Below are positions 1-64,000 of a stretch of 64,000 nucleotides of DNA, piece by piece; positions within the stretch are counted from its first letter, which is position 1; every line of letters begins with the position of its first letter. The position numbers and the translations under genes are program-made. Source of the stretch: Flavihumibacter fluminis (GTDB lineage Bacteria > Bacteroidota > Bacteroidia > Chitinophagales > Chitinophagaceae); contig NZ_JAKEVY010000003.1 of the NCBI RefSeq assembly GCF_021491375.1, forward strand, positions 372,001 to 436,000, in the 5' to 3' direction. A model generated the notes under the pieces. It ran no database searches. It was not told where the DNA came from and saw only the letters and a list, made by a program, of their open reading frames with translations.

Positions 1-2
1 AA

Positions 3-695
3 ATTTCGGAAACTGAATACCTGCTTCCCCTGGAAACAGCCATTTCTTTTCATCCCGATTCACTGGTGAATATCATCAATCAGGTAATTCAGCAACATGG
101 GTTATCCAACCGATACATGGTAAATGTACTGGAACAACCTGCTAATAAAATTGTATTTGGTTATGCAATGATTGGGTCCGAACAGGAGAATATCATACCC
201 TGCCTGGGTCGGGAACAACCAGTAGGAAAATATTCGGTACTGATTCGATGGGAACCTCATAACAATTCAGGAACGGCTTTCTGGATAGCTGGGATAGTTC
301 TTGCTGCTGGAATCGGGGCCGGACTGTATTTTAAAAGAGTCCGGCGCATGCCCAAGAAAGAAGAAGGTCAAGTTATACAGGAGGAAATCCTGCCTGGAAG
401 CCTGTCCATCGGCCATTATCAGTTCCATGCTGAAGCGCAGGAGCTTCACTTTGGAGAAACCATCCTTTCTCTGACAGGGAAAGAAACAAAATTGCTTCAG
501 ATTTTTGCAGCCTCCCTCAACGAACTCGTAGATCGCAAAAGGCTCCAAAAAGAGGTTTGGGAAGATGAAGGCGTTATAGTTGGCCGGAGTCTTGACATGT
601 ATATCTCAAAACTTCGAAAGAAATTGGAATTGGACCCTGCAGTTCAGCTAATAAATGTACATGGCAAGGGCTACAAATTGGAAGTACGGGCTTAA
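3..695 (+). CDS. Membrane-anchored winged-helix (OmpR/PhoB-type) regulator, 5' truncated
   Basis: The reading frame is open from the window edge with no start needed, so the gene begins upstream; a GTG at 66 is only an internal candidate. The 230 visible residues show an extracytoplasmic N-terminal part, one membrane helix at about 92-110 followed by a basic stretch, and a C-terminal winged helix at about 133-230. The recognition-helix region GRSLDMYISKLRKKL and the wing motif HGKGYKLE are typical of OmpR/PhoB DNA-binding domains. There is no receiver domain, so this looks like a one-component ToxR-like regulator that senses outside the membrane and binds DNA inside. The signal is unknown. 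It converges on the phytochrome gene and the two ends overlap by 4 bases. Confidence 0.75.
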   Translation: MSETEYLLPLETAISFHPDSLVNIINQVIQQHGLSNRYMVNVLEQPANKIVFGYAMIGSEQENIIPCLGREQPVGKYSVLIRWEPHNNSGTAFWIAGIVLAAGIGAGLYFKRVRRMPKKEEGQVIQEEILPGSLSIGHYQFHAEAQELHFGETILSLTGKETKLLQIFAASLNELVDRKRLQKEVWEDEGVIVGRSLDMYISKLRKKLELDPAVQLINVHGKGYKLEVRA

Positions 696-2878
696 ACCAA
701 TTCCGGCTGTTCCACTTTTTTCAACCGTATGTAAAAACGGGTGCCTTTATTTTGTTCTGTTTCAAACCACAACTGCCCCTGGTGTTTTTCAATGATGCGT
801 TTTACAATTGCCAATCCAAGTCCTGTTCCTTCGTAGTTACTGGCTCCTGGCAGTCTGTAAAATAAATTGAAAAGGTTTCCGGTGTGCCTTGGATCCATCC
901 CGATACCATTGTCTACTACCGTGTAAAGAATAGCATCCTGTTCCGCCGATCCTGTCACCTGAACCAGTGGCTTGTCTGTTTTGGATGAATACTTCAAGGC
1001 ATTGCCCAACAGATTGCTGAACACCTGGCTTATCATGGTGCTGTCGCCATAGATTTCAGGTGTTTCTCCAATCTGAAACTCAGGATGTATATCCTTGTAG
1101 GCATCCAGCAGGTCTTCCCTGATCTGATTCAGCAAGGTTTTCATATCAATCGGCTGTAGGCTGATTTGCTCCCGCCCCAGCTTGGTATAACGAAATACCT
1201 CTTTTATCATCAACTGCATGCGCTCCGCATTTCGTTTAATCTTTTCAGTTAGCAACCTGTTATCCAGGTTTGGATCTTCCTCCAGCAATAGTTCAGCAAA
1301 ATTATAGATGGTGGCAAGTGGTGTTTTCAGATCATGCGATATCGTATAACTGAAACTGTCCAGTTCTTCGTATGCTTTTTTTAATTCATCATTCAGTCGC
1401 TTCAACTGATTGGTTTTTTCCTGAATGAGCAGCAGTATCTCTTCACGTAATTTATAAGCGTTGGATAACTCAGCAGTTGCCCATTTTTCAGATCTTCCCT
1501 TGAGTGACTGAATGAAAATGGCAAAGGAACTGCGTGGTTCAATTCTTGTTTCACCATCGGGATTGAGAACGACTGCCTTCTCGGGGTTTCCTGCCCATTT
1601 AATTTCCTGCTCTAATTCGGGTTTGAACCAGAGTATACAATCCTTCAGATCTGTAGACAATGGTGCGCATAACATTCCGCTAGCCGTTAAAGCTGCTGAG
1701 CCGGCAGCTGGATAAATGGAAGAAAGATGATTGGTTTGAAATACCTGGTTGGTTGGGGCTGTTTGAAGGAATTCAGATAACTCCATGAGAAACTCCTTTC
1801 CAGGTGTTTGACCAACCAATGTAATCTGTCCATCATAGATCAGCGCGGCCCCCTTTGCTCCATTGATGGATAGGAGGTCAAGACTTCCAGTGGATACGCC
1901 TTCTGCAATGGATTCGAATTGACGCATCTGTCTTACCAGTCCTGCCGTATTCTCTCTCCAGTAATGGTGTAATTGTTGTTTTTCTTCCTCCACCTGGTAC
2001 CTTACAATAGAAGATAACATCTGTCCGACCATTTTTGCATGCAGGCGTTGGCGGTAATCAATATGCCTTGCTGTATAGTGGTGGCAGGCTATTAAGCCCC
2101 ATAACTCCCCCTGCGACACAATGGAAATACTGAAGCTGGCGGCTACTCCCATATTCTTAAGGTATTGAATATGTGTGGGTGATACAGAACGAAGGACCGA
2201 ATCTGATAGGTCGATGGAAGCGCCTGTGTCATCTGCTTCGTTTTTTTCCAGCAGGCTATCAGTTGCGTTCACATCTGCAATCAGCCGTACAAGGTTTTTC
2301 TTATATAGTTCGCGCGCCTGCTTTGGAATGTCTGATGCCGGATAATGCAGACCAAGATAGGGGTCTAGTCCTTTGTCCGCGACTTCCGCAACAACCTCTC
2401 CATGACCGTCTTCATGAAACATATAAACCATCACACGATGAAAGCCGCTGATCATTTTTACTTTTTGAGCAGCAGCCTCCAGGGCCTGTATCACTGAAGC
2501 TGAAGTACTCATTGAATCAAGCATATCCGCCATGATCATTTCAGAGGAATACGCATAATTCAGAACTGGTTCAAATTCCAGTAAAATATGATCTGCGGTC
2601 TGATGGGAGATCAGGTAACAATCTCCAGCCAGGCTTTTTATCTGCTGATAACTCCCATGTTCAAACGAAATAATGAAAGGTATATATTGCTGCAGCCCCT
2701 GAATTGATTTACCAAGAATCTGTCCGGAAGTAAGTGGTAAGAACTGGTTGATAGTAGAACTTGCCTGTTTTACTTCCAGTGAATTTTTATCTATAACCAG
2801 GGCAGCACCATGCGGTTGTATTTTACCCTGGAACTGAATCAGCTCGCGATCACATAGATGAGTTTGAATTTTTTGCAT
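692..2878 (-). CDS. bphP: Bacteriophytochrome sensor histidine kinase
   Basis: Red/far-red light sensor kinase of 728 residues. The order is PAS with the bilin-attachment Cys9 (LCDRELI...IQPHG), GAF at about 130-295 with the phytochrome signature YLGLHYPASDIP (Asp183), PHY at about 310-490 with the tongue motif PRSSF at 448-452, a coiled linker, HisKA with phospho-acceptor His515 (TISHDLKTP), and a HATPase with N626, DNGIG at 656 and GTGLGLA at 684. Cys9 is the covalent biliverdin site in this family. The 5' end overlaps the upstream heme oxygenase gene by 29 bases, so the two are translated from one message and chromophore synthesis is coupled to the apoprotein. No cognate response regulator lies next to it. 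The identification is firm; the output pathway is not visible. Confidence 0.95.
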   Translation of the reverse strand: MQKIQTHLCDRELIQFQGKIQPHGAALVIDKNSLEVKQASSTINQFLPLTSGQILGKSIQGLQQYIPFIISFEHGSYQQIKSLAGDCYLISHQTADHILLEFEPVLNYAYSSEMIMADMLDSMSTSASVIQALEAAAQKVKMISGFHRVMVYMFHEDGHGEVVAEVADKGLDPYLGLHYPASDIPKQARELYKKNLVRLIADVNATDSLLEKNEADDTGASIDLSDSVLRSVSPTHIQYLKNMGVAASFSISIVSQGELWGLIACHHYTARHIDYRQRLHAKMVGQMLSSIVRYQVEEEKQQLHHYWRENTAGLVRQMRQFESIAEGVSTGSLDLLSINGAKGAALIYDGQITLVGQTPGKEFLMELSEFLQTAPTNQVFQTNHLSSIYPAAGSAALTASGMLCAPLSTDLKDCILWFKPELEQEIKWAGNPEKAVVLNPDGETRIEPRSSFAIFIQSLKGRSEKWATAELSNAYKLREEILLLIQEKTNQLKRLNDELKKAYEELDSFSYTISHDLKTPLATIYNFAELLLEEDPNLDNRLLTEKIKRNAERMQLMIKEVFRYTKLGREQISLQPIDMKTLLNQIREDLLDAYKDIHPEFQIGETPEIYGDSTMISQVFSNLLGNALKYSSKTDKPLVQVTGSAEQDAILYTVVDNGIGMDPRHTGNLFNLFYRLPGASNYEGTGLGLAIVKRIIEKHQGQLWFETEQNKGTRFYIRLKKVEQPELV

Positions 2879-3440
2879 AGGAAGGTTTGTTGTTTATTTC
2901 CAACCACTTTTGATAAGCTGTAAAACAACAAATCGCGGAGGCGGTTATGGTTTCTGTATGAGGTTGTAAAGCAGATTGGTCAAGTGCCATGCGAAATTTA
3001 TTCCACATAGCTTTTCTTTTTTCCTGGTAGTTTTCGAAGTACAGCAGCGTAGAATCAAGGCCCGTTTGCTTTCTTATCATCTTTGCGATAAACGGGCCGC
3101 CAAGTGTAGATCCTTCCAGCACATAGAGTGCACCTATTGCATGATATATAGTGAGAATTGGAGGAAGCGAAGCAGTTTGCATCAGTTCCCAGTTTTTATC
3201 ATAATGCCTGATATCTTCCAGTAAATCTTTTGATCTCTTACGGGCATCTATAGCCGGAATCAGTGTTTTTAGAGGAAACTGATGAAGAACCTCTTCCATT
3301 GGCAAGAGAAAGGCGGCAATAGTTTTCAGGAATCCCTCATAGTCTTCCGGACTATTCACCGATTGAAGATTTGAAATAAATTGTTTTTCAAGTTGCCGGT
3401 GAGTGATGTCTGTATTGGAACGTAAATGAGGATGAAGCAT
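2850..3440 (-). CDS. bphO: Biliverdin-producing heme oxygenase (BphO type)
   Basis: 196-residue heme oxygenase that opens heme to biliverdin, CO and iron in the cytoplasm. The proximal-ligand region LRSNTDITHRQLE places the heme-iron histidine at residue 14, and the distal-helix motif GALYVLEGSTLGGPFIAK at about 105-122 is diagnostic. Its last codons overlap the start of the phytochrome gene on the same strand, the classical BphO-BphP pairing in which the oxygenase supplies the bilin chromophore. Upstream, a TAATTTTG hexamer-like -7 element lies at 3458-3465 on this strand, but no clear -33 TTG is seen. An iron-scavenging role is possible in principle, but the neighbour argues for chromophore supply. 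Confidence 0.93.
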   Translation of the reverse strand: MLHPHLRSNTDITHRQLEKQFISNLQSVNSPEDYEGFLKTIAAFLLPMEEVLHQFPLKTLIPAIDARKRSKDLLEDIRHYDKNWELMQTASLPPILTIYHAIGALYVLEGSTLGGPFIAKMIRKQTGLDSTLLYFENYQEKRKAMWNKFRMALDQSALQPHTETITASAICCFTAYQKWLEINNKPSYAKNSNSSM

Positions 3441-3457
3441 TAAGAATAGATCAGCGT

Positions 3458-3465
3458 CAAAATTA
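3458..3465 (-). promoter_or_regulatory. Candidate Bacteroidota -7 element for bphO-bphP
   Basis: Read on the minus strand this is TAATTTTG, fitting the Bacteroidota -7 consensus TAnnTTTG, 18 bases before the bphO start. No TTG is present at the usual -33 distance, so support is weak. The rest of the 3441-3650 spacer is AT-rich and holds only the divergent starts. Confidence 0.3.
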
Positions 3466-3650
3466 CGTTTAATTCATTTTTTACACTCAGCCTTGAAATG
3501 TTAAACAGAATTGTGTTTCTCTATATCACTCAATAGCAAGGGATCAGAGAAATTGTTGAAAAAATTACACAAGTTTTTATTGAAATGTTACAATTTTCTG
3601 AGAAGCAACTGTTGGTATTTAACTTGCAAATAGGGGTATAAAGCCAAGAT

Positions 3651-4220
3651 ATGATTTTATATATCCGAAACATGGCCTGCGAAAGTTGTATGATACTGGT
3701 CCGGCAGGAACTTGACAAGCTGGGTATTCAGCATAAACGAATTGAGCTGGGTGAAGTTGAAATCAGGGGGTTGATATCAGATGAAAAAAAGGAAAGTTTT
3801 GCGCAGGCTATTGAACCTGGTGGCCTTGAGCTGGTTGATTCCGCGGAGCAGGTACTGATTGATAAGATTAAAGCTACCATCGCGGATTATGTGTTTAATA
3901 AGAAAAACATCAAGCAGAATCTTTCAGCATACCTCGCAGAAGAGCTGGAGATGGAATATGCTCAATTGGCAACTTATTTTTCAGGCTTAACAGGTACAAC
4001 GATTGAACAATATGCCATCGCGTTGAAAATTGAAAAAGCCAAGGAACTGCTTGCTGTAGAAAACAAGAGCTTAAAAGAGGTTGCTGAGCAATTGGATTAT
4101 AAACAGGTCTCTCATTTATCAAATCAGTTTAAAAAAGTAACGGGAATAAGACCGTCTGAGTTTAAGAGAAAAGGAGTGGCATCCAGGAAAACAATTCAGG
4201 AGTTGGGAAAGGTAGGGTAA
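3651..4220 (+). CDS. AraC-type regulator with N-terminal HMA-like Cys-X2-Cys domain
   Basis: 189 residues. Residues 1-65 resemble a ferredoxin-fold heavy-metal-associated domain: IRNMACESC places a metal-binding type Cys10-X2-Cys13 after the first strand. Residues about 92-180 form an AraC helix-turn-helix pair (LKEVAEQLDYKQVSHLSNQF, then TGIRPSEFK). This architecture suggests a transcription factor that senses a thiophilic metal such as Cu, Zn or Cd, but no metal efflux gene is adjacent, so the ligand is inferred. Start: ATG at 3651; the upstream spacer is shared with the divergent bphO. The downstream stretch holds no obvious partner gene. Confidence 0.82.
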   Translation: MILYIRNMACESCMILVRQELDKLGIQHKRIELGEVEIRGLISDEKKESFAQAIEPGGLELVDSAEQVLIDKIKATIADYVFNKKNIKQNLSAYLAEELEMEYAQLATYFSGLTGTTIEQYAIALKIEKAKELLAVENKSLKEVAEQLDYKQVSHLSNQFKKVTGIRPSEFKRKGVASRKTIQELGKVG

Positions 4221-4542
4221 CCGGTAGGATAGGGGCAAAATGAAAGCAGGCCTTCACCCCATCGAAAGACCTGCCTCATGGTTTCCATCTATAACATCAT
4301 GTGTGAGAATCCTGTCAACAATCGTTATATAGGACTTGGAATCTGTAACAACCGACAAAAAAAATTCATTAAACCAAACTGCCTGACGAATGTACTGCGG
4401 TGCCTGTCCGGGAAAAAGTTTAATACACTAACTCCCCTCATTCTTGTACAAAAACCCGTTTTATAAGTACGAACCGGAACCGGTAGAATTGAAAAATTCA
4501 GGAACTACCTGTATTTTCAGGAATTATATGAACTAATACCTT
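4221..4542 (+). other. 322-base spacer without a convincing gene
   Basis: Bases 4246-4275 hold an imperfect inverted repeat (GCAGGCCT ... AGACCTGC, one mismatch) that could be a hairpin after the AraC gene, but no T run follows, so I do not call it a terminator. A 62-codon frame at 4278-4466 has no recognisable features and is probably not a gene. No promoter with a full Bacteroidota consensus is seen before 4543. Confidence 0.4.
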
Positions 4543-5022
4543 ATGTTTTCACGGATCGAAACCATTGAGGCCCGGAAACTTGCTGGCAAACAAATCAGCA
4601 TGTCGCTCATCAACAACCAAACCAGTAGTTTGTGGGGAGCCTTTATGCCATTGAGGAGTCAAATCCGGGAGCGTATAGGAACAGCTCTTTATTCTCTCCA
4701 GGTCTACCCGGCAAACTATTTCAGCAATTTCGATCCTGCGACTACCTTCACCAAATGGGCATTAACAGAGGTCGGGTCCCTGGAAAATCTGCCGGAAGGA
4801 ATTGAACCCTTTATGCTCCCTGCGGGAACCTATGCCGTGTTTATTCACAAGGGAAATACCAGCAGCTTTCCCAATACCCTGCAGTTCATTTTTACAAATT
4901 GGTTACCAGGATCCGGTTACCAATTAGACAATCGACCCCATTTTGAAATCCTGGGTGATCGTTACAAAAACAATGATCCCGACTCTGAAGAAGAAGTCTG
5001 GATCCCGATAAAAGAGTTATGA
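4543..5022 (+). CDS. GyrI-like small-molecule-binding domain protein
   Basis: 159 residues forming a stand-alone GyrI/SOUL-like effector-binding domain. It opens with the typical strand (FSRIETIEARKLAGKQISMSL), has the central LPAGTYAVFIHKG turn, and ends with PHFEILGDRYKNNDP...EVWIPI, the usual closing strand of the family. No DNA-binding domain is attached. Such solo domains bind hydrophobic or cationic small molecules and are often called transcription activator effector binding proteins; the ligand here is unknown. Its stop overlaps the next start as ATGA, indicating translational coupling with the DUF2459 gene. The start ATG at 4543 leaves a full-length domain. Confidence 0.82.
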   Translation: MFSRIETIEARKLAGKQISMSLINNQTSSLWGAFMPLRSQIRERIGTALYSLQVYPANYFSNFDPATTFTKWALTEVGSLENLPEGIEPFMLPAGTYAVFIHKGNTSSFPNTLQFIFTNWLPGSGYQLDNRPHFEILGDRYKNNDPDSEEEVWIPIKEL

Positions 5023-5705
5023 AAGCAAAGCTGCTTTGGGTAATTAAACTGATTGGCAAACTGGTACTTTTCCTGGTTTGCTTCATTGGCCTGTATCTTG
5101 GAATAGCCTATGTGCTTTCCTCCATCCAAATCGACAGAGAACCGGATCAGGGCCAAGATGTAAAGATTTACATTCTATCCAATGGAGTCCATACCGATAT
5201 CGTGGTGCCGGCTAAAAATGACCAGTTCAACTGGACAAACCTGGTAAAGTACCATCATACAGCAGGAAAAGATTCAACCGCAGGCTGGCTTGCCATGGGC
5301 TGGGGCGATAAAGGCTTCTATCTTCAGACACCTACCTGGGCAGAATTGAAGGCCTCTGTTGCTTTTAAAGCAGCATTCGGACTCAGTAGCTCCGCCATTC
5401 ATGCTACCTATTACAGGAAGCTGAATATTTCTGAACAATGTCGTGAAATTCATATCAGCAGAAAACAATACGATCGCCTGGTCAATCACATCCTGGCAAG
5501 CTTTGACAGAGATGCCTACGGTTCTCTCAAACATATCGTGACCAATGCGGTTTATGGGAATTCAGATGCATTTTATGAAGCGGTGGGTAGTTATAGCCTG
5601 TTTACTACCTGCAATACCTGGGCGAATAATGTGTTGAAAGCAGCAGGACAAAAAGCCTGTTTATGGACAGCCTTTGATTCCGGAATATTTTCAAAGTACG
5701 AGTAG
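5019..5705 (+). CDS. TIGR02117/DUF2459 family membrane-anchored protein
   Basis: 228 residues with an N-terminal membrane anchor at about 10-33 and an exported domain carrying the family hallmarks ILSNGVHTDIVVP, WLAMGWGDKGFYLQTPTW and a C-terminal FTTCNTWANNVLKAAG. A Cys/His arrangement (TTCNTWAN plus the early VHTD) recalls papain-like or NlpC-like folds, but catalytic function is not established for this family, so no activity is assigned. It is coupled to the GyrI-like gene by a 4-base overlap. It ends one base before the convergent LuxR regulator gene. Confidence 0.85.
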   Translation: MKAKLLWVIKLIGKLVLFLVCFIGLYLGIAYVLSSIQIDREPDQGQDVKIYILSNGVHTDIVVPAKNDQFNWTNLVKYHHTAGKDSTAGWLAMGWGDKGFYLQTPTWAELKASVAFKAAFGLSSSAIHATYYRKLNISEQCREIHISRKQYDRLVNHILASFDRDAYGSLKHIVTNAVYGNSDAFYEAVGSYSLFTTCNTWANNVLKAAGQKACLWTAFDSGIFSKYE

Positions 5706-5706
5706 C

Positions 5707-6348
5707 TTATTTCACCAGTTTTTCCTGGATCGCTTTACTAACTGCTTCAATTTGTGAACGCACGTGCAATTTGTCATAGATATGCTTGATATGCGTGCGT
5801 ACTGTATCCAAACTAATGGATAGTTCGGCGGCAATCATTTTAAAACTGTTGCCGGAAGATAATAACTGAAGAATTTCTTTTTCCCGGTTGGTGAGTGAAT
5901 AATCCTTTGCTGCCACTGTCGGCTGCTGCAAACTGGTAATGATCATTCTTGCTATCGATGGACTCATAGGTGCGCCTCCCTGCAGTACCTCCTGTATAGC
6001 GTGCAGCAGTTTGTCGGAAATGTATTTTTTCAGCAGGTATCCGTTGGCACCGGCATACATGGCATCAAACACATGGGTATTGTCATCGAATACGGTTAAC
6101 ATGATAATTTGAACCTGCGGATTGAATCCGCGAATTAACTTTACCGCCTCAATACCATTGATGCCGGGTAAATCAATGTCCATCAGGATAACATCAGGAT
6201 CAAGCTGCCGAACCTGGTTCAATACATCAGAGCAATCGGGAAAACTTGCCAGCACCTCGTATTCCCCGGTTAGTGCCAGCAGGTTGTTAAGGCTCTCTCT
6301 CAAAAGCACATTATCCTCATAAATAAGTATCTGAATGGATTTTTTCAT
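5707..6348 (-). CDS. NarL/FixJ-type (LuxR HTH) response regulator
   Basis: 213 residues. The receiver domain (1-125) has the acidic pocket ED at 11-12, phospho-acceptor Asp57 (VILMDIDLPG), Thr/Ser switch in MLTVFDD and Lys in LLKKYISD. The C-terminal LuxR-type HTH (about 150-210) contains LTNREKEILQLLSSG and SLDTVRTHIKHIYDKL. It is 51 bases downstream of, and on the same strand as, the large HisKA_3-type sensor kinase at 6400-9861. NarL-family regulators pair with HisKA_3 kinases, so the two very probably form one two-component system. Target genes are not evident from the sequence. Confidence 0.95.
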   Translation of the reverse strand: MKKSIQILIYEDNVLLRESLNNLLALTGEYEVLASFPDCSDVLNQVRQLDPDVILMDIDLPGINGIEAVKLIRGFNPQVQIIMLTVFDDNTHVFDAMYAGANGYLLKKYISDKLLHAIQEVLQGGAPMSPSIARMIITSLQQPTVAAKDYSLTNREKEILQLLSSGNSFKMIAAELSISLDTVRTHIKHIYDKLHVRSQIEAVSKAIQEKLVK

Positions 6349-6399
6349 GTTATGGATGCCTGCAAACTAAGTTTTTCCAACCAGCCTAAAATACCCTGA

Positions 6400-9300
6400 T
6401 CAGGTGATTGTTTTTTTCAGAAATATACTTGTTCCTGTGCCGGGTATGGATTCCAGCCGAAATTCCGCTCCCATAGCTTTAGCCCTGGTTTTCATGTTGT
6501 TGATGCCATTTCCAGAACCGATGTGCGCGGAATCAAACCCCTGCCCGTTATCTGTAATGGTAAGGCTAAGCTCTTCTTTATCGAACCTGAGCACGATATT
6601 CACTTCCGAAGCCTTACTGTACTTAACAATATTGTTGATGGCCTCCTTAAAAACAAGATACAGATCTTTTCTTTCTTCAAGATTCAGTGCAGCCTGCCTG
6701 GAAAAATCCCGCGTATCAAAATAATAGTTGATGCCAACAGGCTCGAGCATTTCAGCAGCAAATTCCTTCATTTTGATCAATACCTGATCAAGACTATCAT
6801 TCGCCGGATTGATGGCCCATATAATATCACTCATACTTTCCATCATATTCCCGGAATAATCTTTGATCTTTTGCAGATATTCCACTACTTCAGCCCTTTC
6901 TTCATCTCTTGACATAGCTACTTTACTCAGGATATTGATACTCGTAAGTGTGGATCCCATTTCATCGTGCAGGTCCCTGGAAATTTTACTTCTGAGTCGC
7001 TCTTCCGTGATATACTTGGAGATTCTTTCTGCGCAGATCTGGGCAATGTTTTTTAAAAGTCTGCTGTGTCGTGCTTTGAAAAAATTTCTCTTTGAGTGTT
7101 CGGAGTCAATGATTCCAAACAACTGACCGTCTACCCAAATAGGAATAGTGATTTCTGAATTTCGACGCTGGTCATCAACAACGTACCGGGAATCACGGGC
7201 AGTATTTCCAATTCGTTCTGCTTTACCGGTTTGTGCAACTGTTCCTACTATTCCTTTACCCAGTGGTATTTCCAGGTGATTGATAATTTCTCTTGCTACA
7301 TGCGGACTTTTTGGTCCGGCTGCGGCCCGCTGAACCATTACTTTTCTTTCAGGATCATATTGGTAAATGACGCAGTCTTCAAATCCCAGCAGTCGGACAC
7401 AATTCAAAGCAACATCCCAGAAGATATCATCTATACTGGTTTTGCCATATAGGGAGGTGGCAAACTGGTTCAGAATTTTTGCATCCTTGACTTTTTGCCG
7501 AAGGGGTTCAATGATCAAAAACAGCACCCCGATTCCAGCTAGTAGTAGTGTAAACAGGAACCATGGTTGTTTCCACAATGGTGCAGAAATGGAGAAATTA
7601 ATGGGTGAACTGGTTGTAATAATATTTCCATCACTGTCTTTCGCCCTGATCCTGAAACTATAGGAGCCATGTGAAAGATTTTGAAAAGCGATGTGTTTGC
7701 TAGCAACTGTATTCCAGACTTCTGATAACCCTGTTAACTGATATTCAAAGTGCAGGGGTTGCATTCCATAATAAAGCCCATCGAAACTAAAGCTGTGTAT
7801 GTTAGTTTTATCTTTTCTCACGATCAGGGGAAAACGTTTTGTTTCTCCTCCTGCTTGCGGGTGGTATAATAACAAACCCCCGGCCACCGCTATACCAACT
7901 TCCTTGTTATTGCCATTATAAAAAACGCCGTGTGGATACCTGGGATCAGAACCGAAAGTTGAAATTGACTGGATGTTTTGAACAAGATGTTCTACATCCG
8001 GATGATGGATGTTGATGTAGGAAAGACCAGTTTCGGATAGTAGCCAAAGAATCGAATCCTCGCCTTTGGCTATTGCTATAAACTGATTGTGTTTTAATCC
8101 GTTTCGCATATCAAACGGACTAAAAGCCTGTTCAAATCCGGAGTCTGGGTTGTGTCGGTAAATACCACCTGCATTCGTTGCAACCCAAAGCTGACCCTGC
8201 GAATCGATTTCCAAATCATGTACCAGGTTCATATTCGCATAGTGTACCAATCCATTCTTTTCATAATAGGGCTGCAGTGTTTTATTCTTATAGGAATATT
8301 CAACCAGGTAATTCCCATAGGTTCCTATCCACATTTTACCCTGGATGGAATCATATGCAAGGGATGTACCGGCTGTGTTGATCCTTTCTGCTCCAGTTGC
8401 CGTTAACCTTGAAAATTGGGAGCCTTTCGTATCAAATAGTAGTACGCCTTTGTTAAAAGAGGTAATCCATATTACACCTTCGTTGTCCAGTTCCAGGTCG
8501 CGGTATATGGGAAATTCACCATCCACTGGAGTTGGAAAATGCTGTAGTGAATGATCGTTCTTGTTGATCCGGTACAATCGATCCCTCGTTATCAGCCATA
8601 ACTGATCTTTCAGTTTTTTTATCCCATAGCAGGGCGATAACTCATTACCCTTATTGTCTTTAGAAATCAATTGGATCACTCCTGTGTTTCTGGATAATAC
8701 AAATAGTCCTGCAGGATCGTAACTGCAGACATAATAGGTATCGGATCCTTCATCAAAAAAAACTCCACCCATTCGATTGGTTCCTTCCCTGTCAGGAGTT
8801 GCTATCAACGGAAGAAAGGAAGAGGAGGTGAATTTAAGGTCCTGCATAAACAGCCCATTCGGCGTACCAATCCAACCAATACCGGTTGAATCGATATAGG
8901 TTGTAATCACACCCCCCGGAGGCAATGAAAAACTAAGCGAAGGAATATTACGGTGAAGCTTAAGGGTGTTTGTATTGATGGCTGCTTTCAGCAACCCCTG
9001 CTCCGATGCGATCCAGATTTCTTTTTCCTGTTTATTGGGAAGATAACTGGATGGATAAGGTTCTTTTTCAGGAAACAATTCCTCATAACTGCCGGACGAT
9101 TCTTTATAACGAAAAACCTGTCCGCCTTCCAGCGAAACCCAAACCTGCTGGCTGGCTGAATCATATTGAATATCGATGATATCGGCATAATAGTTCCCGC
9201 CGACAAAGGTGAATTTTCGGGTGCTTGTATTCAGATGAACCAACCCTTTATTGGAAGCCAGCCAGAACTCCTCTCTGTTCTTTTGCACAAAGGATTGAAT

Positions 9301-9861
9301 GGCATGATAGCCTTCTTTCGTTTTGGTGCCACTAATGGTTTTCACAAATCCAGGCCAATCATAATACTCGAATTTGCGGGTAGAGGGATTGTAGGAAGTA
9401 AATTCCTTTATATCACAGGCTATCCAGAGTACGCCACTTTCATCCCATTTCAGATCCCAGATAAGAAAATTGTGAAGAGTGTTTTCGTTATTACCAAGAC
9501 TGTCGGGCACCCAATTGGTCCAGGTATGGGTAACAGCATCCAATCTATTCAGCCCATTCATGGTACCAACCCAAATATTACCCTCTTTATCGCCGGTTAT
9601 GCAGTTAATTATTTCGTTTGAAATTGAATTTTCCCTGGATGGTTTGTAAATCGTGAAACTTTGACCGTTGTATTTATTCAAACCATTTTTGGTTCCGATC
9701 CAGATATAACCACTTGCATCTTTATAAATAGCCGTAATCCGATTGTCACTTAAGCCATTGGCTGTTGTAAGCAGTTTTGCATTTAAGTATAACTGCGACC
9801 ATCCCGTAGAATATATACAGGTGAAAAGGAGGAACAGTAAGCCTGATAATAGCTTCTGCAA
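6400..9861 (-). CDS. Two-component-regulator propeller sensor histidine kinase with GAF domain
   Basis: 1153 residues. A signal peptide (1-22) is followed by a periplasmic beta-propeller of Reg_prop repeats (units such as GYIWIGTKNGLNKYNG and GNIWVGTMNGLNRL) to about residue 670, a Y_Y_Y domain (SHGSYSFRIRAKDSDG), one membrane helix near 770-790, a cytoplasmic GAF domain (about 800-940), HisKA_3 with His965 (KISRDLHDEMG) and HATPase with DNGQG at 1104. It lacks the fused AraC or receiver parts of hybrid systems and instead has the LuxR regulator next door as partner. Start is TTG at 9861, chosen because it gives a complete signal peptide. Propellers of this type often sense polysaccharide fragments, but no sugar locus is adjacent. 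Confidence 0.92.
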   Translation of the reverse strand: MQKLLSGLLFLLFTCIYSTGWSQLYLNAKLLTTANGLSDNRITAIYKDASGYIWIGTKNGLNKYNGQSFTIYKPSRENSISNEIINCITGDKEGNIWVGTMNGLNRLDAVTHTWTNWVPDSLGNNENTLHNFLIWDLKWDESGVLWIACDIKEFTSYNPSTRKFEYYDWPGFVKTISGTKTKEGYHAIQSFVQKNREEFWLASNKGLVHLNTSTRKFTFVGGNYYADIIDIQYDSASQQVWVSLEGGQVFRYKESSGSYEELFPEKEPYPSSYLPNKQEKEIWIASEQGLLKAAINTNTLKLHRNIPSLSFSLPPGGVITTYIDSTGIGWIGTPNGLFMQDLKFTSSSFLPLIATPDREGTNRMGGVFFDEGSDTYYVCSYDPAGLFVLSRNTGVIQLISKDNKGNELSPCYGIKKLKDQLWLITRDRLYRINKNDHSLQHFPTPVDGEFPIYRDLELDNEGVIWITSFNKGVLLFDTKGSQFSRLTATGAERINTAGTSLAYDSIQGKMWIGTYGNYLVEYSYKNKTLQPYYEKNGLVHYANMNLVHDLEIDSQGQLWVATNAGGIYRHNPDSGFEQAFSPFDMRNGLKHNQFIAIAKGEDSILWLLSETGLSYINIHHPDVEHLVQNIQSISTFGSDPRYPHGVFYNGNNKEVGIAVAGGLLLYHPQAGGETKRFPLIVRKDKTNIHSFSFDGLYYGMQPLHFEYQLTGLSEVWNTVASKHIAFQNLSHGSYSFRIRAKDSDGNIITTSSPINFSISAPLWKQPWFLFTLLLAGIGVLFLIIEPLRQKVKDAKILNQFATSLYGKTSIDDIFWDVALNCVRLLGFEDCVIYQYDPERKVMVQRAAAGPKSPHVAREIINHLEIPLGKGIVGTVAQTGKAERIGNTARDSRYVVDDQRRNSEITIPIWVDGQLFGIIDSEHSKRNFFKARHSRLLKNIAQICAERISKYITEERLRSKISRDLHDEMGSTLTSINILSKVAMSRDEERAEVVEYLQKIKDYSGNMMESMSDIIWAINPANDSLDQVLIKMKEFAAEMLEPVGINYYFDTRDFSRQAALNLEERKDLYLVFKEAINNIVKYSKASEVNIVLRFDKEELSLTITDNGQGFDSAHIGSGNGINNMKTRAKAMGAEFRLESIPGTGTSIFLKKTIT

Positions 9862-9987
9862 GAGTTGACTTGTTTCTCTAAAGTACTGTTTTTCAAGCGC
9901 AGTTTAAAATCTTGAGAAAACATTAAGAACCTGAATAGTGTACGAAACTTTTCTAATGAGTAGTTTTTCCTTCCTAAACCGAATGAT

Positions 9988-10383
9988 ATGACTCAAAAAC
10001 CGTCCAATGCTTTTGTTGGGGCATCATGGGTTGCCCTGGGTACAGGTGTTGTTGGTTACCTGATTGGCTTATGGAGAGCCGACATGCCGCTTAATGAAAA
10101 AGGTTATTATTTCACTGTTTTAATGTTTGGTTTGTTTGCCGTTGTTTCTCTGCAAAAATCTGTACGCGATAAACTGGAAGGAATTCAGGTTACAGAAATT
10201 TACTACGGACTCTGTTGGTTTGGTACACTGCTGTCTATTGCCTTATTGATTATCGGATTGTGGAATGCGAGTTTACTGCCCAGTGAAAAAGGCTTTTATG
10301 CATTTGCATTTTTACTGGGTTTATTTGGTGCGATCACTGTTCAAAAAAATACAAGAGATCTGCTGAACAGCAGGAAAGAATAG
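9988..10383 (+). CDS. YiaA/YiaB-family inner membrane protein
   Basis: 131 residues made of two repeats of a two-helix unit (about 8-60 and 70-125). Both repeats carry the same pattern: [15 protein letters not shown] and [15 protein letters not shown], followed by [15 protein letters not shown] and [15 protein letters not shown]. This is the YiaAB two-helix domain seen in small integral membrane proteins of unknown function. It is separated by four bases from the M23 peptidase gene, so the two are probably co-transcribed. The divergent spacer 9862-9987 is AT-rich and has no clear consensus promoter. Confidence 0.85.
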
Positions 10384-10387
10384 TACT

Positions 10388-10909
10388 ATGAATAAATGGA
10401 AAAAAGGTGGATTAATTATTTTATGTCTTTTGGTCGCAGGCTTCCTTATTCCCGAATCTTTCCGGATGCCGGTTAGTGGGGCCGATCGCAACAGTTATGC
10501 GCAGAATTCCTTCTGGTTTTATCCATGGGGCAGTTCCATCACCCATAAAGGGGTGGATATTTTCGCAAAAAAAGGAAAGACGGTGACTGCAGCCACACCA
10601 GGAATTGTAGTGTATACGGGCGAGTTAAGTAAAGGGGGAAAAGTAGTGTTGATTTTAGGACCCAAGTGGAGATTTCATTATTATGCACATCTCGATGCTA
10701 TTGAAACCAGCACGGGATCTTATGTAAATCACCATAGCATAATCGGAACCGTTGGCACTACCGGTAATGCACAGGGTAAACCTGCCCATTTGCATTATTC
10801 CATCAAAACCTGGATTCCCTATTTCTGGAAAGCGGATAAATCAAGACAGGGTTGGAAAAAGATGTTCTATTTGAATCCGGTCGAGTACCTGAACGCAGCT
10901 GTTGGTTAA
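10388..10909 (+). CDS. M23-family (LytM-type) metallopeptidase
   Basis: 173 residues with an N-terminal membrane anchor or signal (7-23) and a compact LytM domain. Zinc ligands are visible as His53 and Asp57 (THKGVDIF) and His136 in KPAHLHYSI, with the accessory His in HYYAHLD. This set is complete, so it should be an active peptidoglycan endopeptidase in the periplasm. It is unusually short, lacking the coiled-coil or LysM parts of larger members. It follows the YiaAB gene by four bases and overlaps the convergent DoxX-like gene by four. Confidence 0.9.
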   Translation: MNKWKKGGLIILCLLVAGFLIPESFRMPVSGADRNSYAQNSFWFYPWGSSITHKGVDIFAKKGKTVTAATPGIVVYTGELSKGGKVVLILGPKWRFHYYAHLDAIETSTGSYVNHHSIIGTVGTTGNAQGKPAHLHYSIKTWIPYFWKADKSRQGWKKMFYLNPVEYLNAAVG

Positions 10910-11319
10910 TCAGCCAGCTGTTTTTTTCTGACGGTTAATGCGCCAGTACACCATAGCGCCCATACCATTAATACCGGTTGAAAAAATAACCGGATAAGCC
11001 TCGTGGTGTCAGAATTCAGTCCGAATGCATCCACTTTGTTGATGTATTGAGATATGTTTCCGGGAAAGATGAGCAGAAAAAAAAGCGCTGCGGCCCAGCC
11101 AACCTGTTGCCGGCGTGATTTTAATAACAATAATGCAAGTCCCAGTCCAATTTCCACAAATCCTGAAAGCAACACTACCAGGTCAGCTTCCAGGGGTAGC
11201 CAGCGGGGTACCTGTGCCTGGAATTCTGCCCTTGCCCAGGTAAGGTGACCAATGCCTGCCAATAACAGAAAGATTCCAAGCAGCCAGCGGGCAGCATGTT
11301 GTAGTAAACTCAGTTGCAT
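10906..11319 (-). CDS. DoxX-like four-helix membrane protein
   Basis: 137 residues with four predicted membrane helices (about 8-26, 43-64, 72-90 and 108-128). The N-terminal RWLLGIFLLLAGIGHLTW and the helix-2 GFVEIGLGLALLLL fit the DoxX/MauE superfamily of small membrane proteins. Members have been tied to quinone or thiosulfate redox chemistry, but the biochemical role of this subgroup is not established. It converges with the M23 gene (4-base overlap). Start ATG at 11319. Confidence 0.75.
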   Translation of the reverse strand: MQLSLLQHAARWLLGIFLLLAGIGHLTWARAEFQAQVPRWLPLEADLVVLLSGFVEIGLGLALLLLKSRRQQVGWAAALFFLLIFPGNISQYINKVDAFGLNSDTTRLIRLFFQPVLMVWALWCTGALTVRKKQLAD

Positions 11320-11403
11320 GGGAACTAAGATAAATAAACTTAATTGGTAATATAAATCAGGGTTATTGTTATCTGATCCTTTTGGTGCAACTTGCCAGTT
11401 GGT

Positions 11404-11964
11404 ATGAATGTAAATTCAAAGAGAGCAGAGCAGGCGCGGGTATTGCGCATCGTGCGAAAAGTCCACCGCGCACTGGGTGCGTCATTGTTTCTTCTGTTCC
11501 TGGTAATTTCCATAACCGGATTACTGTTGGGATGGAAAAAAAACAGTGAATGGATTCAGGCTGAAACGGCTACCGGTAGTTCGGGCGAATTATCGAACTG
11601 GTTGCCAATGGATAGTTTATACAAGCAGGCCTGCAGGTACCTCCAGGATTCAGTATATGCCGGCTTGTCTGTTAAGCTGGATAAAATTGACCTCAGGGCT
11701 GATAAAGGAGTGGCTAAATTTATATTTTCCGATCATTTCTGGGGCATTCAGGTGGATGGTGCAACCGGGCAGCTATTGAAAATAGAACAAAGACGTTCCG
11801 ATTTCATTGAAAAAATCCATGATGGATCTATTGTAGATATGAAGCTGCTGAATGGCGGAGATCTGTTTAAACTGATTTTTACTTCTGTATCTGGATTGGC
11901 TTTGTTAGGTTTTACCATCACCGGTTTCTGGCTCTGGTATGGACCTAAACGCATGCGCCGCTAA
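11404..11964 (+). CDS. PepSY-associated membrane (PepSY_TM) protein
   Basis: About 186 residues from the ATG at 11404 (a TTG at 11392 would add four). A first helix at about 20-42 follows the KVHRALGASLFLLF motif, which is characteristic of PepSY-associated TM proteins with a histidine that may bind heme. A central extracytoplasmic PepSY-like domain (about 60-140) ends with QVDGATGQLLKIE, and a terminal helix (about 158-180) ends GFWLWYGPKRMRR. Relatives sit near TonB receptors and flavin or iron reductases. Here no such neighbour is adjacent, so the electron-transfer role is inferred. It is followed directly by a pyrimidine-rich repeat. Confidence 0.8.
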   Translation: MNVNSKRAEQARVLRIVRKVHRALGASLFLLFLVISITGLLLGWKKNSEWIQAETATGSSGELSNWLPMDSLYKQACRYLQDSVYAGLSVKLDKIDLRADKGVAKFIFSDHFWGIQVDGATGQLLKIEQRRSDFIEKIHDGSIVDMKLLNGGDLFKLIFTSVSGLALLGFTITGFWLWYGPKRMRR

Positions 11965-11966
11965 AG

Positions 11967-12049
11967 CCTATCTTCCATTCCTCCATCTTCCTATCCTCCA
12001 TCTTCCATTCCTCCCTCCTTCCCGTCTCCTGTATCCCGTCTCCCGTCTC
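11967..12049. repeat. Dispersed purine/pyrimidine repeat, locus 1
   Basis: The whole spacer between the convergent PepSY_TM and parA genes is C/T on the plus strand. It contains TCTTCCATTCCTCC units and a heptamer run which, read on the minus strand, is GGAGACG GGAGACG GGATACA GGAGACG. It begins two bases after one stop codon, and the parA stop lies at its edge. Confidence 0.85.
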
Positions 12050-12793
12050 CTATTCCATAATTCCCTCCTTAATCTCCTCCCACAAATCACTGTAACATTG
12101 TGCTGCATACGAAGAAGGCGCAAAAGCGTGTAAGGGTGCCTGGTAGACGCCCATTTTTTCGACATCAGAGAGATAAGGAATATAATTATGGAAAAACTTA
12201 TTATCCCGGATCAGTTCCTGCATGATTTCATTGTGCATATTTTTCCGGATATCTACCATCGTGAAACAGCACATTAACTTGGACTCGTCCAGGTTTTTTT
12301 CAGCAAAATAGTCTTTCACCAGCTCATAACTCCGAACCGAGAGCGTGGTAGGGATAGTTGGCATCAGGATGATATCTGCCGCATAAAAGATATTTTCGGA
12401 GAGCACGGAAAAGCCAGGCGGACAATCAATAAATACAAAATCATAGTCTTTCTCCAGCTGACTCAGTATGGACTTGAAGCGTCGTTTGGAACTGCGTAAT
12501 TCTTCCAGGATGATTTCCAGGTTTCGTGCAGTCAGATCAGCGGGAATGATATCAATATTTTCATAACTGGTAGCCATTACCAGTTCATCGAGGTCCAGTT
12601 GCTCATTAAACAACTTCTGTGTCCCGCTTTTGATTTTCGGTTGCACATTATAGTAGAAGGAGGTTGAGCCCTGGGGGTCAAGATCCCATAACAGCACCTT
12701 GTAACCGTCCTGCGCTGCCAGGTAAGAAAGATTAACACAGGTGGCTGTCTTACCAACGCCACCTTTTAAATGGTAGAGTGCGATGGAAATCAT
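12050..12793 (-). CDS. ParA/MinD-family ATPase
   Basis: 247 residues. It has the deviant Walker A KGGVGKTATC at 10-19, switch I DLDPQGSTS at about 38-46, and Walker B FVFIDCPPG. This is a small ParA without an N-terminal DNA-binding extension, like chromosomal or Soj-type ATPases that position DNA or protein cargo. No parB gene is adjacent; the next gene upstream is uvrB, 14 bases away on the same strand, so it may be co-transcribed with that. The last codons (GIME, stop) run into the repeat at locus 1. An orphan partitioning or positioning role is most likely. Confidence 0.9.
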   Translation of the reverse strand: MISIALYHLKGGVGKTATCVNLSYLAAQDGYKVLLWDLDPQGSTSFYYNVQPKIKSGTQKLFNEQLDLDELVMATSYENIDIIPADLTARNLEIILEELRSSKRRFKSILSQLEKDYDFVFIDCPPGFSVLSENIFYAADIILMPTIPTTLSVRSYELVKDYFAEKNLDESKLMCCFTMVDIRKNMHNEIMQELIRDNKFFHNYIPYLSDVEKMGVYQAPLHAFAPSSYAAQCYSDLWEEIKEGIME

Positions 12794-12807
12794 ATTGGAA
12801 AAATACC

Positions 12808-14847
12808 CTATTTCTTCATGCTTTCCAATTCCTTTTGCATGCGGAACATTTCATCCCGAAGTCGGGCTGCCTCCATGAAATCAAGATCCCGGGCAGCTTT
12901 CTCCATGGATTTTTTGGTCTGGGCGATAGCTTTTTCCATTTGCGGGATGGTCTTATACTGCTCCTGGTCTTCCGCCGCCACTTCTACCAGTTCACCATCC
13001 GGTGCCATGGCATAGGGGTTCTTGATATCATATCCCTTGATGTCCAGCACTGAGGTTTGCGCCATTACCTGTTCTATGGATTTCTTCACCGTTCTTGGAG
13101 TGATGCCGTGTTCCAGGTTATAGGCGATTTGCTTTTCCCTGCGCCGGGTGGTTTCATCAATGGTTCGCTGCATGCTTTCCGTGATCTTATCCCCATAGAA
13201 AATGACGAGTCCGTCTACATTACGGGCAGCCCTGCCCGCTGTTTGGGTGAGGGATCGCTCATTTCGAAGAAAGCCTTCCTTGTCGGCATCCAGGATTGCA
13301 ACCAGTGAAACTTCAGGAAGATCCAGTCCCTCCCTGAGCAGGTTTACTCCAACCAGGACATCGATTTCTCCCAGACGCAGTTGCCGGAGGATCTCCACCC
13401 GGTCGAGGGTATCCACTTCCGAGTGAATGTATTTGGATTTGATATTAATGCGTTGGAGGTATTTATCCATTTCCTCGGCCATGCGTTTGGTAAGGGTGGT
13501 TACGAGTACACGATCCCCTTTTTTAACACGCAGATCGATTTCATGCAGCAGGTCATCAATCTGGTTGATACTGGGGCGAACCTCAATCGGGGGGTCTAGC
13601 AGTCCAGTCGGACGAACCACCTGTTCAACTACCACACCGCCTGTTTGTTCCAGTTCATATTCACCGGGAGTAGCCGAAACATAAATAACCTGGTTGAGCA
13701 GGCTTTCGAATTCATGGAAGTTAAGCGGACGGTTATCCAGTGCTGATGGCAACCGGAAGCCAAAATCCACCAGGTTCAGTTTTCTGCTGCGATCGCCGCC
13801 ATACATGCCACTTACCTGTGGAATGGTTTGATGGCTTTCATCAATTACGCAGAGAAAGTCTTTGGGGAAATAATCCAATAAGCAGAAGGGGCGGGTGCCT
13901 GGCTGACGGCGATCAAAAAATCGCGAATAGTTTTCAACCCCATTGCAATAGCCCAGTTCGCGGATCATTTCCAGGTCATAGTTGACTCTTTCACTGATTC
14001 GCTGGGCTTCAATGAATCGTCCCTGTGTTTTGAAATACTCCACCTGGGCAACCATTTCATCCTGGATTTCATTGAGCACCTGTTGCATCATGTCCTTGGG
14101 TGCGAGGTAGAGATTGGCAGGAAAGATAGCAGCGTTTTCCAGTTTGCCAATGCGCTTACCGGTGGTTATCTCAAAGCTTTCAATGGTTTCGATTTCATCG
14201 CCAAAAAAGATGATGCGGTAGCCGATATCCAGGTAGGGGAGGTTGATATCCACGGTATCCCCTTTTACGCGAAAGGTCCCTCTTGTGAAATCCGTTTGCG
14301 TGCGGGTATAGAGGGAGTTCACCAGGGCGTGCAGAAATCCCTGCCGGGAAATCAGCTGACCTTCATGAATGCGAACGATGCCATTTTCAAATTCGGTAGG
14401 GTTACCCATACCATAGATACAACTCACAGAAGCCACCACGATGATATCTCTCCGGCCACTTAAGAGTTGGGAAGTTGCCTGGAGGCGAAGTTTATCCAGC
14501 TCTTCATTGATGGCGAGGTCTTTTTCGATATAGGTATCAGAAACCGGGATATACGCTTCCGGCTGGTAGTAGTCGTAGTAGGAAACAAAATAGCCAACCG
14601 CGTTATCCGGGAAGAATTGTTTGAATTCTCCATAGAGTTGGGCTACCAGGGTTTTATTGTGGGTGAGTACCAGGGTCGGTTTTTGCACCTGCTGAATCAC
14701 ATTGGCGATGGTGAAGGTTTTACCACTACCTGTCACGCCTAGTAAGGTCTGGTGTTTTTCTCCTGCTTTCAACCCCTCTGTTAACTGAGCGATGGCAGTG
14801 GGCTGGTCGCCCGCCGGTTGATAGGATGATTTAAGAAGGAAAGGCAT
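12808..14847 (-). CDS. uvrB: Excinuclease ABC subunit B
   Basis: UvrB is the damage-verifying helicase-like subunit of nucleotide excision repair. The start is set at the ATG at 14847 (MPFLLKSSYQPAGDQPTAI), giving 679 residues, the usual family length. Upstream codons in the same frame only translate repeat DNA. Visible features are the N-terminal PAGDQPTAI, Walker A GVTGSGKT, the beta-hairpin region YYDYYQPEAYIP, helicase motifs (FLCVIDESHQT, VLVTTLTKRMAEE, EVSLVAILDADKEGFLR, QTAGRAARN) and the C-terminal UVR domain (DLDFMEAARLRDEM). All motifs are intact. uvrA and uvrC are not in the window. Confidence 0.97.
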   Translation of the reverse strand: MPFLLKSSYQPAGDQPTAIAQLTEGLKAGEKHQTLLGVTGSGKTFTIANVIQQVQKPTLVLTHNKTLVAQLYGEFKQFFPDNAVGYFVSYYDYYQPEAYIPVSDTYIEKDLAINEELDKLRLQATSQLLSGRRDIIVVASVSCIYGMGNPTEFENGIVRIHEGQLISRQGFLHALVNSLYTRTQTDFTRGTFRVKGDTVDINLPYLDIGYRIIFFGDEIETIESFEITTGKRIGKLENAAIFPANLYLAPKDMMQQVLNEIQDEMVAQVEYFKTQGRFIEAQRISERVNYDLEMIRELGYCNGVENYSRFFDRRQPGTRPFCLLDYFPKDFLCVIDESHQTIPQVSGMYGGDRSRKLNLVDFGFRLPSALDNRPLNFHEFESLLNQVIYVSATPGEYELEQTGGVVVEQVVRPTGLLDPPIEVRPSINQIDDLLHEIDLRVKKGDRVLVTTLTKRMAEEMDKYLQRINIKSKYIHSEVDTLDRVEILRQLRLGEIDVLVGVNLLREGLDLPEVSLVAILDADKEGFLRNERSLTQTAGRAARNVDGLVIFYGDKITESMQRTIDETTRRREKQIAYNLEHGITPRTVKKSIEQVMAQTSVLDIKGYDIKNPYAMAPDGELVEVAAEDQEQYKTIPQMEKAIAQTKKSMEKAARDLDFMEAARLRDEMFRMQKELESMKK

Positions 14848-14849
14848 GG

Positions 14850-14990
14850 AGCAAAGGTAGGGAAGCCGGAGGAAGGGAAGAAAGGGGGAAAGGAAGATGA
14901 GCATGGTGCTCTTCCACCCTTCCTCCCTCCTCCTTCTTCCTTTCTTCCATGCCCTTTGTCTCCTCTTCCATACCTTCGTCTCAAATTCAC
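14850..14990. repeat. Dispersed purine/pyrimidine repeat, locus 2 (strand-switching palindrome)
   Basis: It fills the spacer between divergent uvrB and the DUF3817 gene. The left half is purine-rich (GGAGGAAGGGAAG) and the right half pyrimidine-rich (CTTCCTCCCTCCTCC). They meet at an inverted repeat, GGAAGATGAGCA ... TGCTCTTCC, near 14892-14916. No ordinary promoter consensus can be seen for either gene. Confidence 0.85.
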
Positions 14991-14995
14991 AACTC

Positions 14996-15307
14996 ATGCA
15001 GGAACCGGCGGTAGTAAAAAAGTTCCGGGCTATTGGAACGGCTGAAGGGATTTCATTTCTGGTATTATTGGGTGTGGCAATGCCCCTGAAGTATATGATG
15101 GATATGCCGAAAGCAGTTACCTATGTCGGCTGGGTTCATGGAATCCTGTTTGTATGGTATTGTTATATGGTAATTGAAGCCGGACAGGCATTGAAATGGA
15201 AATTTGGCCGCATCTTCCTGGCTTTCCTGGCTTCCCTGCTTCCATTCGGACCTTTTTTATTTGACCGCTGGTTTTTGCGCAAGGGCAAATCCGTGCTGGG
15301 GGACTAA
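14996..15307 (+). CDS. DUF3817 family membrane protein
   Basis: 103 residues from the ATG at 14996; an in-frame extension to 14897 only translates repeat DNA. The family pattern is clear: KKFRAIGTAEGISFLVLLG, MPLKYMMDMPKAVTYVGWVHG and LLPFGPFLFDRWF. Three membrane helices (about 12-30, 40-62 and 72-90) are expected. Function is unknown; homologues are small integral membrane proteins found alone or fused to transporters. It is divergent from uvrB across a repeat. Confidence 0.85.
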   Translation: MQEPAVVKKFRAIGTAEGISFLVLLGVAMPLKYMMDMPKAVTYVGWVHGILFVWYCYMVIEAGQALKWKFGRIFLAFLASLLPFGPFLFDRWFLRKGKSVLGD

Positions 15308-15310
15308 GAA

Positions 15311-15769
15311 CTAATCTTCAATCTTTCTTTTCAGGTATCCCGAATAGTCGGGAATCACTGCCTGGTAGTGGTCAGACATAAGTGGTGAACTTATGATAAA
15401 GTCGGCTGTGGCGGGGTCATTTGCTACCACACAATTCCATGCAATGGCCACCCTTAATAAAGCTTTTACATCACTGTCGTGCGGCTGGGCCTCCATCGGG
15501 TCCCAGAAAAAAATGAGAATATCAATATCACCATCTGCTATCATCGCTCCAATCTGCTGATCGCCACCTAATGGACCACTCAGTAGTTTTTTAACCGGCC
15601 GGTCTAATTGATCTTCCAGCAATCTGCCTGTAGTACCGGTTGCGAGCAACTCATGGCGGGCAAGTATTACTTTGTTTTTCTCCGCCCACTCCACCATTTC
15701 TTTTTTCTTCTTATCGTGTGCGACCATAGCAATTCGCTTTCTGGGCTGGAAGCTTCGGTGGGTGATCAT
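15311..15769 (-). CDS. mgsA: Methylglyoxal synthase
   Basis: 152 residues. The enzyme converts dihydroxyacetone phosphate to methylglyoxal and phosphate in the cytoplasm, a bypass that relieves phosphosugar stress. Family residues are intact: His18-Asp19 (VAHDKKKKEM), TGTTGRLLE, the catalytic Asp70 in SGPLGGDQQIG, and WDPMEAQPHDSDVKAL with His97 and Asp98. Length matches the family. It converges on DUF3817 with three bases between the genes. There is no obvious operon partner, and the upstream spacer is shared with the divergent T9SS cargo gene. Confidence 0.96.
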   Translation of the reverse strand: MITHRSFQPRKRIAMVAHDKKKKEMVEWAEKNKVILARHELLATGTTGRLLEDQLDRPVKKLLSGPLGGDQQIGAMIADGDIDILIFFWDPMEAQPHDSDVKALLRVAIAWNCVVANDPATADFIISSPLMSDHYQAVIPDYSGYLKRKIED

Positions 15770-15868
15770 GTAGAAAAGTTTGCGCTATATTCCTGTTAAA
15801 GCATGGGCTTTGCTATTCTTCGGCATAGTAATTGTTAACAAGTTATCCACAACCCAAGGACCAAGACC

Positions 15869-16495
15869 ATGCATTTACTAACCCCCTTTCTAACGGTGGC
15901 GATCATCTGCCGTTTATTACCTCTTACTGCTCAGCCTACTTCTGGCGCGCCGATCACTCCAACCATGGGGGTTCGCAATCTTTTATCGATTCGGTTAGCC
16001 GACCCTGTTATTCAGGTCCCTTCCAAAATTTTGCTGAAATGGGAACTGGCTTCCGTGAAAAGAGGTGGTTATGTGAATTTAGAGAGAGCTGCTTTTCAGG
16101 AGGGGCCTTTTGAAGTCATAGCTGTCATCCGACAGGATTCAGTTGAAAGCAATTTTACAGATGAACAACCTATGAAAGGAAAAAACTTTTATCGGTTGAA
16201 TTGGGTATTGGAAGATGGGACCAGGCATGTTTCCAATACCGTGCAGGCGAATCTGGCGGGCGATATGACCTGTAAATTCTATCCTAACCCCGTAGATAAT
16301 GTACTGATAGTACGTTCAGAACAGCCCCTGGATCTCATTTTGTCGGATGGAAATGGAAAAGTCCGGATAAACCTGAAACTTCAGGCAGGTTTGCAGACAG
16401 TAGATGTTTCTTCCCTTGATAAAGGGTTGTATATCATCACTTTAACACAGGCAGAGAGCGGTAGAAAGATAACTGAGAAGCTGATTAAGAACTAG
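15869..16495 (+). CDS. Secreted protein with type IX secretion C-terminal sorting domain
   Basis: 208 residues. It has a signal peptide (1-21, ending LPLTAQ), a short beta-rich body with the FYRLNWVLEDGTRHVSNTV pattern common in Bacteroidota cargo, and a C-terminal type A sorting domain from about 135: CKFYPNPVDNVLIV, a middle strand pair, LDKGLYIITL and the final ITEKLIKN. It should be exported by Sec and then carried over the outer membrane by T9SS with removal of the tail. The body is too short to assign an activity. A strong terminator follows at 16600. Confidence 0.85.
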   Translation: MHLLTPFLTVAIICRLLPLTAQPTSGAPITPTMGVRNLLSIRLADPVIQVPSKILLKWELASVKRGGYVNLERAAFQEGPFEVIAVIRQDSVESNFTDEQPMKGKNFYRLNWVLEDGTRHVSNTVQANLAGDMTCKFYPNPVDNVLIVRSEQPLDLILSDGNGKVRINLKLQAGLQTVDVSSLDKGLYIITLTQAESGRKITEKLIKN

Positions 16496-16599
16496 AAATA
16501 CCCTACGTATTTTTACGCAATTTTCAAAAACACTTGCATATATAAGAGAAAACTAGTATTATTGTAACGGTTTTTCATAGGATATTGGATTTTAAAAAC

Positions 16600-16631
16600 G
16601 GGGTTGAATGTCTATTCTGACCCCTTTTTTT
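16600..16631 (+). terminator. Rho-independent terminator after the T9SS cargo gene
   Basis: GGGGT-(T)GAAT-GTCT-ATTC-(TG)ACCCC forms a two-part stem followed by seven T. It lies 105 bases after the stop. The rest of the 16496-16802 spacer is AT-rich, with no gene and no clear consensus promoter for the ROK gene. Confidence 0.85.
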
Positions 16632-16802
16632 ATGCCCGGAACCGAATAAACTTTCTCTCTCCTTATTTCTGCTATCCCTGAAAAGTTGAACGTTAAACTT
16701 CCGCTAAAACCATGCCTAAAATCTCAACAGTTAGATTTCTACAAGTGTTTTTGAAATATTTACTACAATAAGTAAATTCATAACTCCACCTACCTAACCT
16801 TT

Positions 16803-18020
16803 ATGGCATCCAAATTTGAGGTATACAGGGCTCAGATCCTGAAAGAATTGTGCTTTGGAAAACTACTGTCTGCTTCTGAACTCAGTAATCGCATTCAGCG
16901 AAGCCTGCCTCTTACCATCCGGGTCCTGGATGAATTGGTGAAGGAGGGAATGATTTTCGAGAAAGGATTTGCGCCTTCAACAGGAGGAAGAAGGCCACAG
17001 GTATATGCACTTGCACCGGAGCGCATGTACGCCATTGCTATTGCTATGGACCAGTTAACCACCAAAATTGCACTGGTTGATCTCGAGAATTTTAAAAAAT
17101 TAAATGAAAAGCGAATCAGTATGCCATTAAAGGATAACCCGGATTCTTTAGAGGAACTGATCGGCCTGATTAAAAACTATCTGCAGGAAATTTCAGTACC
17201 TGCTCATAAAATCCTGGGTGTTGGAATAGGCATGCCCGGTTTTATTGATCTTACCACGGGAGTTAATTATTCATTCTTCGAAAACAATGGCAAAAGTATT
17301 CCTGACCGAATGCAGAAGGAGCTGGGATTACCAGTTTACCTCGACAATGATTCCAGTTTGATTGCCCTGGCAGAATTGAAACTGGGAGGGTCCAAAGGCA
17401 AAAACAATGTAATGGTCATCAATCTATCCTGGGGAATTGGCCTGGGCATGATTGTAAATGGATCGCTTTTCAGGGGATACAATGGTTTCGCCGGGGAATT
17501 CAGCCATATCCCTCTCTTCAATAACAACAAACTCTGCGATTGCGGGAAGATGGGTTGCCTGGAAACCGAAGCTTCCATGAAAGTACTGGTTAACAGAGTA
17601 AAGGAAGGCATTGAATCGGGTCGTGTTACCAGCATAAAAACCTTGCCTGAAGATATGGACAGCGCTTTCGAGCTGATTATCCAGGCTGCGATCCGGGGAG
17701 ACCAGCTGGCAGTAGAGTTGATTTCCGAAATCGCTCTTATTATCGGTAAAGGAATTGCCATCCTCACACATATTATGAATCCGGAAGAAATTGTATTAAG
17801 CGGGAGAGGTGCTGCTGCCGGCAAATTATTACTTCCTCCTATTCAGCAAGCCTTGAACAGGTATTGCATACCCCGGCTTACTGCCCATACCCAGTTGAGA
17901 ATATCCGACTTAAATAAAGAAGCAGAACTCTACGGAGCCGCTGCCTTGGTGGTAGAACAGTTTGACAAACGATTCAGAAACAAACGCACCAATCCTGAAA
18001 ATTATCCATTTGCTGCCTAA
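16803..18020 (+). CDS. ROK-family transcriptional regulator (NagC/Mlc-like)
   Basis: 405 residues. An N-terminal winged helix (about 8-65, SASELSNRIQRSLPLTIRVLDELVKEG, then TGGRRP) is joined to a ROK sugar-kinase-like domain. The latter shows GIGMPGFID, LDNDSSLIALAE, GEFSHI and the zinc motif CDCGKMGCLE. The DND loop keeps an Asp where active ROK kinases have their base, yet the fused HTH points to a repressor that senses a sugar or sugar phosphate. Target genes are not adjacent: the next gene converges. The regulated sugar is unknown. Confidence 0.9.
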   Translation: MASKFEVYRAQILKELCFGKLLSASELSNRIQRSLPLTIRVLDELVKEGMIFEKGFAPSTGGRRPQVYALAPERMYAIAIAMDQLTTKIALVDLENFKKLNEKRISMPLKDNPDSLEELIGLIKNYLQEISVPAHKILGVGIGMPGFIDLTTGVNYSFFENNGKSIPDRMQKELGLPVYLDNDSSLIALAELKLGGSKGKNNVMVINLSWGIGLGMIVNGSLFRGYNGFAGEFSHIPLFNNNKLCDCGKMGCLETEASMKVLVNRVKEGIESGRVTSIKTLPEDMDSAFELIIQAAIRGDQLAVELISEIALIIGKGIAILTHIMNPEEIVLSGRGAAAGKLLLPPIQQALNRYCIPRLTAHTQLRISDLNKEAELYGAAALVVEQFDKRFRNKRTNPENYPFAA

Positions 18021-18028
18021 GCAGTTGA

Positions 18029-18331
18029 TTATCGGGCATTAATCCTTAGCGCATTTTCTGGTTTACGGAACAGGAATCGCTGCGCCAGCCAGCCAAGTGT
18101 AAAGCTGGGTACAAAATCTGTAAAGGGCAGGAGTTCTTCTGCATAAGCGAAAAATCCCCCAAGGGCTCCCTTCCATCCCCCAAATAATTTAAAAAACAAC
18201 AAACCTGATATCGGCGCCCAGATCAGATCGCCAAATTCACCCAAGACCGGTATGGCGTAGGTAAAGTATCCAACCAGGTCAAGCGCCAGGCAGATCAGCA
18301 GGGACGGTGTCTTTGGAAAGGAGTTTGTCAT
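18029..18331 (-). CDS. Small conserved Bacteroidota membrane protein
   Basis: About 100 residues from the ATG at 18331; the TTG at 18340 is less likely. The pattern ALDLVGYFTYAIPVLGEFGDLIWAPISG followed by FGGWKGALGGFFAYAEELLPFTDFVPSFTLGW is one I recognise as a conserved hypothetical in many Bacteroidota, with two or three membrane helices and conserved acidic residues within the membrane (GEFGD, EELLPFTD). No function is known to me. It is divergent from the thioredoxin-ApbE operon across a spacer that carries a CRP-like palindrome. Confidence 0.75.
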   Translation of the reverse strand: MTNSFPKTPSLLICLALDLVGYFTYAIPVLGEFGDLIWAPISGLLFFKLFGGWKGALGGFFAYAEELLPFTDFVPSFTLGWLAQRFLFRKPENALRINAR

Positions 18332-18393
18332 GCACAGCAAGACGTGGTAAAAACTGTAAAAGTTGTATTACAATCAAGAAAATCAGGTTCAAA

Positions 18394-18409
18394 TGTGAGA
18401 AATATCACA
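18394..18409. promoter_or_regulatory. CRP/FNR-like operator palindrome
   Basis: TGTGA-GAAATA-TCACA is a perfect TGTGA-N6-TCACA site, the canonical CRP half-site arrangement. It is 47 bases before the start of the thioredoxin-ApbE operon and 62 bases before the divergent membrane gene. Which CRP/FNR-family protein would bind in this organism is inference. A short direct repeat (TGAGATTAGA twice) follows at 18414-18434. Confidence 0.5.
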
Positions 18410-18456
18410 TGGGTGAGATTAGAATGAGATTAGATTCACATTAAAATAAAATTAAA

Positions 18457-18891
18457 ATGCCCTTTCTGGTCTCTATCCTACTCCTATTATCCCAGGCAAT
18501 TGCTCCCGTTTGGCTGCTGGATTTTTCGGAAGCTCAACAACAGGCAAAACAGGAACACAAGCAGATACTATTGAATTTTTCTGGCTCAGACTGGTGCGGA
18601 CCCTGTATCCGGCTTACAAAGGATGTATTTCAATCCCCTGAATTTGAAGACCTGGCTGCCAAAGAATTGGTACTGGTCAGGGCTGATTTTCCCAGGTCCA
18701 AAAAAAACCAGCTTACAGCTGAACAGCAGCATAAAAACGATGCATTGGCGGAGCACTATAACAGCAAAGGCAGTTTTCCATTAACCCTTCTGTTGGATGA
18801 AAATGGTAAAGTGATAAAGAGCTGGGAAGGCTACCCGGAAAACAAAGCAACCGGATTTTTAAGCGAATTACGAACCCTCACCCATGAATAA
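18457..18891 (+). CDS. Exported thioredoxin-fold protein (WCGPC)
   Basis: 144 residues. A signal peptide or anchor (1-16) is followed by a thioredoxin domain with the redox-active WCGPC at about 47-51 (FSGSDWCGPCIRLTKDV) and the cis-proline loop in GSFPLTLLLDENGKV. The Cys pair is intact, so a periplasmic thiol-disulfide role is expected. It is the first gene of a four-gene operon with apbE, DUF4266 and DUF3570, overlapping apbE by eight bases. In that setting it may keep cysteines of the flavinylated or Cys-rich partner reduced; that link is inference. Confidence 0.88.
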   Translation: MPFLVSILLLLSQAIAPVWLLDFSEAQQQAKQEHKQILLNFSGSDWCGPCIRLTKDVFQSPEFEDLAAKELVLVRADFPRSKKNQLTAEQQHKNDALAEHYNSKGSFPLTLLLDENGKVIKSWEGYPENKATGFLSELRTLTHE

Positions 18892-19840
18892 CGATCTTAA
18901 ACTATTGCAGTCAAACGGAAACCTGAGAAAACGATCCCTTCGCCTGATGGGGAATCGATTTGAAATAACTGTGCTGGAACCTGATGAAAACAGGGCCGCC
19001 TGGCTGATCGAACGGGCAATTGCTGAAATCAGCAGGATAGAAGGTTTGCTGTCCACCTTTCTTCCGGAGAGCGAAACAAACCTTATCAATGAAATGGCCG
19101 GAATTACTCCTGTTGAGGTATCTGGAGAAATGATCGCATTGATTCAGCGCGCCCAGCGAATTTCAGAGGTTACCCAGGGAGCCTTTGATTTGTCTTACGG
19201 ATCCATTGATAAACGACTCTGGAATTTTGACCTTACCATGAAATCGCTTCCCGATGCTGCAGTTGCCAGGAAATCGGTGAGGTTGATAAACTTTCGAAAT
19301 ATTGAAGTGGATCCCCTGAACCGGACCGTTTTTCTGAAAGAAAAAGGGATGCGGATCGGTTTTGGTGGAATCGGAAAAGGATATGCTGCAGATCGCGCCA
19401 AAGAAGTGCTTGTTAAGGAAGGGGTGACCAGTGGAATTGTAAACGCTTCAGGTGATCTTACTGCCTGGGGTAAACAGGAGAATGGGGAACCCTGGACGAT
19501 CGGAATAGCTGATCCCAATGCAGCCAATCACTTGTTCTCCTACATCAACATTACCGATATGTCTGTTGCTACTTCCGGTAACTATGAAAAGTTTGTTGAG
19601 ATCAATGGGAAACGTTATTCCCACACCATCGACCCTCGTACAGGCATGCCTGTTAGTGGAATAAAAAGTGTAACAATTATCAGTCCGTTTGCAGAACTCT
19701 CTGATGCTCTTGCTACTCCCGTTATGATCATGGGAACAGAAATTGGCCTGGATATGCTGAACCAGATGAAACAGGTTGCTGCGCTCATTATTGACGATTC
19801 TAACCGATTAAAGACAACCCGAAATATTCAATTGATATGA
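18884..19840 (+). CDS. apbE: FAD:protein FMN transferase
   Basis: 318 residues. ApbE attaches FMN covalently to Thr or Ser of exported redox proteins, using FAD and Mg. Family features: MGNRFEITVL near the start, the FGGIGKGYAADRAKEVL segment, NASGDLTAWGKQ and the metal/FAD-binding region VATSGNYEKF...HTIDPRTGMPV, then SDALATPVMIMG. No signal peptide is evident, so it may act at the inner face or start slightly differently; its start overlaps the thioredoxin gene. The likely substrate in the operon is discussed under the DUF4266 gene. Confidence 0.94.
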   Translation: MNNDLKLLQSNGNLRKRSLRLMGNRFEITVLEPDENRAAWLIERAIAEISRIEGLLSTFLPESETNLINEMAGITPVEVSGEMIALIQRAQRISEVTQGAFDLSYGSIDKRLWNFDLTMKSLPDAAVARKSVRLINFRNIEVDPLNRTVFLKEKGMRIGFGGIGKGYAADRAKEVLVKEGVTSGIVNASGDLTAWGKQENGEPWTIGIADPNAANHLFSYINITDMSVATSGNYEKFVEINGKRYSHTIDPRTGMPVSGIKSVTIISPFAELSDALATPVMIMGTEIGLDMLNQMKQVAALIIDDSNRLKTTRNIQLI

Positions 19841-20049
19841 TAAAAAAAATGGTAGTAGGTATTTTATTGCTAACCGGACTCAATAGCTGCCAGGTGGTAA
19901 AAGAGTTTCAGAAGAACCGCCTGAATGATGCGGAGATGATGTTAGGAAACCGCAAGGTGGAGAAAACAGAACTCAGCTTTCAATCCTACAGGGAAGGTGC
20001 TTCTGGTGCGAATGCCGGTAAATCCGGTGGTGGTTGTGGTTGCAATTAG
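19837..20049 (+). CDS. DUF4266 small Cys-rich lipoprotein
   Basis: 70 residues. A lipoprotein signal ends at LNSC18, and the mature peptide is about 52 residues with a conserved FQKNRLNDAEMML segment and the characteristic tail GGGCGCN. The stretch EGASGAN at about 53-59 resembles, but does not match, the SGAT-type target that ApbE flavinylates, with Asn in place of Thr. The start overlaps apbE by four bases. DUF4266 genes are, to my knowledge, typically next to apbE and DUF3570, which argues for a shared envelope redox module. Biochemistry is unknown. Confidence 0.85.
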   Translation: MIKKMVVGILLLTGLNSCQVVKEFQKNRLNDAEMMLGNRKVEKTELSFQSYREGASGANAGKSGGGCGCN

Positions 20050-20072
20050 AAACTGAAGAAGAAAACTAGTAC

Positions 20073-21266
20073 ATGAAAAAAATCTGCCTTACCGTAATAG
20101 GCCTCTATATTGGTTTATTAGCCGCTTTTTCTCAAACTGTCCAGGATAGTTCCTATCAAAAGCGCCGCCTGAAAATAGATGAGATCAACCTGGTATCCAG
20201 TTATTATCACCAGAATGGTGACCATGCTGCTGTTACCGGTGGCATTGGTTCCCAGAAGTTAACGGATCTGTCCAATTCGCTGGAAGTGAAGCTGATTCGG
20301 CTCGATCGTCAGCAACGAAAACAAACCTGGTCAGTTGATATTGGGTTGGATCACTACACGTCTGCTTCCTCAGATAAAATTGATCCCAAGACAGTAACCT
20401 CCGCCTCTTATGCGGATACCCGAATTTATCCTTCCGTTTCCTTCAGCCGTGAGAATGAAAAGAAAGGAACAGAGTGGGGAGGAGGATTATCCTTCAGTGG
20501 TGAATATGATTACACCTCAATCGGGGCGAATCTGCACGGGTCCAAAAAGACAGCCAATAAAATGGGTGAATTCACCGCGAAGGGCCAGGTATACATGGAT
20601 CGTATCAACCTGATTTATCCCATCGAACTAAGAGATGGCAACTCTCCAGATCCTTTAAAGCGAGGCGGAGACAGCAGGAATTCATACAGTCTGGCTTTGT
20701 CCTGGTCCCAGATTGTCAACCAGCGCCTGCAGGTCAGCTTTTTGCTGGATCTCATTCAGCAACAAGGCTATCTTTCTCTTCCGTTTAACAGGGTGTACTT
20801 TACAGATGGCACTGTACATGTGGAGCGATTACCGGACAGCAGATTCAAAATCCCGATTGGATTCAGAGCTAATTATTTTGCGGGGGACCGGTTTATTTTC
20901 AGATCGTATTACCGGTATTACAAAGATTCCTGGGGATTATCAGCCCATACTGCCAGTCTGGAAACGTCCATAAAGCTCAGCCCGTTTTATTCATTGTCGC
21001 CTTTTTACAGGTACTATCATCAAACGGCCATTGATTATTTTGCTCCCTACATGACCCATGCTCCAGGTAAAGAATTTTACAGCAGTAATTTTGATTTATC
21101 CCAGTTCAGCAGTCATTTCTTTGGAGGAGGTGTCCGGTTTTCTCCACCCAGGGGCATACTGGGAATCCAACACCTGAACAGTCTTGAACTTCGATATGGA
21201 CATTATACCCGCAGTAATACCTTACACTCGAATATTGTATCCGTGCATTTGAAGTGGAAGGGGTAG
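20073..21266 (+). CDS. DUF3570 outer-membrane beta-barrel protein
   Basis: 397 residues with a signal peptide (1-21, ending LLAAFSQ) and long alternating amphipathic strands rich in Tyr, Ser and Arg up to the terminal strand NIVSVHLKWKG, typical of an outer-membrane barrel. The N-terminal DEINLVSSYYHQNGDHAAVTGG segment is the DUF3570 signature. It is the last gene of the thioredoxin-apbE-DUF4266 operon, 23 bases after DUF4266. It may anchor or expose the small lipoprotein at the outer membrane; that is inference. It is followed by a 750-base repeat-rich non-coding block. Confidence 0.87.
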   Translation: MKKICLTVIGLYIGLLAAFSQTVQDSSYQKRRLKIDEINLVSSYYHQNGDHAAVTGGIGSQKLTDLSNSLEVKLIRLDRQQRKQTWSVDIGLDHYTSASSDKIDPKTVTSASYADTRIYPSVSFSRENEKKGTEWGGGLSFSGEYDYTSIGANLHGSKKTANKMGEFTAKGQVYMDRINLIYPIELRDGNSPDPLKRGGDSRNSYSLALSWSQIVNQRLQVSFLLDLIQQQGYLSLPFNRVYFTDGTVHVERLPDSRFKIPIGFRANYFAGDRFIFRSYYRYYKDSWGLSAHTASLETSIKLSPFYSLSPFYRYYHQTAIDYFAPYMTHAPGKEFYSSNFDLSQFSSHFFGGGVRFSPPRGILGIQHLNSLELRYGHYTRSNTLHSNIVSVHLKWKG

Positions 21267-21267
21267 G

Positions 21268-21478
21268 GAAGAGGAGACACGTGAGATGTGAGACGTCAGA
21301 CGTGAGAAGGGAGGAATGGAAGAGGGAACAAAGGAGATTGGAGACAAAGGAGATTGGAGACAAAGGAAACAGGAAGCAAAGGAGGCGGGAGACCGGAAGC
21401 AGGAGACGAAGGAGAAGGGAAACGAATGAGGCATGGAGGATGAGCATGGGAAGATGGAGGAATGGAAGAAATAGGGGG
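21268..21478. repeat. Dispersed purine repeat, locus 3
   Basis: The plus strand is almost all purine. Heptamers CGTGAGA/TGTGAGA/CGTCAGA come first (21283-21308), then GGAGGAATGGAAGAGGG, then a tandem GGAGACAAAGGAGATT unit three times, then GGAAGCAAAGGAGGCGGGAG-like units, ending with TGGGAAGATGGAGGAATGG. It contains GAGACAA at 21341 and 21357 and GAGACGA at 21403. Confidence 0.85.
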
Positions 21479-21777
21479 TACTGATTTCTGATGAATTTTA
21501 TGGTTACCTATAGGTGACATTACATAGGGTTAATGATGGCTATATGCAACAATAAAAATGCAGTTGAAACCATACCAGGGAATCTGGCCACCAGATTTTA
21601 TTGAGAGGCTATAAATTACTTTGAGTATAGCTTAATCTAATCTGGAATGGTTCATGCCTGTGGAGTATACTGGAGTGGTTGCAGAATGGTTCACTGGTGC
21701 TTCACTGGCGGTTCAAGAGTAGTGAAACAATGGTGCTAGAGTGGTTGTAATTGACTGAGTGGATAGAGAATAGTGGC
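21479..21777. other. Non-coding stretch between two repeat arrays
   Basis: About 300 bases with no open frame of note between repeat loci 3 and 4. The right half carries loose copies of a TGGTTCACTGG/GGAGTGGTTG type word (21650-21770), which suggests degenerated repeats. I see no RNA gene, promoter or terminator. Confidence 0.5.
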
Positions 21778-22016
21778 CGAATGGATGGAGAAAAGAGGCC
21801 GAAAGGGAAGAAAGTGAGACGTGAGATGTGAGACGTGAGACGTGAAAAGAGAAAAAGGTGAAAGGGGCCTACCTCTTTCACCTTTCACTTTTTCCATCTC
21901 CTGCCTCCTTTGTTTCCATTCTCCATGCCTCCTTCTTCCCGTTTCCCTTCTCCTTTGTCTCCCTTCTCCTTTGTTCCCTCTTCCATTCCTCCCTCTTCCA
22001 TTCTTCCTTTCCTCCA
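21778..22016. repeat. Dispersed repeat, locus 4 (large strand-switching palindrome)
   Basis: A purine half with heptamers (GTGAGACGTGAGATGTGAGACGTGAGA, 21812-21840, split here only for description) turns at GGTGAAAGG ... CTTTCACC (21869-21889) into a C/T half with TCTCCTTTGTCTCCCTTCTCC and TTCCATTCCTCCCTCTTCC units that end at the mqnC stop codon. The two halves can pair imperfectly over roughly 100 bases. Confidence 0.8.
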
Positions 22017-23141
22017 CTAATAAGTTATCACCTGCTCCTGTATCTGTTCCGGCATTTCGCGGAATTCATATTGCTGATTACGGAGCTGGGGTTCAAAGCC
22101 GGCTTCGCGGATGGCTGCCTGAATGCTTTTGTAGGTAAACCGATGCGGTGCTCCTGCAGCACTTACTACATTCTCTTCAATCATGATACTGCCAAAATCA
22201 TTCGCACCTGCATGCAGGCAGAGTTGTGCCACTTCCTTTCCAACTGTCAGCCAGCTGGCCTGGATGTTTTTCACATTCGGCAGCATGATGCGGCTGAGGG
22301 CAATCATCCGGATATATTCTTCTGTGGTAGTCAGGTTATGTACGCCCCGAATGCGTGCTAATAAGGTATCTACATCCTGGAATGTCCAGGGGATAAAGGC
22401 AATAAATCCTTTTACTCCATCCGGCTTGCGCGCCTGCACATCCCTCAGTTTTACCAGGTGCTCCATCCGTTCTTCAATGGTCTCGACATGCCCGAACATC
22501 ATGGTAGCAGAAGTGGTCAGGTTCAGTTTATGCGCTTCGTGCATGATATCCAGCCATTCCTGAGATCCGCATTTACCTTTGCTGATGAGGCGCCGTACCC
22601 GGTCCACCAGAATTTCTGCTCCAGGTCCCGGCAGGGAATCCATGCCTGCATCTTTTAGTGCTTTGAGCACTTCATGGTGCGATTTCTTTTCCAGTTTGCA
22701 GATATGGGCCACTTCGGGCGGTCCCAGTGCATGCAACTTAAGGTTGGGGAAGAGTTGCTTGAGCTGTTTGAACAGATCTACATAATAGGCCAGTCCAAGT
22801 TCGGGGTGATGGCCCCCCTGCAGCAGGAGCTGTTCTCCACCGTATTTAAAGGTCTCCTCAATTTTGACTTTGTAGGTGTCCAGATCAGTGATATAAGCCT
22901 CCGCATGTCCCGGAATCCGGTAAAAATTACAGAATTTACAATTGGCGATACAAACATTGGTGGTGTTCATATTCCGGTCTATAATCCAGGTCACTTTTCC
23001 ATGCGGCACCTGGATTTTACGTAAGGTATCGGCTACCTGCATCAGTTCAGCCAGGGGTGCATGGTGAAACAGGAAGACCCCTTCGGCTTCTGATAAAAAC
23101 TCGAAATTCAGGGCTTTGCGATACAGTTCTGCTAGTTGCAT
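22017..23141 (-). CDS. mqnC: Cyclic dehypoxanthinyl futalosine synthase
   Basis: 374-residue radical SAM enzyme that cyclises dehypoxanthine futalosine in the futalosine route to menaquinone. The cluster-binding motif CIANCKFCNFYR follows IIDRNMNTTNV, as in MqnC. Later family motifs are QLLLQGGHHPELGLAYY, GMDSLPGPGAEILVDRVR, TSATMMFGHVET and the C-terminal ASWLTVGKEVAQLCLHAGANDFG. The HHPEL and LPGPGAEI segments favour MqnC over its paralogue MqnE. It is the only menaquinone gene here. Its product feeds the quinone pool used by the ACIII complex at 42-51 kb. Confidence 0.93.
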   Translation of the reverse strand: MQLAELYRKALNFEFLSEAEGVFLFHHAPLAELMQVADTLRKIQVPHGKVTWIIDRNMNTTNVCIANCKFCNFYRIPGHAEAYITDLDTYKVKIEETFKYGGEQLLLQGGHHPELGLAYYVDLFKQLKQLFPNLKLHALGPPEVAHICKLEKKSHHEVLKALKDAGMDSLPGPGAEILVDRVRRLISKGKCGSQEWLDIMHEAHKLNLTTSATMMFGHVETIEERMEHLVKLRDVQARKPDGVKGFIAFIPWTFQDVDTLLARIRGVHNLTTTEEYIRMIALSRIMLPNVKNIQASWLTVGKEVAQLCLHAGANDFGSIMIEENVVSAAGAPHRFTYKSIQAAIREAGFEPQLRNQQYEFREMPEQIQEQVITY

Positions 23142-23167
23142 GATGCGATTTTATTCCAATTGACCAA

Positions 23168-23201
23168 CAAAATTAGGTTGTGAATGTTGGATGGGTTCAA
23201 A
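23168..23201 (-). promoter_or_regulatory. Candidate Bacteroidota promoter for mqnC
   Basis: On the minus strand TTTG at 23201-23198 is followed by 22 bases and TAATTTTG at 23175-23168, matching the TTTG...TAnnTTTG pattern, 27 bases before the mqnC start. Confidence 0.5.
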
Positions 23202-23254
23202 TAATTTATGACCGACGGTTGAATTCGGTTTCAAATTGATTGTAAATTCATTCA

Positions 23255-24466
23255 GTGCGCTACCTTACTAAACTCCTATTGATTGCCTGCTGCGCCTGTT
23301 TCCAGTCGGTAACGGCGCAGGAGTATTTTTCCCAGCCCCCGGCACAACTCATAACCAGCTTTGGTTTCAGAATGTATAGCGGAGGAGTGGTTACCCTGAG
23401 AGCAAAGCTGAACGATTTCCCGGATTCTTTGAATTTTATATTGGACACCGGCAGTGGTGGTATTTCCCTGGATTCCAGTACGGTAGCCCGATTAAAAATT
23501 CCTTCAGTTGCTTCGGACCGGACGATCAGGGGCATTGCAGGAGTAAAAAAAGTCCGGTTTGCCAATAATAACACACTTCATTTCCCCGGATTAACGGTAG
23601 ACAGCCTGAACTTTCACATCAATGATTATGAGATTCTGACAAGTGTCTATGGCGAACATATTGATGGTATTATCGGGTATAGTTTTCTATCCCGCTACAT
23701 TGTAAAGCTGGATTATGATACCAATCGAATCTCAGTGTTTTCACCAGGTACGATTCGGTATCCGAAGGGAGGTTTTATGATTCGTCCAAACCTTGCTACC
23801 ATTCCGGTTACCACCAACCGGATCAAAGAGGAGCGTAAAATCAATACCCGGTTTTTCTTTGATATCGGGGCTGGTTTATCCCTGTTGCTGACGGAGGATT
23901 TTATTGCCGACAGCAGTTTATACAGTAAAAAAAAGAAGTTCTGGACTACCCAGGCGGAGGGGCTGGGCGGGAAAGCATTCATGAAAATCACCACCACCAA
24001 AGAGTTTCGAGTCGGACCTTATAAATTTCGAAAGGTCCCGACTTTTATATTTGAAGATGAGTTCAATGTAACCTCCTATCCTTACCTGGGCGGACTCATA
24101 GGCAATGATCTATTACGTCGGTTCAATGTGATTTTCAATTATGAACGCAGGGAAATTTACCTGACTCCCAACAAACATTTTCGTGAACCGTTTGATTATG
24201 CATATACGGGCCTCGGTTTTTATTTCATCGATGGACAGGTAACCGTGACAGATATTATGCCTGGTTCACCGGCAGAAAAAGCAGGGTTCAAGGTTGGGGA
24301 TGTAATTATAGCAGTTGATAATAATATGAGCAGGAATATCCAGGCATACCGCAGCATGTTGCAGCAAACTGGGGCAAAATTGAAGTTCCTGGTAGTGAGA
24401 CAGGCAGATGGCGACCTGGAGGAACTCATCATGAAAGTGGGGAGTATTCTCAAAAAGAAGAAATGA
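23255..24466 (+). CDS. Exported retropepsin-like aspartyl protease with PDZ domain
   Basis: 403 residues from a GTG start. A signal peptide (1-21, ending VTAQ) is followed by two aspartyl-protease lobes: lobe 1 has the catalytic triad NFILDTGSGGISLD, lobe 2 has FFDIGAGLSLLL where the usual DTG is DIG. A PDZ domain (about 315-390) has VTDIMPGSPAEKAGFKVGDVIIAVD. The second motif deviates at the Thr position, as is common in Bacteroidota members. It is expected in the periplasm or on the surface. Lobe 1 alone could dimerise for activity. The next gene, an M16 peptidase, follows by 24 bases, so a proteolytic operon is likely. Confidence 0.88.
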   Translation: MRYLTKLLLIACCACFQSVTAQEYFSQPPAQLITSFGFRMYSGGVVTLRAKLNDFPDSLNFILDTGSGGISLDSSTVARLKIPSVASDRTIRGIAGVKKVRFANNNTLHFPGLTVDSLNFHINDYEILTSVYGEHIDGIIGYSFLSRYIVKLDYDTNRISVFSPGTIRYPKGGFMIRPNLATIPVTTNRIKEERKINTRFFFDIGAGLSLLLTEDFIADSSLYSKKKKFWTTQAEGLGGKAFMKITTTKEFRVGPYKFRKVPTFIFEDEFNVTSYPYLGGLIGNDLLRRFNVIFNYERREIYLTPNKHFREPFDYAYTGLGFYFIDGQVTVTDIMPGSPAEKAGFKVGDVIIAVDNNMSRNIQAYRSMLQQTGAKLKFLVVRQADGDLEELIMKVGSILKKKK

Positions 24467-24490
24467 GGTCTTTTGATTTAAGTTTGCAGT

Positions 24491-25726
24491 ATGATTCAAT
24501 TTTCAAGATTTGTCCTGCCCAATGGATTGAGGGTGCTGGTGCATGAAGATAACAGCACTCCCATGGCAGTTGTGAATGTGTTGTATGATGTGGGTGCGCG
24601 GGATGAGGATCCGAATCGAACCGGATTTGCGCACCTGTTTGAACACCTGATGTTTGGAGGTAGCATCAATATTCCGGAATACGATGATGAGCTTCAGAAA
24701 GCCGGGGGCGAAAACAATGCCTATACCACCAATGATCTCACCAATTACTACTGCCAGTTGCCTTCCGCCAATATTGAAACGGCGTTCTGGCTGGAAAGTG
24801 ACCGGATGCTAAGCCTCGCTTTCAGCAAAAAAAGCCTGGATGTGCAGCGTAAAGTGGTTTGTGAGGAATTCAAGGAACATTATATCAATCGCCCCTATGG
24901 TGATATCTGGTTCAAGATGAGGGAAATGGCATATGAGCAGCACCCCTATCGCTGGATGACCATCGGAAAGGAACTGAAGCATGTAGAAGAAGCCAGCCTG
25001 GATGATGTAAAGAAGTTCTTCAGAAAACACTATAATCCCGCCAATGCGATCCTGGTGGTAGCCGGAAATGTGGTAACCGAACAGGTTTATGAACTGGCTA
25101 TCAAATGGTTTGGTGATATTCCCGCAGGTGAAAAATACAACCGAAACCTGCCCCAGGAAGTTGAACAGCAGGAAGCGCGCAGGCTGGACATTACAGCAGA
25201 TGTTCCTGTTGACGCATTGCTGAAAACCTGGCATATGCCTTCCCGGCTGGATCCCGACTACTATGTTGCGGATCTGATTACAGATATCCTGGGCAGTGGA
25301 GCCTCTTCCAGATTGTACCAGTCGCTGGTGAAAGAAAAACAGCTCTTTACCAATATCGATTGTTACCATTTCGGCTCTACGGATGCCGGGTTGATTTGTG
25401 TGGATGGGAAACTGGTAAAAGGAGTGCGACTGGAAGATGCAGAACTGGCAGTTCAGGCGCAGCTGGATTTACTGATCCGGGAAGGGGTATCCGTTATGGA
25501 GCTGGAAAAGGTGAAGAACAAAACCGAAAGCACCATGGCTTTTGAAGACATGAGTGTAATGAACCGGGCGGCCAGTCTTGCCTACTACGAATTGTTGGGA
25601 GATGCCAACCTGATGAACACCGAACTCGAGCGATACAATTCAGTTACCGCAGATCAACTTGTAGAATTGAGCCGGAAGCTTTTTGAAGAGAAGAATAGTC
25701 ATACATTATTTTATAGAAGTAAATAA
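24491..25726 (+). CDS. M16B zinc peptidase, catalytic subunit
   Basis: 411 residues without a signal peptide. The inverted zinc motif HLFEH (His48, Glu51, His52) lies in GFAHLFEHLMFGGS, and the distal Glu is in VVCEEFKEHY, about 76 residues further on. This is a half-size pitrilysin-family peptidase. Its partner at 25803 lacks the zinc motif but keeps the substrate-side residues, the arrangement known for heterodimeric bacterial M16B proteins. Function is probably degradation or maturation of short peptides. The two genes are separated only by a hairpin-forming repeat (25729-25797). Confidence 0.92.
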   Translation: MIQFSRFVLPNGLRVLVHEDNSTPMAVVNVLYDVGARDEDPNRTGFAHLFEHLMFGGSINIPEYDDELQKAGGENNAYTTNDLTNYYCQLPSANIETAFWLESDRMLSLAFSKKSLDVQRKVVCEEFKEHYINRPYGDIWFKMREMAYEQHPYRWMTIGKELKHVEEASLDDVKKFFRKHYNPANAILVVAGNVVTEQVYELAIKWFGDIPAGEKYNRNLPQEVEQQEARRLDITADVPVDALLKTWHMPSRLDPDYYVADLITDILGSGASSRLYQSLVKEKQLFTNIDCYHFGSTDAGLICVDGKLVKGVRLEDAELAVQAQLDLLIREGVSVMELEKVKNKTESTMAFEDMSVMNRAASLAYYELLGDANLMNTELERYNSVTADQLVELSRKLFEEKNSHTLFYRSK

Positions 25727-25728
25727 AG

Positions 25729-25797
25729 TGAGACGTCAGATGTGAGATGTGAGACAGAAGTCCTTCTCACATCTCACGTCTCACATCTCACGTTACA
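25729..25797. repeat. Dispersed heptamer repeat, locus 5 (near-perfect hairpin)
   Basis: Left arm GTGAGA-CGTCAGA-TGTGAGA-TGTGAGA, turn CAGAAGTCC, right arm the reverse complement of GTGAGA-TGTGAGA-CGTGAGA-TGTGAGA. Only a few bases mismatch over four heptamers. It sits between the two M16 genes, so it must be transcribed with them and could form an mRNA stem just before the second start codon. Confidence 0.9.
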
Positions 25798-25802
25798 ACA
25801 TC

Positions 25803-27080
25803 ATGAACAGAAAAATAGCGCCTCCCATAAAAGATGCGGTTGAGTTTGACCTGAAACTGAAACCGTACGATAAATATGTATTGAAGAATGGAGTGGAATT
25901 ATATGCAGTGAATGCCGGGGCGGAGGAAGTAATCCAGGTGGAATGGGTCTTTTTTGCAGGTAATAGTTTTGAGAAAAAGCATATGGTTGCTTCGGCTACC
26001 AATTTTCTGCTGAAAAGCGGAACCAGCCAGAAATCTGCCTTTGCCATTAATGAACTGGTTGATTATTATGGTGCCAGCCTGGCCCGGACCTGCTACAATG
26101 AAACCGCTTCCATTACCCTGCACAGCCTGACCAAACACCTGCCTAAGTTGCTGCCACTTATTCGCGAGCTGCTGACAGATGCTATTTTTCCTGAAGAGGA
26201 GATTTTATTGTTCCAGCAGAACAATCGCCAGCGACTGGAGGTAAACCTTAAGAAAAATGATTTTGTCGCCAACCGGCTGATTGATGAATATCTCTATGGG
26301 TTTGAACATCCCTATGGAAGTTATAGCCGGTTTGAGGACCTGGCTGGCCTGACCAGGGAAGACCTGGTTGCTTTTTATGACCAGTATTACCGGAACGGTA
26401 AATGCATCCTGTTTGTGGCAGGTAAGCTTCCGCCGAATATTATGGAACTCCTGGATACTGCAATTGGGGATCTCCCCCTACAAGGCGGGCCTGTAGAGTA
26501 CCCGACGCATACGATTCATCCGGCCGGAGAGAAAAAATATCGCATTAGCAATGACCCGAATGGAGTTCAGGGTGCTATTCGCATAGCCCGTGATTTCCCC
26601 AACAGGCACCACCCTGATTTTTTTGGAGCCCAGGTGCTCAACGCCCTGTTCGGAGGCTTTTTTGGATCCCGGCTGATGAATAATATCCGGGAAGACAAAG
26701 GATATACCTATGGCATTTACTCCTATCTCCAGAATCATATCCAGCGATCCGCCTGGATGATCAGTACGGAAGCCGGCAAGGAAGTTTCTGAAGCTACGAT
26801 TGAAGAAGTGTATAATGAGATGGCCTTGCTTCGGGAGGAACTGGTAGATGAGGAGGAGTTGTTACTGGTAAGAAATTATCTCATGGGTAGCACGCTGGGG
26901 GATCTCGATGGGCCTTTCCATATCATAGGCAGGTGGAAGAATATCGTATTAAACGGGCTATCAGAGGATTACTTCTACCAGAGTATTCGTACTATTAAAA
27001 CTATTCAACCGGAGGAATTACAGCAGCTTGCGAGGAAATACCTGCAACCGGAGGACTTCTATGAACTGGTAGTGATCTAA
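25803..27080 (+). CDS. M16B peptidase homologue, non-catalytic subunit
   Basis: About 425 residues from the ATG at 25803; an in-frame extension to 25749 only translates the repeat. The M16 fold is recognisable (ELVDYYGASLARTCYNETASITLHSL, and VNLKKNDFVANRLIDEYLYG), but the HxxEH zinc motif is absent: the matching helix reads SATNFLLKSGT. The C-terminal half keeps NNIREDKGYTYGIYS, the Arg/Tyr substrate-binding element of M16B partners. It therefore should pair with the upstream catalytic subunit to form one active heterodimer. Confidence 0.9.
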   Translation: MNRKIAPPIKDAVEFDLKLKPYDKYVLKNGVELYAVNAGAEEVIQVEWVFFAGNSFEKKHMVASATNFLLKSGTSQKSAFAINELVDYYGASLARTCYNETASITLHSLTKHLPKLLPLIRELLTDAIFPEEEILLFQQNNRQRLEVNLKKNDFVANRLIDEYLYGFEHPYGSYSRFEDLAGLTREDLVAFYDQYYRNGKCILFVAGKLPPNIMELLDTAIGDLPLQGGPVEYPTHTIHPAGEKKYRISNDPNGVQGAIRIARDFPNRHHPDFFGAQVLNALFGGFFGSRLMNNIREDKGYTYGIYSYLQNHIQRSAWMISTEAGKEVSEATIEEVYNEMALLREELVDEEELLLVRNYLMGSTLGDLDGPFHIIGRWKNIVLNGLSEDYFYQSIRTIKTIQPEELQQLARKYLQPEDFYELVVI

Positions 27081-27114
27081 TGCTGTCTCCCCTAATTATT
27101 GGTACATTCGGAAT

Positions 27115-28200
27115 ATGAAGCGGACGATTGTAAAGTTGGGTGGAATTGCTGTTCTGGCATTTATAGCAGCTTTACTGGTTTGGTGGTTCCTGCAAAAAAA
27201 GGGAAGTTCTGAACCGGAAAGTTTTGAAAATGCATACCAGGTTGCAAGCGCCCCGGCTCCAGGTGAAGCACCGGAAGGGATGGTCTGGATTCCAGGAGGC
27301 CAATTCCTGATGGGATCCAATGATCGAATGGCCTGGGAAGAAGAAGGTCCTGCTCATCATGTGAAAGTGAAGGGCTTCTGGATGGATAAACAGGAGGTCA
27401 CCAATGCCAAGTTTTCCGAATTTGTTAATGCAACCGGATATGTAACCGATGCTGAAAAAGCGCCGGTTTTGGAAGAAATTATGGCTCAATTGCCTCCCGG
27501 AACCCCTCCTCCGAACCCCAAAGACCTGGTTGCAGGATCAATGGTATTCAGTCCGCCAACTCGTGACGTACCCCTTAATGACATTAGCAACTGGTGGAAA
27601 TGGGTGCATGGTGCCAGTTGGAAACACCCTGAGGGTCCAGGTTCTGATCTGAAAGGACGGGAACAGCACCCGGTGATTCACATCAGCTGGAATGATGCCA
27701 TGGCTTATTGCAAATGGGCAGGGAAGAGATTGCCAACTGAAGCGGAATGGGAATTTGCTGCCCGCGGTGGGCTGGAGGGTATGAATTTTGTTTGGGGAGA
27801 TGAAGCACCTACTGATGATAAAACCTTCGCCAATACCTGGCAGGGTAAATTTCCAGCTGAAAATTTAAAGCGCGACGGATACGTAGGCACTGCCCCGGTT
27901 GGTCAGTATGCACCGAATGGATATGGGCTGTATGATATGGCTGGAAATGTATGGGAATGGTGCCAGGACTGGTATGATAAATACCTCTATCAATCCTGTG
28001 GACCGGGGGAGGTAAGAGATAATCCGAATGGTCCGCCTGAAAGCCGTGATCCATCCCAACCCAATATGCCTTTACGAGTTCAGAAAGGTGGCTCCTATTT
28101 GTGCCATGATTCCTATTGCCAGCGATACCGGCCAAGTGCCCGGCAGGCAAGTTCCCCTGAAAGTGGCATGAGTCATGTGGGATTTCGGTGTGTTCGTTAA
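27115..28200 (+). CDS. Formylglycine-generating-enzyme family protein with intact Cys pair
   Basis: 361 residues. An N-terminal membrane anchor (7-27) is followed by an FGE-sulfatase domain from about 55 (EGMVWIPGGQFLMGSNDR, HVKVKGFWMDKQEVTNAKF, HISWNDAMAYCKWAGKRLPTEAEWEFAARGG). The C-terminal GGSYLCHDSYCQRYRPSAR has Cys330 and Cys335 in the positions of the copper-binding active-site pair of true formylglycine-generating enzymes. Most bacterial members of the wider family lack this pair. It should oxidise Cys to formylglycine in sulfatase-type targets. No sulfatase with CxPxR is adjacent, so the substrate is unknown. The anchor suggests action outside the cytoplasm. Confidence 0.88.
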   Translation: MKRTIVKLGGIAVLAFIAALLVWWFLQKKGSSEPESFENAYQVASAPAPGEAPEGMVWIPGGQFLMGSNDRMAWEEEGPAHHVKVKGFWMDKQEVTNAKFSEFVNATGYVTDAEKAPVLEEIMAQLPPGTPPPNPKDLVAGSMVFSPPTRDVPLNDISNWWKWVHGASWKHPEGPGSDLKGREQHPVIHISWNDAMAYCKWAGKRLPTEAEWEFAARGGLEGMNFVWGDEAPTDDKTFANTWQGKFPAENLKRDGYVGTAPVGQYAPNGYGLYDMAGNVWEWCQDWYDKYLYQSCGPGEVRDNPNGPPESRDPSQPNMPLRVQKGGSYLCHDSYCQRYRPSARQASSPESGMSHVGFRCVR

Positions 28201-28269
28201 AGTTGGATTGGTACGATGTTCGCATTCAACCAGGGAATAGCTTCAATTGTTGAACTATAAACCTTGGGT

Positions 28270-28929
28270 ATGAAAAAATTAGCCAAACAGGGATCCCTGA
28301 ACTTTCGGTTTGCTCTGCTGGCGATGCTCTCTCTTCTGGGTGTTTCCTGCCAGCCATCAGCTCCGGAGTTTGTTTCCGATTACGATGTTGTTTACACGAA
28401 CTATGAGCGCAGTTTTGATTTTGGCTCCGTGAGAACGTATTTTCTTCCGGATACGGTAGTTCATGCTGTTCCTCCCGGAGAAACTGCTGACCATCGGTTT
28501 GATGATCAGATTCTAAGCAGCCTGGAAACCAACCTGAATGCACTTGGATGGACACGCCTGAATGAAAGTGCAGGAACCGGCGCAGATGTTGTCATTCTTC
28601 CCAATGTAAGTGAACAGGCATATGGTAGTTGTGCTACTTATTGCTGGTATTGCGACTGGGGCTGGTATCCGGGCTGGGGAGCATATTCACCGGGTTGGGG
28701 CCCTGGTTGGGGATGGGGATATCCCTCCGGAATTGTTTGTGGCTCCTATGCTACCGGAACTGTGGTGGTAAATATTACAGCACCCTCAATAGCCCGCGAT
28801 TCCACACTTCCTGTGGTTTGGGTGGGTATTCTTAATGGACTGCTGGAGGGAACCGACGCTTCCATCAACACCCGGATTGGTCGCAATATTGATCAGATGT
28901 TCAGGCAATCTCCTTACTTGAAAAATTAG
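28270..28929 (+). CDS. DUF4136-domain lipoprotein
   Basis: About 219 residues from the ATG at 28270. A lipoprotein signal ends at LGVSC, and the mature part follows the DUF4136 pattern: SDYDVVYTNYERSFDFGSVRTYFLPD near the start, an ALGWTRL strand, then INTRIGRNIDQMF at the end. A Trp/Gly/Tyr/Pro-rich loop with several Cys lies at about 120-155 (TYCWYCDWGWYPGWG). Members are periplasmic or outer-membrane lipoproteins of unknown role. The following barrel gene starts five bases later, so the two are probably coupled. Confidence 0.82.
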   Translation: MKKLAKQGSLNFRFALLAMLSLLGVSCQPSAPEFVSDYDVVYTNYERSFDFGSVRTYFLPDTVVHAVPPGETADHRFDDQILSSLETNLNALGWTRLNESAGTGADVVILPNVSEQAYGSCATYCWYCDWGWYPGWGAYSPGWGPGWGWGYPSGIVCGSYATGTVVVNITAPSIARDSTLPVVWVGILNGLLEGTDASINTRIGRNIDQMFRQSPYLKN

Positions 28930-28933
28930 GAAC

Positions 28934-29542
28934 ATGAAAAAATTCATTGCAATACTGGTGGCAGGATTGGCATTTTGGAGTGAATCTGTAAATGCCCAGG
29001 TAGTGCCTGAAATCCATTACCAATTTTCCATTCCAACAGGAACGTTTCGAAATTTTGTAGAAAAACCGGGTCCGCTTGGAGTTGGATTTCAGGTACGGAA
29101 AACCTTAACCAATAACAGAATATCATTGGGTGGAGGTTTAACCTGGTTTTATTTCCCTGATAAAAAAGGAAAACAAACACTGGAACTACCCGGGGATGAT
29201 GGTACCTATACCGGTTTCGTTACCAACTATACCAATATTTATGGTTTGCAATTCCTTGCTCAATATGAATTCAAAGACCCAAATGAAAACCTGGTACCCT
29301 TTGTGAAAACCGGTTTGGGGCTAGCTTACCAGAATCAACGCCAGGATATTGGATTATTTGCCTTTAAATATGATGGATTTCAGTTTATGCCTCACCTGGA
29401 AACTGGTATGCGATTCAGACTTCCCAGGCAGGGAGCGCTTAATCTTTCATTGACCTATCATTATTTACCCGGCGCGGGAGATGTTAACGCAACCAGCTTT
29501 GCAGGTTTGCGGATCGGATATTCTGGCTTCCGGATTCGATAG
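28934..29542 (+). CDS. Small outer-membrane beta-barrel protein
   Basis: 202 residues with a signal peptide (1-21, ending SVNAQ) and about eight amphipathic strands with aromatic girdles (RISLGGGLTWFYFP, YGLQFLAQYEF, PFVKTGLGLAYQ, GLRIGYSGFRIR at the C-terminus). The size and pattern fit an eight-stranded OmpA/OmpW-like barrel. I do not recognise the subfamily. It follows the DUF4136 lipoprotein by four bases and precedes a DUF4251 lipoprotein, forming a small envelope gene set. Confidence 0.75.
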   Translation: MKKFIAILVAGLAFWSESVNAQVVPEIHYQFSIPTGTFRNFVEKPGPLGVGFQVRKTLTNNRISLGGGLTWFYFPDKKGKQTLELPGDDGTYTGFVTNYTNIYGLQFLAQYEFKDPNENLVPFVKTGLGLAYQNQRQDIGLFAFKYDGFQFMPHLETGMRFRLPRQGALNLSLTYHYLPGAGDVNATSFAGLRIGYSGFRIR

Positions 29543-29573
29543 GTGAGCGGACTTACGTATATTTAAAATAAAA

Positions 29574-30059
29574 ATGTTTAAGCTCCTTAAAACCCTGGTA
29601 CTAATTGGGTTTGTTGCAGCTTGTAGCCCTAAGTTGCAGCCCTCCCCACTGACTCCCCAGGAAGTTTTGCAACTGGTTGATGACCAAACCTATCAATTCA
29701 ATATGGAGTATGTGCAGCCGATGGGTGGAAGGCAGCGCCTGATCACTGGATCTTATACCTTTCGGGTAAACAAGGATCAACTGGAAGCTGATTTGCCTTA
29801 TATCGGCAGAGCTTTCCAGGCACCGATAGGCAGTGGAGAAGGTGGAATGAAATTCACCTCGAAAGAGTTTACTTATTCCAGTACGATTGGTAAGGGCAAT
29901 CGGAGAGAAATTAGCATTCAGCCTAAAGATCAACAGGATATAACCGGCATTAATCTGATCATATTTGAAAATGGCAATGCAGATCTGCGAATCAATTCAG
30001 TAAACCGCCAGCCGATCTCCTATACCGGAAATATAAGCCGGTTGCCGCAGCCCAAATAG
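29574..30059 (+). CDS. DUF4251-domain lipoprotein
   Basis: 161 residues. A lipoprotein signal peptide ends at VAAC17, and the mature part has the DUF4251 layout: LVDDQTYQFNMEYVQPMGG, SYTFRVNKDQLEADLPYIGRAF and GEGGMKFTSKEFTYS. The family is exclusive to Bacteroidota and is of unknown function, probably at the outer membrane. It lies 31 bases after the beta-barrel gene on the same strand and 53 bases before the TonB receptor. Confidence 0.85.
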   Translation: MFKLLKTLVLIGFVAACSPKLQPSPLTPQEVLQLVDDQTYQFNMEYVQPMGGRQRLITGSYTFRVNKDQLEADLPYIGRAFQAPIGSGEGGMKFTSKEFTYSSTIGKGNRREISIQPKDQQDITGINLIIFENGNADLRINSVNRQPISYTGNISRLPQPK

Positions 30060-30112
30060 CAGTGGAAAACAGCAACAGAATGCCTTAAGTTTGCTGCCCT
30101 AAACAGCAGGAT

Positions 30113-32356
30113 ATGTGGGGTCGTTTTATTCCAGTTGCTTTTTTAATTCTATTTGCCTCTGCTACTTCCTATTCCCAGCAGATTGTTTCCGGAAGAATAA
30201 TCGCCCGTGATACTGATTTGCCTTTGGAAGAAGCTACCATTCAAATTAAGGGTCAGCCTGTACATACGCACTCCGGTCTGGATGGGCGGTTCACTATTAC
30301 GCTTACAAAACCGACTGATACCTTGTACATCACCCATATCGGGTATGATCCAAAGACAATCGTATGGAATCAGCAGCTGGTAAAAGAACCAACGATCTAC
30401 CTGTTGCCAGCCCCTGTTCAACTGAGCCAGGTGGTGGTTCAGGACAGCCGGAGAGCGTTGCAGCAGGTAATGCAGATCGATTTGAAGACCAACCCTGTTA
30501 ATTCGGCTCAGGATATTCTGAGAAAAGTTCCAGGATTGTTTATTGGCCAACATGCAGGTGGTGGAAAAGCAGAACAGATCTTCCTGCGCGGTTTTGATAT
30601 TGATCATGGCACCGATATCCGGATCACTACGGATGGCATGCCCGTGAACATGGTCAGTCATGCGCACGGCCAGGGATATGCAGATTTACATTACCTGATT
30701 CCTGAAACCATAAAGGATATTCAGTTTGGGAAGGGTTCCTATTATGCCGAAGAGGGAGATTTTGCCACAGCAGGATATGTAAATTTCACCACACACAATC
30801 GGCTGGATCGCAACCTGCTGAAACTGGAAGCCGGACAATTCAATACGCTGAGAACGGTCGGCATGTTCAATTTTTTTGAAAAGACAGGTGAAAAAAACAG
30901 CAATGCGTATATCGCGGGGGAGTATCTTTTCTCCAATGGACCTTTTGAGGCTCCACAAAATTTCAACCGGCTGAATTTTTTGGCGAAATACAATACTCAA
31001 ATCAATCAGAAATCAAGTCTGCAGGTGCTTGCTTCCACTTTTAATTCAAAATGGGATGCATCTGGGCAAATCCCGGACAGGGCAGTAAGAGCTGGGCTGA
31101 TTACACGTTGGGGTGCTATTGATGCAACAGAGGGTGGTAATACTTCGAGGTCGAATATCGCTGCAAAATACCGTACTAAAATCAGTGATACGGAAGACTG
31201 GCAATCGAATTTTTATTTCAGTCAGTACGATTTCAGCCTGTTCTCCAACTTTACTTTTTTCCTGGAAGATCCTGTAAACGGCGACCAGATTCATCAATCT
31301 GAAAAAAGAAAGATTTACGGTATGGATCACCGTTATACCAAACAGCTTTTTGGTGACAAGGCTGACTGGGTTTTAACTGCCGGTATGGGGTTGCGGCATG
31401 ATGCGGTGAGAGATATTCAATTAAGTCATACCCTGCAGCGAAAAGAGGTACTGGAATATTTTGCCCTGGGCGATATTGATCAGACCAATGCCTCTTTGTA
31501 CGGATCAGCAGAGTGGAGAAAGGGGCACTGGAAGGTAATTCCGGGTGTTCGGCTTGATCATTTTATTTTCAACTATGTAGATAAACTGCAGCCGGTGTAC
31601 AGTACCCAGGCGGCACAAAAAACGATACTTAGCCCAAAGTTGAACCTGGTCTACACCCCCCATGCTAACTGGCAGGGATACCTGAAGATGGGCAAAGGAT
31701 TCCATTCCAATGATACACGGGTGGTAGTAGCACAGCAGGGCCGGGAGATATTACCTGCAACCTATGGCGCAGACCTGGGAGCTATAATTAAGCTCCATCC
31801 GAAATTATTAGTGCAGCCTGCGATCTGGTACCTGTATATGGAACAGGAGTTTGTATATGTGGGAGATGCGGCGATTGTAGAACCATCTGGCAAAACCCGT
31901 CGGCTGGGTGCTGAACTGGGGATTCGCTACCAACCTTTCAGCTGGCTTTACCTGGATGCTGATATTAATTATGCAAAAGCGAGAGCGATTGAAGAAGCCA
32001 AAGGGAATGATTTTATTCCCCTGGCTCCATCACTTACCAGTACAGGAGGCATATCGGTTAGTCCGGTTAAGCGGCTTGACCTCAACTGGCGCTACCGGTA
32101 TATGAAGGATCGTCCGGCTAATGAAGACAATTCCATCCAGGCCCAGGGTTATTTTGTAAATGACCTGCTAATCAACTATACGCGCAGCAAATGGGCATTG
32201 GGGCTACAGGTTGAAAATCTCTTTGATACAGAATGGAGAGAAGCCCAGTTTGAAACCGAATCGCGGTTGCGAAATGAGGTTGCTCCGGTTACAGAAATTC
32301 ATTACACGCCCGGTACTCCTTTCTTTGCGCGGATTAAATGGAGCTTGTTTTTTTGA
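30113..32356 (+). CDS. TonB-dependent outer-membrane receptor
   Basis: 747 residues. A signal peptide (1-22) precedes a carboxypeptidase-like regulatory domain (about 24-105, SGRIIARDTDLPLEEATIQIKG), a plug (about 110-225, with AQDILRKVPGLFIGQHAGGG and IFLRGFDIDHGTDIRITTDG), and a 22-strand type barrel ending FFARIKWSLFF. There is no SusD partner, so this is not a SusC-type glycan importer. The HGTDIRI plug motif and size are like small-ligand or metal-chelate receptors. No regulator or periplasmic binding protein is adjacent, so the ligand stays open. Confidence 0.92.
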   Translation: MWGRFIPVAFLILFASATSYSQQIVSGRIIARDTDLPLEEATIQIKGQPVHTHSGLDGRFTITLTKPTDTLYITHIGYDPKTIVWNQQLVKEPTIYLLPAPVQLSQVVVQDSRRALQQVMQIDLKTNPVNSAQDILRKVPGLFIGQHAGGGKAEQIFLRGFDIDHGTDIRITTDGMPVNMVSHAHGQGYADLHYLIPETIKDIQFGKGSYYAEEGDFATAGYVNFTTHNRLDRNLLKLEAGQFNTLRTVGMFNFFEKTGEKNSNAYIAGEYLFSNGPFEAPQNFNRLNFLAKYNTQINQKSSLQVLASTFNSKWDASGQIPDRAVRAGLITRWGAIDATEGGNTSRSNIAAKYRTKISDTEDWQSNFYFSQYDFSLFSNFTFFLEDPVNGDQIHQSEKRKIYGMDHRYTKQLFGDKADWVLTAGMGLRHDAVRDIQLSHTLQRKEVLEYFALGDIDQTNASLYGSAEWRKGHWKVIPGVRLDHFIFNYVDKLQPVYSTQAAQKTILSPKLNLVYTPHANWQGYLKMGKGFHSNDTRVVVAQQGREILPATYGADLGAIIKLHPKLLVQPAIWYLYMEQEFVYVGDAAIVEPSGKTRRLGAELGIRYQPFSWLYLDADINYAKARAIEEAKGNDFIPLAPSLTSTGGISVSPVKRLDLNWRYRYMKDRPANEDNSIQAQGYFVNDLLINYTRSKWALGLQVENLFDTEWREAQFETESRLRNEVAPVTEIHYTPGTPFFARIKWSLFF

Positions 32357-32379
32357 TTAACTTCAACAAAACAACTGGT

Positions 32380-32724
32380 ATGAATTTCCTGACCCGATTG
32401 CTGATCACCGCGCTGGTGGCATTTGGATTATCCTATTTGCTTCCTGGGGTGCATATGGACTCCTTTATTGCTGCTTTGATTCTTGCACTGGTACTTGCCT
32501 TATTAAATACATTGGTAAAGCCAATTCTGGTTATACTGACTTTCCCGATCACGATCATCACCCTGGGTTTGTTCCTGCTGGTGATAAATGCGGTAATTAT
32601 ATTGTTTGCTGCCAGGCTCGTGGAGGGTTTCAAAGTTGACGGGTTCTGGTGGGCATTGTTATTCAGTATTCTGTTATCTGTTGCGAGCTCCCTTCTGCAG
32701 GGTTCTGATGAAAGAAAATCCTAG
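32380..32724 (+). CDS. Phage holin family 4 superfamily (PF04020-type) membrane protein
   Basis: 114 residues from the ATG at 32380. Four membrane helices are expected. The signature ALLNTLVKPILVILTFPITIITLGLFLLVINAVII is the classic YvlD-like pattern, followed by LVEGFKVDGFWWALLFSILL. Despite the family name this is a housekeeping membrane protein, not evidence of phage. Function is not known, although Bacillus relatives have been tied to envelope stress. It is four bases before the E1 gene and 24 bases after the TonB receptor. Confidence 0.88.
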   Translation: MNFLTRLLITALVAFGLSYLLPGVHMDSFIAALILALVLALLNTLVKPILVILTFPITIITLGLFLLVINAVIILFAARLVEGFKVDGFWWALLFSILLSVASSLLQGSDERKS

Positions 32725-32727
32725 TGT

Positions 32728-34725
32728 ATGCAATTTGATCGAAAGGGTTTGTCCGATGAGGACCTTTTAAGATTTTACCTGGCAATCTTAAAGCCACGCA
32801 TGATCGAAGAGAAGATGCTGGTACTGTTGCGGCAGGGCAGGATCAGCAAATGGTTCAGTGGAATTGGTCAGGAAGCCATTTCTGTTGGAGCAGCACTGGC
32901 ATTACAGCCCGATGAATGGGTTATGCCCCTGCATCGTAACCTGGGTATATTTACCACACGTGGCATGCCGCTCCATAAATTATTCCAGCAATGGCAGGGA
33001 CAAAAAGAAGGATATAGCAAGGGACGCGAAAGGAGTTTTCATTTTGGATCAGGAGAACATCATATCTGTGGCATGATCTCGCATCTGGGACCCCAATTGA
33101 GTATCGCCGATGGAGTTGCATTGGCGCATAAACTTCGCCGTGAGGATAAAGTAAGTCTCAGTTTTACAGGTGATGGTGGCACAAGTGAAGGTGATTTCCA
33201 TGAGGCGCTGAATGTTTCTGCAGTATGGGATCTGCCTGTGATTTTCATCATTGAAAACAATGGATATGGACTCAGTACACCGGTATCTGAACAATATAGA
33301 TGCGAGAGTCTGGTACAAAGGGCTAAGGGTTATGGCATGGAAGGAGTATGTATTGATGGGAATAATCTCCTGACGGTGTATGATACTATTAAAGGGGTAC
33401 GTGAATATTGTATCCGGGAGCAGAAACCTTACCTGATTGAATGTATGACCTTCCGGATGCGGGGACATGAGGAAGCCAGCGGTACCAAATATGTGCCACC
33501 CGAATTATTTGTGCAATGGGCGGAGAAAGATCCGGTGAAAAAATTTGAGGAATGGCTCTTACTGGAAGGTGTATTAACCTACTCCCATATGGAGCAGGTT
33601 AAGGCTTCCATGAAAGCGGAAATAGAATCTGAATTAGTAAGGGCTGAACTGGGCGGACCAATTGTTCCGGTAACAACCGAAGAGCTGGAAGATGTGTATG
33701 CACCAGTTCCTGAAGTTGGAACTGATAAAGATATTGAAACAGTACGCCAGTTTTCAACTTCCCGACCGATACGCTTTATTGATGCCATTAAAGAAGGATT
33801 GAAATCCGGCATGGAAGAGCATTCCAACCTGGTGCTGATGGGCCAGGATATCGCTGATTACGGTGGGGCCTTCAAGATTACAGAAGGATTTGTGGAGCTT
33901 TTCGGTAAGGAACGTGTTCGAAATACACCCTTATGTGAAAGTGCCATTCTGGGCGCTGCACTTGGGCTTTCGCTGGAAGGATTCAAGTCGATGGTTGAAA
34001 TGCAGTTTGCTGATTTTGTGAGTGTGGGATTAAACCAGATCGTCAATAACCTGGCTAAAATTCACTACCGCTGGGGGCAGCATGCCGATGTGGTGGTAAG
34101 GCTTCCTACAGGTGCCGGTGTGGGTGCGGGTCCCTTTCATAGCCAAAGTAATGAGGCCTGGTTTGTGCATACACCCGGATTAAAGATTGTATATCCTTCC
34201 ACGCCGGAAGATGCGAAGGGGTTGTTGTTAGCTTCCCTTGCGGATCCGAATCCTGTTTTGTTTTTTGAACACAAGGCGTTGTATAGAAGCATAAGTGGAG
34301 AAGTTCCTGAAGCTTATTACACCATTCCAATTGGTAAAGCCAGGATCGTGCAGGAGGGAAGCGATCTCAGTATCATCACCTATGGAGCAGCAGTGCACTG
34401 GGCAAAAGAATATGCAGATCAGCATCCGGAATTAAGTATAGATATAGTAGACCTGAGAAGTTTGTTACCGCTTGATTATGATGCCATTAGGGCTTCGGTT
34501 ACACGTACCGGTAAAGTGATTGTGCTGCATGAAGATACGCTGACCGGTGGCATTGGAGGAGAGATCAGTGCCTGGATCGGGGAACATTGTTTTGAACTGC
34601 TGGACGCACCTGTATTGCGTTGTGCATCTCTTGATACTCCGGTTCCTTTTAATCTCGAGCTGGAGAAAAATTTCCTGGCGAAATCAAGACTGGCTACAAC
34701 AGTGGATCGTCTGTTGCGGTATTGA
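32728..34725 (+). CDS. 2-oxoacid dehydrogenase E1, fused alpha and beta subunits
   Basis: 665 residues. The alpha part (about 1-320) has the thiamine-diphosphate motif GDGGTSEGDFHEALNVSAVWDLPVIFIIENN (described in two pieces: GDGGTSEGDF, then ENNGYGLST). The beta part (about 345-665) has RFIDAIKEGLKSGME, LMGQDIADYGGAFK, and GLSLEGFKSMVEMQFADF. This is the decarboxylating E1 of the branched-chain 2-oxoacid or pyruvate dehydrogenase type, and sequence alone does not decide between them. E2 and E3 genes are not adjacent. Alpha-beta fusions are frequent in Bacteroidota. Its 3' end overlaps the convergent ABC exporter gene by 32 bases. Confidence 0.9.
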   Translation: MQFDRKGLSDEDLLRFYLAILKPRMIEEKMLVLLRQGRISKWFSGIGQEAISVGAALALQPDEWVMPLHRNLGIFTTRGMPLHKLFQQWQGQKEGYSKGRERSFHFGSGEHHICGMISHLGPQLSIADGVALAHKLRREDKVSLSFTGDGGTSEGDFHEALNVSAVWDLPVIFIIENNGYGLSTPVSEQYRCESLVQRAKGYGMEGVCIDGNNLLTVYDTIKGVREYCIREQKPYLIECMTFRMRGHEEASGTKYVPPELFVQWAEKDPVKKFEEWLLLEGVLTYSHMEQVKASMKAEIESELVRAELGGPIVPVTTEELEDVYAPVPEVGTDKDIETVRQFSTSRPIRFIDAIKEGLKSGMEEHSNLVLMGQDIADYGGAFKITEGFVELFGKERVRNTPLCESAILGAALGLSLEGFKSMVEMQFADFVSVGLNQIVNNLAKIHYRWGQHADVVVRLPTGAGVGAGPFHSQSNEAWFVHTPGLKIVYPSTPEDAKGLLLASLADPNPVLFFEHKALYRSISGEVPEAYYTIPIGKARIVQEGSDLSIITYGAAVHWAKEYADQHPELSIDIVDLRSLLPLDYDAIRASVTRTGKVIVLHEDTLTGGIGGEISAWIGEHCFELLDAPVLRCASLDTPVPFNLELEKNFLAKSRLATTVDRLLRY

Positions 34726-36517
34726 TAACATCTTCATCGGGCTGTTCCGGGGCAAGCTCCATAACGGGAACAATTGGATCGCGTTCACCGATCTGCTGTC
34801 TCCACATGGCGTAATAAAGTCCTTTTTGTTCCAGTAATTCCTGGTGTTTGCCTTTTTCGGTAATCTTTCCTTTTTCCAGCACGAAGATGGTATCGGCATG
34901 CATAATCGTAGAAAGCCGGTGAGCAATCAGGATGGTCATCTGTTTATTGGTGGCAGAAATCTCCCGGATGGTGTCTGTTATTTCTTCTTCGGTGATGGAG
35001 TCAAGGGCTGAAGTAGCTTCATCAAAGATCAGTAATCGTGGTTCACGTAATAGTGCCCTGGCGATGGCAAGTCTTTGTTTTTCTCCCCCTGAAACGCGTT
35101 TGCCACCTTCCCCGAGGACAGTATCAAGACCTTTGGGCGAATTGGTAACCAGGTTGAGGCAGGATGCTTTTTCCATCGCGTCAAAGATCTGTTCATCTGT
35201 AGCGTCCGGTTTAACAAAGAGCATATTGTCGCGAATGGTGCCAGAAAACATTTGCGTCTCCTGTGTCACAAAGCCAAGTTGCCGCCGAACCCGGTTATAA
35301 CGGAGTTGCCTGACCGAAATTCCATCAATCCGGATATCTCCTTCAACTGGTGAGTAGAGTCCGACCAACAGTTTTACCAGTGTGGATTTACCGGAACCCG
35401 ATGGTCCTACAAATGCAATGGTTTGTCCAAGGCCAACGCGGAAACTGATATCATCCACTGCCTTTTGTGTTGCATTCCGGTGACGGAAGCTGACGCGGTC
35501 AAATTCCAGTTCTTCAATAGCCTGTATATCGATCGGTTCTTCGGGGCGGTATTCAGGCTCTTTCATCATGAGTTGGTTGAATACCTGCAGAGAGGCTTCC
35601 GCTTCCCGGTATTGAAGGATAATATTGCCCAGGTCCTGCAAAGGTCCGATGATGGCGGTGGAAATAAACTGCATCGAAATCAGTTCCCCGGTAGTTAATA
35701 CATTCCGGAAGATGAGCCAGAGCAGGATAAACAGAATGGATTGTTTAAGCAGGTTCAGTGTGGTTCCCTGGAAAAAGGAGAGGGTACGCACTTTCCTGTT
35801 TTTCATCATTTCGAGGTCAAAGATCTGCTGCGTTTTATCTCGCAGGCGCCTGATCTCCGAGTAGGTTAGCCCAAGACTTTTAACCAGTTCAATGTTTCTG
35901 ATGGATTCGGTAATACTGCCACTCATGATATTGGTCTGGCGAACAACCTGGCGCTGGATCATTTTTATTTTTCGGCTAAGCAGAGAGGTGAGTCCGCCCA
36001 GCAATAACACCCCGATTAGGAATACCGGTATCAGTGCCCAGTGTTTGGTGATGGCATACCAGATAAGAAATCCCATTCCAACAAGGGTTGAAAACAGGAT
36101 ATTGATAAAGGAGTTGATAAAACGTTCTGTGTCAGTGCGCACTTTCTGCAGCTTGGAAAGAGTTTCACCGCTGCTTTGGTCTTCAAATCCGTCATAAGGA
36201 AGGCGAAGGGTTTGGCGAAGGCCATCATTGAAGATTTGCATGCCGAATTTCTGCACTACCAGGCGCACCACAAAGTCTTTAAAGGTTGAGGAAATACGGG
36301 CTAGCAGGGCAACGCCGATGGCAAGCAGGAGCAGCCAGATAACACCATTGGTCCTTTCCTTTTCAGAGAGATTCTCCGGGTTAAGCGCATAGGTGTCTAT
36401 GACTTTTCCGAAGATAACCGGATCGTAGAGGGCGAGCACCTGTGCCAGTGCTGCCAGCCCGAGTGCTAAAAAGACCCAACCCCGGTAGGGCTGGAGATAC
36501 TTCCATAAAATTCTCAT
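34694..36517 (-). CDS. ABC exporter, fused permease and ATPase
   Basis: 607 residues. An exporter-type membrane domain with six helices (about 15-310) is joined to an ATPase domain: Walker A GPSGSGKST, Q-loop FVTQETQMFSGTIRDN, signature VSGGEKQRLAIARAL, Walker B LLIFDEATSALD, and H-loop IAHRLST. It resembles MsbA/LmrA-like half transporters that act as homodimers exporting lipids, drugs or peptides. A C-terminal tail of about 35 residues is acidic and unconserved. It converges on the E1 gene (32-base overlap) and lies one base downstream of the dipeptidase gene. Substrate is unknown. Confidence 0.92.
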   Translation of the reverse strand: MRILWKYLQPYRGWVFLALGLAALAQVLALYDPVIFGKVIDTYALNPENLSEKERTNGVIWLLLLAIGVALLARISSTFKDFVVRLVVQKFGMQIFNDGLRQTLRLPYDGFEDQSSGETLSKLQKVRTDTERFINSFINILFSTLVGMGFLIWYAITKHWALIPVFLIGVLLLGGLTSLLSRKIKMIQRQVVRQTNIMSGSITESIRNIELVKSLGLTYSEIRRLRDKTQQIFDLEMMKNRKVRTLSFFQGTTLNLLKQSILFILLWLIFRNVLTTGELISMQFISTAIIGPLQDLGNIILQYREAEASLQVFNQLMMKEPEYRPEEPIDIQAIEELEFDRVSFRHRNATQKAVDDISFRVGLGQTIAFVGPSGSGKSTLVKLLVGLYSPVEGDIRIDGISVRQLRYNRVRRQLGFVTQETQMFSGTIRDNMLFVKPDATDEQIFDAMEKASCLNLVTNSPKGLDTVLGEGGKRVSGGEKQRLAIARALLREPRLLIFDEATSALDSITEEEITDTIREISATNKQMTILIAHRLSTIMHADTIFVLEKGKITEKGKHQELLEQKGLYYAMWRQQIGERDPIVPVMELAPEQPDEDVINTATDDPLL

Positions 36518-36518
36518 G

Positions 36519-37727
36519 TCATTTACTTACGGCTTTGAAGACACGTATAAAATTGCCGCCCAGTATCTTTTTGATATCCTGCCTGCTGTAACCACGCACC
36601 AGCAATGCAGAGGTGATATTCGGCATATCTTCCACACCATCCAGATCCTGGGGAGCCAGTTCTATGCCATCAAAATCAGAGCCAAGTCCGACATGGTCCA
36701 CACCAATCATTCGAACTATATAATCCAGGTGATCGAGTAAAATATTCATAGAAGGCCGGAGCGCTTCTGCTTCTTCGGGAAACCGGTTACTAAGGTAACC
36801 GTCAATTTCGTAGTCTGGCATTTTTTGTTGAAGCAGAGAATCGACCACCGGTTTGTGTTTGCTGATAAAAGCAGCTTTATTGCGGTTATAGGTGCTATCC
36901 AGGAAACCCGCATAAAAATTCAGGAAGATGACACCGCCATTTTTTCCAATAGCGCGAATTTGTTCATCTTTCAGGTTCCGGGGTACAGGGCAAAGCGCAT
37001 ACACACAACTGTGAGATACAATTACCGGTTTGGTAGAAACGGCGATTGCATCATTGAAGGTTTGTTCACCAACATGGCTCAGGTCAATCATCATGCCCAG
37101 TTCATTCATTCTTCGTACGACCTGTTTACCAAAATCATTGAGCCCCTTTTTTTCGATGGGTGTTGGTTGCTGCCGGTCGTAATAGGTTTCATCCCAGGCT
37201 GAACTCGCCCAGGAAGTAGAGTTATTCCAGGTAAGTGTCAGGTACCTTGCTCCCCGATTATAGAGGCTATCAAGGTATTCCATTTTGTCTTCTATCATAT
37301 GACCGCCTTCCACGCCTTTCATGGCGCCCAGTTTTTTCTTTCTGACTGCCATTCGGAGGTCTGCCGGAGAGTTTACCAGCATCATTTTACGCGGATTTCG
37401 GGCTACAATCGCATCCAGCGAATCAATTTCCCGCAGGGCGTGTGCAAAGGCAGTGCCTTTACCAAATCGTTCGTCGCAGAAAATGGAAAAGATCTGAATA
37501 TCAATTCCGCCTCTTCGAAAACGCTCCAGGTCGCTATGCGTTTTTCCGCTCAGGTCTTCTTCAATATTCAATCCTTTCAGGGTTGCACTGGAAAGCACAT
37601 CATTATGAGTGTCTACTACTATACTTTTCTCATGCAGGTTTTTTTGCGCAGGAAGCGTAAGTGACCAGGCTAGCAAAACCATGGTGGTAAACAACAAACG
37701 GAAGAACGGGATGGAAGAAAGCTGCAT
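36519..37727 (-). CDS. Membrane dipeptidase (M19, renal type)
   Basis: 402 residues from the ATG at 37727, which gives a clean signal peptide (SIPFFRLLFTTMVLLAWSLT); longer in-frame starts would spoil it. M19 zinc-site motifs are present: VVDTHNDVLS (His-x-Asp), the bridging Glu in GAMKGVEGGHMIE, DLSHVGEQTF, VSHSCVYAL and GVDHVGLGSDFDG. The enzyme hydrolyses dipeptides, often with D-residues, in the periplasm. Its stop lies a single base before the ABC exporter start, so the two genes are probably co-transcribed; a peptide-related substrate for the exporter is possible but unproven. Confidence 0.93.
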   Translation of the reverse strand: MQLSSIPFFRLLFTTMVLLAWSLTLPAQKNLHEKSIVVDTHNDVLSSATLKGLNIEEDLSGKTHSDLERFRRGGIDIQIFSIFCDERFGKGTAFAHALREIDSLDAIVARNPRKMMLVNSPADLRMAVRKKKLGAMKGVEGGHMIEDKMEYLDSLYNRGARYLTLTWNNSTSWASSAWDETYYDRQQPTPIEKKGLNDFGKQVVRRMNELGMMIDLSHVGEQTFNDAIAVSTKPVIVSHSCVYALCPVPRNLKDEQIRAIGKNGGVIFLNFYAGFLDSTYNRNKAAFISKHKPVVDSLLQQKMPDYEIDGYLSNRFPEEAEALRPSMNILLDHLDYIVRMIGVDHVGLGSDFDGIELAPQDLDGVEDMPNITSALLVRGYSRQDIKKILGGNFIRVFKAVSK

Positions 37728-37865
37728 ATGGCGAATTATGCCTTTAATATACCAAATCCGTGGCATGCTTAGGTTGGGGGAGTGGATAAAACTCACTAGC
37801 CGACCTGATCTGCATCAGTAAACCGGAGCAGATTTCAGTTTATTTTCACTGTTCAAACATAGTAT

Positions 37866-38075
37866 ATGAAAAAGAACATGGGTGGTACAGACCGTCTAAT
37901 CCGCGTACTGGTAGCAGTTGTATTGGGATATCTCTATTTTTCCGGCACTGTAACCGGCACATTGGGATTGATCCTGGCAATTGTAGGAGGTGTTTTTATC
38001 CTGACCAGCCTGGTAGGATTTTGCCCCCTTTATACCCTGCTTGGATTAAATACCTGTCCCACTAAGAAGGCCTGA
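37866..38075 (+). CDS. DUF2892 (YgaP-type) two-helix membrane protein
   Basis: 69 residues. The pattern MKKNMGGTDRLIRVLVAVVLG, then a short loop, then LGLILAIVGGVFILTSLVGFCPLYTLLGLNTC is the DUF2892 signature, with two helices and the conserved GFCPLYTLLG turn. The same module is fused to rhodanese in YgaP. The conserved Cys may serve sulfur transfer or sensing, but the free-standing form has no defined function. The gene stands alone: it is divergent from the dipeptidase gene upstream, and the next gene downstream is convergent. Confidence 0.9.
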   Translation: MKKNMGGTDRLIRVLVAVVLGYLYFSGTVTGTLGLILAIVGGVFILTSLVGFCPLYTLLGLNTCPTKKA

Positions 38076-38078
38076 TGT

Positions 38079-38618
38079 TTAATCGGAGCTTTTGTCGCCA
38101 ACGAACCAGTCTTCTTTGTTTCTGAATAGTACATTGAAAGTGGTCAGGGTGCCATAGATCCGGGTGACATATTGCTGCAGGTTGATCTTCTCTTCGTCGG
38201 TCAGCACTTTATGTGCGTTGATCTGTTGCTCCATTACTCGTAAGCGATCGCGCAACATCACGATTTTGTGGAAGAACACCTCAATGGGAACTTCCTTGGC
38301 CTTGAGGGAATTGTCTCCCGGCTGGAGGATCATCGTACCATTTTTCCAGCGATCTCCCAGAGGAACAACCTCACTAACGCCGTTCCATAAGCGAAGAATC
38401 TTAAGCAGAGATTTTTCAATTTCGGAATGCGTTTCTATTTCTTCGGATACATTTTCCGGAATGATTTCTTCCAGCTGGTCATCGGTTTTATCAATTTCTT
38501 TTATTCCATGGTGGATAAAGGAGATCAGGTAGGTTGCATACCGGAGCCCTACTATAACTCCGGGTCCGAATTGTGTGTGTTGAAGTCGGGTTCCAATGCC
38601 CAGTACAAGTTGTTCCAT
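38079..38618 (-). CDS. Conserved hypothetical with N-terminal Tudor-like fold
   Basis: 179 residues. The first 50 residues (IGTRLQHTQFGPGVIVGLRYATYLISFIHHGIKEI) have the compact beta pattern and the HxxFGxGxV motif of the Tudor-like domain at the C-terminus of UvrD/PcrA helicases. The rest is helical with an acidic middle and a C-terminal DEEKINLQQYVTRIYGTLTTFN helix pair. I know similar Bacteroidota proteins only as hypotheticals. In helicases this domain contacts RNA polymerase, so a link to transcription is possible, but nothing else supports it. It lies six bases after the serine hydrolase gene on the same strand. Confidence 0.7.
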   Translation of the reverse strand: MEQLVLGIGTRLQHTQFGPGVIVGLRYATYLISFIHHGIKEIDKTDDQLEEIIPENVSEEIETHSEIEKSLLKILRLWNGVSEVVPLGDRWKNGTMILQPGDNSLKAKEVPIEVFFHKIVMLRDRLRVMEQQINAHKVLTDEEKINLQQYVTRIYGTLTTFNVLFRNKEDWFVGDKSSD

Positions 38619-38624
38619 ATTCGT

Positions 38625-40154
38625 CTATTGTTTGTAGAATTCGTAAGAAGTAAATTCAATAAAATCAGAAACGGTGACGGTAACTGATTTTACTTTACCA
38701 TCACTGATGCTAAAAGGCCATACTTTGTTGCCGAAGAGGGGATCATTGAAGCTGGCAAAAAAACGATTACCGCCCAAGGAGCCGAGTGTTGCAAAACGAC
38801 CCGGGTGATGTTCAAAGCGGGCAACCAGCTGACCCTTTTCGGGTTGAAGGGTCATTTTTCCATAAACCTCATGCTGATAGGTTCCGGCAAATGCGGAAAG
38901 TGGAAGCTGTGGCGTAAGCTTTAATGCGATAGAATCTCTTTTTTCCTTGAGCGTAGCGCTTGCTCTTTTTTCGTGTTGCTCCTGTTGTTGCAGCGCCATT
39001 GCATTATAATCGCGGAAAGGGAGTCCGAGGCAGGCATCCACCAATTCCCATTTCATTGCTTCAAAAAATCCATTCGCATCGGTATTGGTTAGTACAACGA
39101 TCCCGATATTTTCTTCCGGAATCAAGGTAAAGCTGGTAACAAAACCATTTACGCCGCCGGTATGTTCCACCAGTTTTCTGCCTTCATAAGATTGTAAGAG
39201 CCAACCCAGCCCGTACAAATAAAAATGTGCCCGGTTAAAGGGATGCCCGCCACTACCCAGGATGGAATGAGGTTCCATCGGTGTCTGTACCGCGGATGCA
39301 GAAAGAATTCGTTTGCCGTTGAGTTCACCCTTGTTTAGTAATGTTTGTGCCCAGAGCCCCATATCGTAGGCACTTGAAGCAATGGCACCTGCAGGCGCCA
39401 TATTATCCAGGTTGCCATAGGCAACTTTTTTTAGTACTCCTTCCGTAACAGTATGGGCAGCTGCAATATTTGGCGCTTTCGCATATTGGTTGGAGTTAGC
39501 AATGGAATTTTTCATCCCGATGGGTTGAAAAAGCTGAGTGGCGATAAACTCTCCGAATGACTGGCCACTTGCTTTCTGAATAATTTCCCCCGCGATGGCA
39601 AACCCTGCATTGGTATAACCCCAGCGGGAGCGAAAACCGTACATAGGTTTAACCAGGCCGAATTTTTCTTTGACCTCCTGGTAGCTCAGATCGGAATCAA
39701 AATACATGAAATCACCCTGAAAGGTTTCATAACCCATACGGTGACTGACCAGATCACGTATGGTGAGTTCTTTGGTAACCCAGGTATCATAAACCTGGAA
39801 ATCGGGAATCCATTTTTTTACTTTATCGTCGAGTGAAAGTTTGCCCTGTGATTCCAGCATCGCGAGGGCAGTGCCGGTAAATGCCTTTGTATTACTGCCG
39901 ATTCCAAAAAGCGTGTGTTCATCAACGGTAGCATTGCTTCCTGTAACTTTAACCCCATATCCTTTTGCTACCAGCCATTCCCCGTTTTTCACAACTGCAA
40001 TGGAAACACCGGGTATCTTCCAGGCCTGCATGGCTTTCTGAACATAGGAATCCAGACTGTCTTTCAGAAAATTGCGGGAAGATGAATGTTGTGCGGAAGC
40101 CGGGTTGGCTATCAGCAGGCAGGATGCAAGAACCGCAAAAAATAATCGGCGCAT
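38625..40154 (-). CDS. Serine hydrolase, beta-lactamase class C superfamily
   Basis: 509 residues. A signal peptide (1-21) is followed by a class C-like domain (about 35-385) with the nucleophile motif SNTK (GIGSNTKAFTGTAL), the YxN motif in WGYTNAGFAI, and HTGGVNGF in place of the KTG box. A C-terminal beta domain of DUF3471 type (about 400-505) contains the QHEVYGKMTL strand. Such enzymes are usually D-aminopeptidases or esterases rather than true beta-lactamases. It should work in the periplasm. The next gene downstream, 38079-38618, is six bases away. Confidence 0.9.
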   Translation of the reverse strand: MRRLFFAVLASCLLIANPASAQHSSSRNFLKDSLDSYVQKAMQAWKIPGVSIAVVKNGEWLVAKGYGVKVTGSNATVDEHTLFGIGSNTKAFTGTALAMLESQGKLSLDDKVKKWIPDFQVYDTWVTKELTIRDLVSHRMGYETFQGDFMYFDSDLSYQEVKEKFGLVKPMYGFRSRWGYTNAGFAIAGEIIQKASGQSFGEFIATQLFQPIGMKNSIANSNQYAKAPNIAAAHTVTEGVLKKVAYGNLDNMAPAGAIASSAYDMGLWAQTLLNKGELNGKRILSASAVQTPMEPHSILGSGGHPFNRAHFYLYGLGWLLQSYEGRKLVEHTGGVNGFVTSFTLIPEENIGIVVLTNTDANGFFEAMKWELVDACLGLPFRDYNAMALQQQEQHEKRASATLKEKRDSIALKLTPQLPLSAFAGTYQHEVYGKMTLQPEKGQLVARFEHHPGRFATLGSLGGNRFFASFNDPLFGNKVWPFSISDGKVKSVTVTVSDFIEFTSYEFYKQ

Positions 40155-40186
40155 GGGAGTTTATTTACAACCTAAAAATAGCCGTA

Positions 40187-40960
40187 TTATTCCCACCAGT
40201 TGTCTTCTTTTCTGCCTGAAATTTTTCCACCCATGGCACGAATCCGTTTGTATTGTTCCCCGGCTTTTTTCATGTACTCGAGTAATTCATACTCAGAGGC
40301 GGCCACCACTGCTTCATAAGGGGGAGCATAGTAGCGGTAGAAGGTATCCAGGTCGGGGCCTGTTATGCCGGTTATCTTGATAATTTTAGCGCGGGAGAAA
40401 CGATAGGCGACATATTTATCCTGCTCTTCTTCAAGGAGGCGATCCTGGAAGGCAGCCATGCTCCTGTTTCGCCGGAAGCGGAACATGTTGATCAGTTCAT
40501 TGATATCAAGTCCAACGCCAAAGTTGCCGGAAGCAGGGTTGGCGGAAGAAAGGGCAAGTCCTGGTTTTTTGTAGTCGAACACTTTTGCGTAATCCTGGCG
40601 ATTCTGCATACTATCGATGCGGTAGTCTTTAGGCATCACCCTGATTTCGCGAAGGGTAGTGACATTAACGTGAAGAGATATATCGAATTGGGAGAGTGAC
40701 TGAATGTTGCTGACAGCATATTTGGGTGTGGCTTTTCCCAGGTAGGAGAAATAAATGGAATCTTTTTCGTTGACAACGATACTGTAGCGCCCGGAGGAAT
40801 CTGTAACGGTTCCTTTCCCACTACTGGTCAGTACACTAACAGAACCCATCGGAAAGAGCTTGTTCATTTCATATACGGTGCCGCTTACCCGCACCTGGCC
40901 TTGCAGGAGATTTGCCAGGAGGAGGCAAAGCAATACTAATATGGAACCGAACCAATTCAT
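40187..40960 (-). CDS. Carboxypeptidase-like regulatory domain envelope protein
   Basis: 257 residues. A signal peptide (1-22, ending LLQGQ) is followed by a CarboxypepD_reg-like domain (about 23-110: RVSGTVYEMNKLFPMGSVSVLTSSG, then TVTDSSGRYSIVV). The C-terminal half is helical and charged, with FRFRRNRSMAAFQDRLLEEEQDKYVAYRF; it resembles the regulatory-domain proteins found alone next to TonB genes in Bacteroidota. No enzyme motif is seen. It is 32 bases from the serine hydrolase gene on the same strand. A structural or sensory envelope role is all I would infer. Confidence 0.75.
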   Translation of the reverse strand: MNWFGSILVLLCLLLANLLQGQVRVSGTVYEMNKLFPMGSVSVLTSSGKGTVTDSSGRYSIVVNEKDSIYFSYLGKATPKYAVSNIQSLSQFDISLHVNVTTLREIRVMPKDYRIDSMQNRQDYAKVFDYKKPGLALSSANPASGNFGVGLDINELINMFRFRRNRSMAAFQDRLLEEEQDKYVAYRFSRAKIIKITGITGPDLDTFYRYYAPPYEAVVAASEYELLEYMKKAGEQYKRIRAMGGKISGRKEDNWWE

Positions 40961-40999
40961 CCAGGGTTACAAGGGTACAACCAAAACCTGAAAATTATA

Positions 41000-41929
41000 T
41001 CAGGACGGTTGATTTTTAACGAGTTTGCTAAGAATTACAGATTCAATAACAGCAGGGAAGTGCTGATGTTCGAGGGCATGAATCCGGTTGGCCAGGGTTT
41101 CCGGGGTATCTTCCGGAAATACAGGGCAGGTTGCCTGGAATATGGTTCCACCGTGATCGTATTGTTCGTCCACATAGTGGATGGTTATTCCTGATTCTTT
41201 TTCTCCTGCGGCGATGACGGCTTCATGAACAAAATTACCATACATGCCTTTGCCGCCATATTTGGGCAGCAGGGCAGGATGGATATTTATCATCCGGGAG
41301 GGATAGGCCTGGATCAGGGAAGGTGGCACTTTCCAGAGGAATCCGGCCAGTACGATGAAGTCGATTCCATGGGTGGTCAGTTCTGGTACAAAGCCATCAC
41401 CCCGGAAAAAGCGTTCTTTTTCAATGAGCAGGGTAGGTATACCGGCTGCTACAGCTTTGTCCAGTACACCAGCTGTTGCCTTATTACTTACAACCAGGGC
41501 TACCCGGATGGAGGGATGGTTGTGGAAATGTTCAATGATTTTCTGGGCGTTGGACCCGGTGCCGGAGGCGAAGATGGCAATTGAAAATGGAGACGAAGGA
41601 GACAAGGGAGACGAAGGAGACGGGGGAATGGAGGAGGGAGGAATGGAGGAGGGGGTGTTTGTCATCTTTTGGAAGATTCGGAATAAGTAATTTTTGAAAA
41701 AGGGATATTGGCCGAAGGGAATGCTGACCAGTACTACCATCAGGGGCCAGATCAGTGTCATGGTAATAATATAGAGTATGGTCCAGCCCACAGGGTGCAC
41801 TTCCGGAAGCTGTTGCAGGATTTTGCGGCCGACAATACCGGTCAGGCTACCTCCAATGGCAAAGGTGCACAGGATGGCGAGCAATTGCCATCCATTGACC
41901 TTCCACTTCTTCTGAAGTTTTTCAAACAT
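41000..41929 (-). CDS. purN: Small membrane domain joined in frame to phosphoribosylglycinamide formyltransferase
   Basis: 309 residues from the ATG at 41929. Residues 1-88 are a Bacteroidota membrane domain (MFEKLQKKWKVNGWQLLAIL, later YPFFKNYLFRIFQKM), which I believe is the family catalogued as DUF6787, with two helices. Residues about 90-114 are a Pro/Ser linker translated from the dispersed repeat. Residues from about 115 are a complete PurN: IAIFASGTGSNAQKIIEHF, the catalytic Asn/His in MINIHPALLPKYGG, and Asp in HYVDEQYDHGG. PurN formylates GAR in purine synthesis and is normally soluble. There is no stop between the parts. An internal ATG at 41665, at the linker start, could make free PurN. 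Either it is a real fusion or the frame is accidental with internal initiation. Confidence 0.85.
   Translation of the reverse strand: MFEKLQKKWKVNGWQLLAILCTFAIGGSLTGIVGRKILQQLPEVHPVGWTILYIITMTLIWPLMVVLVSIPFGQYPFFKNYLFRIFQKMTNTPSSIPPSSIPPSPSSPLSPSSPFSIAIFASGTGSNAQKIIEHFHNHPSIRVALVVSNKATAGVLDKAVAAGIPTLLIEKERFFRGDGFVPELTTHGIDFIVLAGFLWKVPPSLIQAYPSRMINIHPALLPKYGGKGMYGNFVHEAVIAAGEKESGITIHYVDEQYDHGGTIFQATCPVFPEDTPETLANRIHALEHQHFPAVIESVILSKLVKNQPS
41583..41660. repeat. Dispersed repeat, locus 6, inside the purN reading frame
   Basis: Plus strand: GGAGACGAA-GGAGACAAG-GGAGACGAA-GGAGACGGG, then GGAATGGAGGAGG twice. The period here is nine, a multiple of three, so on the minus strand it encodes a repetitive Pro/Ser-rich linker. 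The same units occur in non-coding loci 1, 3 and 10. Confidence 0.9.
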
Positions 41930-42051
41930 GCTGCAAAGAAACTGGAATAACTTGAACAAAAGCGTTTACGAATGGCAAGTAATTACCATTTGAAAAATTG
42001 CACAATTCGTTGAAAAGCAAGCCCCGCGCGGCTAAAAAAAAATGAGAGATG

Positions 42052-42084
42052 TTGATAGATTGTCAATAACGTGTCATATTTTTG
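42052..42084 (+). promoter_or_regulatory. Candidate promoter of the ACIII-cox operon
   Basis: TTG at 42052-42054, 22 bases, then TATTTTTG at 42077-42084 (fits TAnnTTTG), 47 bases before actA. The spacer is at the long end of the accepted range. Confidence 0.5.
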
Positions 42085-42130
42085 CCCCCGAATTGAGGCA
42101 TTTTAACATTACCAACGATATTTCCAGCTT

Positions 42131-43378
42131 ATGATTCACTATAGATCGATCTTGCAGAGAGTAGCACTCATTCTTTCAGTTTTGACCGTGCTTTGTTTCG
42201 ATCAGGGCGTATTTGCACAGGATGGAAAGGCTTTGTTTCAGCAGAACTGTGCTTCCTGTCACGCGGTTCATAAAAATCTTACTGGTCCGGCCCTGGCTGG
42301 AATCGAGGAACGTGTTCCGGATAAGAAGTTGTTATATGACTGGATTCGTAACAGTCAGGCAGTGCTTCAATCCGGTAACAAGTATTTCAACGACTTATAT
42401 GTTGCCTGGAATAAGACAGCGATGAACCTCTTCCCGAACCTGACGGATGAGGAAATCGGTGCCATGATTACCTATATTAATTCTGTGCCTGCACCCGGGG
42501 CTGCCACAGGATCTGGTGAAGCTGGTGTACAAGCAGCTGCCGCTGAAAGTGATAACTCTCTGATTTTCGGCGTGTTAACACTGATCCTGGCGATTATCGT
42601 GCTGGTATTGCTGCAGGTAAACTCCAACCTGAAGCGCCTCAGTGATGAGAAAGAAGGCATTCCTTCCTACGAGCCGGTTCCATTCTATCGTAATAAGGCC
42701 TATATCGCGCTGTTTGCGGTAGTACTCTTTATAGTTGGTGGTTATTACACTATTCAGGGTGCGGTAGGACTGGGTCGTTCCAAGGATTATCAGCCGGAGC
42801 AACCCATTTATTATTCTCACAAAGTGCATGCTGGTACCAACCAGATCAACTGTCTGTACTGTCACAGTGGTGCCCAGGAAGGCAAGCATGCCAATATTCC
42901 TTCACTGAATACCTGTATGAACTGTCACATGGCGATCAATGAATACGCCGGTGAAAAACTTTACAGAGAAGATGGAACGGAAGTAGATGGTACTGCAGAA
43001 ATTAAAAAGCTTTATTCCTATACAGGCTGGGATCCGGATCAAAAGAAATATGTGAACGAGCCAAAGCCGATCGAGTGGGTGAAGATTCACAACCTGCCTG
43101 ACCATGTTTATTTCAACCACGCACAGCACGTAAAAGCAGGTAAAGTTGCCTGTCAGACTTGTCACGGTGATATCCAGAATATGGGAGAAGTTTATCAGTA
43201 TTCTGATCTGAGCATGGGCTGGTGTATAAACTGTCACAGGGAAACCAAAGTGCAGTTTGAAGACAACAAGTTCTACAGCATTTACGAGAAATTCCACAAT
43301 GATCTGAAGAGTGGAAAGATGGATAGCGTAACCGTTGAAAGCATCGGCGGTACAGAGTGTCAGAAATGTCACTATTAA
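42131..43378 (+). CDS. actA: Alternative complex III subunit ActA with extra N-terminal cytochrome c domain
   Basis: 415 residues. A signal peptide (1-29) is followed by a monoheme cytochrome c domain (CASCH at about 40, later Met ligand region), a membrane helix (about 140-160), a second helix (about 190-212), then a C-terminal multiheme part with CLYCH (about 240), CMNCH (262), CQTCH (341), CINCH (365) and CQKCH (411). That is six CxxCH sites in one chain. ACIII oxidises menaquinol and passes electrons to cytochrome c or directly to the oxidase. The five C-terminal hemes match the classical pentaheme ActA; the N-terminal domain is an addition. First gene of the block. Confidence 0.94.
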   Translation: MIHYRSILQRVALILSVLTVLCFDQGVFAQDGKALFQQNCASCHAVHKNLTGPALAGIEERVPDKKLLYDWIRNSQAVLQSGNKYFNDLYVAWNKTAMNLFPNLTDEEIGAMITYINSVPAPGAATGSGEAGVQAAAAESDNSLIFGVLTLILAIIVLVLLQVNSNLKRLSDEKEGIPSYEPVPFYRNKAYIALFAVVLFIVGGYYTIQGAVGLGRSKDYQPEQPIYYSHKVHAGTNQINCLYCHSGAQEGKHANIPSLNTCMNCHMAINEYAGEKLYREDGTEVDGTAEIKKLYSYTGWDPDQKKYVNEPKPIEWVKIHNLPDHVYFNHAQHVKAGKVACQTCHGDIQNMGEVYQYSDLSMGWCINCHRETKVQFEDNKFYSIYEKFHNDLKSGKMDSVTVESIGGTECQKCHY

Positions 43379-43443
43379 TAGAATAGCATCTCAATAAACC
43401 ATTTTTTATCACCAAAATCAGCACCCCTTCCGGGGTTTGGTAT

Positions 43444-46400
43444 ATGGAGCAAAAAAAGTACTGGCAAAGTTTCGGAGAGTTGAACAACTCAGCAGCACAT
43501 CAGCAAAATGCACAGGATGAGTTCAAAGAAGAGTTACCCTTTGAAGGACTCGATGACAAAGGGCTGGGTTCTGCCACCACTCCTCGCCGCGACTTCCTTA
43601 AATACGTTGGTTTCAGCACGGCTGCAGCTGCAGTAGCTGCAAGTTGTGAAATGCCTGTAAAAAAGGCGATCCCATTTGTTAACCGTCCGGTTGATGCTAT
43701 TCCGGGAGTACCTAACTATTATGCTACAACTTATGTAGCAGGTGGTAATGCGATTCCTGTTGTGGCAAAGGTTCGTGATGGACGTCCGATTAAAATCGAA
43801 GGAAACGAACTGTCAAGCTGGTCAAAAGGTGCTACCACCGCGCAGGTGCAGGCATCTGTACTCGACCTGTATGATACAGCTCGTCTGCGTTTCCCGATGG
43901 CAGACAAAAAAGAAGTAAGCACATTTGATGCTTTTGATAAAATGGTGGGTGAAGCGTTGGCCGGTTTAAATGGTGCACCTGTTGTACTCTTAACCAGCAC
44001 TGTTAACTCTCCTTCCTCCAAAGCAGTAATTGCAGAGTTCCTGGCAAAATATCCGGGATCCCGTCATGTTCAGTATGATGGTATTTCCTACAGTGGTATG
44101 CTGCTGGCCAATGAAGCAAGCTTTGGAAGCCGCATGATTCCCTCTTATGCATTTGACAAAGCAAAGGTGATTGTGAGTCTTGGAGCTGATTTCCTGGGAA
44201 CCTGGCTGAACCCAGTTGAATTCCAGCATGGATATACCCGCGGTCGTAAGGTGGATCCCAAAAATCCATCCATGAGCAAGCATTATCAGTTTGAATCCAT
44301 GCTTAGCATGACCGGAGCGAATGCCGATGAGCGTTATACGCATCGTCCTTCTGAAACAGGTGCAGTAGCTGCTGCTCTGCTCTCTGCTATCAATGGTCAG
44401 GGTGCTGCTGGTATCAGCGATGCTGCTCTGAAAAAGGGAATCGAACAGGCTGCGAAAGATCTGGCTGCCAATAAAGGCCAGGCGCTGGTAGTAGCTGGCA
44501 GCAATGATGTGAATGTTCAGCTGATCGTGAATGCGATCAATGATGCGGTTGGTTCTTATGGAACGACCATTGATCTCGTGAGCAAACTGCAGAACAAGTC
44601 AGGTATAGACGCCGAGTTTGCTAAACTGGTAGAAGAAATGAATGCCGGATCTGTAGGTGCGGTATTAATATACGATGTGAATCCGGCATACGATTATTTC
44701 GATGCTGAAAAGTTCATTGCCGGACTTAAAAAAGTACGGGTATCCGTTTCTTTCAATGAGAAAATGGATGAAACCACTGAGCTCTGCAAATATTTATTAC
44801 CGGCTAACCATTACCTGGAAAGCTGGGGTGATGCGGAGCATAAAGCTGGTTATATCAGCATGCTGCAGCCGACCATCGCGCCCTTGTTTAAAACAAGACA
44901 ATGGCAGGATAACCTCCTGAAATGGAGTGGTAGTGCGGTAACCTATGCTGATTATTTCAAAAACTTCTGGACTACCCGTTTGGGAGGTGAAAATACTTAC
45001 CTGAAAGCACTTCAGGATGGTGTTGTGGAATCACCTGCGATGGTAATGGGCTTCCCGAGCTTTAATGGCGGATCTGTAGCTGCTGCAGTTGCGGCGGTTG
45101 GATCTGCAAAAAAATCCAGTGGAACTGAACTGGTTATTTATCAGAAAGCTACGTTTACAGATGGCCGTCAGTCGAACAACCCCTGGTTGCAGGAAACTCC
45201 TGATCCGATTACACGTGCTACCTGGGACAACTACCTGATGGTTTCACCTGCCCTGGGTAAGAGTATGTTTGGTATTGATATTACCAACCCAACCCAGGCT
45301 GATGAATACGAAGCTTTCCCCAAGAAGCCGGTTGTAAAAGTAAAGCTGGGCAATAAAGAAGAAGAGTTGCCGGTATTGATCATTCCAGGCATGCAGGCTG
45401 ATACCGTAGCGATGGCAGTAGGATATGGACGTGTGGATGCTATTGGTAAGGCTGCGGCAGGAGTTGGTAAAAACGCTTATAAGTTTGGCGTTTCCAATGG
45501 TACGACGGTTCTGAATACAGCAGCGGTTACTGTAGAGAAAACTGCTGGTGAATATAAAATTGCCACCACGCAGACGCACAGTTCTTATGAGGGTCGTTAC
45601 GAGGTGATCAAGGAAATCACACTCGCTGATTATACTAAAAATCCAACCAAGATCCTGGATGCCCGTGCAAAAGAGCTTGAGCCCTGGGGTGGATTGGAGA
45701 ATTACGAGAAAGATGGTACCATTTATCCTGTGTTCGATAAGCCAGGTATCAAGTGGGGTATGAGCATTGACCTGAACAGTTGTTATGGTTGTGGTGCCTG
45801 TGTGGTTGCCTGTACGGCAGAGAACAACGTTTCAGTTGTAGGTAAGCCTGAGGTATTGCGTGCGCATGATATGCACTGGTTGCGTATTGACCGCTATTTC
45901 GCAGGTGATCCCAATGATCCGAACAGCATCCAGACAGTGTTTCAGCCGATGATGTGTCAGCACTGTGATAATGCTCCTTGTGAGAACGTTTGTCCGGTTG
46001 CTGCAACCAACCACAGTTCTGAGGGTCTGAACCAAATGACTTACAACCGTTGTATCGGTACAAGATATTGTGCAAACAACTGTCCGTATAAAGTACGTCG
46101 CTTCAACTGGGCTGACTATACCGGAGCAGACAGTTTCGGAGACAACATGGTAGGTGGCAAGGGTGAGAATGATGTGATCCTGATGATGAACGATGATTTA
46201 ACCCGCATGGTATTGAATCCGGATGTTACTGTTCGTAGCCGTGGTGTAATTGAAAAATGTTCTTTCTGTGTTCAGCGTCTCCAGGAAGGAAAACTGGCTG
46301 CGAAGAAAGCTGGTCGTCCATTGGAAGACCGCGATGTTAAAACAGCCTGTCAGCAGGCTTGCGCTGCCGATGCGATTGTATTCGGTAATGTGAACAATGC

Positions 46401-46596
46401 TGAAAGTGCAGTATCCAAACACCGCGCTGATAACAAGAACCGCCTCTTCTATGTGCAGGAGCAAATCCACGTGTTACCGAATGTGAGCTACCTGGCCAAG
46501 GTTCGGAATACCGGTGAAATCAGTGCGCATGAGCAGTATGGAAAGCCTCACTTCATGAATGAGGGTGGACATGCAGCTGAAGGAGGACACCATTAA
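43444..46596 (+). CDS. actB: Alternative complex III iron-sulfur subunit ActB
   Basis: 1050 residues. A Tat signal with RRDFLKYVGF at about 48-57 is followed by a Cys suited to lipid attachment (VAASCE). Residues about 70-680 form a molybdopterin-oxidoreductase-like fold which in ACIII carries no cofactor. The C-terminal 250 residues hold four Cys clusters: CYGCGACVVAC (about 780), CQHCDNAPCENVCP (839), CIGTRYCANNCP (871), and CSFCVQRL (939) with ACQQACAADA (969), fitting three 4Fe-4S and one 3Fe-4S centre. It relays electrons from the quinol site in ActC to ActA and ActE. A repeat (locus 7) separates it from actC. Confidence 0.95.
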   Translation: MEQKKYWQSFGELNNSAAHQQNAQDEFKEELPFEGLDDKGLGSATTPRRDFLKYVGFSTAAAAVAASCEMPVKKAIPFVNRPVDAIPGVPNYYATTYVAGGNAIPVVAKVRDGRPIKIEGNELSSWSKGATTAQVQASVLDLYDTARLRFPMADKKEVSTFDAFDKMVGEALAGLNGAPVVLLTSTVNSPSSKAVIAEFLAKYPGSRHVQYDGISYSGMLLANEASFGSRMIPSYAFDKAKVIVSLGADFLGTWLNPVEFQHGYTRGRKVDPKNPSMSKHYQFESMLSMTGANADERYTHRPSETGAVAAALLSAINGQGAAGISDAALKKGIEQAAKDLAANKGQALVVAGSNDVNVQLIVNAINDAVGSYGTTIDLVSKLQNKSGIDAEFAKLVEEMNAGSVGAVLIYDVNPAYDYFDAEKFIAGLKKVRVSVSFNEKMDETTELCKYLLPANHYLESWGDAEHKAGYISMLQPTIAPLFKTRQWQDNLLKWSGSAVTYADYFKNFWTTRLGGENTYLKALQDGVVESPAMVMGFPSFNGGSVAAAVAAVGSAKKSSGTELVIYQKATFTDGRQSNNPWLQETPDPITRATWDNYLMVSPALGKSMFGIDITNPTQADEYEAFPKKPVVKVKLGNKEEELPVLIIPGMQADTVAMAVGYGRVDAIGKAAAGVGKNAYKFGVSNGTTVLNTAAVTVEKTAGEYKIATTQTHSSYEGRYEVIKEITLADYTKNPTKILDARAKELEPWGGLENYEKDGTIYPVFDKPGIKWGMSIDLNSCYGCGACVVACTAENNVSVVGKPEVLRAHDMHWLRIDRYFAGDPNDPNSIQTVFQPMMCQHCDNAPCENVCPVAATNHSSEGLNQMTYNRCIGTRYCANNCPYKVRRFNWADYTGADSFGDNMVGGKGENDVILMMNDDLTRMVLNPDVTVRSRGVIEKCSFCVQRLQEGKLAAKKAGRPLEDRDVKTACQQACAADAIVFGNVNNAESAVSKHRADNKNRLFYVQEQIHVLPNVSYLAKVRNTGEISAHEQYGKPHFMNEGGHAAEGGHH

Positions 46597-46640
46597 GAAG
46601 TGAGAAGTGAGAATTTAGAAGTGGGAAGTGAGAAGGAATA
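46597..46640. repeat. Dispersed repeat, locus 7, between actB and actC
   Basis: Degenerate heptamers GAAGTGA-GAAGTGA-GAATTTA-GAAGTGG-GAAGTGA directly after the actB stop. The rest of the 127-base spacer has no stem with a T run, so read-through into actC is expected. Confidence 0.75.
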
Positions 46641-46723
46641 GAAAGTCATTGAAAGAAGAGAAACTGAACTTATAAAAACCAACAAGCGAAGGGGTTAGAG
46701 CCGACGCTAAATGCTTATACGAT

Positions 46724-48166
46724 ATGGCATTATTAAGATACGAATCGCAAGTTAGAGAGCCACTGGTAACAGGTGCTAAGACTTATCACGATGTAACAGA
46801 AGACATCGTTAGGCCAATTGAAGCGGCTCCTTCCAGGTTATGGAAGATCGGTTTTACCATCTCTGTATTACTGTTGTTATTTGGGGTTTATTCTGTGTAT
46901 CGTGAAGTGGTTTACGGTATCGGGGAATGGAACCTGAACAAGACCATCGGATGGGGTTGGGATATTACCAACTTCGTATGGTGGGTTGGTATCGGTCACG
47001 CGGGTACCCTGATCTCCGCGATCCTGCTGCTGTTCCGCCAGGGATGGCGTACCGGTGTAAACCGTGCGGCAGAAGCGATGACGATCTTTGCGGTAATGTG
47101 TGCGGGCCAGTTCCCCATCTTCCACATGGGTCGTGTATGGATGGCTTTCTTTGTACTGCCTTATCCAAACAGTCGCGGTCCTTTGTGGGTGAACTTTAAC
47201 TCACCACTGTTGTGGGACGTATTTGCGATCTCAACTTACTTTACGGTATCCTTGCTTTTCTGGTATGCTGGTTTATTACCTGACCTGGCAACTGTGCGGG
47301 ATCGTGCCAAAGTAAAATGGAGAAAAAATCTGTATGGTGTGCTTTCATTCGGTTGGACCGGTTCCACCAAGCACTGGCAGCGTCATGAAGCCCTCTCTCT
47401 TGTACTGGCTGGTTTGAGTACACCGCTGGTACTTTCTGTACACACCATCGTATCCTTTGACTTCGCAACTTCTGTAATTCCCGGATGGCATACTACGATC
47501 TTCCCGCCTTATTTCGTTGCGGGTGCGATCTTCTCCGGATTTGCGATGGTACAAACACTGCTGATCATTACCCGAAAGGTGCTGAACCTGAACGATTATA
47601 TTACCATGGAACATATTGAAGTGATGAACAAAGTAATTGTTCTGACCGGTTCCATCGTGGGTATTGCTTATATCACTGAGTTGTTTATTTCCTGGTATGG
47701 ACAGAACCCGTATGAAATGGCGGCCTTCAAAAACCGTTATGACCTGAGTACGCCCTATGCCTGGAGTTACTGGCTGATGATGAGCTGTAACGTAATCGCT
47801 CCCCAATTCTTCTGGTTCCGCAAACTGAGAAGAAATATCATCTTCACTTTCTTCATGAGTATCATTGTGAATGTGGGTATGTGGTTTGAGCGTTTTGTAA
47901 TCATCGTTACTTCCATCTATCGTGATTACCTGCCCAGTAGCTGGAGTACGTACTACACTCCGTCTGTGTGGGAGGTCGGATTTTACCTAGGTACATTTGG
48001 ATTGTTCTTCACCTGCTTTTTCGCATTTGCCAAATACTTCCCGGTTATCGCGATCGCTGAGATCAAGCATATCCTGAAGAAAAATGGTGAAAGTTATAAA
48101 GACAATATGGGTGAAGAAGAGAAGGCAACAGTGGAGCATTTCACACATGAGCATGCACACCACTAG
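46724..48166 (+). CDS. actC: Alternative complex III quinol-binding membrane subunit ActC (NrfD-like)
   Basis: 480 residues with about ten membrane helices of the NrfD/PsrC family. It starts with a conserved cytoplasmic ESQVREPLVTGAKTYHDVTEDI segment. Conserved helix motifs include WWVGIGHAGTLISAILLLF, AMTIFAVMCAGQFPIFHMGR and STPLVLSVHTIVSFDFA, where polar residues line the quinol pocket. It anchors ActB and binds menaquinol. actC is paralogous to actF further down the operon. Its stop is directly followed by a heptamer repeat. Confidence 0.95.
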   Translation: MALLRYESQVREPLVTGAKTYHDVTEDIVRPIEAAPSRLWKIGFTISVLLLLFGVYSVYREVVYGIGEWNLNKTIGWGWDITNFVWWVGIGHAGTLISAILLLFRQGWRTGVNRAAEAMTIFAVMCAGQFPIFHMGRVWMAFFVLPYPNSRGPLWVNFNSPLLWDVFAISTYFTVSLLFWYAGLLPDLATVRDRAKVKWRKNLYGVLSFGWTGSTKHWQRHEALSLVLAGLSTPLVLSVHTIVSFDFATSVIPGWHTTIFPPYFVAGAIFSGFAMVQTLLIITRKVLNLNDYITMEHIEVMNKVIVLTGSIVGIAYITELFISWYGQNPYEMAAFKNRYDLSTPYAWSYWLMMSCNVIAPQFFWFRKLRRNIIFTFFMSIIVNVGMWFERFVIIVTSIYRDYLPSSWSTYYTPSVWEVGFYLGTFGLFFTCFFAFAKYFPVIAIAEIKHILKKNGESYKDNMGEEEKATVEHFTHEHAHH

Positions 48167-48202
48167 AAGTGAGATGTCAGACGTGAGACGTGAGAAGAGA
48201 GA
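48167..48202. repeat. Dispersed heptamer repeat, locus 8, between actC and actD
   Basis: GTGAGAT-GTCAGAC-GTGAGAC-GTGAGAA-GAGAG, starting within a few bases of the actC stop and leaving about 30 bases before actD. Confidence 0.85.
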
Positions 48203-48236
48203 TGAAAAAAATTAACAACAAAGAATTCGAATAAAA

Positions 48237-48830
48237 ATGGCAAAAAAGAAATTCGTAGTTGGATGCTTTGATGACGAAAAAGTCCTTTTTCCAGCAGTGA
48301 AGAAGGTTCGTAAGGCCGGCTATAAAATTCATGATGTGTATACTCCCTTTCCTATTCACGGACTTGACCAGGCAATGGGATTACGGGATACCAGTTTGCA
48401 CACAGCGGGTTTTATTTATGGTATCACAGGCACCACTACTGCCCTGACTTTCATGAGCTGGGTTTTCAATAAAGACTGGCCTTTGAATATTGGTGGTAAG
48501 CCACATTTCCCACTGCCTGCCTTTATTCCCATTACGTTTGAATTAACCGTTTTATTCTCTGCTGTGGGCATGGTACTGACATTTTGCTATCTGTGCCAGC
48601 TGGCTCCTTTTGTAAAAAAGCACCATTTCCATGCGCGTGCTACGGATGATCTGTTTGTGATGGTATTGGAATGTACATCCAGAACAAACGAGGCAGATGC
48701 CAAAGCGTTTCTGGAAAGTGTTGGTGCAAAAGAGATCAATGTTCAGGAAGCAGAAGATGGCTGGTGGCTTGGCAGGTATGCTAAGGATCAAAAGCTGTAT
48801 AGCACGCCATCAGAAAATAGTTTAGCATAA
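48237..48830 (+). CDS. actD: Alternative complex III subunit ActD (DUF3341)
   Basis: 197 residues. The N-terminal KKFVVGCFDDEKVLFPAVKK and YKIHDVYTPFPIHGLDQAMG are the DUF3341 signature. Two membrane helices follow (about 60-80 and 98-120), then a soluble tail with the CTSRTNEADAKAFLESVGAKEI segment. ActD is a peripheral membrane subunit of ACIII without cofactor. It is 21 bases before actE. Confidence 0.95.
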   Translation: MAKKKFVVGCFDDEKVLFPAVKKVRKAGYKIHDVYTPFPIHGLDQAMGLRDTSLHTAGFIYGITGTTTALTFMSWVFNKDWPLNIGGKPHFPLPAFIPITFELTVLFSAVGMVLTFCYLCQLAPFVKKHHFHARATDDLFVMVLECTSRTNEADAKAFLESVGAKEINVQEAEDGWWLGRYAKDQKLYSTPSENSLA

Positions 48831-48851
48831 CCCTAGAAGAAGTCAAGAAGC

Positions 48852-49499
48852 ATGAATAAGAAATCCATCATAGCGGTAGTTTTCGGTGCAGTGGCTTTCA
48901 GCAGCTGTAGCGACGTGAAGCGCACTCCAGGTAAGATTTACATGCCTGACATGGCATATAGCCGCGCTGTAGAGACCTATAATGACAACCGGGAGTTGCA
49001 GGCTGAAGGTATTAATTATAATGCCGAGCCAGTAGCAGGAACTGTTGCCCGCGGTGAAGAAGTAATATACAGGATGTTGAAAGACACTACTGGTACCTAT
49101 GTTACTTCTGCAGCTCTCAAGAATCCACTCACTAACAGGCTGACAGAGGAAGACTATACAGAAACCGAAAGACTTTACCTGATCAATTGTGGTATTTGTC
49201 ATGGTTCCAAACTGGATGGTAACGGACCTTTATACAATGATGGAAAAGGACCTTATCCGCTGGCTCCTAAGAATCTTGTTTCAGATGAAATCAAAAACAT
49301 GGCAGATGGTACCATTTTTCATTCCATTACTTATGGAAAGAACCTGATGGGGTCCTATGCTTCTCATCTGACACCCAAGCAGCGTTGGATGATGGTTCAG
49401 TATATCCGTATGAAACAAAATGGAGAAACTCCGGGAGCTGCTGCTACCGACAGTACAACTGCTGCTGCACCTGCCGGCGCTGCAACTGCGATGAAATAA
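48852..49499 (+). CDS. actE: Alternative complex III monoheme cytochrome c subunit ActE
   Basis: 215 residues. A lipoprotein signal ends at FSSC19. The mature chain has a single heme site CGICHG at about 115, in the context LYLINCGICHGSKLDG, and a Met-ligand region in the GSYASHLTPKQRWMMVQYI segment. The tail after 195 is Ala/Thr-rich and probably disordered. As ActE it should hand electrons from ActA to the oxidase or soluble carriers. ActA in this operon already has its own N-terminal monoheme domain, so the chain holds at least seven c-type hemes in total. Confidence 0.94.
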   Translation: MNKKSIIAVVFGAVAFSSCSDVKRTPGKIYMPDMAYSRAVETYNDNRELQAEGINYNAEPVAGTVARGEEVIYRMLKDTTGTYVTSAALKNPLTNRLTEEDYTETERLYLINCGICHGSKLDGNGPLYNDGKGPYPLAPKNLVSDEIKNMADGTIFHSITYGKNLMGSYASHLTPKQRWMMVQYIRMKQNGETPGAAATDSTTAAAPAGAATAMK

Positions 49500-49532
49500 A
49501 AACCAATTTGACCAAACGATAAATTTTTGAGA

Positions 49533-50753
49533 ATGTCTTTCAGAGAGCAATTTGAAATACCTGCCAAGTACAAGATGTGGTCGTTGATTCTGATGGCGGT
49601 GGGATTGGTTTCCATCCTTGTAGGATACTTTATCTATGGCCAGGGTGATGAGCATGCCGTTGCGCGCTTCTGGGCTGTATTATTGTACAACAGTGTTTAT
49701 TTTCTGCTGATAGTGAATGCTGCCATGTTCTTTATCTGTGCAACTACGCTTGCTATGGGTGGCTGGCAAATGAGCTTCCGCAGGGTTGCCGAAGCAATTT
49801 CTACGGCAGTAATTCCTATCGGAATTATTACAGGTGTTATTTTAATTGCGCTTGTAGTAGGTCACCAGCATCATATTTACCATTGGATTACGCCAGATCC
49901 GAACGATCATATTCTAATGGGAAAAATTGGATTTCTGAATCCAACTTTCTTCATCGTTTGGACCAGCCTTACACTGCTTGGATGGATTTTCCTGGGTGCA
50001 AAAATGCGTTCTGTTAGTCGCGAGATTGACAACGGTGGTCCTCTCAGCGCTGAACAAGGAAAGAAATATATTTTCAAGAATACGATCTGGGGATCACTTT
50101 ACCTGGTATGGTTTGGTCTTACTGTTGCATCCACTGTACCCTGGTTATGGTTCATGAGTATCGATGCACACTGGTACAGCACCATGTATAGCTGGTATAC
50201 GTTTGCGTCCTCCTTTGTTGCTGGTATGGCACTTATTACGCTTTTTGTAATCTACCTGAAGAACCAGGGCTACCTGGAATTGGTAAACCAGGAGCACCTG
50301 CATGATCTGGGTAAGTTCATGTTTGCGTTCTCTGTATTCTGGACCTATCTGTGGTTCAGCCAGTACATGCTGATCTGGTATGCGAATATTCCGGAAGAAA
50401 CGGTTTATTTCAAACATCGTGTTCAGGGTCCCTATCGTGGAATTTTCTTCCTGAACCTGATCATTAACTTTATTGCTCCGCTGCTGATACTGATGAGAAG
50501 AAGTTCGAAGCGTAACTATACATTGCTGGTATTCATGTCGGTGCTGATCATCTTTGGTCACTGGATCGATTTTTACCAGATGGTAATTGCGTCAGTATCG
50601 AAAGAGCATGTGGAACTGGGGTTATTTGATTTTGGTGTGGCGGCAGGATTTATTGGACTGATCATGTGGGCAACCGGAAATGCATTAAGCAAGCATTCCC
50701 TGATCAACCGGAACCATCCCTTCCTTAAGGAAAGTATAATTCACCATACTTAA
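49533..50753 (+). CDS. actF: Alternative complex III membrane subunit ActF
   Basis: 406 residues from the ATG at 49533 (the TTG at 49527 is less likely). About ten membrane helices of the NrfD fold, paralogous to ActC. Recognisable segments are VILIALVVGHQHHIYHW, WGSLYLVWFGLTVASTVPWLWFMSIDAHWYST and the C-terminal LGLFDFGVAAGFIGLIMW. It completes the ACIII membrane core. The coxB gene follows at 74 bases, with no terminator between. Confidence 0.95.
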   Translation: MSFREQFEIPAKYKMWSLILMAVGLVSILVGYFIYGQGDEHAVARFWAVLLYNSVYFLLIVNAAMFFICATTLAMGGWQMSFRRVAEAISTAVIPIGIITGVILIALVVGHQHHIYHWITPDPNDHILMGKIGFLNPTFFIVWTSLTLLGWIFLGAKMRSVSREIDNGGPLSAEQGKKYIFKNTIWGSLYLVWFGLTVASTVPWLWFMSIDAHWYSTMYSWYTFASSFVAGMALITLFVIYLKNQGYLELVNQEHLHDLGKFMFAFSVFWTYLWFSQYMLIWYANIPEETVYFKHRVQGPYRGIFFLNLIINFIAPLLILMRRSSKRNYTLLVFMSVLIIFGHWIDFYQMVIASVSKEHVELGLFDFGVAAGFIGLIMWATGNALSKHSLINRNHPFLKESIIHHT

Positions 50754-50826
50754 GAAAAAGGAAGATTAAACAAAAGCATAGGATATAAGCTTTCATTCAA
50801 AACTTTGTATAAACACGGAATAAGAC

Positions 50827-51894
50827 ATGTCAACATTATTAATCATTGCGATCCTGTTGTTGGGTTTTATAGTGGTCTTTCAGATCGCAAAAGCCAGCGA
50901 ATATGTATCTGTGTTGAAAGGTGAAAAGAAAACCTTTGAGCAGAATAACAAGATTAATGGTTTTCTGCTCCTGGCTTTCATGATCCTGGGGCTGATCGGA
51001 GTGTACTGGTGCAATGAATTGTACAAGGGCAAAATTCTTGGGGAAGCAGCATCAGATCATGGTGAGAAGATTGATACGATGCTGTATATCACTATCGCCA
51101 TTACCGGGGTAGTATTTATCATCACGCAGATCCTGTTGTTCTGGTTTTCTTTCAAATACCAGTACAAGGAAGGCAGAAAAGCCTTTTACTATCCTCACAA
51201 TAACAAACTGGAAGTTATCTGGACTGTAATACCTGCCATCGCTCTTACTGTACTGGTTGGATTTGGTTTGTATTACTGGTTCAAGATTACCGGTGATGCT
51301 CCAAAAGAAGCGAATGTAGTTGAGATCACCGGAAAACAGTTTGGCTGGATTTATCGTTATCCGGGTAAGGACAAAGTTTTTGGAAAGAAGTATTATAAGA
51401 ACATTGACGAGGGCAAGTTAAACCAGCTTGGTTTGATTTGGGATGACAAAGCATCTCATGACGATGTAGTAACCAACGAAGCTATGTACCTGGTTGTTGG
51501 TAAACCTGTAAAACTGATCATCAACAGCCGCGATGTGGTGCATGATGTGGGTTTGGCACATTTCCGTATGAAAATGGACGCGGTGCCTGGCACACCTACT
51601 ACCATGTGGTTTACGCCAAAATATACCACGGCGCAGATGAAAGAAAAAACTGGTAATCCTGATTTTGAATATGAAATTTCCTGTGACCAGATGTGTGGTA
51701 AGGGACATTATTCCATGAAGGGAATTGTAAAAGTGGTTGAGCCTGCAGAATACCTGTTATGGCTGGCCAAGCAAAAGCCCAATTATGTAATGTCAAATCC
51801 GGAGCTGGAATCTAAACCTGCTGTACCGGTTGCAACACCGGCAGACAGTACAGTAACAGCTGCAGCTAAGATTGCAGGATCTAATTCAAATTAA
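50827..51894 (+). CDS. coxB: Cytochrome c oxidase subunit II
   Basis: 355 residues. Three hydrophobic segments: an N-terminal helix (1-18), one at about 42-62 and one at about 76-100, before the cupredoxin domain. The CuA ligands are present: VHDVGLAHFRMKMD (His), then SCDQMCGKGHYSMKG with two Cys, His and Met. The extra N-terminal helices are common in Bacteroidota. The C-terminal tail is Ala/Pro-rich and there is no fused cytochrome c domain, so it is not caa3-type by this subunit. It passes electrons from the ACIII hemes to subunit I. Confidence 0.95.
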   Translation: MSTLLIIAILLLGFIVVFQIAKASEYVSVLKGEKKTFEQNNKINGFLLLAFMILGLIGVYWCNELYKGKILGEAASDHGEKIDTMLYITIAITGVVFIITQILLFWFSFKYQYKEGRKAFYYPHNNKLEVIWTVIPAIALTVLVGFGLYYWFKITGDAPKEANVVEITGKQFGWIYRYPGKDKVFGKKYYKNIDEGKLNQLGLIWDDKASHDDVVTNEAMYLVVGKPVKLIINSRDVVHDVGLAHFRMKMDAVPGTPTTMWFTPKYTTAQMKEKTGNPDFEYEISCDQMCGKGHYSMKGIVKVVEPAEYLLWLAKQKPNYVMSNPELESKPAVPVATPADSTVTAAAKIAGSNSN

Positions 51895-51922
51895 GGTCGT
51901 ACCGAAAAACAAATAGATTTTT

Positions 51923-53755
51923 ATGAGCCAAGAAGTGAATTTGCACGAGCAGGTGGGTGAGATGACCACGCATGAGGTTCATCATGATGAGCACCATGGT
52001 CATCACCACAAGGAAACCTTCATTACGAAGTATGTGTTCAGCCAGGATCACAAGATGATTGCCAAGCAATTCCTGATCACGGGTATGATTTGGGCAATTA
52101 TCGGAGGTCTGTTTTCGGTACTTTTCCGACTGCAACTCGGTTTTCCCAATGAAACCTTCCCGATTCTTGAAGATATTCTGGGTAAATGGGCAGCAGGTGG
52201 TAAGATCCAGCCTGAATTTTACTATGCCCTCACAACCATGCACGGTACCGTTCTGGTATTCTTTGTACTGACAGCTGGTTTGAGTGGTACCTTCGCCAAC
52301 TTTCTGATTCCATTACAATTGGGTGCCCGTGATATGGCTTCTCCATTCATGAACATGCTCAGCTACTGGTTCTTCTTCATTGCCAGTATTGTAATGATTT
52401 CTTCGCTGTTTGTTCAAACAGGTCCGGCTAGTGGTGGATGGACCGTTTATCCGCCTTTAAGTGCATTGGGTGATGCATCAGAAGGATCAAAAATTGGTAT
52501 GGATCTCTGGTTGATTGCAATGGCATTGTTCGTGGTGTCTTCACTTCTGGGAGGTCTTAACTATATCTCTACCATTTTAAACATGCGGACCAAGGGTATG
52601 AGTATGACCCGTATGCCGCTGACCATCTGGGCATTGTTCTTCACAGCTGTGTTGGGTGTATTATCCTTCCCAGTATTGTTGTCTGGTTTCATTCTGTTGT
52701 TGTTTGACCGTCATGCCGGAACCAGTTTCTACCTTTCTGATATCTTCCTGGCATCTACTCAAAAAGCATTGCCGAATGAAGGAGGAAGTGCGATCCTGTA
52801 CCAGCACCTGTTCTGGTTTCTGGGTCACCCAGAGGTGTATATCATCATTCTTCCAACGATGGGTCTGGTATCGGATGTTATGTCCGCTAATTCCCGCAAG
52901 CCCATCTTCGGTTATATGGCAATGGTTGGTTCTATGTTTGCGATTGCGGTACTGGCCTTCCTGGTTTGGGCGCACCACATGTTTGTAACCGGACTGAATC
53001 CATTCCTGGGTGCCTTCTTCGTATTATTAACATTGTTAATTGCGGTTCCGTCTGCGATCAAAGTATTTAACTGGTTGACAACGCTCTGGAGAGGTAACCT
53101 GCGGTTTACACCTGGCATGTTGTTCTCTATCGGATTTGTGAGTCTGTTCATTTCAGGTGGACTTACTGGTATCTTCCTGGGTAACTCTACTCTTGATATT
53201 CACCTGCACGATACATACTTCGTAATTGCACACTTCCATATTGTGATGGGTGTATCAGCGTTCTTTGGCATGTTTGCCGGAATCTACCACTGGTTCCCCA
53301 AGATGTATGGTCGCTATTTGAATAATACACTGGCCTATATTCATTTTTGGATTACGTTGGTAGGTGCTTACCTGATTTTCTGGCCAATGCACTACCAGGG
53401 TCTGGCAGGTGTACCTCGCCGTTACCTGGATTTCAGCGGTTGGGCATCTTTCAACCAGTTTGATGGATTGAATCGTTTTATCTCCATCGTAACCATTATG
53501 GTATTTGCTGTGCAATTGTTATTTGTATTCAACTTTATCTATAGCATCTTCAAAGGACGCAGGGTAACTTCCCAGAATCCATGGGGAGCAACCACACTGG
53601 AATGGACAACCCCAATCAATCCTGGACACGGAAACTGGGAGGGAGAGATTCCTGAAGTTCATCGCTGGGCTTATGATTATGGTAAGGATGGTCGTGATTT
53701 TGTACCACAAACCGAACCTATATCGCCCAATGAAAGTCCGGAAAGCAAGCATTGA
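51923..53755 (+). CDS. coxA: Cytochrome c oxidase subunit I
   Basis: 610 residues with twelve or more helices. Ligands are intact: heme a His in TMHGTVLVFF, CuB His and the cross-linked Tyr in GHPEVYIIILP, the His pair in WAHHMFVTG, and the heme a/a3 His in HDTYFVIAHFHIVMG. The N-terminus is His-rich (HEVHHDEHHGHHHKE, about 15-30), which may bind copper; this region is not conserved in all homologues. It reduces oxygen to water and pumps protons. A strong terminator follows at 53797. Confidence 0.96.
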   Translation: MSQEVNLHEQVGEMTTHEVHHDEHHGHHHKETFITKYVFSQDHKMIAKQFLITGMIWAIIGGLFSVLFRLQLGFPNETFPILEDILGKWAAGGKIQPEFYYALTTMHGTVLVFFVLTAGLSGTFANFLIPLQLGARDMASPFMNMLSYWFFFIASIVMISSLFVQTGPASGGWTVYPPLSALGDASEGSKIGMDLWLIAMALFVVSSLLGGLNYISTILNMRTKGMSMTRMPLTIWALFFTAVLGVLSFPVLLSGFILLLFDRHAGTSFYLSDIFLASTQKALPNEGGSAILYQHLFWFLGHPEVYIIILPTMGLVSDVMSANSRKPIFGYMAMVGSMFAIAVLAFLVWAHHMFVTGLNPFLGAFFVLLTLLIAVPSAIKVFNWLTTLWRGNLRFTPGMLFSIGFVSLFISGGLTGIFLGNSTLDIHLHDTYFVIAHFHIVMGVSAFFGMFAGIYHWFPKMYGRYLNNTLAYIHFWITLVGAYLIFWPMHYQGLAGVPRRYLDFSGWASFNQFDGLNRFISIVTIMVFAVQLLFVFNFIYSIFKGRRVTSQNPWGATTLEWTTPINPGHGNWEGEIPEVHRWAYDYGKDGRDFVPQTEPISPNESPESKH

Positions 53756-53796
53756 TTCGGGGGTGATAGTTGATGAATACTGAATCGAGTTAAAAT

Positions 53797-53825
53797 GCCC
53801 TGATCAGCAATCGGGGCGTTTTTTT
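53797..53825 (+). terminator. Rho-independent terminator after coxA
   Basis: GCCCTGAT-CAGCA-ATCGGGGC (one G.U pair) followed by G and seven T. It separates the ACIII-coxBA operon from the ctaB gene cluster. Confidence 0.9.
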
Positions 53826-53856
53826 AGAGTGTACGATTTTTGTTTAATAATGATGA

Positions 53857-54783
53857 ATGCAGCAGAGTGAATCAGTTCAACCGGGTAAAGAAAATGGTGT
53901 AATGACGCGGTTACGTGATTACCTCCTGCTGATAAAGTTCTCTTTGACAACAATGGTGGTGTTTTCAGCGGTAATAAGTTACCTGCTGGCACCAAAAATT
54001 GTGGAGTATGATTGGGCGATGATCTTACTATTGTTCCTGGCAGGAATGCTGGTAACAGGAAGTGCCAATACCATTAACCAGGTAGTGGAAAAAGATACAG
54101 ACGCCCTGATGAAGCGCACTGCCAGCAGACCCATAGCATCGGGTCGGATGTCAGTGACGGAGGGTTGGGCTTTTGCAGTGATTAGTGGATTGCTGGGGGT
54201 ATTTCTCCTCTGGTATTTTTTTAACGGATTATCCGCTGGTCTGGCAGCTTTCAGCCTCTTCCTCTATGCTTTTATTTATACTCCGCTAAAAAAGGTGAAT
54301 TCCATCTCTGTGTTGGTAGGTGCATTTCCCGGAGGGTTGCCCTGTTTAATTGGGTTTGCAGCCGGAAATAATACTATCTTTTATGGAGAGCATGGATGGC
54401 GTGACCTGGGTGGATGGGCTTTGTTTGCGATCCAGTTTTTCTGGCAGTTTCCCCATTTCTGGGCGATTGCCTGGTTGTCGCACAAGGATTATGAAGCAGC
54501 TGGTTTTCGGTTGTTGCCATCTGAAAAAGGCCCTACCAAATATTCGGCGATACAGTCGATTATATATTCGGTATTTCTGATACCGGTTGGATTGACGCCT
54601 TATTTCACAGGTATTACGGGATGGGTAAGTTTGCTGATAATCCTGGTATGCAACCTGCTGATGGTAGCCCTGAGTGTCAGGTTGTATATGAAAATGGAAA
54701 AGTCCGCAGCTCGGGGTGTGATGTTTGGCAGTTATTTGTACCTGATGATTGTTTTTTTCGCCCTGGTGGCGGATAAGATATAA
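53857..54783 (+). CDS. ctaB: Protoheme IX farnesyltransferase
   Basis: 308-residue UbiA-family prenyltransferase that adds farnesyl to heme b to make heme o for the oxidase. The first Asp-rich motif is NTINQVVEKDTDALMKRT, followed by ASRPIASGRMS, and the second region is WQFPHFWAIAWLSHKDYEAAGFRLLP. About eight membrane helices. It begins a second transcription unit with two subunit III genes and subunit IV. An Arg/Lys-poor start was chosen at the ATG at 53857. A repeat (locus 9) follows the stop. Confidence 0.95.
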   Translation: MQQSESVQPGKENGVMTRLRDYLLLIKFSLTTMVVFSAVISYLLAPKIVEYDWAMILLLFLAGMLVTGSANTINQVVEKDTDALMKRTASRPIASGRMSVTEGWAFAVISGLLGVFLLWYFFNGLSAGLAAFSLFLYAFIYTPLKKVNSISVLVGAFPGGLPCLIGFAAGNNTIFYGEHGWRDLGGWALFAIQFFWQFPHFWAIAWLSHKDYEAAGFRLLPSEKGPTKYSAIQSIIYSVFLIPVGLTPYFTGITGWVSLLIILVCNLLMVALSVRLYMKMEKSAARGVMFGSYLYLMIVFFALVADKI

Positions 54784-54824
54784 GGAAGAGGGAGGAAAGG
54801 AAGAAGGAGGAAAGGAGGAGTAAT
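54784..54824. repeat. Dispersed purine repeat, locus 9
   Basis: GGAAGAGGGAGGAAAGGAAG-AAGGAGGAAAGGAGGAG begins immediately after the ctaB stop and ends 14 bases before the next start. It holds no heptamers. Confidence 0.8.
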
Positions 54825-54837
54825 TAAAATTTAATGT

Positions 54838-55404
54838 ATGAGGGTAGAAGCTATGGAGCAGCGAAAGAGGATACATCCGAATAAATTCACGATGTGGGTG
54901 GCGATTGCAAGTATCACCATGATGTTTGCGGGCTTGACCAGTGCCTATATCGTAAAGAGGAGTCAGCCCAGTTGGACAAGTTTTGAAATGCCAGTAATTT
55001 TTTGGTATTCTACCGCAGTGATGTTGGCGAGCAGTGTTACGATTTATCTTGCACTGAAAGCTTTTCGTGAGCGCGAGCGGGTAAAGTACCGGCAACTGAT
55101 AACAATTACGGCTGTGTTGGGGGTGGCGTTTGTTGTACTTCAGTACTTGGGCTTTAAGGAGATCTGGGCCTCGGGTATCAGTTTTGCAGGGGCAGGTGGG
55201 GGGCAGTTTTTGTATATAATTGCCGGGCTTCATGGATTGCACGTGGTAGGAGGAGTAATTGCGTTGATCGTCTTGTTTTTTAAGGCTTTCAGCACCCGAT
55301 TCCGGAATTATAACCCGGTACCGGTGGAGGTGATGAGTACCTATTGGCATTTTGTAGATCTGTTATGGCTCTATCTGATGGTATTTTTTATGTTATTGCA
55401 ATAG
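54838..55404 (+). CDS. coxC: Heme-copper oxidase subunit III, first copy
   Basis: 188 residues with five helices. The pattern KFTMWVAIASITMMFAGLTSAYIVKR at the start, then GLHGLHVVGGVIALIVLFF and STYWHFVDLLWLYLMVFF at the end are subunit III hallmarks. Lacking the first two helices of long subunit III, it is the short form. The ATG at 54838 is used; a second ATG at 54853 would trim five residues. A second subunit III gene follows 50 bases later, so two diverged copies are encoded side by side. Confidence 0.92.
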   Translation: MRVEAMEQRKRIHPNKFTMWVAIASITMMFAGLTSAYIVKRSQPSWTSFEMPVIFWYSTAVMLASSVTIYLALKAFRERERVKYRQLITITAVLGVAFVVLQYLGFKEIWASGISFAGAGGGQFLYIIAGLHGLHVVGGVIALIVLFFKAFSTRFRNYNPVPVEVMSTYWHFVDLLWLYLMVFFMLLQ

Positions 55405-55454
55405 TATATTCCGTATATCCAATTAAATTTGCGAACCAATCTTAAACACTGAAC

Positions 55455-56126
55455 ATGGCACAAGCAGTACCTGCAGAACAAAAATGGTGGAGTGGCGGAA
55501 AAAGCCCCTTCAACGTGGAGTATGGTAAACTGATGATGTGGTATTTCCTGATGAGTGATGCGTTCACCTTTGGTGCGTTTCTGATCTCTTATGGCACCAT
55601 CCGTTTCGCCTCCAACTCATGGCCCGATCCCAATGAAGTTTTCCAGTCTTTCCCCGGTCTAGGAAACGGGCTTCCACTCATGTTTGTGAGTTTAATGACC
55701 TTTATCCTGATTATCAGCTCTGTAACCATGGTATTGGCGGTGCAGGCCGGTCATGCGATGGACAAGAAAGCAGTTGTAAGAAACCTGGTACTTACCATTA
55801 TTGGCGGTATTGCATTTTTGAGCTGCCAGGCCTGGGAATGGACGCATTTACACCATGAAGGTGCCTGGTGGGGAAGCAACCCCTTTCTGAATGCGGATGG
55901 CACAAAAGCTACCACCAATTTTACTAATTTCTTTTTTACGATTACGGGATTCCATGGCTTTCACGTATTTAGCGGTGTGGTGATCAACATTATCATGCTG
56001 ATCATGACCCTGAATAACGTATTTGAGCGGAAAGGACACTACCTGATGATTGAAAAAGCGGGCTTATACTGGCACTTCGTGGACCTGGTTTGGGTGTTTG
56101 TATTTACTGTATTCTATCTCGTATAA
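55455..56126 (+). CDS. coxC: Heme-copper oxidase subunit III, second copy
   Basis: 223 residues. GKLMMWYFLMSDAFTFGAFLISYG at the N-terminus, ITGFHGFHVFSGVVINIIMLI and the C-terminal GLYWHFVDLVWVFVFTVFYLV match subunit III. The insert with TTNFTNFFFT and the HHEGAWWGSNPF loop distinguishes it from the first copy. Paired subunit III genes are common in Bacteroidota cox clusters and may both be structural. It is followed by coxD after 19 bases. Confidence 0.94.
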   Translation: MAQAVPAEQKWWSGGKSPFNVEYGKLMMWYFLMSDAFTFGAFLISYGTIRFASNSWPDPNEVFQSFPGLGNGLPLMFVSLMTFILIISSVTMVLAVQAGHAMDKKAVVRNLVLTIIGGIAFLSCQAWEWTHLHHEGAWWGSNPFLNADGTKATTNFTNFFFTITGFHGFHVFSGVVINIIMLIMTLNNVFERKGHYLMIEKAGLYWHFVDLVWVFVFTVFYLV

Positions 56127-56145
56127 CCATTTAAGAAACGCAATT

Positions 56146-56595
56146 ATGCATCAAGATAATAACACTGAAATCACCTTCCATCATGAATATGATCGGGAGG
56201 CCAGCAGAAAAGAAGTAATTAAGATTACTGTAATCCTTTCTGTAATTACACTCATTGAACTAGCACTTGGCTTTTGGTTATACCTTTCTCATCAGAGCCT
56301 GGGTCCGTTTATGGTTCACTTGATCAAGGGCGTGATTTTAATACTCATGCTGGCCAAAGCCTTTTACATTGTTGCCTATTTCATGCACCTGAAGCATGAA
56401 TTGCGCAACATGATTATGACTATTGTGGTTCCTTTGCTGCTCTTTGTTTGGTTTATTATTGCTTTCCTTGCGGATGGCAATTCGTACCGGAATCTGAAGA
56501 ATACCTATGATCCGTATCATAAAGAACAGAGCGAGACAAAAGTGCAAAAGACAGAACACGGTAGCAAGGAAACGGATACCAAAGTTGGGCATTAA
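56146..56595 (+). CDS. coxD: Cytochrome c oxidase subunit IV
   Basis: 149 residues from the ATG at 56146; the longer in-frame start lies inside the preceding gene. Three membrane helices (about 28-46, 53-72 and 84-106) and the pattern LIKGVILILMLAKAFYIVAYFMHLKHE fit prokaryotic subunit IV. The last 40 residues are charged and cytoplasmic. A perfect hairpin terminator follows 55 bases after the stop, ending this transcription unit. Confidence 0.92.
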   Translation: MHQDNNTEITFHHEYDREASRKEVIKITVILSVITLIELALGFWLYLSHQSLGPFMVHLIKGVILILMLAKAFYIVAYFMHLKHELRNMIMTIVVPLLLFVWFIIAFLADGNSYRNLKNTYDPYHKEQSETKVQKTEHGSKETDTKVGH

Positions 56596-56650
56596 GATTT
56601 GAGGCGGATTAGATACTGACCAACTGGATAATAACTTTATTAAACAACTG

Positions 56651-56676
56651 AACCATCCGCCGTGGCGGATGGTTTT
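56651..56676 (+). terminator. Rho-independent terminator after coxD
   Basis: AACCATCCGCC-GT-GGCGGATGGTT is a perfect 11-base inverted repeat followed by a T run. Confidence 0.9.
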
Positions 56677-56696
56677 TAGTATTAATACTTTCGGAT

Positions 56697-57416
56697 TTGA
56701 ATAAAACAGCATTAGCAGGGATTTTTTTAGCGGTGATCGTTCCGGTGATCTGTTATTTTATCGTAGATCATTACAGTGTGGATGCTGTAGACATGCCTCG
56801 CCGGTATTATGTAGACACCGTGCTGACTAAAATTGAGGGCGGTAAAGAGATTACTGATACCGTTTGGCATAAAGTGGCTAATATCCAACTTACCAATCAG
56901 TTGGGAGAAGAAGTGAGTCTGGATGATATCCAGGGCAAGGTAATAGTAGCCAATTTTTTCTTTACCCGTTGTCCATCTATTTGTCCGACTTTGACGGTCA
57001 ATATGAAAAGGTTGCAGAATGCATTAAAACTGCAGGATGTTACCCGTAAAATTGACACCACTTTTGTTCAGTTTCTATCTTTCAGTGTAGATCCGGAGCG
57101 GGATTCGGCAGTGCAGTTAAAAAAGTTTGCGGACCGGTATGGAGTTAATCATGATGTGTGGTGGATGCTGACTGGAGATAAAAAAACGATTTATGATTTC
57201 GCTTTGAATGAAGTGAAACTCTCAGCTATTGATGGTGAGGGAGTCGATTCGAATTTCATTCATACCGAGAAATTTGTACTGATGGATCGGGATCGGGTAG
57301 TGCGGGGTTATTACAATGGACTGGACAGCATGGCCATGGCTGACCTGGCAGGTGATATTGTCAAGATCTTCATTGAGAAGGATAAAAAGAAGAAACGAAA
57401 TCTCTTTAGAAAATAG
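56697..57416 (+). CDS. SCO1/SenC-family copper chaperone
   Basis: 239 residues from a TTG start; no ATG gives a complete membrane anchor. A single N-terminal helix (about 5-23) precedes a thioredoxin-fold domain with the copper-binding TRCPSICPTL (Cys-x3-Cys) and the third ligand His in NFIHTEKFVLMD. It delivers copper to the CuA centre of CoxB. The next gene, DUF420, is five bases away, which fits the assembly-factor pairing. Confidence 0.93.
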   Translation: MNKTALAGIFLAVIVPVICYFIVDHYSVDAVDMPRRYYVDTVLTKIEGGKEITDTVWHKVANIQLTNQLGEEVSLDDIQGKVIVANFFFTRCPSICPTLTVNMKRLQNALKLQDVTRKIDTTFVQFLSFSVDPERDSAVQLKKFADRYGVNHDVWWMLTGDKKTIYDFALNEVKLSAIDGEGVDSNFIHTEKFVLMDRDRVVRGYYNGLDSMAMADLAGDIVKIFIEKDKKKKRNLFRK

Positions 57417-57421
57417 AAGCT

Positions 57422-57964
57422 ATGTTATCAGCAATGATCAAAAAAAAGGATGCGACTGCAAAGTGGTTGATCGGATTGGTTTCTTTTGTTGTTTTTATAG
57501 CAGTGGTTATTTTGTCCAGAGTTAAACTGGATGTTCAGCTTGGCTTCGATGTGCATGTTTTTGCACGCATAAATGCCATGCTGAACAGTGCTGTTGCTGT
57601 ACTGCTGGTTGCTGCGTTGGTTGCGGTGAAACAGAAAAAATTTCAATGGCATAAGCGGCTTATGTTCCTGGCGATTGCGCTGTCTGCCCTGTTCCTCATA
57701 TCGTATATTGCACACCACCTGCTGTCGGAGCAAACACTTTATGGAGGCACGGGATGGATGCGGACTGTTTACTATTTTATTCTTATTACCCATATCTTTC
57801 TGGCCGCTATTATACTTCCTTTTATTTTGTTTACTGCCTATCGGGCAATGATAGCAGAATGGCCGGCGCACAAAAAGATAGCGAGAATTACCTGGCCAAT
57901 TTGGTTTTATGTGGCTGTAACCGGGGTGCTGGTGTACCTGATGATCAACCCCTATTACACCTGA
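57422..57964 (+). CDS. DUF420 membrane protein, probable oxidase assembly factor
   Basis: 180 residues. Four or five membrane helices; family features are VHVFARINAMLNSAVAVLLVAALVAVK, HKRLMFLAIALSALFLISYIAHHLL and THIFLAAIILPFILFTAYRA, with conserved His. DUF420 is related to CtaM, which is needed for heme-copper oxidase assembly. Its position after sco supports that role. The start is five bases after the sco stop. Confidence 0.9.
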   Translation: MLSAMIKKKDATAKWLIGLVSFVVFIAVVILSRVKLDVQLGFDVHVFARINAMLNSAVAVLLVAALVAVKQKKFQWHKRLMFLAIALSALFLISYIAHHLLSEQTLYGGTGWMRTVYYFILITHIFLAAIILPFILFTAYRAMIAEWPAHKKIARITWPIWFYVAVTGVLVYLMINPYYT

Positions 57965-57986
57965 GTGAAAACCTGTAAATTGTGCC

Positions 57987-58460
57987 ATGAGCAAAGCAAC
58001 TGCGCCCTCAATTTTCCAGGATCTTCAACATCTGTACAAGACCCTATTGTATGTGCTGGTATTATCCATGTTGGCAGCATTTCTGTTGGTTCAATTTAAC
58101 ATCATCAATCCTGTAGTGGACATTCCAACGGATCGGCTGCTGCAGGTAGTAGCAGTGTTGTATTGTTTCGCCGCAGTGTTTGTGGGTTTGCAACTATTCC
58201 GCAGAAAACTTGAACAGATTAAGAAAAGCGATAGTACGGCCAGGGAAAAATTAAACCGATTCAAATCAGCTTCTGTTCTACAGTGGGGACTAATGGAATC
58301 TGCGGCAATATTCAGTACACTTTGTTACCTGCTCACCGGTAACTGGGCTTTTCTTGCATTGTCATTTACGCTCCTGGTAATTTTTGGAGGGTTGAATCCT
58401 TTCAAACATAAGGTGATGATTCAATTGCGCCTTAGTGAGCAGGAGGTAGCTGGTTTGTAA
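57987..58460 (+). CDS. Four-helix membrane protein, end of the oxidase cluster
   Basis: 157 residues with two helix pairs (about 22-40 plus 48-68, and 105-122 plus 122-142). Between the pairs is a charged loop. I do not recognise the family by motif. It starts 22 bases after DUF420 on the same strand, so it is presumably co-transcribed. It may be another oxidase-associated membrane protein; that rests on context alone. Confidence 0.7.
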   Translation: MSKATAPSIFQDLQHLYKTLLYVLVLSMLAAFLLVQFNIINPVVDIPTDRLLQVVAVLYCFAAVFVGLQLFRRKLEQIKKSDSTAREKLNRFKSASVLQWGLMESAAIFSTLCYLLTGNWAFLALSFTLLVIFGGLNPFKHKVMIQLRLSEQEVAGL

Positions 58461-58463
58461 TCC

Positions 58464-58877
58464 TTAGAGTTCTTCGGCCGGATCCCAAAATACATTACTG
58501 AAGTTCTGAATGGTATCGTTTAGTACAGTGATACCTTCTTTTTCGAGTAGCTCCTGCATGCGTGTAGGAGTTGGAAAATGGGCTTTGCCGGATAACTGTC
58601 CATTTCTGTTTACTACCCGCTGGGCAGGAATGTTTCGATCGGACAGAAAGGACCCATTAAGCGCCCACCCAACCATTCTTGCAGATAGTCCTGAACCGAG
58701 GCTGCGGGCAATTGCACCGTAAGTAGTAACTCTGCCTTTTGGGATCTGTTCTACCAGGTCGTATACCTGTTCAAAGAAAGAGGCAGAATTTTTTCCGGAA
58801 GGATCCAGTTGTTTGAGTTTGGTTCCGCTATTGGATTTGGTGGTTGCTGATTTATTTTTCTTTTTCGGACTGGCCAT
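58464..58877 (-). CDS. Alkyltransferase-like (MGMT-family) DNA-binding protein
   Basis: 137 residues. A basic tail (1-35) is followed by the MGMT DNA-binding domain: FFEQVYDLVEQIPKGRVTTYGAIA, the helix LSARMVGWALNGS and IPAQRVVNRNGQLSGKAHF. The methyl-accepting Cys of PCHR is replaced by Ala (PAQR), so it cannot repair by transfer and resembles ATL proteins that flag O6-alkylguanine for excision repair. Its start overlaps the DUF5522 gene by 26 bases. Confidence 0.9.
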   Translation of the reverse strand: MASPKKKNKSATTKSNSGTKLKQLDPSGKNSASFFEQVYDLVEQIPKGRVTTYGAIARSLGSGLSARMVGWALNGSFLSDRNIPAQRVVNRNGQLSGKAHFPTPTRMQELLEKEGITVLNDTIQNFSNVFWDPAEEL

Positions 58878-59064
58878 GGCTGGATTCCCGGTTTAAGCGA
58901 AGTTGCGATCTTTTTGGCTCCGGAACATTAATATAATCAAAAGGGCAATGCAAACAGCCGTTACCACAGCAGAAGCCTTTGTCCAGATGGTATTTGGCAG
59001 TTAATACGACGAAACCGGATTCGTTATAATAAAAATCTTCGCCTTCAATCAGTTGCTTTTTCAT
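58852..59064 (-). CDS. DUF5522 Cys-rich small protein
   Basis: 70 residues from the ATG at 59064; a longer frame to 59097 would run deeper into trmB. The pattern EGEDFYYNESGFVVLTAKYHLDKGFCCGNGCLHCPFDY has four closely spaced Cys plus His, like a metal or iron-sulfur site. The tail is basic. The family is known as a short domain common in Bacteroidota, of unknown function. It overlaps both trmB (20 bases) and the MGMT-like gene (26 bases), so the three form one tight operon. Confidence 0.85.
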   Translation of the reverse strand: MKKQLIEGEDFYYNESGFVVLTAKYHLDKGFCCGNGCLHCPFDYINVPEPKRSQLRLNRESSHGQSEKEK

Positions 59065-59755
59065 GTTCAAAAACCAGGTCGTGCAGCTTTTCATCAAAAT
59101 CCGGCAGCATGGTAGCCGGCAGACGGAAAGCCAGGTAATGAATGCGGTTGCTTTGAGCGATATCCAGTCCTTCGTAATGCGTTTTTATTTTCAATTCCGG
59201 GCTGATATCCGGCAGGGCGTAGAGATCGTCTGTTTTGTTAACAAGCTCAAGCCCATAGAGTTCAATAGCCCATAAAGTAAATTGGAATAGTACGGGGGAA
59301 TCTGTTTTCAGGTGAATGAGTCCACCGGGTTTCAGTAATTGCTGGTATTTGCGGAGGAATTTCGGGTGGGTAAGCCGCTTGGTGTGACGCGAGCGTCGCA
59401 ACTGCGGGTCCGGGAAAGTGATCCAGATTTCAGAAACTTCAGCAGGGGCAAAATAGTTGGTAATCTGATCGATCTTGGTTCTCAGGAAAGCGGCATTGGT
59501 CTGTCTGTTTTCAAGACATTTTTTTGCTCCAATATAAATGCGATTGCCTTTTACATCAATACCAATGAAATTCTGGTTCGGGTGCAGCGCAGATAATCCA
59601 ACCGTATACTCTCCTTTTCCGCAGGCAAGTTCCAGGATAAGAGGATTGGTGTTACCGAAATGCATTGACCATTTACCGGCCATGCCTTCAGGGTATTGGA
59701 AAACATTGGAAAAACTTTTGATAGCTTCAAAACGGATGAGTTTTTTTTGTCCCAT
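59045..59755 (-). CDS. trmB: tRNA (guanine-N7)-methyltransferase
   Basis: 236 residues. The enzyme methylates G46 of tRNA with SAM. Family segments: LILELACGKGEYTVGLSALHP (SAM-binding), FIGIDVKGNRIYIGAKKC, ISEIWITFPDPQLRRSRHTKRLTHPKFL with the conserved PDP, and LKPGGLIHLKTDS. The length is typical. It begins ten bases after repeat locus 10, so the repeat takes the place of an upstream leader. It is the first gene of the operon with DUF5522 and the MGMT-like gene. Confidence 0.95.
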   Translation of the reverse strand: MGQKKLIRFEAIKSFSNVFQYPEGMAGKWSMHFGNTNPLILELACGKGEYTVGLSALHPNQNFIGIDVKGNRIYIGAKKCLENRQTNAAFLRTKIDQITNYFAPAEVSEIWITFPDPQLRRSRHTKRLTHPKFLRKYQQLLKPGGLIHLKTDSPVLFQFTLWAIELYGLELVNKTDDLYALPDISPELKIKTHYEGLDIAQSNRIHYLAFRLPATMLPDFDEKLHDLVFEHEKATD

Positions 59756-59765
59756 GCCGGCAAAG

Positions 59766-59850
59766 ATAGGAGGGAAGGGAGAAGGGAGGAAAGGAAGATG
59801 GAGGAAGGGAGGAATGGAAGAGGGAGGAATGGAAGGGGAAGAGGGGGATT
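59766..59850. repeat. Dispersed purine repeat, locus 10
   Basis: GGAGGGAAGGGAGAAGGGAGG, then GGAAGATGGAGG, then AGGAATGGAAGAGGGAGGAATGG. It occupies most of the 187-base divergent spacer between trmB and the phosphodiesterase gene. Confidence 0.85.
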
Positions 59851-59942
59851 AAGTTTTCGTGAAATGAGGTGTGCCGGGCGCAATTTGCTAAGAGCTAAAG
59901 GATTGCATTCAGTACATTTGGTAACACTAAACCCGGTAGCAA

Positions 59943-61037
59943 ATGAAAAAGGCTGGATTATTGGTATACCTGTTATTGTTATACATTGTTAACGTACAGG
60001 CTCAATCCAAGATTGAAAATGTTATCCTTATTACTACTGATGGTCTGCGGTGGCAGGAAGTCTTCCAGGGAATGGATCCTGTGCTGGCCAATGACCGCGC
60101 CTTTAACCAGGGCGACAGCGCTGATATTTACAAGGCGTTTTGGGCTGCGGATGCGGTTGAAAGAAGGAGTAAACTGATGCCTTTTTTCTGGTCTACCATA
60201 TCAACAAGCGGACAGCTTTATGGAAACCGTGCTTATGGCAATAAGGTGAACAATGCGAATCCGCACTGGTTCTCCTATCCTGGTTACAGTGAGATACTTA
60301 CCGGTTATGGTGATGAGAAGATCAATTCAAATGATTTTCCTCCGAATCCGCATATAACCGTTTTGGAATTTCTGCACAAGCAGCCGGCTTATAAAAATAA
60401 AATTGCAGTATTTGGGGCTTGGGATGCCTTTGATCGCATTGTAAATGAACAGCGGTCAGGTATTCCTGTTATCAGTGCGTTTGATCCGGTTGGTGGAAGC
60501 AAGCCAACACCAACTGAACAACTGATCAATCAAATGCAAAAAGATGTGTTTAAGCCCTGGGATCTGCATGAATGCCTGGATGTATTTACGCATTTTGCAG
60601 CGATGGAAAATCTGAAAGTACGTAAACCCAAAGTGATGCAAATCTCCTATGGTGAAACAGATGAGTGGGCCCATGCTGGTATGTATAAGAACTACCTTAA
60701 TGCCGCCCATATGGTTGATAAATGGATTGGGGATATCTGGAACTATGTGCAATCAGATCCGCACTATAAAAATAAAACAGCCATCATCATTACAACGGAT
60801 CATGGAAGGGGTGATAAGGTTAAGGAGGAGTGGAAACATCATGGAAGCAAAATCGTAGGTGCAGATGAAATCTGGATAGCTGTATTGGCACCTGGTATTC
60901 CAGCAAAAGGAGAAGTAAAACAGCCGGTTCAATTATACCAGCAACAGGTTGCGCAGACAGTGGCGAAGTTTTTGGGTCAGACATATACTGCAACCCATCC
61001 TATTGCCCCAGCAGTGAAAGAAATATGGGAAAAGTAA
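59943..61037 (+). CDS. Exported alkaline-phosphatase-superfamily hydrolase
   Basis: 364 residues. A signal peptide (1-20, ending VNVQAQ) is followed by an alkaline phosphatase superfamily core: metal-binding ILITTDGLRWQEVFQG, a nucleophile region YPGYSEILTGYGD (Ser/Thr), QISYGETDEWAHAG (Asp, His), and IIITTDHGRGDK (Asp-His). This is the arrangement of nucleotide pyrophosphatase/phosphodiesterase and phosphonate-type members. The precise substrate is unknown. A TACATTTG at 59913 could be a -7 element, but its -33 partner is 25 bases away. Confidence 0.87.
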   Translation: MKKAGLLVYLLLLYIVNVQAQSKIENVILITTDGLRWQEVFQGMDPVLANDRAFNQGDSADIYKAFWAADAVERRSKLMPFFWSTISTSGQLYGNRAYGNKVNNANPHWFSYPGYSEILTGYGDEKINSNDFPPNPHITVLEFLHKQPAYKNKIAVFGAWDAFDRIVNEQRSGIPVISAFDPVGGSKPTPTEQLINQMQKDVFKPWDLHECLDVFTHFAAMENLKVRKPKVMQISYGETDEWAHAGMYKNYLNAAHMVDKWIGDIWNYVQSDPHYKNKTAIIITTDHGRGDKVKEEWKHHGSKIVGADEIWIAVLAPGIPAKGEVKQPVQLYQQQVAQTVAKFLGQTYTATHPIAPAVKEIWEK

Positions 61038-61129
61038 TCAACGTTTTAAGCTATTTACCGACTGAATTTCGATATTAAGCAGGGCTGAATTGCCGTTCCT
61101 GGAATGAATGGTGGATCGTCCGTTTATGA

Positions 61130-61327
61130 CTACCAGCGTCCTGGAATCCGGAGTAAGAACTGATCGTCCTGCACCTCGGCCTGAAGGATGTTTGAATCCT
61201 GTAGATTAAAATCCTTGATTATGGTGCGCAGAACCAGATCAGGGTAGTGCGAAACAGCTTCCTTGAGTGTACCGAGCCTGCAATTTTTGAGTGCTGTGAG
61301 AATGCTATGTTTTTTAGAAACTGTCAT
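61130..61327 (-). CDS. Small hypothetical protein downstream of the OmpA gene
   Basis: 65 residues, five bases after the OmpA-like gene on the same strand. It has helical and beta-hairpin character (LTALKNCRLGTLKEAVSHYPD, then a strand pair QAEVQDDQFLLRIPGRW), no signal peptide and no recognised domain. Its spacing suggests a real co-transcribed gene, but I cannot exclude a chance ORF. Confidence 0.45.
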   Translation of the reverse strand: MTVSKKHSILTALKNCRLGTLKEAVSHYPDLVLRTIIKDFNLQDSNILQAEVQDDQFLLRIPGRW

Positions 61328-61332
61328 ACTGT

Positions 61333-62025
61333 TTATTTTGAGGCTTCTTTTTTGGCATCCTCTACCATTTTTTCATTGGCATAAATGGCAAACTCAACCC
61401 TTCTGTTTTTAGCCCTGTTTTCTTCGGTACTGTTATTAAATTTTGGCTGGTCTTCGCCATACCAGGAAGTACGGATCCGACTGCTTTTAATATCCTTTTG
61501 TTCAAGATAAGAAGCTACTGATTGCGCCCTTTGCCTGGAGAGCCGCTCGTTATAAGAATGGCTTCCCTTATTATCTGTATGACCCTCTATCAGAATATAG
61601 GTATTGGGGTATTTTTTCAGGATATCAGACAGGTCTGCAATTCTTTCAGCGGCCACGCCAGTGAGGTTGGACTGATCGAATCCGAAGAGCACTCCTGAGT
61701 CGAAGGTTACATTTATACCTTCACCTACCCGTTTAACTTCTGCACCGGGAATTTTTTCAATTTCTTCTGCCTGTTTATCCATTTTCCGACCAATAACACC
61801 GCCGGTAACACCGCCAACTGCAGCCCCTATAATGGCGCCTACAGCAGTATTACCTGCAGCTTTTCCAACACCTGCACCCAGTACGGCACCACCGGCTGCT
61901 CCGATGGCTACCCCTTTCTGCGTTTTATTCATGGATTTACAACCTATGGTTGTTGTACTCACGATGCTGAAAGCAGCTGCAACCCATGCAGCCTGCCTTA
62001 TTTTATTTCCTATGCTGTTGTTCAT
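61333..62025 (-). CDS. OmpA-family lipoprotein with glycine zipper
   Basis: 230 residues. The signal ends near IGCKS, a lipobox-like Cys at about 29. A glycine zipper follows (about 37-82, GAAGGAVLGAGVGKAAGNTA, then GAIIGAAVGGVTGG). The C-terminal OmpA domain (about 110-215) has the peptidoglycan-binding ILIEGHTDNKGSHSYNERLSRQRAQSV and NRRVEFAI. This layout matches YiaD-like outer-membrane lipoproteins that tie the outer membrane to peptidoglycan. It follows the beta-barrel gene by 31 bases. Confidence 0.92.
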   Translation of the reverse strand: MNNSIGNKIRQAAWVAAAFSIVSTTTIGCKSMNKTQKGVAIGAAGGAVLGAGVGKAAGNTAVGAIIGAAVGGVTGGVIGRKMDKQAEEIEKIPGAEVKRVGEGINVTFDSGVLFGFDQSNLTGVAAERIADLSDILKKYPNTYILIEGHTDNKGSHSYNERLSRQRAQSVASYLEQKDIKSSRIRTSWYGEDQPKFNNSTEENRAKNRRVEFAIYANEKMVEDAKKEASK

Positions 62026-62056
62026 ATGGTGTAGTATAACGTTAATGAATATGCGA

Positions 62057-62692
62057 TTACTGAACTTTTCCGATGCCGAAGCTTACGCCAACATTGATTC
62101 CGATATTTCTGTTTTTCTGATCAATGGAAGCTGCTTCCATTATGTCAGTTAAACCATGATAGTAATTCAGATCTACGTTTAGCCAGGTACGTTCAACCAA
62201 TCGGTAATTAAAGCCTGCACTGGCAGCCACTCCCAGATCAACTGATTTTGCAAAATCGGAGGCTTTGGTTTCAACAGTTGTTTTAGTATCGCCTGCAATG
62301 GTAGTTGCTTCGTTTTTACCTCCAATTAGAAAACCAACTGAAGGGCCCACTGTTAATTTTGGTCTGAATGCGTTTCCTCGTTCACCAAAAAAGTACATGA
62401 GTTTTAGCGGAACACGTACATAGTCGAGTCGTGTTGTACTGGTAAGGTTGGATGTGGAAGTTTTTCCCCCTTCAATTGACCATTTAAGATCTGCGCCAAA
62501 TCCCCAATTTGTTTCTGTACTGTATGTTAAACTAAGGCCCAGGTTACCAGCAGGCTGATAGCGGCTATTCGTTGAATTGGAGAGCCAGGTATGGCCAAAT
62601 CCGGCAGTTCCGCCGAGGGATAAATTGTCTTGTGCTATTACGCTGCCACTGATGGTAAGCGCAGCAAGGGTAATGCGGATGCTTTTTTTCAT
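62057..62692 (-). CDS. Outer-membrane beta-barrel protein, PorT-like
   Basis: 211 residues with a signal peptide (1-20, ending GSVIAQ) and about eight strands, with motifs DNLSLGGTAGFGHTWLS, TNWGFGADLKWSIEGGK and LDYVRVPLKLMYFFGE (the PorT-family segment), closing with INVGVSFGIGKVQ. It precedes the OmpA lipoprotein gene, which suggests a small envelope operon. PorT itself belongs to T9SS, but this shorter barrel is not firmly that protein. No clear promoter precedes it; repeat locus 11 lies upstream. Confidence 0.82.
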   Translation of the reverse strand: MKKSIRITLAALTISGSVIAQDNLSLGGTAGFGHTWLSNSTNSRYQPAGNLGLSLTYSTETNWGFGADLKWSIEGGKTSTSNLTSTTRLDYVRVPLKLMYFFGERGNAFRPKLTVGPSVGFLIGGKNEATTIAGDTKTTVETKASDFAKSVDLGVAASAGFNYRLVERTWLNVDLNYYHGLTDIMEAASIDQKNRNIGINVGVSFGIGKVQ

Positions 62693-62734
62693 GTTCTGAA
62701 GTTTTTCAGGGCATGAAAAAAATTATGCCAGGGA

Positions 62735-62781
62735 GGAAGTGAGAAGTGAGACGTGAGAGGTGAGACGTCAGAAGTGAGAAA
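62735..62781. repeat. Dispersed heptamer repeat, locus 11
   Basis: GTGAGAA-GTGAGAC-GTGAGAG-GTGAGAC-GTCAGAA-GTGAGAA on the plus strand: six consecutive heptamers with fixed G, GA and A positions. It lies between the beta-barrel gene start and a minus-strand terminator. Confidence 0.9.
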
Positions 62782-62783
62782 TG

Positions 62784-62812
62784 AAAAAAGCCCCTCAGTG
62801 AACGGAGGGGCT
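62784..62812 (-). terminator. Terminator-like hairpin, minus strand
   Basis: AGCCCCTC ... GAGGGGCT eight-base stem with a seven- or eight-base loop; on the minus strand it is followed by a T run. It stops transcription coming from the tRNA-like RNA side or from a short transcript in 62813-62892. Confidence 0.75.
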
Positions 62813-62892
62813 ACCTAACAGCTGTAAACACACACATGAGAAAAAACAGTGTGTACCAATGGCATGCAATCGAAACCGATGCGGCGGTACAA
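62813..62892. other. 80-base segment between two terminators
   Basis: It contains an inverted ACACAC ... GTGTGT pair (about 62829-62856). No ORF or promoter is evident. It could be a small transcript on the minus strand or a leftover spacer. Confidence 0.35.
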
Positions 62893-62921
62893 AAAAATCC
62901 CGCGTTTAGGCCGGGATTTTT
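62893..62921 (-). terminator. Bidirectional-looking terminator after the tRNA-like RNAs
   Basis: AAAAATCCCG-CGTTTAGGC-CGGGATTTTT is a perfect ten-base inverted repeat. Read on the minus strand it begins a few bases after the 3' end of the second tRNA-like RNA and ends in a T run. Confidence 0.85.
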
Positions 62922-62926
62922 AAATG

Positions 62927-63119
62927 CTGTAGGGGGAGGAGTCGAACCTCCACGGGGCAGTTAGCCGTAGTACAATGCTTAGTGGTCAACCCTGGTCGGC
63001 TTTATTACAGTCCAGTTTGCACTGAACAGCAATACCAGTCGGCTCTATGCTACGTTTATCCTGTAATCCCCACCCTCGAGACGAGAGGGCATGTCTGCCA
63101 AAAATTTCATCACCCCACA
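62927..63119 (-). ncRNA. tRNA-like structured RNA with giant variable arm, copy 1
   Basis: 193 bases, minus strand. Acceptor TGTGGGG (63119-63113) pairs with CCCTACA (62934-62928), discriminator G at 62927. D stem ATG/CAT with loop AAATTTTTGGCAGA; anticodon stem CCCTC/GAGGG (63089-63085, 63077-63073) with loop TCGTCTC; T arm GGAGG-TTCGACT-CCTCC, perfect. Loop position 33 is C, not the near-universal U. Between the variable stem halves GGGG (63071) and CCCC (62957) lie 110 bases containing CAG/CTG, CGTAG/CTACG, CTGGT/ACCAG and a hairpin TTCAGT-GCAA-ACTGGA with a GNRA loop. No CCA is encoded (CAT follows). It differs from copy 2 at paired sites by compensatory changes. No known tRNA identity fits. 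Confidence 0.75.
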
Positions 63120-63146
63120 GTGTAAAGAGCAACTATTAAAAGTTGG

Positions 63147-63263
63147 CTGTAGGAGGAGGAGTCGAACCTCCACGGGGCAGTTAGCAAGTTTTCACTTCTT
63201 TGTCCTGTAATCCCCACCCCCGAGACAAGGGGGCATGTCTGCCGAAAATTTCATCATCCCACA
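63147..63263 (-). ncRNA. tRNA-like structured RNA with large variable arm, copy 2
   Basis: 117 bases, minus strand. Acceptor TGTGGGA (63263-63257) pairs with TCCTACA (63154-63148), discriminator G at 63147 and an encoded CCA at 63146-63144. U8, A14, G18-G19, A21 and the T loop TTCGACT are all present. D stem ATG/CAT, anticodon stem CCCCC/GGGGG with loop TTGTCTC (GUC in the anticodon place, but U at 37). The variable arm is GGGG-ATTA-CAG ... CTG-CCCC, with 34 bases between the GGGG and CCCC and a hairpin AAGT-GAAA-ACTT (63197-63186). The D arm resembles tRNA-Leu; discriminator G fits Ser/Sec better. It lies first downstream of the promoter at 63289-63321. Confidence 0.78.
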
Positions 63264-63288
63264 GTATGTTCTAAGAACTTTGATAGTG

Positions 63289-63321
63289 CAAACATACAGC
63301 AAAAGGCCAATTCATTGCAAA
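63289..63321 (-). promoter_or_regulatory. Promoter of the tRNA-like RNA pair
   Basis: On the minus strand TTTG at 63321-63318, 21 bases, then TATGTTTG at 63296-63289: a full match to the Bacteroidota TTTG / TAnnTTTG promoter. Expected start is about 20 bases before copy 2. The opposite strand leads to the AsnC-type gene. Confidence 0.75.
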
Positions 63322-63405
63322 TATTTCAAACAAAATTTAAAATATATTGAAATCATTCAAATAATTGTATATTGCAATAGAATTTATCAAAAAATACTTT
63401 CTAAA

Positions 63406-63873
63406 ATGGCTGGAAAATTGAATTTAGACAAACTGGATTATCAGATTATCCAGGAGATGATGGAAAATGCCGAAACTTCCTATGCTGATTTGGGTAAAAA
63501 GTTATTCGTTTCCGGTGGAACCATACATGTCCGCATCAAAAAATTGCAGGAAATGGGCATTGTAAAAGGGAGCCGCCTGAATGTAGACCTGAAATTACTG
63601 GGGTACGATGTAATTGCCTTTATTGGTATTTACCTGGAAAAAAGTTCGCTGTATGACAATGTTGCGAAAGAGCTGAGCAAGATTCCAGAGATTGTACGGA
63701 TGAATTATACAACTGGTAACTATAGTATCCTCGCGGAGATCATTTGTAAGGATATCAACCATTTAAGAAATGTATTGCATGACCAGTTACAGAAAATAAA
63801 GGGAATTGAGCGAACCGAAACCTTTATTTCGCTGGATGAGAGTTTGAACAGGAATGTGGAAGTACGGATATGA
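63406..63873 (+). CDS. Lrp/AsnC-family transcriptional regulator
   Basis: 155 residues from the ATG at 63406; the longer frame to 63235 begins inside an RNA gene and is rejected. An N-terminal HTH (LDKLDYQIIQEMMENAETSYADLGKKLFVSGGTIHVRIKKLQEMGIV, given as pieces: LDYQIIQEMM, then SGGTIHVRIKKL) is followed by an Lrp ligand-binding domain (VIAFIGIYLEKSSLYDNVAKEL, YTTGNYSILAEIICKD, ETFISLDESLN). It responds to amino acids or related metabolites in this family. It is divergent from the tRNA-like RNA locus, with the RNA promoter in the shared spacer. The stop is followed directly by repeat locus 12. Confidence 0.93.
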   Translation: MAGKLNLDKLDYQIIQEMMENAETSYADLGKKLFVSGGTIHVRIKKLQEMGIVKGSRLNVDLKLLGYDVIAFIGIYLEKSSLYDNVAKELSKIPEIVRMNYTTGNYSILAEIICKDINHLRNVLHDQLQKIKGIERTETFISLDESLNRNVEVRI

Positions 63874-63875
63874 GC

Positions 63876-63970
63876 ATGGAAGAGGGAGGAAAGGAAGAGG
63901 GAGGAAGGGATTGTGGAAGTTCTTCTCACGTCTCACATCTGACGTCTCACATTCTACGTTTCACATTTCT
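63876..63970. repeat. Dispersed repeat, locus 12 (strand-switching)
   Basis: The left half is purine-rich (GGAAGAGGGAGGAAAGGAAG), the right half is reversed heptamers: TTCTCAC-GTCTCAC-ATCTGAC-GTCTCAC-ATTCTAC-GTTTCAC. The two halves lie in opposite strand sense. After 63970 I see only about 30 unremarkable bases to the end of the window. Confidence 0.85.
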
Positions 63971-64000
63971 TGTGGTTCTAGGGCAGAAGCCCTATCTTTA

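Follow-up and report, generated by a model that had tools for sequence, protein, structure and literature searches.

The window, a 64,000-nucleotide stretch of a Flavihumibacter fluminis contig, carries two tandem tRNA-like copies on its minus strand. The upstream copy (63147..63264) extends from C-1 to G73 over 118 nt, has a short variable arm and is followed by an encoded CCA (63146-63144), and the downstream copy (62927..63120) extends from C-1 to G73 over 194 nt, has a long, structured variable arm and encodes C74. They score 114 and 121 bits, respectively, with a covariance model of the family described below, and nearly all of the difference in length between them lies in the variable arm. 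The initial annotation had taken both to be complete tRNA-like RNAs, and direct reading together with placement by the covariance model bears this out. Each copy forms a 7-bp acceptor stem, a 3-bp D stem, a 5-bp anticodon stem and a 5-bp T stem, and both contain U8, A14, the D-loop GG, A21 and TTCGACT. The compensatory differences claimed between the copies are likewise real, with pair 7:66 changing from A-U (upstream copy) to G-C (downstream copy) and pair 30:40 from C-G to U-A. The anticodon loop (positions 32-38) reads UUGUCUC in the upstream copy (63222..63228, minus strand) and UCGUCUC in the downstream copy (63078..63084, minus strand); as had been noted, C33 occurs in the downstream copy only, U37 occurs in both, and positions 34-36 read GUC. 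The lack of CCA in the downstream copy had been counted among its peculiarities; only C74 is indeed encoded there, but this is unremarkable for this genome because most of its ordinary tRNA genes that we read encode just the discriminator and C74, which is also the usual arrangement across the RNA family defined below, where a whole CCA is usually not encoded.

ARAGORN called no genes in the window, Rfam 15 gave no family at gathering score in the window, and RF00005 run on the genome itself missed both copies, all of which supports the earlier description of them as tRNA-like but not ordinary tRNAs. When positions 62850-63350 were searched in E-value mode, the Rfam matches were weak: U4atac (24.1 of 53 bits) and two 17-nt fragments of the tmRNA T arm (9.4 of 47 bits). 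Most matches from a further E-value-mode search lay at or close to the terminator. The genome carries a tmRNA, a tRNA-Asp(GUC) and five tRNA-Leu apart from the two copies. The view that the copies are not tmRNA also holds, since they have a covarying anticodon arm and the tmRNA of this genome lies elsewhere. By a simple score, the best match to the body among the genome's 36 tRNAs is tRNA-Leu(GAG) at 30.5, with tRNA-Asp at 27.5, in keeping with the Leu-like body recognized earlier. The single-sequence folding energy is unremarkable (z -1.6, and z -1.5 for a stretch that starts 15 nt inside the downstream copy). Repeats of the GTGAGACGTGAGAGGTGAGACGTC type flank the region at 62738-62785 and 63918-63972 and appear by eye to be roughly inverted relative to each other. 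A separate weak tRNA-like gene (L225, G000:C21:239335-239418; 41.7 bits) is called tRNA-Phe(gaa) by ARAGORN, looks Ser-like and is possibly a degenerate tRNA.

The two copies are embedded in what resembles a self-contained transcription unit. On the minus strand, the order is a promoter-like site of the form TTTG-N21-TATGTTTG (63289..63321), which we take to match the Bacteroidota-type promoter motif, a leader AGTTCTT (63273..63279), which we regard as boxA-like, the upstream copy, the downstream copy and, directly 3' of the latter, an intrinsic terminator-like hairpin AAAATCCCGG...CGGGATTTTTTT (62891..62920). Comparable signals recur at homologous loci: TANNTTTG occurs within 75 nt upstream at 77 of 134 loci, compared with 119 among 2680 random 75-mers, GYTCTT occurs in 49 of 134 leaders of 60 nt, compared with 210 among 5360 random 60-mers, and a run of at least five T occurs within 55 nt downstream at 90 of 134 loci. 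Because no 16S gene was found in the assembly itself, the boxA-like element was compared with 16S leaders from three genomes of the same family, two of which contain GTTCTTTGAAA and the third GATCTTTGAAA.

Divergent from the RNA gene, at a distance of 141 bp, lies a plus-strand gene for a 155-aa Lrp/AsnC-type regulator (63406..63873). The protein scores 63.3 bits with Pfam AsnC_trans_reg and 162 bits with NCBIfam AsnC, which is below the 227 cut-off of that model but the best of the 11 models listed; it is 42% identical to E. coli AsnC, and its best PDB sequence match is AsnC (2cg4). In E. coli, AsnC responds to asparagine, and asnC is divergent from asnA. A divergent AsnC gene accompanies the RNA at 118 of 175 loci when two sets are pooled, namely 93 of 135 loci in a count limited to distances of at most 700 bp (8 of the 42 misses have less than 250 bp of sequence upstream) and 25 of a further 40 named loci, where orientation was taken from coordinates and none was detected at the other 15. 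This arrangement extends to two loci outside the class (L245 and L246). AsnC is the sole neighbour found to recur across families, and among 39 examined loci without AsnC there is no general alternative. Twelve same-family loci share one cluster beside the RNA. At L046 and L047, from two genomes of one genus, a reading frame carrying a GGQ motif, and judged by eye to resemble the ribosome-rescue factor ArfB, lies ~180-670 nt upstream of the RNA.

Homologues of the two copies are numerous. A BLAST search with the upstream copy gave matches at E <= 0.01 in 105 of the 147 same-family genomes, and 30 loci from this set yielded 31 copies. A first alignment of 26 rows, consisting of the upstream copy from the window and 25 rows from 24 loci (L007, L010, L021, L025, L031 and L035 being left out), has 97.5% of cells paired and two-sided changes at 15 pairs; shuffled controls average 7.8 such pairs, none of 500 shuffles reaches 15, and slid controls are far lower. 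With a covariance model built from this alignment, 129 of 345 genomes of the class gave a match at E <= 0.001, many of these matches being 82-92 nt long and resembling ordinary class II tRNAs; by our count from the table, 59 of the 345 genomes, spread across many families, gave a match at E <= 1e-17. Matches of 82-92 nt scoring below ~60 bits were set aside as probable ordinary tRNAs; the four inspected (L264, L265, L267 and L268) are all tRNA-Leu by ARAGORN. A pattern scan of named genomes found at least 120 stretches, 80 of which were listed with names; among the matches listed are Chitinophaga (including Chitinophaga pinensis, where scan and model agree), Niabella, Terrimonas, Pedobacter, Spirosoma, Dyadobacter, Cyclobacterium, Algoriphagus, Saprospiraceae, Flavobacteriales MAGs, one Ignavibacteriales MAG and others. 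The model places the RNA at every one of the 80 listed loci (101 matches) and at all 40 remaining loci (58 matches, including a few fragments). The 99 distinct rows from the 80 named loci, aligned by fitting to the covariance model, have 95.3% of cells paired and 32 two-sided pairs, compared with a mean of 19.6 in shuffled controls, none of 500 shuffles being as high.

With a second model, built from the named-genome rows, matches at E <= 1e-12 were obtained in 41 of 395 genomes from the phylum. Among the 41 are three genomes that belong to another class (f111); two of these have three matches apiece, which in one of the two (G712, locus L245) are arranged in tandem. Another of the 41 (G557; 64 bits, 85 nt) was counted by score, and its match may be an ordinary tRNA. 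When 19 same-family genomes that lacked a BLAST match were rechecked, the RNA was found in one (G075). The two copies are members of a strongly covarying RNA family with a wide distribution in one bacterial phylum, where it occurs in Chitinophagaceae, Saprospiraceae, Cytophagales and Sphingobacteriaceae as well as in a second class. The family is apparently undescribed so far; our literature search, which covered mainly open-access papers, showed no description of it, and the terms that we sought for it are absent from the main text of PMC11109978. Tandem copies also occur in distant genomes, with three at each of L064 (1501-1870), L131 (42-467) and L245 (1344-1775) and five at L151 (311-1052). 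At L046 (900-1400) a full copy is accompanied by two partial duplicates of the variable-arm/T-arm part, and the two 68-nt matches there were accordingly treated as local partial duplicates and not as separate copies. The RNA at L077 lies in the MAG labelled Ignavibacteriales and may be either a genuine member from outside the class or an artefact of binning. We also considered a mobile element and rejected it: the 68-nt 5' part has no match in the plasmid and phage collections searched, there are one to five copies per locus, and the neighbour is often the same.

The body shared by the family has 7/5 acceptor/T stems, a 3-bp D stem and GG and UUCGA loops. Its variable arm has a covarying base, made up of GGGG/CCCC, a 4-nt bulge and a 3-bp helix, followed by an internal loop and a variable helix. 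The arm of the upstream copy (63174..63215, minus strand) comprises the GGGG/CCCC stem, the 4-nt bulge, CAG/CUG, the internal loop GACAAA/CUAA and a small hairpin, and that of the downstream copy (62954..63071, minus strand) has the same base, a longer helix and a tip hairpin containing GGGUUGACCAC. The internal loop has the consensus GAYAAA/CUAA (CTAA in 86 of 87 rows), which we take to resemble the UAA/GAN motif, and long forms end in a hairpin that contains GRUNGACCAC at the tip of the arm (60 of 87 rows). One locus (L263 1501-1577; G203:C23:55338-55414) holds a 77-nt form that lacks the long variable arm, has A34 and is called tRNA-Asp(atc) by ARAGORN; there is no AsnC at this locus. A genome of the same genus (G331, locus L262) has the full form with C34, and AsnA is encoded in both.

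We counted bases at identity positions in 87 distinct rows from the model searches (two 68-nt fragments and identical rows being excluded) and in the named set of 99 rows from the 80 listed loci, for which the scan pattern itself fixed part of the anticodon loop. In the 87 rows, U35, C36 and C38 are each invariant, G34 is present in 84 and replaced by U, C or A in three (L243, L262 and L263), and positions 34-38 read GUCUC in 83. At the acceptor end, G2-C71 and U3-A70 are each found in 87 of 87 rows, and G73 and U1-A72 each in 86, with one N. In the named set, G73 is found in 99 of 99 rows, U1-A72 in 98 and GUCUC in 97, the two others being one GUCCC and L129, which is misaligned there and reads GUCUC by eye. 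Position 33, by comparison, is U in 64, C in 15, G in 4 and A in 4 of the 87 rows; U33 is needed for normal decoding. CA always follows the D-loop GG in the 87 rows, so that there is no base 20a, and G10 is not kept, pair 10-25 being mostly A-U.

According to the part of PMC9976931 that we drew on, the bacterial Asp identity set comprises G10 and the strong elements G73, G34, U35, C36 and C38, with G2-C71 a minor element, and bacterial tRNA-Asp has G1-C72, which aids AspRS. The same portion of that paper gives U1-A72 as a requirement for the amidation of Asp-tRNAAsn and names G1-C72 and U20a as elements that block it (PMC9976931). The RNA has all of the Asp elements except G10 and G1-C72, and it has both features expected of a GatCAB (Asp-AdT) substrate, U1-A72 and the absence of U20a. 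Among the 36 tRNAs of the genome, U1-A72 is found only in tRNA-Asn and tRNA-Gln, and the tRNA-Asn, by reading of its gene, has an extra D-loop U (20a), so that by the amidation rule the RNA should be the better amidase substrate. Together, the Asp-set loop and U1-A72 give the RNA an anticodon end that reads Asp and an acceptor end that reads amidate, with position 33 left free. The 77-nt variant keeps U1-A72, G2-C71, U35, C36, C38 and G73.

We compared 42 hand-chosen genomes, 24 with the RNA (from the BLAST and both model searches) and 18 without it (from the unmatched list), scoring GatCAB by the presence of GatB. GatB is found in 24 of 24 genomes with the RNA versus 2 of 18 without it (Fisher p 9e-10, a value that ignores phylogeny, 9 of the 18 being from one family, f55), and the contrast holds within families f1 (10 of 10 with the RNA, 0 of 2 without it) and f41 (2 of 2 with it, 0 of 2 without it). 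All 18 were included in a laxer search, of 38 genomes in total, that revealed the 77-nt variant in G203, one of the two exceptions, the other 17 staying below 58 bits; the remaining exception, G165, has GatB, and the RNA was not found there even in this laxer search. AsnA is present in 2 of 24 genomes with the RNA and 2 of 18 without it, so that its absence is general and is no evidence by itself. An AsnB-like protein exceeds the cut-off in 20 of the 24 genomes, and thus the RNA need not be the only route to Asn in them; four (G022, G087, G384 and G431) have neither AsnA nor AsnB over the cut-off, and one genome without the RNA (G031) lacks AsnA, AsnB and GatB. A form of AsnB whose match is split into separate segments occurs in 13 of 18 genomes without the RNA and 0 of 24 with it (counted from the table), in frames of 528-578 aa (1204 in G245). 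As reported in the part of PMC4206432 consulted, 18 of 547 genera, Bacteroidetes among them, have AsnRS, GlnRS and GatCAB and no Asn synthetase, and Asn synthesis on tRNA-Asn was proposed for them. Within the section of PMC3927822 used here, 14 Bacteroidetes are tabulated, 12 of which have GlnRS and are without GatCAB. In the genomes with the RNA, GatB may be kept for tRNA-Gln.

Our findings raise the possibility, which we think rather probable, that the RNA does not decode, is aspartylated by AspRS and amidated by GatCAB, and serves Asn supply or Asn sensing under AsnC. The locus would be a two-copy gene for a tRNA-Leu-derived RNA that is transcribed from its own promoter and then presumably undergoes tRNA-like processing and CCA finishing. 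The anticodon loop and G73 would make it a substrate of aspartyl-tRNA synthetase, and U1-A72 together with a D loop without 20a would allow GatCAB to amidate the resulting Asp-RNA to Asn-RNA. With U33 not conserved and a variable arm that is large in most members, the RNA would not be expected to decode Asp codons, so that its Asn, if released, could be used as free asparagine, or could serve as a signal of Asn status. The divergent AsnC would set expression of the RNA by the asparagine level, and the RNA would occupy the place that the asparagine synthetase gene asnA holds in E. coli. In a stronger and more tentative form, which we regard as plausible but would not presume, the RNA may be a dedicated cofactor that receives Asp via AspRS, is converted to the Asn form via GatCAB, never decodes, is under AsnC control and replaces asparagine synthetase in much of the phylum, possibly as the only Asn route in some genomes. 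Counting against the AspRS-GatCAB reading are the absence of G10 and of the G1-C72 of bacterial tRNA-Asp, the loss of G34 in three rows, the AsnB-like proteins in 20 of 24 genomes, the lack of AsnC at about one third of loci, phylogenetic non-independence, a possible service of GatCAB to tRNA-Gln, and the genomes G165 and G031.

The same identity elements, the co-occurrence with GatB and the synteny with AsnC would also be expected if the RNA were an uncharged decoy or sensor that binds AspRS, GatCAB or AsnC and regulates without carrying Asn, and the variable arm, with its conserved internal loop and its motif in long forms, is like a protein- or ligand-binding domain. We nevertheless consider such a role unlikely, since G73 and pairs 1-72, 2-71 and 3-70 are near-invariant, as expected of an acceptor end on which catalysis takes place, and the variable-arm domain is missing from the 77-nt variant, in which the acceptor and most of the loop are kept. 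That the RNA donates Asp or Asn for non-ribosomal transfer to cell wall, lipid or peptide is improbable: a precedent exists in Staphylococcus, where a tRNA-Gly is a non-decoding tRNA that feeds cell-wall synthesis, but here no conserved transferase was seen among the identified neighbours of the RNA, AsnC being the only neighbour that recurs across families. Non-decoding tRNAs in cell-wall synthesis are touched on in the part of PMC8007984 seen.

Recognition of G73 and the long variable arm by SerRS would make the RNA a serine-accepting class II tRNA-like RNA. G73, G2-C71, R4-Y69 and the large variable arm do match the bacterial Ser set, but nearly all rows have A72 in place of C72 and U11-A24 in place of C11-G24, there are two unpaired bases before the T stem, which is the rule for tRNA-Leu, the variable region of the 77-nt variant is short, and the fixed U35, C36 and C38 would be left unexplained; we judge this reading very improbable. 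Least probable is an ordinary or decaying tRNA gene. The RNA has the tRNA fold, with 7/5 stems, conserved D- and T-loop residues and D and T loops like those of tRNA-Leu(GAG), and ARAGORN assigns the 77-nt form to tRNA-Asp; against this stand the strong covariation and near-invariant positions across classes, the failure of ARAGORN in the window and of RF00005 in the genome to detect the copies, the relaxation of U33, and the tRNA-Asp and five tRNA-Leu already present. Several further identities were rejected. The 7/5 stems are not the 8/5, 8/4 or 9/3 of tRNA-Sec or allo-tRNA (RF01852 gives 13.7 of 47 bits on L029), and an eighth acceptor pair, -1:73, is contradicted by A-1, which occurs in 15 of the 99 named rows and 8 of the 87 model-search rows, although Y-1 is common. 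G73 is found where Leu identity requires A73, and the anticodon is not the GUU of tRNA-Asn.

If the proposed aspartylation and amidation of a non-decoding RNA are correct, the RNA would be a cofactor of metabolism set apart from translation, would help to explain why GatCAB is retained in these Bacteroidota, and would tie an amino-acid regulator to a tRNA-like gene. Since only the decoding features of the RNA seem to be relaxed, it would also allow the tRNA features that serve aminoacylation and amidation to be told apart cleanly from those that serve decoding.

Among known systems, tRNA-Asn in the route of non-discriminating AspRS and GatCAB, as outlined in the consulted part of PMC4206432, shares with the RNA U1-A72, G73, a predicted aspartylation followed by amidation and the presence of GatB. 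The RNA differs from tRNA-Asn in its Asp-set loop in place of GUU, its Leu-like body and its structured variable arm; moreover, it should not decode, and its gene is often linked to asnC. With tRNA-Asp it has GUC, C38, G73 and G2-C71 in common, but it has U1-A72 instead of G1-C72, no 20a, no G10 and a class II body, and it keeps neither U33 nor a purine at 37. With tRNA-Leu(GAG) it shares the D arm, the 3-bp D stem, a class II variable arm and two bases before the T stem, and it is set apart by G73 for A73, its acceptor sequence, its anticodon loop and the extra domain. The allo-tRNAs and tRNA-Sec described in the portion of PMC7609411 consulted also have a long variable arm, and GUC is among the allo-tRNA anticodons; those RNAs have 8/4, 9/3 or 8/5 stems and are reported from other phyla, whereas the RNA has 7/5 stems and one conserved anticodon loop. 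A Bacillus cereus pseudo-tRNA and a non-aminoacylable human tRNA-Asp, which we liken to the RNA by their description alone in part of PMC8007984, are likewise tRNA-like with a non-decoding role. Finally, as in the asnC-asnA pair of E. coli, an AsnC-type regulator is encoded divergently, but its neighbour here is an RNA gene and not asparagine synthetase A.
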